From contig JACQVC010000350.1 in NCBI GenBank assembly GCA_016209995.1, positions 1 through 10,890 of the forward strand: a DNA stretch of 10,890 nt, read 5' to 3'. This stretch comes from Gemmatimonadota bacterium. GTDB lineage: Bacteria > Gemmatimonadota > Gemmatimonadetes > Longimicrobiales > Gaopeijiaceae. Positions 1-10,890 of the stretch are shown here, in pieces. The notes under the pieces were generated by a model, which ran no database searches, was not told the DNA's origin, and worked only from the letters and a program-made list of their open reading frames with translations. Made by a program: the position numbers and the translations under genes. Numbering within the stretch: the first letter of the stretch is position 1; each line of letters begins with the position of its first letter.

Positions 1-894
1 CCCGTAGATAGTCCCGACGTGCGCTTTACGGTTGGGCTGGCACCGGATGGCTCACCGGTCACGCTGGCGGCTCGGGGCGGGGCGGCTGTGGCGGTCCTGG
101 GTATTGTGCCCGCGGCGGTCGTCGTAGACCTCGCCAACCGGCGAGTCGCGCGCACGGTGGCGCTGCCGGCGAACTCCGGCGCGACCGGGGTGGCTTTCGT
201 GAACGACTCGGTCATCGTTGCCGGGAACCCCAACCTGAACTCCGTCACTCCCGTGAATGTGCGCACGGGCGCGCGGGGAGCCGATGTCCGGGTCGGAGGC
301 TATCCGCAGCGTGTTCTGTTCGGTGGAACCACGGTCGCGGTCCTGAACGCCGAGCTGGGACCCGACTTCAGCCCGGCTCGTGCGGGCACCGTCACGGTGC
401 TGGACGCGGCGACCCTTGCCGTGCGCGGCACCATCAACCTCACCGGTTTCAATCCGGGCGATGGCGCTTTCGGTCCGGACGGCCGGCTCTACGTGCTGAA
501 CTCCGGCTCGTTCGGGAAGGCAAACGGATCGCTGTCCGTGGTCGATGTGGAGCTGTTGAGGGAAGTCGAGCACCATACCGGTTTCGGAGAGTTCCCGGCG
601 GCAGCGGCCTTCGGCCCGGACGGATTACTCTACTTGGCGTCCTTCGGCTACGGCATCGCGATCTGGAGCCCGGGCACCAGATCCTTCGTCCGGACCCCGC
701 AAAACGCGCTGAAGCCCGGCAACATACCTTCCAGCTCTGGCCTCGGCTTCGACTCCCGTGGCAGACTCCATGCGTTGAAGCCGGAGTGCGCAGGCGCTAG
801 CTCTGTGTTCCGGCTCAGCGCAGCCTTTACGGTCGAGACGGAAACACCCGTAGGGACCTGTCCTATTGATGTGACGTTCACGTTCGTCCCGTAG
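1..894 (+). CDS. YncE-like beta-propeller repeat protein, 3' part (5' end outside window)
   Basis: The frame is open from base 1 to the TAG at 892-894, so only the C-terminal ~297 residues are seen and the true start lies upstream. The GTG at 19 is merely the first possible start inside the window. The protein is a series of short beta-rich blades with recurring signatures such as VVVDLANRRVARTV, VTVLDAATLAVRGTI and LSVVDVELLREVEHH. Each reads as 'value, verb, change', as in YncE/Vgb-type beta-propellers, and FGPDG occurs twice (AFGPDGRLYVLN, AFGPDGLLYLAS). Two Cys near the C-terminus (PECAG and GTCPI) could form a disulfide. Such proteins are usually secreted or lipoproteins, but the N-terminal signal that would show this is off-window. 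No catalytic motif is visible, so ligand and role are unknown. The gene ends 123 bases before larE and is probably a separate unit. Confidence 0.75.
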   Translation, partial: PVDSPDVRFTVGLAPDGSPVTLAARGGAAVAVLGIVPAAVVVDLANRRVARTVALPANSGATGVAFVNDSVIVAGNPNLNSVTPVNVRTGARGADVRVGGYPQRVLFGGTTVAVLNAELGPDFSPARAGTVTVLDAATLAVRGTINLTGFNPGDGAFGPDGRLYVLNSGSFGKANGSLSVVDVELLREVEHHTGFGEFPAAAAFGPDGLLYLASFGYGIAIWSPGTRSFVRTPQNALKPGNIPSSSGLGFDSRGRLHALKPECAGASSVFRLSAAFTVETETPVGTCPIDVTFTFVP

Positions 895-956
895 TACTGC
901 AAGCGGATTAGCGCGTTGGCGGGTTCGACGTTTCGCGCGGCCTACGGGAGGTGGGG

Positions 957-962
957 TATAGT
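957..962 (+). promoter_or_regulatory. Possible -10 element upstream of larE
   Basis: TATAGT matches the sigma-70 -10 consensus at 5 of 6 positions and lies about 55 bases before the larE start, in the only non-coding gap ahead of the larE gene string. No convincing -35 hexamer lies 16-18 bases upstream (that stretch is CG-rich), so this is a weak call based on one hexamer and its location. Confidence 0.3.
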
Positions 963-1017
963 GCGGCTTGTAGCTGCTGTCGGAGACCGGTAAGTTAGGG
1001 CTCGGAAAGGGATAGAC

Positions 1018-1860
1018 ATGGTGCCAGGAGCCCCTGGGGACTCGATTGACACAAAGGTCGGACGCCTAACCGACGTGCTCGAAGGGTTGGGCTCGGTCTG
1101 CGTCGGGTACAGCGGCGGCGTGGATTCCGTGTTTCTGGCCAAGTTCGCCGTGGACGTGCTCGGGCCGGAGAGCGTGCTTGCCGTCACCGGGGTCAGCCCC
1201 GCGTATCCGCTGGTGCAGAAAGAAGTTGCCCGGCGCTGCGCCCGGGAGTTCGGGATCCCCCACGAGGAGATCGGGACGGACGAGCTGGACGACCCGCGCT
1301 ACTCAGCTAACCCTAACAACCGCTGCTACTTCTGCAAGACCGAGCTGTGGGTCAAGCTGCGGCAGCTTGCCGACCAGCGGGGACTCCGGGCCGTCGTGGA
1401 TGGCTCCAATGCGGACGACCTCGACGATTATCGTCCGGGTCTTCAAGCCGCGCGGGAGGCAGGGGTTCGCTCGCCATTGGCCGAAGCAGGGTTGGCCAAA
1501 GCGGATGTGAGGGCGCTTTCCCGCCGGGCTGGTTTGCCTACGTGGGACCAGCCGGCCTCACCGTGCCTCTCCTCCCGGCTGCCCTACGGGCTGGCCGTCA
1601 CACCCGACCGGCTACGTCAGGTCGAGCGCGCAGAGGAGCGGATCCGCGCGCTCGGCTTCCGCGAGTTCCGCGCTCGCCACCATGGTGAGACGGTCCGGCT
1701 GGAATTCTCGCCGGCCGAGCTCGACACCGCGCTCGAGCGGGCAGCGCTCCTCGCAACGGAGCTGCTCCAGCTCGGCTTCAACCAGGTGCTGTTGGATGTG
1801 GAGGGGTACCGGCGAGGCGCCCTGAACATCGGGCCGTTGGTCCCGCTGCGGGCTTCGTGA
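1018..1860 (+). CDS. larE: ATP-dependent sacrificial sulfur transferase LarE
   Basis: A 280-aa PP-loop enzyme, the usual length for LarE. In the known pathway LarE adenylates and then thiolates the pyridinium-3,5-dicarboxylate mononucleotide made by LarB; LarC then inserts nickel to give the cofactor of lactate racemase LarA and relatives. Visible signatures are the PP-loop SGGVDS (32-37), NRCYFCK with Cys103 and Cys106, DGSNADDLDDYRPG, SPCLSSRLPYG with Cys183, and the C-terminal LLDVEGYRRGALN. Cys183 probably corresponds to the sulfur-donating Cys of Lactobacillus LarE. Together with Cys103/106 it gives the three-cysteine pattern described for [4Fe-4S]-containing LarE, which need not be consumed as a one-turnover reagent. 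The ATG at 1018 has AAGGGA five bases upstream. The gene overlaps the next by one base (TGATG). No larA, larB or larC is in the window, so the cofactor's user is unknown. Confidence 0.93.
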   Translation: MVPGAPGDSIDTKVGRLTDVLEGLGSVCVGYSGGVDSVFLAKFAVDVLGPESVLAVTGVSPAYPLVQKEVARRCAREFGIPHEEIGTDELDDPRYSANPNNRCYFCKTELWVKLRQLADQRGLRAVVDGSNADDLDDYRPGLQAAREAGVRSPLAEAGLAKADVRALSRRAGLPTWDQPASPCLSSRLPYGLAVTPDRLRQVERAEERIRALGFREFRARHHGETVRLEFSPAELDTALERAALLATELLQLGFNQVLLDVEGYRRGALNIGPLVPLRAS

Positions 1861-2087
1861 TGGCCGCTCGGCGTCCGGTCCGTGGGCATGAGAGCGTCGA
1901 GACGGCGAAGCCCGGCGTGGCCTTTCAGCCTGCCGGGCACGATCGGACCATCGCGGCCGTTCGTCTGGCGCCCTCGCAGTGGCGCGTGATTCCCGAGCAC
2001 GCACGCAAGCAGCTGATCGCATCGCTCAAGGCCGAGGGCTTCCGGTACGTTGCCCTGGACATCACTCCAGAAGCGACCGATGGGTGA
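1860..2087 (+). CDS. Small protein resembling the LarE C-terminal module
   Basis: A 75-aa ORF wedged between larE and the cysteine desulfurase. Its ATG overlaps the larE TGA (TGATG; a GTG at 1857 is the alternative start), and its 3' end overlaps the next gene by 8 bases, an arrangement favouring translational coupling. The first ~30 residues are basic and featureless. The second half (AAVRLAP, then LIASLKAEGFRYVALDI) closely resembles the end of LarE proteins generally, and the end of the adjacent LarE (ETVRLEF, then LATELLQLGFNQVLLDVEG). It has no cysteine, so it cannot be a thiol sulfur carrier. It may be a stand-alone duplicate of the LarE C-terminal subdomain, perhaps aiding assembly or docking with the desulfurase, or a decaying duplication remnant. 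The function is not known, and the similarity was judged by eye only. Confidence 0.6.
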   Translation: MAARRPVRGHESVETAKPGVAFQPAGHDRTIAAVRLAPSQWRVIPEHARKQLIASLKAEGFRYVALDITPEATDG

Positions 2088-3252
2088 GGTGGAGTTGAGC
2101 CACTATCTGGACTACGCAGCCACGTCCGCGCTACGCCCGCCGGAAGTGGCGGAAGCGGTCGCCACATACCTGCGCGAGATCGGGGCAACACCGGGCCGGG
2201 GCAGCTACGGCCGCTCCCTGGAGGCGGGGCGCATAGCGCTTCGCTGCCGGCGGGCGCTCGCAAGCCTGTTGGGGTTACCGGGCGATCCGGGCCGCATCGC
2301 GTTCATGTTCAACGCCACGCACGGCCTCAACACCGCCTTGTGGGGCGTGCTTCGGCGCGATGACGTCGTCGTCGTCAGTGCCTACGACCACAATTCCGTG
2401 CTCCGCCCGGTCGAGCGGCTGGCTCGGGAACGGGGCGTGCGTGTGCGGATGCTCGCGGGCGACCGGGATGGCGGCGTGGATCTCACGCAGGCGGCCCGTG
2501 CCCTGGACGGTGCGCGACTCCTGGTCGTCAATGCCGCATCGAACGTGCTCGGGACCTGTATGCCGCTCCGTACGCTGGCCAGGTTGGCCCACGATGCCGG
2601 CACCCTCGTACTCGTGGATGCGGCGCAAGCAGCCGGCCATCTGCCTTGCAGCCTGGAAGCTGACGGAGCGGACCTGGTGGCGTTCACCGGCCACAAAGGG
2701 CTCCTCGGCCCTCAGGGTACCGGGGGTCTTTGGGTGCGCGAGGGCGTCGACATCGCACCCTTCATGACGGGTGGCACCGGCGGTGATTCGCTCTCGCGCG
2801 AAATGCCACCGATCATGCCCGACCATCTCGAGGCGGGCACTCTGAACGCCCCCGGGATCGCTGGACTCCTGGCCGCGTGCACGTTCCTGGAGAAGACGAC
2901 GGTAAACGCGGTGCGTCAGGAAGAAATGCGCCTCAAGACTCGACTCTGGGAAGGCTTGACGTCCATCGCGGGTGTCGACGTTCTTTCTCCGCGCGCGCCG
3001 GACGGAGTGCCCCTCGTGACGATCCGCTGCGCTGACCTGGATTCGCCGACCTTGGCGGATTGCCTCGACCGGGAGTGGGGCGTCATGACGCGAGCTGGGC
3101 TCCACTGCGCGCCGGAGGTGCACCGCATACTCGGGACCGCCGCAAGCGGCGCGGTCCGCTTCTCCCTCGGCTGGGCATCGAGAGATGAGGACGTGGACGC
3201 CGCGCTGCACGCTGTGGATGCACTCGTGCGGCGCGGGCTCGTAGTGGTATGA
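2080..3252 (+). CDS. Class-V aminotransferase family cysteine desulfurase (NifS-like)
   Basis: A 390-aa PLP enzyme of fold type I. Cysteine desulfurases release sulfur from L-cysteine as alanine plus an enzyme-bound persulfide. Visible are the N-terminal LDYAATSALRP, the substrate-loop region NAASNVLGT, the PLP-contacting DAAQAAGH, the Schiff-base lysine in FTGHKGLLGPQGTGGL (Lys206) and the persulfide Cys343 in TRAGLHCAPEVHRILGT. The RAGLHCAP context and the ending VRFSLGWASRDEDVDAAL match the EF2568-like 'cysteine desulfurase family protein' group rather than IscS. That group is often found near selenium/sulfur cofactor genes. The ATG at 2080 is chosen because it starts just before the conserved LDYAA motif and overlaps the previous stop by 8 bases; a TTG at 2050 would add ten residues without family resemblance. 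Position right after larE suggests it supplies sulfur to LarE; this is inferred from context only. Confidence 0.88.
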   Translation: MGEVELSHYLDYAATSALRPPEVAEAVATYLREIGATPGRGSYGRSLEAGRIALRCRRALASLLGLPGDPGRIAFMFNATHGLNTALWGVLRRDDVVVVSAYDHNSVLRPVERLARERGVRVRMLAGDRDGGVDLTQAARALDGARLLVVNAASNVLGTCMPLRTLARLAHDAGTLVLVDAAQAAGHLPCSLEADGADLVAFTGHKGLLGPQGTGGLWVREGVDIAPFMTGGTGGDSLSREMPPIMPDHLEAGTLNAPGIAGLLAACTFLEKTTVNAVRQEEMRLKTRLWEGLTSIAGVDVLSPRAPDGVPLVTIRCADLDSPTLADCLDREWGVMTRAGLHCAPEVHRILGTAASGAVRFSLGWASRDEDVDAALHAVDALVRRGLVVV

Positions 3253-3324
3253 GGTGTGGTCCCGCTGGCTGGTGCATTAGGTGTACTCGCAGGTCGACTG
3301 CCGGAACGAGGAGCTGAACGCAGG

Positions 3325-3900
3325 ATGCGACTGTTCATTGCCGTGAATCTCCCGAAAAAAGAGAAGATGCGGATCCACAGGGCGGCGAGGCCGCTGCGCG
3401 AGGCCGGCTACCCGGTTCGCTGGGTGCCGCCGGATCTCGTACACATCACGCTGAAGTTCCTGGGCGAGATTCTGGCCGACTACCAGGAGAGCATCATGCA
3501 GTCTCTGCGGCGCGTCGCGGAGAAGACCTACGACTTCGAGCTCGAGTTGAGCGGGTTCGGGGGGTTCCCGACCCTGCGCCGCCCGCGCGTCATCTGGGCA
3601 GGCGTGGATCCTACCCCCGCGCTGCGTTGCCTCAAGCAGGATCTGGAGTGGGAGTTCTCGGCGCTGGGCTTCGAACGGGAGCCGCGCGCCTTCCAGCCGC
3701 ACATTACGCTGGGGCGGGCGGAGCGCGATGCCACGGTGGGTCAGTTCCGCAGACTCGATGAGCTCGCGAGCGAAGCGACGTATTCAGCCAAGATCGGGGT
3801 GCACAGGATCGACCTGATGCGGAGCCAGCTCGCCGCGTCCGGCTCGACCTACACGCTCGTGGAGAGCGCCCGCCTGGCCAGCCGTAACAGTCGCCGGTGA
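3325..3900 (+). CDS. thpR: RNA 2',3'-cyclic phosphodiesterase (LigT/2H family)
   Basis: A 191-aa member of the 2H phosphoesterase superfamily, the usual size for ThpR/LigT. These cytoplasmic enzymes open 2',3'-cyclic phosphates on RNA ends and can ligate tRNA halves in vitro; the physiological role is unclear. Both catalytic HxT motifs are present: HITLKFLG (His40) and HITLGR (His126). The N-terminus MRLFIAVNLP and the PPDLVHIT context are diagnostic. The start is the ATG at 3325, which begins exactly at the family's conserved first strand and has GAGGAG 11 bases upstream. The upstream GTG at 3256 would add 23 residues with no family similarity. It lies 72 bases after the desulfurase gene and 15 bases before the next gene, so it is probably in the same transcript, though a functional link to sulfur transfer is not evident. 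Confidence 0.93.
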   Translation: MRLFIAVNLPKKEKMRIHRAARPLREAGYPVRWVPPDLVHITLKFLGEILADYQESIMQSLRRVAEKTYDFELELSGFGGFPTLRRPRVIWAGVDPTPALRCLKQDLEWEFSALGFEREPRAFQPHITLGRAERDATVGQFRRLDELASEATYSAKIGVHRIDLMRSQLAASGSTYTLVESARLASRNSRR

Positions 3901-3915
3901 ACGGAGGCACGACTC

Positions 3916-4563
3916 GTGAGCTTCCTGCGTGGCTGCACCGGGCTGCTCCTGTTTCTGGGGCTGCTCGTCGGGGCCGCGTTCGCCGGCTGGAAATGGGGAC
4001 CCGACGTCGCTTCCCGAGTGCGCATCTGGGTAGGTCGCGCGCCCGTCTCGCCTCGCGTTCCCAGTCCCGAGCTGGCCGACTCGGCGCTCGCACGGATCGA
4101 GCAGCTGGACCATAGCCCGGCCGCAGTTCGCCTCTCGTTCGACTCGGCCGAGCTGGAGAGTCTGCTCCGCTACAAGCTCGGCCCCTCGCTGCCGACCGCG
4201 ATCCATGAACCGGGCGTGACGCTGGAAGACGGGCGCGCCGTTCTCTCCGGTCGCGTGCCGGTCGAGGCCTTCCCCCGCATCGCCGAGCTTGTCGAGGTGA
4301 TCGCCTTCCTGCCGGACACCGTGCCCGTGCGCATCGAGACGGCCCTCATACCGCTGACGGACGGGCGCGCCGCTGTATTGGTGAATGGGATCGAGGCCGC
4401 ACGCGTTCCAATCCCGCGCCGGTTCGTCCCCGATATTCTGGCTGCGCTGGGACGTCGCGCCGAGCCGGACGTGCCGGCGAACGCATTGGCGTTTTCGCTG
4501 CCGGAGTCCGTCACCGCCGCGTACATTGTGAACGACAGTCTGTACCTGATCGGGACGCCGTGA
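3916..4563 (+). CDS. Membrane-anchored or secreted protein of unknown function
   Basis: A 215-aa protein starting with GTG at 3916, with a strong GGAGG eight bases upstream (3903-3907). Residues 9-24 form one hydrophobic helix after a single Arg. This is either a signal anchor or a signal peptide that could be cut after GAAFA. The rest is soluble: a Pro-rich linker (about 40-50), a stretch with alternating charges (FDSAELESLLRYKLG), then beta-rich segments (GVTLEDGRAVLSGRVPVE and VRIETALIPLTDGRAAVLVNGIEA). The pattern of 'element controlling access, then strand-turn-strand' loosely recalls YpmS/DUF2140 or LmeA-like envelope proteins, but no signature allows assignment. It has one Cys (residue 7), inside the N-terminal region and not in a lipobox. 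It is last in the larE-to-thpR gene string, and an 8-bp stem-loop follows its stop. Confidence 0.75.
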   Translation: MSFLRGCTGLLLFLGLLVGAAFAGWKWGPDVASRVRIWVGRAPVSPRVPSPELADSALARIEQLDHSPAAVRLSFDSAELESLLRYKLGPSLPTAIHEPGVTLEDGRAVLSGRVPVEAFPRIAELVEVIAFLPDTVPVRIETALIPLTDGRAAVLVNGIEAARVPIPRRFVPDILAALGRRAEPDVPANALAFSLPESVTAAYIVNDSLYLIGTP

Positions 4564-4593
4564 TGGGGGTTCTGCACCAACGCCCCGTGGTTG

Positions 4594-4614
4594 CACGCAA
4601 CGAACGGTTGCGTG
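4594..4614 (+). terminator. Perfect 8-bp stem-loop after the larE gene string (terminator-like, no U-tract)
   Basis: CACGCAAC (4594-4601) and GTTGCGTG (4607-4614) are perfectly complementary around a 5-base loop GAACG, 30 bases after the stop of the preceding gene. It could end or protect the 3' end of the upstream transcript, or act as an early stem in the leader of the response regulator gene. No T-run follows, so it is not a textbook intrinsic terminator. Confidence 0.45.
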
Positions 4615-4646
4615 AGGTTGGGCGGCGCGTCGGCGCGACACCATTT

Positions 4647-4703
4647 CCTTCACTGACCTGCGCGATCCGTGGCCAACCGAAGCGAAGCGAAGGTCAGCGA
4701 AGG
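4647..4703 (+). promoter_or_regulatory. Long-range stem-loop in the leader of the response regulator gene
   Basis: CCTTCACTGACCT (4647-4659) pairs with AGGTCAGCGAAGG (4691-4703) at 12 of 13 positions, with one A-C mismatch and a 31-base loop. The downstream arm lies inside the 80-base repeat, whereas the upstream arm is unique to this locus: the second repeat copy at 7413 has no such partner. If formed in RNA it would place a stem just ahead of the purine-rich ribosome-binding region. The existence of the pairing is seen directly; a regulatory role is inferred. Confidence 0.4.
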
Positions 4704-4754
4704 GGAAGGGAGATGGGTGGGAGGAGGGAAGGAAGGGGGAGGTGTGGGAGCTAA
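4675..4754 (+). repeat. 80-base direct repeat, copy 1 (leader and start of the response regulator gene)
   Basis: Aligned without gaps to 7413-7492, this stretch is identical at 69 of 80 bases. The first 32 bases differ once, the last 16 (GAGGTGTGGGAGCTAA) are identical, and the purine-rich centre accounts for the other ten differences. It contains the ribosome-binding tract and ends three codons after the GTG start at 4744. Its reading frame is open and continuous with the response regulator, encoding NRSEAKVSEGEGR then a Gly-rich stretch. Copy 2 sits in exactly the same position relative to an unrelated gene. Confidence 0.9.
4715..4739 (+). promoter_or_regulatory. Canonical G-quadruplex motif over the ribosome-binding region
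   Basis: Four runs of at least three G (4715-4717, 4719-4721, 4726-4728, 4735-4739) are separated by loops of 1, 4 and 6 bases. This satisfies the G3+N1-7 rule on the coding strand and therefore in the mRNA. Further G runs at 4702-4705, 4708-4710 and 4746-4748 give alternative foldings. The motif ends five bases before the GTG start at 4744 and covers all plausible Shine-Dalgarno sequence for it, so folding could hide the ribosome-binding site. Confidence 0.5.
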
Positions 4755-6108
4755 GATCCTGATCGTTGACGACGAAGCCAGCATCCAGGAGGCTTTGCGT
4801 CAGCTCTTCGAGTACGAGGAGCACCGTGTCGCCGTAGCCGCCTCGGCGAAGGAGGCGTTCGCGCTGCTGGAGAGTTTTACTCCAGATGCCATCTTCCTCG
4901 ACGTCAAGATGCCGGAGATGGACGGCCTCGAGGCGCTGACGCGAATCCGCGAGCACGATCCGCACGTACCCGTCGTCATGATCAGCGGACACGGGACCAT
5001 CGATACGGCCGTCGACGCGACTCGCCGGGGCGCGTTCGACTTCCTGGAGAAGCCGCTGGACTCCGATCGCCTGCGGGTCGTGCTGCGCAACGCGCTGGCG
5101 CTGCGCGGCCTCTCCGCCGATGTGGCCAGGCTTCGCGATGAGGTGCAGGAACGCTACGAGATCGTGGGTGCCTCCTTCCAGATTCGTCAGGTCCTCGAAC
5201 GCGTCGAGAAAGTGGCACCCACCGATGCTCGCGTACTCATCGTCGGGGAGAACGGAACTGGGAAGGAACTCGTGGCACGGGCGATCCACCGCCTGTCGCG
5301 GCGAGCCCAGAGCCCGTTCGTCGAGGTGAACTGCGCCGCGATCCCAGCCGAGCTGATCGAATCGGAGCTGTTCGGCCACATCAAGGGCTCCTTCACGGGG
5401 GCCGTCTCCGACCGTGCCGGGAAGTTCGAGCAGGCCAAGGGAGGAACTCTGTTCCTCGACGAGGTCGGCGACATGTCGGCCGCTACGCAAGCCAAGGTGC
5501 TGCGGGCGCTCGAGGAAGGAGTCGTCACGCGCGTGGGCGGCTCGAAGCCCGTGCACGTCGACACGCGGGTCATCGCGGCCACGAACAAGAATCTTCTCGA
5601 GGAGATCGGCGCTGGGCGCTTCCGCGAGGACCTCTACTACCGCCTGAATGTGGTGCCCATTCACGTCCCGCCGCTGCGCGAGCGCCGGGAAGACATCCCG
5701 ATGCTCGTGCAACACTTCGAACACCGACTCTGCCAGCGTGATGGGCTTCCCCCGAAAAGATTCTCGGAGGAGGCCATCGAGTGGCTGCGCCGCTCCGACT
5801 GGCCGGGCAACGTGCGGGAGCTGCGCAATACCATTGAGCGCCTGATGATCCTGGCGCCCAGCCCGGTCATTGACGTGGGGACGGTGCGCATGCTGCTGGC
5901 CGATCGCGGCGGCACCGCCGCGTTGGCCGCCGATCTCCTCTCCGCCGAAACGTTCAGCGATTTCAAGGAGCGCGCGGAGCGGGCGTTCATTCTCCACAAA
6001 CTCCGCGAAAACGACTGGAACGTCTCCGAGACGGCCCGTCGCGTCGACATGCCGCGGTCCAATCTCTACAAGAAGATCGAGCGGTATGGACTGGCGAGGG
6101 AGGAGTAG
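4744..6108 (+). CDS. Sigma-54-dependent response regulator (NtrC/NtrX family)
   Basis: A 454-aa three-domain regulator. The receiver domain (1-120) begins KILIVDDE with phospho-acceptor Asp53 in FLDVKMPEMDG and a C-terminal EKPL lysine. The AAA+ sigma-54 activation domain (about 145-385) has Walker A GENGTGK (168-174), a GSFTGA loop (215-220; a Ser variant of GAFTGA), Walker B GGTLFLDEVGDM and the arginine-finger region FREDLYYRLNV. A Fis-type helix-turn-helix ends the protein (NVSETARRVDMPRSNLYKKIERYGL). Phosphorylation by a histidine kinase would let it activate sigma-54 promoters; neither partner gene is in the window. The GTG at 4744 is chosen because it gives MGAKILIVDDE, the normal family start. 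A GTG at 4717 and one at 4669 are in frame and would add a Gly-rich tail encoded by the 80-base repeat. The domain order suits NtrX, but exact orthology is unproven. Confidence 0.93.
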   Translation: MGAKILIVDDEASIQEALRQLFEYEEHRVAVAASAKEAFALLESFTPDAIFLDVKMPEMDGLEALTRIREHDPHVPVVMISGHGTIDTAVDATRRGAFDFLEKPLDSDRLRVVLRNALALRGLSADVARLRDEVQERYEIVGASFQIRQVLERVEKVAPTDARVLIVGENGTGKELVARAIHRLSRRAQSPFVEVNCAAIPAELIESELFGHIKGSFTGAVSDRAGKFEQAKGGTLFLDEVGDMSAATQAKVLRALEEGVVTRVGGSKPVHVDTRVIAATNKNLLEEIGAGRFREDLYYRLNVVPIHVPPLRERREDIPMLVQHFEHRLCQRDGLPPKRFSEEAIEWLRRSDWPGNVRELRNTIERLMILAPSPVIDVGTVRMLLADRGGTAALAADLLSAETFSDFKERAERAFILHKLRENDWNVSETARRVDMPRSNLYKKIERYGLAREE

Positions 6109-6119
6109 CGAATCGCTAC
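6105..6119. terminator. Palindromic stem-loop spanning both convergent stop codons
   Basis: GTAGCG (6105-6110) and CGCTAC (6114-6119) are a perfect 6-bp inverted repeat around AAT. The TAG stop of the response regulator (6106-6108) and the TAG stop of the metalloprotease on the other strand (6116-6118) sit in mirrored positions in the two arms, so either transcript would end in the same small hairpin. There is no T-tract on either side, so termination is plausible but unproven. Confidence 0.4.
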
Positions 6120-6961
6120 CTCACGATGAGCGCTCCGTTGGTCAGGCGGTAGAGAGCCTCGACCGTGCGATAGTCGCGCACGGACAAGCTCCGGGCGGTG
6201 TTCGTGGGGAACATGACGTCTTCGGGAGAGTCGCTGTGCGGGAGCCCGAGCGCATGTCCCATCTCGTGCGCGGCGGTGAGCTGGAGCTGATCGCGGGACG
6301 GGTAGCTGCCGCGGCCCGTGCGCAAGGACAGCAGAAAGCTCGGCACACGGAAGATGATCTGGCCATCCCGATTCTCCCACTCGTAGCGTGCTTGCCCGAG
6401 GATCTGCCCGCCCAAATCGGGCACCCACTCGATCACGATATCGGCGGGCGTCGCGACGGACCGTTCACTGATGATCAGCTCACTCGGGTGTCCGCTCCAG
6501 GCCATGAGCCCCGACACCGCCGCACTGCGCAGCTCCCGAGCCAGGCTGGCCGGCTCCACGGCCGGGAGCGGCACGTGGATGCGAAGGGGAAACGCGCTCT
6601 CGGGCCAGCGAACCACGACCAGCGAATCCTGAGACTCGAGCGTCTGACAGAGGTAGCCACTATTCCTGCACGTCTCGGACGCCGACAGTCGTGCCGACGG
6701 CTGCCTCGAGGCGGACTGCGCCGTCGAGACGCCCGTAAGCTCTCCGACGGCCTCGAACCCGTCACAGCCCTGCGTGCCGGGGATGCCGCACTCGCCTGTG
6801 GGCGCCGGGGCGCGGCTGAGCTCTTCGTCCATGCGAGCGCGGCCGGCGCGCGAACGTTGGGAGAGCCAGATCATGGTTCCGGTGCTCAGGATCAGGATGA
6901 CGAGAAGACTGGTCGGGGACAGGCGGCCCCAACGGTCCCAGGCGGGCTTGCGTTCCTGCAT
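6116..6961 (-). CDS. Membrane-anchored matrixin-type (M10-like) zinc metalloprotease
   Basis: A 281-aa protein read on the minus strand from the ATG at 6961-6959, with GAGG about eight bases upstream. A short basic N-terminus is followed by a hydrophobic helix at about 17-33 (TSLLVILILSTGTMIWL), giving a type-II membrane anchor with the protease outside. A low-complexity linker with four Cys (CGIPGTQGC, CRNSGYLC) may be held by disulfides. The catalytic domain has HEMGHALGLPHS (zinc-binding His232, His236, His242; Glu233) and a Met-turn at Met250 in DVMFP, with His-to-Met spacing equal to that of matrix metalloproteases. The upstream FPLRIHVPLP strand and VSGLMAWSG helix fit the fold. No cysteine-switch propeptide is obvious. 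It probably cleaves an envelope or extracellular protein, but the substrate is unknown. It is convergent with the response regulator gene. Confidence 0.88.
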   Translation of the reverse strand: MQERKPAWDRWGRLSPTSLLVILILSTGTMIWLSQRSRAGRARMDEELSRAPAPTGECGIPGTQGCDGFEAVGELTGVSTAQSASRQPSARLSASETCRNSGYLCQTLESQDSLVVVRWPESAFPLRIHVPLPAVEPASLARELRSAAVSGLMAWSGHPSELIISERSVATPADIVIEWVPDLGGQILGQARYEWENRDGQIIFRVPSFLLSLRTGRGSYPSRDQLQLTAAHEMGHALGLPHSDSPEDVMFPTNTARSLSVRDYRTVEALYRLTNGALIVR

Positions 6962-6999
6962 CGGATCGCCTCGTGCGTTTCTTTTTGTTCTCCCTGTAG

Positions 7000-7029
7000 T
7001 TGAAAGCTAGGCGCGCCGAGCGACATAGG
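7000..7029 (+). promoter_or_regulatory. Weak sigma-70-like promoter candidate ahead of the small membrane protein
   Basis: TTGAAA (7000-7005) matches the -35 consensus at 5 of 6. CATAGG (7024-7029) follows after an 18-base spacer and matches the -10 box at only 3 of 6. It is in the 138-base gap between divergent genes, and the remainder of the gap holds an A-rich run (AAGGAAAAAAG, 7031-7041). It is a low-confidence call; no clear minus-strand promoter for the metalloprotease was found in the same gap. Confidence 0.25.
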
Positions 7030-7099
7030 GAAGGAAAAAAGTGACCGGATTCTGCCTCACGGTGATCCTTCAGCGAGCTGCTGGATAGCACCGGCGACG

Positions 7100-7285
7100 A
7101 TGGACGCGAGGTCGTATCTGGTCATGGTGGCTCTCTGGGCCGCGTCCGCCGCCATCTCCGGCGCCGTTCTGGCCGGCATGGCGAAGCGCACGCATCCCGC
7201 GCTCTCCTTCAGGCGACTGTGGGTCTTCTACTCGGCGCTCGTCGGAGTCTTCGTCGCCATCGTGCTCTTCAGCGGTTGGTTTTAG
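7100..7285 (+). CDS. Small two-helix membrane protein, unknown function
   Basis: A 61-aa ORF from the ATG at 7100 to the TAG at 7285. Two hydrophobic segments are separated by a basic, polar loop: YLVMVALWAASAAISGAVLAG (about 6-26), then KRTHPALSFRR, then LWVFYSALVGVFVAIVLFSGW (about 40-60). Positive charges in the loop suggest that both termini face the outside and the loop the cytoplasm. It fills an otherwise empty gap between divergent genes, which supports it being real. Against it, no strong Shine-Dalgarno sequence precedes the ATG, and the protein matches no family I recognise. It could be a small envelope or stress-associated protein, but no function is claimed. Confidence 0.6.
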   Translation: MDARSYLVMVALWAASAAISGAVLAGMAKRTHPALSFRRLWVFYSALVGVFVAIVLFSGWF

Positions 7286-7336
7286 TAGTGGGTGCCCTTG
7301 ACCATGGCTACGCGACGCGGCGAAGTTCTTCCAGTA

Positions 7337-7364
7337 ACGTGCGTGCGCGCGCGTGGCGTGTGCG
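7337..7364. other. Alternating purine-pyrimidine tract (Z-DNA-prone)
   Basis: Bases 7337-7355 alternate purine and pyrimidine without a break (including GCGCGCGCG), and after one phase shift the alternation continues to 7364. Such tracts can adopt Z-DNA under negative supercoiling. It lies about 100 bases upstream of the aldehyde dehydrogenase start in the 169-base gap 7286-7454. That gap otherwise holds a lone TTGACC (7298-7303) without a matching -10 box, and the second copy of the 80-base repeat. Confidence 0.4.
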
Positions 7365-7412
7365 GCGGGCGAGTGGACGGCGGAAGTGCGACGGATGCCT
7401 GAGCGACATAAG

Positions 7413-7492
7413 AACCGTAGCGAAGCGAAGGTCAGCGAAGGGGAGGTGAGAGGGATGGGAGGAGGAGAGGCGAGGCGAGGTGTGGGAGCTAA
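7413..7492 (+). repeat. 80-base direct repeat, copy 2 (leader and start of the aldehyde dehydrogenase gene)
   Basis: This is the partner of 4675-4754: 69/80 identical without gaps, at the same distance from the start codon, and again open in the reading frame of the gene that follows. Its conserved 3' block GAGGTGTGGGAGCTAA supplies the possible GTG start at 7482 and the codons for Met-Gly-Ala. The central purine tract here holds GGAGGTGA (7442-7449), an excellent Shine-Dalgarno sequence, and an in-frame ATG at 7455. It lacks the closely spaced GGG runs that give copy 1 its quadruplex motif. Confidence 0.9.
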
Positions 7493-8957
7493 CTTCATCG
7501 GCGGTGCTTGGGTCGAGCCGCTGGCTGGCCGATACTTCGAGAACCGCAACCCGGCGAGGCGCGACGATCTGATCGGGGTCTGGCCGCGCTCCGACGCGGC
7601 GGATGTCGAAGCTGCGGTCGAGTCCGCCGGGCGAGGATTCGAGATCTGGCGCAGCACGCCGGCGCCGGCCCGCGGTGACGTCATCAGGCGGGCCGGTGAT
7701 CTACTCGCGAAGCGCAAGGAGGAGATTGCAGCGATCGCGACTCGCGAAATGGGCAAGACCCTCGTCGAAACCCGCGGCGACGTGCAGGAGGGCATTGACA
7801 CGGCGTATTACGCGGCTTCGGAAGGCCGCCGTCTCTTCGGACGCACGGTGCCTTCCGAGCTTCCGAACAAATGGGCGATGTCTTTTCGTCGACCCATCGG
7901 CGTCTGTGGCCTCATCACGCCGTTCAACTTCCCTCTGGCCATCCCCACCTGGAAGGCGTTCCCGGCGCTCGTGTGCGGCAATAGCGTGATTCTCAAACCT
8001 GCCGAGGACGTGCCGCATACGGCCAGCGTGTTCGTCGAGATCCTTCTGGAGGCGGGTCTGCCCCCCGAAGTGATTCAGCTCGTGCACGGGTTCGGTGAGG
8101 AGGTCGGGGCCGCCCTGGTCGCTCACCCGAGGATCCCGGTCATCTCATTCACCGGGTCGAGCGAGACGGGACGAGCCATTGCAGAAATCGGGGGTCGGCT
8201 GTACAAGCGCGTTTCTCTCGAGATGGGCGGCAAGAACGCGCAGATCGTGCTGCCCGACGCTCGCCTCGATCTCGCTCTCGACGGAGTACTTTGGGGCGCA
8301 TTTGGCACCACGGGGCAACGTTGCACCGCCACATCCCGTCTACTCCTACACGAGGACATCGAGGAAGAGTTCGTTTCCCGCTTGGTGGAGCGAGCCGGGC
8401 GCCTCCGTCTGGGCGACGGGATGAATCCCCAAACCGACGTGGGTCCGCTCATCAACAGCGCCGCACTGGAGAAGGTCGAACGCTACGTCGACCTCGCCCA
8501 CACGGAAGGTGAGGTGGTTTGCGGGGGGCGCCGTGCGTGTGACGGTGAGCTCGCACACGGCTTCTTCTTCGAACCGACGGTCGTCCGCGGTGTGGCTGCG
8601 GGTGCCAGGATCGCCACGGAAGAGATCTTCGGTCCGGTCCTCAGCGTCATGACGTTCGCCGACTTCGCTGAAGCCGTGCGGATCAACAACGAGGTGCGCT
8701 ACGGACTATCCAGCTCGGTCTACACGCGCGACGCGGAGATCGCGTTCCGGGCCGCGAACGAGCTGGAAACCGGCATCACCTACGTCAACGCGCCCACGAT
8801 CGGCGCGGAAGCCCACCTTCCGTTCGGGGGGCTGAAGGATACGGGAAACGGCCACCGCGAAGGCGGCTGGGAAGTCTATGACTTCTACACCGAGACGAAG
8901 GTAGCCTACGTGGATTACTCGGGCCGCTTGCAACGGGCGCAGATCGACAACTACTGA
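7455..8957 (+). CDS. Aldehyde dehydrogenase family protein (NAD(P)-dependent)
   Basis: A 500-aa ALDH-superfamily enzyme that should oxidise an aldehyde to the acid with NAD(P)+. The catalytic set is complete: Asn158 in TPFNFPLA, general base Glu256 in SLEMGGKN and nucleophile Cys290 in GQRCTATSR. The cofactor-site LKPAED and FTGSSETGR are also present, as are the C-terminal EIFGPVLSV and [27 protein letters not shown] and the tail [16 protein letters not shown] recall semialdehyde dehydrogenases of the ALDH7/ketoglutarate-semialdehyde type, but the substrate cannot be fixed from sequence. The ATG at 7455 is chosen for its near-perfect Shine-Dalgarno (GGAGGTGA, five bases away). The GTG at 7482, which gives [10 protein letters not shown], is equally good by protein homology; both lie inside the 80-base repeat. 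lepB follows after 20 bases. Confidence 0.93.
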
Positions 8958-8977
8958 CACGCTACGGCGCAACCCAC

Positions 8978-9745
8978 ATGACAACGGAACCGCTGGACCC
9001 TTCCAGAGATCACACAGGATCGGAGCAACGACAGGCGTCGGGGAAAGGCGAGGCGGCGAGCTCGCTGGCGCGGGCCACGTGGGAGTGGACGAAGTCGGTC
9101 GCCATTGCTCTGGTCCTCTTCCTCGTCATCCGGACGTTCTTGGTCGAGGCCTTCAAGATTCCCACCGGCTCGATGGAGAACACGCTCCTGGTCGGCGATT
9201 TCCTGCTCGTGAACAAGGCCGTCTACGGCGCCGAGATTCCCGGCGCCGGGCTGCGCATCCCCGGTTATCGCGACCCGCAGCGCTACGACATCATCGTCTT
9301 CATCCCGCCTCACGATCCGGACAAGAACTACGTGAAGCGGTTGGTGGGCCTGCCGGGCGACACCCTTGCGATGCGCAACAAGGTGCTCTACATCGCTGGG
9401 GTTCCGCAGGACGAGCCCTGGGTGCGCCACATCGATCCGCACGGTGATGCGACACACCCGGGTATGGCGTGGCAGACGCCCTATGTCGCCGGTGAGACGA
9501 CGATAGACCTGCAGCGTCCCACGCGGGACAATTGGGGGCCGCTCGTCGTGCCGGCCGCTAAGTACTTCGTCCTGGGCGACAATCGTGACAACAGTGAGGA
9601 TTCGCGGTACTGGGGATTCATCGACCGCGAGTCCATCAAGGGACGGCCACTCATCGTCTACTACTCGTTTGATCCTCAGGCCCTGGATCCCTTCCCCTGG
9701 ATCCAGGACATTCGGTGGCGTCGAATAGGCGGACTGATCCACTGA
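8978..9745 (+). CDS. lepB: Signal peptidase I
   Basis: A 255-aa type-I leader peptidase that cleaves signal peptides from exported proteins on the outer face of the inner membrane. The N-terminal ~37 residues are polar and cytoplasmic. One hydrophobic helix (about 41-56, VAIALVLFLVIRTFLV) anchors it. Catalytic Ser65 is in IPTGSMENTL, the general-base Lys120 is in YVKRLVGLPGD, and the box E motif GDNRDNSEDSRYWG is intact. Between them lies a family-typical periplasmic beta region with an insertion (about 140-175). The ATG at 8978 is used; it has no strong Shine-Dalgarno, and with only 20 bases after the aldehyde dehydrogenase stop, it is probably co-transcribed. A 9-bp inverted repeat sits near its 3' end (9682-9707). 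Confidence 0.95.
   Translation: MTTEPLDPSRDHTGSEQRQASGKGEAASSLARATWEWTKSVAIALVLFLVIRTFLVEAFKIPTGSMENTLLVGDFLLVNKAVYGAEIPGAGLRIPGYRDPQRYDIIVFIPPHDPDKNYVKRLVGLPGDTLAMRNKVLYIAGVPQDEPWVRHIDPHGDATHPGMAWQTPYVAGETTIDLQRPTRDNWGPLVVPAAKYFVLGDNRDNSEDSRYWGFIDRESIKGRPLIVYYSFDPQALDPFPWIQDIRWRRIGGLIH
9682..9707 (+). repeat. Perfect 9-bp inverted repeat inside the lepB 3' end
   Basis: CCTGGATCC (9682-9690) and GGATCCAGG (9699-9707) are exact complements around an 8-base loop. The right arm is also part of a 12-base palindrome CCTGGATCCAGG (9696-9707). It ends 38 bases before the end of lepB, within codons for residues about 236-243. It may be fortuitous; a folded mRNA 3' end is the alternative. Confidence 0.5.
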
Positions 9746-9802
9746 TGCACCTGCAACGCGTGGCCGATGGCCCCTGGCGCACGGAGAGATGCGCGAGTAA
9801 GG

Positions 9803-9830
9803 TTGTCCGTTCCGGGTGACCTATTATAGC
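9803..9830 (+). promoter_or_regulatory. Candidate promoter of the sigma factor gene
   Basis: TTGTCC (9803-9808) and TATAGC (9825-9830) are separated by 16 bases, matching -35 and -10 consensus at 4 of 6 each. An overlapping TATTAT at 9822-9827 makes the -10 region unusually AT-rich for this genome. It lies in the 178-base gap between lepB and the sigma gene, about 94 bases before the ATG at 9924, consistent with an independent promoter and a leader of about 85-90 bases. Confidence 0.45.
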
Positions 9831-9923
9831 GGCGGCTGTCACGGGAACGATCATAGCCAAGGCACGGATCACGCCAGCGTTCCGAGTCGTGCACGTCGGG
9901 ATCGAAGCGCCACTGGAGCACGC

Positions 9924-10778
9924 ATGAGTTTTCCGGCCCGCCGGGGATCGTTTCAGGAGGGATCCCTCGACCAGTACCTCAAGGAGATCAGCGCCTACCC
10001 CCTGATTTCTCGCGAGGAGGAGGTCGATCTCGCGGGTCGCATCAGAAAGGGAGAAGAGGAGGCGCTGGACAAGCTGGTGCGCTCCAACCTGCGCTTCGTC
10101 GTCTCGGTAGCCAAGAAATACCAGAACCAGGGCGTCTCCCTATCCGACCTGATCAACGAAGGCAACCTCGGACTCATCCGCGCGGCCCACAAATTCGACG
10201 AGACCAAAGGCATCAAGTTCATCAGTTACGCCGTGTGGTGGATTCGTCAGGCCATTCTTCAGGCGCTGGCGGAACAGAGTCGCATCGTACGCGTTCCCTT
10301 GAATCGCGCGGGCGCGCTGCACCGCATCGGGCGCCGCAGCTCCACGCTGCTGCAGGAGCTCGGCCGTGAGCCCACCGTCGAGGAGATCGCGGAGGAGCTG
10401 GATATCACCGAGGAGGAGGTCGAGCGCACGCTGGCGATATCGCAGTCGCACCTGTCGCTCGATGCTCCTATCACGCCCGGCGAAGACAATCGCCTACTGG
10501 ACTACCTGCCGGACCAGTACTCGCCTGGACCCGAGGACGAAGCCTACGAGCACGCGCTGCGCGAAACCATCGAGGAAGCGCTGTCGACCCTGAAGGAGCG
10601 CGAGGCCAAGATCCTGCGGCTTTACTTCGGGCTCGACGACCAGGAGCCCATGACCCTGGAGGAGATCGGGTCGCTGCTCGGCATCACCCGCGAACGAGTA
10701 CGTCAGATCAAAGAGAAAGCCCTAGTCCGCCTGCGTCACGCCTCGCGTGCTCGCTTCCTGGAAACGTTCGTCAAGTAG
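9924..10778 (+). CDS. rpoD: Primary-type RNA polymerase sigma factor (RpoD/SigA, short form)
   Basis: A 284-aa sigma-70 family protein. It starts at region 1.2 (GSLDQYLKEISAYPLISREEEVDLA) without region 1.1. It continues through region 2 (NLRFVVSVAKKYQNQG, DLINEGNLGLIRAAHKFDETKG, IKFISYAVWWIRQAI), region 3 (REPTVEEIAEELDI, then SLDAPI) and region 4 with its helix-turn-helix (MTLEEIGSLLGITRERVRQIKEKALVRLR). This architecture and length match the housekeeping sigma of Bacteroidetes and other FCB bacteria, not the ~600-aa proteobacterial RpoD. The ATG at 9924 has GGAG five bases upstream and fits the family start; the open frame back to the GTG at 9816 overlaps the promoter candidate and is not family-like. 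A second RpoD-like paralogue elsewhere in the genome cannot be excluded, so group 1 versus group 2 is inferred. Confidence 0.93.
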   Translation: MSFPARRGSFQEGSLDQYLKEISAYPLISREEEVDLAGRIRKGEEEALDKLVRSNLRFVVSVAKKYQNQGVSLSDLINEGNLGLIRAAHKFDETKGIKFISYAVWWIRQAILQALAEQSRIVRVPLNRAGALHRIGRRSSTLLQELGREPTVEEIAEELDITEEEVERTLAISQSHLSLDAPITPGEDNRLLDYLPDQYSPGPEDEAYEHALRETIEEALSTLKEREAKILRLYFGLDDQEPMTLEEIGSLLGITRERVRQIKEKALVRLRHASRARFLETFVK

Positions 10779-10808
10779 CACTGCTGCCACGCCGCCTTCT
10801 TCCTCCCA

Positions 10809-10831
10809 GCGGGTTCGCGGGTTCGCGGGTT
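10809..10831. repeat. Tandem octamer repeat (2.9 copies), with an inverted copy at the window edge
   Basis: The unit GCGGGTTC occurs at 10809-10816 and 10817-10824, with a partial GCGGGTT at 10825-10831, just after the sigma factor gene. The complementary CGAACCCGC appears at 10881-10889, so any of the copies could form a 9-bp stem with it across a loop of roughly 50-65 bases. The 112 bases after the sigma gene hold no ORF or recognisable tRNA, and the structure is cut by the window edge. Confidence 0.6.
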
Positions 10832-10890
10832 AGTCCCCACCTCAGCCCAACCGCACAGTAGCGGGGAGGGGCGATTGGATCGAACCCGCC

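Follow-up and report, generated by a model that had tools for sequence, protein, structure and literature searches.

Two unrelated genes in the 10,890-nucleotide stretch of Gemmatimonadota DNA analysed here (the window) carry nearly the same sequence around their starts. What kind of sequence is it, and how can it occupy the beginning of protein-coding genes? An earlier note, made from the sequence alone, had regarded it as an 80-base leader preceding both genes, possibly mobile and possibly under shared regulation. In the present study, we delimited the repeated unit, compared its sites with those of related genomes, and examined the position of its copies relative to reading frames.

Positions 4675-4754 and 7413-7492 agree at 69 of 80 positions without gaps, as had been described. 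The repeated unit, however, is 78 bp (AACCG...GGGAGCT), and the last two bases of the 80-mer, 'AA', are part of the host sequence (AAG ATC; AAC TTC). The element, with ends AACCGTAGCG and GTGGGAGCT, lies on the plus strand at 4675..4752 (copy 1; identified by identity, a profile match, and relatives without the copy) and at 7413..7490 (copy 2; a profile match and a clean empty site in L097), each copy corresponding to 26 codons. The earlier reading was correct that both copies encode the peptide NRSEAKVSEGE, share the 3' end GTGGGAGCTAA with a fixed GTG GGA GCT, and contain two start codons in the frame of the gene. These are GTG 4717..4719 in copy 1 and ATG 7455..7457 in copy 2, 12 codons before the element end, and GTG 4744..4746 and GTG 7482..7484, respectively, three codons before it (the -3 position); the latter two are candidate starts.

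Copy 1 is located after codon 2 of the gene for an NtrC-type response regulator (4669..6108, plus strand; Response_reg, Sigma54_activat, and HTH_8 domains). Comparison with relatives places the original start at GTG 4669 on the plus strand, so that the gene reads GTG GCC, element, AAG ATC CTG; the element is absent in the relatives (for example, TTG GCA AAG CTT CTG in L108). Copy 2 is located after codon 6 of an aldehyde dehydrogenase gene (7395..8957, plus strand; Aldedh, 1.4e-165) with the original start ATG 7395, where a relative has MAPERHK directly followed by NFI and the source genome has MPERHK, 26 additional residues, and then NFI. Both genes thus begin upstream of the repeat, which lies within them, after codon 2 of the first and codon 6 of the second. 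Among the best 120 aldehyde dehydrogenase homologues listed, 118 have 491-502 residues, and the N-termini of the two longer ones are unrelated to the insert. Residues 1-42 of the response regulator were also compared with a protein database, restricted to entries of about 263-838 residues; none of the six candidates matched at E values up to 10, and thus no other tagged protein was seen in that search.

The two copies belong to a dispersed family, in agreement with the suggestion of an apparently mobile module. In the source genome, a fragmented MAG of 3.0 Mb (76% complete) from an uncultured bacterium, we found 55 profile matches, of which two weak ones (L078 and L081) could be due to chance. 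Queries around either window copy gave 45 matches, with identities down to 78-81%, and the 22-base 5' core was found with up to three mismatches at 52 places, as against none for the reversed control; the repeat is therefore far beyond chance. Complete units span 51-79 bp, and 22 of the 34 full-length copies have a length of exactly 78 bp; tandem copies occur on C101, C443, C400, C66, and C139. The consensus is open in frame. Heterozygosity is 0.048 in the 5' core and 0.072 at the 3' end, compared with 0.265 in the middle. The peptide was ruled out as the conserved unit, since length variants stay in frame with the 3' end and not with the 5' peptide.

In relatives, empty sites were found within the 5' ends of ordinary genes, contrary to the view of a leader preceding genes. 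Seventeen genes carry the element near the 5' end, and for 13 of them the relative G401 has an ortholog with a start region free of the element; in 8 of these 13 the alignment crosses the junction itself. The VOC, pdhA, and purD loci of G401 likewise lack it. The left flank also matches the locus of the relative in 12 of the 15 copies compared. At two intergenic sites (C465 and C22), the sequence without the unit forms a perfect 12-bp hairpin, with the junctions read by eye. The element was not found in 38 relatives, nor in a pattern search of 394 further genomes from the phylum (overlapping sets), nor in IMG/VR. In a scan of 635 kb of the approximately 4.1 Mb of G401 (40 stretches, four of which gave BLAST warnings; families were required to reach depth 4), no comparable repeat family was detected. 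One unrelated repeat was seen in that scan.

Among the 17 gene-start copies, eight lie directly after the start codon (one of these cases is doubtful), five after codon 2, and four after codons 3-15; in six of the eight, the start agrees with that of the relative. The 17 do not include copies cut by contig ends or lacking a clear old start, for instance the gmk copy and L043; they do include L048 (the ROK gene), despite its probably chimeric left flank. Other copies are at gene 3' ends, between genes, or within genes, which again does not fit a leader; one splits a VOC-type domain in frame, and the C-terminal copy in pdhA reads through. Nineteen sites were classified as not gene starts, excluding five unclassified sites (L043, L056, L068, L078, and L081). 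The copies are thus neither limited to the two in the window nor placed at random, and the coding-compatible clustering at gene starts that had been proposed was borne out: with sites sorted by hand, the insertion phase was 0 in 17/17 gene-start copies as compared with 3/7 at 3' ends (Fisher p 0.003). When the codon-1 cases were excluded, all nine remaining gene-start insertions were still in phase 0 (p 0.02). Of 39 independent 5' flanks, 13 end in TG, compared with 5.2% of the fetched contigs, and 12 end in DTG, with many other sites also used. This set excludes duplicates and tandem copies; the tandem filter also removed L048, L051-63, and L080, and L060 was lost because of its short flank. 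No target duplication was observed beyond the shared A/AAC, and the termini (AACCGTAG.../...GGGAGCT) do not form inverted repeats.

In ten of the 17 gene-start copies, the frame stays open from the old start through the element into the gene. In the other seven genes, including dnaB, pgk, sdhA, and gmhA, the frame of the old start no longer continues into the gene, and all seven retain an in-frame GTG or ATG at the -3 position; in dnaB and pgk, this is the only in-frame start remaining after the last stop. On the basis of this arrangement, we infer that the seven genes are initiated inside the element. The -3 start is also present in eight of the ten in-frame copies and is therefore not special to the cut-off genes; among the 45 units that are 50 bp or longer, 8 lack it, including the lpxD copy. 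In five of the six 79-bp gene-start copies, the old start begins a mini-ORF terminated by a TAA, with an 11-nt overlap onto the new start (GTGGGAGCTAA).

Taken together, we consider it likely that the sequence is a non-autonomous mobile repeat of 78-79 bp, and that gene starts tolerate it owing to its compatibility with the reading frame and to the start signal it carries. Moved by a putative enzyme, the element would insert ahead of A-rich sequence, in many cases at DTG|A, which is either a start codon or the overlap of a stop with a start, without visible loss of the target. As most full-length copies are 26 codons long, the old start could still read the gene, with a 26-residue insert. The 3' end has a purine-rich tract and, three codons ahead of the junction, a GTG or ATG; this -3 start would be in phase with any codon-boundary insertion, and the gene could initiate afresh from it. 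In the 79-bp copies, the old start would open the mini-ORF, the layout of which would suit translational coupling to the new start.

Some observations speak against this explanation. Pairing of the tract upstream of the GTG with the 16S tail was only slightly better than in shuffles (-13.4 vs -11.5 kcal/mol), so that the ribosome-binding signal hardly exceeds what composition gives. No mobilising enzyme for the element turned up, nor did any larger copy with identical ends. A Y1 (HUH) transposase was absent from the assembly (G000, 76% complete), compared with detection in 5 of 14 control genomes. The contig of a group II intron-like reverse transcriptase and those of IS110-type transposases contained no element copy at E 0.01 when both were considered as mobilisers; the weak matches on candidate contigs had E values of 0.19 (L226) and 5.7 (L241). 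The match at E 0.19, which is at chance level, is on an IS110 contig.

Other explanations have to be weighed against this one. The repeat may be a coding parasite that survives as an open insert of 26 codons, with the old start always used, the peptide carried along, and the in-element GTG idle. The ten in-frame copies, the in-frame VOC copy within its domain, and the read-through in pdhA agree with this, and Rickettsia palindromic elements (RPEs) are described as behaving so; it is nevertheless unlikely, given the seven copies unreadable from the old start, the clustering of insertions at codons 1-2, and the fixed phase at gene starts. A leader acting as a translation-control element (through the purine tract or a possible G-quadruplex) that co-regulates the marked genes would account for the many copies at 5' ends and for the conservation of the 5' core and 3' end far above that of the middle. 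The marked genes are, however, functionally unrelated; copies also occur at 3' ends, mid-gene, and in an intergenic hairpin; and no stable fold was found (fold z +1.29 and +1.46, weaker than shuffles). The G-quadruplex motif was not enriched (13/34 copies vs 39% of shuffles). The proposed shared regulation of the two window genes found no support, and we regard this explanation as improbable. The window gave no match to a known Rfam RNA.

Repeat-driven misassembly, or a contaminant at many joins, is suggested by the many copies at contig ends and by C341, which joins a PhoH-like gene to the ROK gene although synteny places that left flank before the gene on C288. C341 is probably chimeric at the repeat, and the ROK case is therefore doubtful. 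As a general explanation, an artefact is very improbable, since at 12 of the 15 compared sites both flanks come from one gene or conserved neighbourhood, contradicting it for syntenic sites; in addition, identities to the window copies go as low as 78-81%, and the element ends lie in frame at start codons, an arrangement that errors of assembly would not give.

The closest known system is MIRU (mycobacterial interspersed repetitive units), whose insertion at DTGA was reportedly described by Supply et al. in 1997; the eight of 17 gene-start copies located after the start codon agree with such a target. MIRUs are 40-100 bp long and occur at 41 locations, with 77- and 53-bp units in tandem (PMC2734929, PMC4213456); they are described as apparently mobile, with insertion at start codons and coupling of an internal ORF to the gene (PMC12548453). 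Our element is likewise dispersed, within the 40-100 bp range, at tens of loci, and partly in tandem. It differs in that the source phylum is not mycobacterial, that the overlap in its 79-bp copies is 11 nt and not the -4 nt reported for MIRU in a review, that most full-length copies are 78 bp and would yield a fusion with the old start in frame, and that copies are also found mid-gene and at 3' ends. It looks like a MIRU-like element with a different geometry.

RPEs are short repeats described as lying in frame inside unrelated protein-coding genes of Rickettsia (PMC10969869), and the element resembles them in its in-frame gene-start and VOC copies; RPEs are about 150 bp as against 78 bp, and the element is not palindromic and prefers gene starts. 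Like REP/RAYT sequences and MITEs, it is a small, non-autonomous, dispersed repeat, but it has no stable hairpin or terminal inverted repeats, and no Y1 transposase was found in the genome. Byps, known from yeast mitochondria as mobile bypassing elements, are likewise short insertions in coding genes; our element differs in that there was no sign of ribosome hopping, with an open consensus and a predominant length of 78 bp.

To our knowledge, the evidence for MIRU movement and start-codon targeting comes from mycobacteria. With relatives that show empty sites, a comparable element of different geometry in an environmental phylum would open target choice and a 'bring your own start' strategy to testing in harmless hosts. 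In genomes of this kind, gene starts can easily be annotated wrongly, and the element may serve in nature as a source of new protein N-termini. More tentatively, and with slightly less than even confidence, we propose that the element is a mobile start codon that targets translation-start sites, supplies both a ribosome-binding tract and a start codon in place of the host gene's initiation region, and has spread in this way through essential genes. If this is true, MIRU-type start-codon parasitism would have arisen more than once, here in a bacterium unrelated to mycobacteria.

Searches of the window's own assembly (3,004,677 bases in 556 contigs, 76% complete) with queries around either window copy gave 45 matches; the resemblance between 4675-4754 and 7413-7492 that the earlier note had reported (69 of 80 bases identical) held. 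The 22-base 5' core was found at 52 places in this assembly with up to 3 mismatches (reversed control, 0), and the 15-base 3' core at 44 places with up to 2 mismatches (control, 7). In addition to the window we retrieved 60 contigs, 48 of them with matches in these searches and 12 chosen arbitrarily. A profile search of the fetched contigs at E 0.01 gave 55 element matches and none in the 12 arbitrary contigs; a profile search of 17 further contigs (101,860 bases) also gave none. The 34 full-length units were 78 bp (22 units), 79 bp (10), 77 bp (1) and 75 bp (1) long, and consisted of AACCGTAGCGAAGCGAAGGTCAGCGAAGGGG, a purine-rich variable tract and GTGTGGGAGCT. In the 78-bp units, both ends are conserved and the middle is not, with a heterozygosity of 0.048 over the 5' 31 bases, 0.072 over the last 14 bases, and 0.265 between them. 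A very short form of the 5' core lies immediately before an ATG at L079:2290-2313 (contig C322), where it could be a ribosome-binding stretch.

Comparison with loci from relatives shows that the element is an insertion. In the aldehyde dehydrogenase gene, the relative sequence L097 reads ATG GCC CCG GAG CGA CAC AAG AAT TTC ATC without the element, and the window reads ATG CCT GAG CGA CAT AAG, 78 bp, and AAC TTC ATC. In the response regulator gene, L108 from a relative has TTG GCA AAG CTT CTG, versus GTG GCC, 78 bp, and AAG ATC CTG in the window. Between these two genes, 6116-6961 (- strand) encodes a matrixin-like metalloprotease (PF00413) whose N-terminus carries a hydrophobic segment.

The closest relative sampled was G401, whose dehydrogenase is 78% identical to that of the window. 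The families pgk, dnaB, sdhA, gmhA-like, inositol monophosphatase, luxC, coxB-like, mrp and lpxD were assigned by searches; other genes we take from their translations to be era, pssA, psd, pdhA, purD, panB, pdxA, ROK, PhoH, VOC and gmk. Joined-flank segments were matched in G401 in 20 of 25 cases, and those of L043, pgk, L067, L077 and L076 had no match there. For 13 of the 17 gene-start copies (sorted by hand, and restricted to those whose contig includes the old start), the G401 ortholog has an element-free start region, the alignment crossing the junction in 8 and beginning at or after it in 5. The G401 genes start with ATG CAC GTG GAT (coxB-like), GTG GAA AGC TAC (sdhA), GTG AAC GAG CGA (dnaB), ATG AGG GAG (gmhA-like) and ATG ACG TTC (luxC). 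The left flank lay at the same G401 locus for 12 of the 15 copies compared (luxC, coxB-like, gmhA-like, mrp, sdhA, lpxD, dnaB, the inositol-monophosphatase gene, pssA, and VOC, pdhA and purD, whose flanks are within the same gene). The left flank of L038 gave a weak match in G401, and those of era (a short flank) and ROK gave no match to the G401 locus.

Contig C341 (L048) is probably chimeric at the repeat. On it, the ROK gene is preceded by a PhoH-like gene, which synteny with G401 places instead before the gene of contig C288 (L060). The left flank of C341 matches the G401 locus of the C288 gene (90%), so a single true start site may underlie both the ROK and the C288 case.

Among the 17 gene-start copies, the element follows the old start codon directly in 8, codon 2 in 5, and codons 3, 6, 8 and 15 in one each. 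Six of the 8 agree with the start codon of the relative; the other two are ROK, which is doubtful (its flank is probably chimeric, and its counterpart in the relative begins four codons further upstream), and L077, for which no match in the relative was found. The base after the 3' junction is A in 95% of 39 independent junctions, versus 16.5% of the fetched contigs. TG precedes the 5' junction in 13 of 39 independent sites (p 5e-8 against an expected 5.2%); DTG does so in 12 of 39. Since TG also precedes 5 of the 19 sites hand-sorted as not gene starts (p 0.0025), the preference seems to be partly a property of the site; presumably it is partly due to selection.

Elsewhere, the element lies in frame in mid-domain of a VOC-type protein (LFQVP[26]NMAFFDC versus LFQVPKMAFFDC in the relative), and close to the 3' ends of pdhA and purD (by comparison with G401) and of panB, pdxA and psd (by their translations). 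Two side-by-side insertions occupy L065:1096-1275 (- strand), where a psd-like gene has one at its 3' end and the pssA-like gene that follows has the other in its 5' end. At C465 and C22, the sequence left when the unit is taken out is a perfect hairpin, CCCCACGCAACG-AAM-CGTTGCGTGGGG, as read by eye from the junctions. A separate family of intergenic inverted repeats, ggtCCCCACGCAAC...GTTGCGTGGGGtaggga (L057:59-140, L063:4288-4369 and the end of L075), contains the element in two full copies and in a third truncated at a contig end.

The old start still reads into the gene in 10 of the 17 gene-start copies. It is cut off in the other 7, by 79-bp units in gmhA-like, sdhA, ROK, the C288 gene, dnaB and inositol monophosphatase, and by a 75-bp unit with a stop in pgk, which adjoins a glyceraldehyde-3-phosphate dehydrogenase C-terminus. 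In all 7 cut-off genes an in-frame GTG or ATG remains three codons ahead of the junction; it is the sole in-frame start left in dnaB and pgk, and 8 of the 10 readable copies also have it. In 5 of the 6 79-bp gene-start copies, the reading frame opened by the old start terminates at a TAA two bases beyond the element and overlaps the new start. We infer initiation inside the element for those genes whose old start no longer reads into them. The element pairs with the 16S tail only slightly more strongly than expected from its composition. Insertions were in phase 0 in 17 of 17 gene-start cases, versus 3 of 7 at 3' ends (p 0.003), and in 9 of 9 when codon-1 cases were left out (p 0.02).

The element was not found in 38 relatives, nor by a pattern search allowing up to 2 mismatches in 394 other genomes from the phylum (a set overlapping the 38), nor by an exact pattern in IMG/VR. 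No mobilising enzyme was identified in the window's own assembly (76% complete), and an IS110-type transposase at L226:329-1591 (- strand) is a possible candidate. The same genome encodes a reverse transcriptase (PF00078) resembling a group II intron maturase at L225:600-1973 (- strand). G401 carries a repeat of its own, about 120 bp long and unrelated (L264:7-125, with matches on L263, L277, L279, L261 and L255).

Among the literature matches listed, from queries mostly worded without the phylum, none described an element of this kind in Gemmatimonadota. RPEs are likewise inserted in frame (PMC10969869), but are palindromic and longer. According to a 2025 review (PMC12548453), MIRUs appear mobile and insert at start codons, with an internal ORF coupled to the gene at -4 nt that likely limits the effect on expression; other papers give a size of 40-100 bp, unit lengths of 77 bp and 53 bp, and occurrence in tandem and at 41 locations (PMC2734929, PMC4213456). 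The idea of start-codon insertion with coupling is common to both, whereas the present element, likened by description and not by sequence, differs in its phylum, its 11-nt overlap and the in-frame fusion in most copies. We therefore call it MIRU-like rather than a MIRU.
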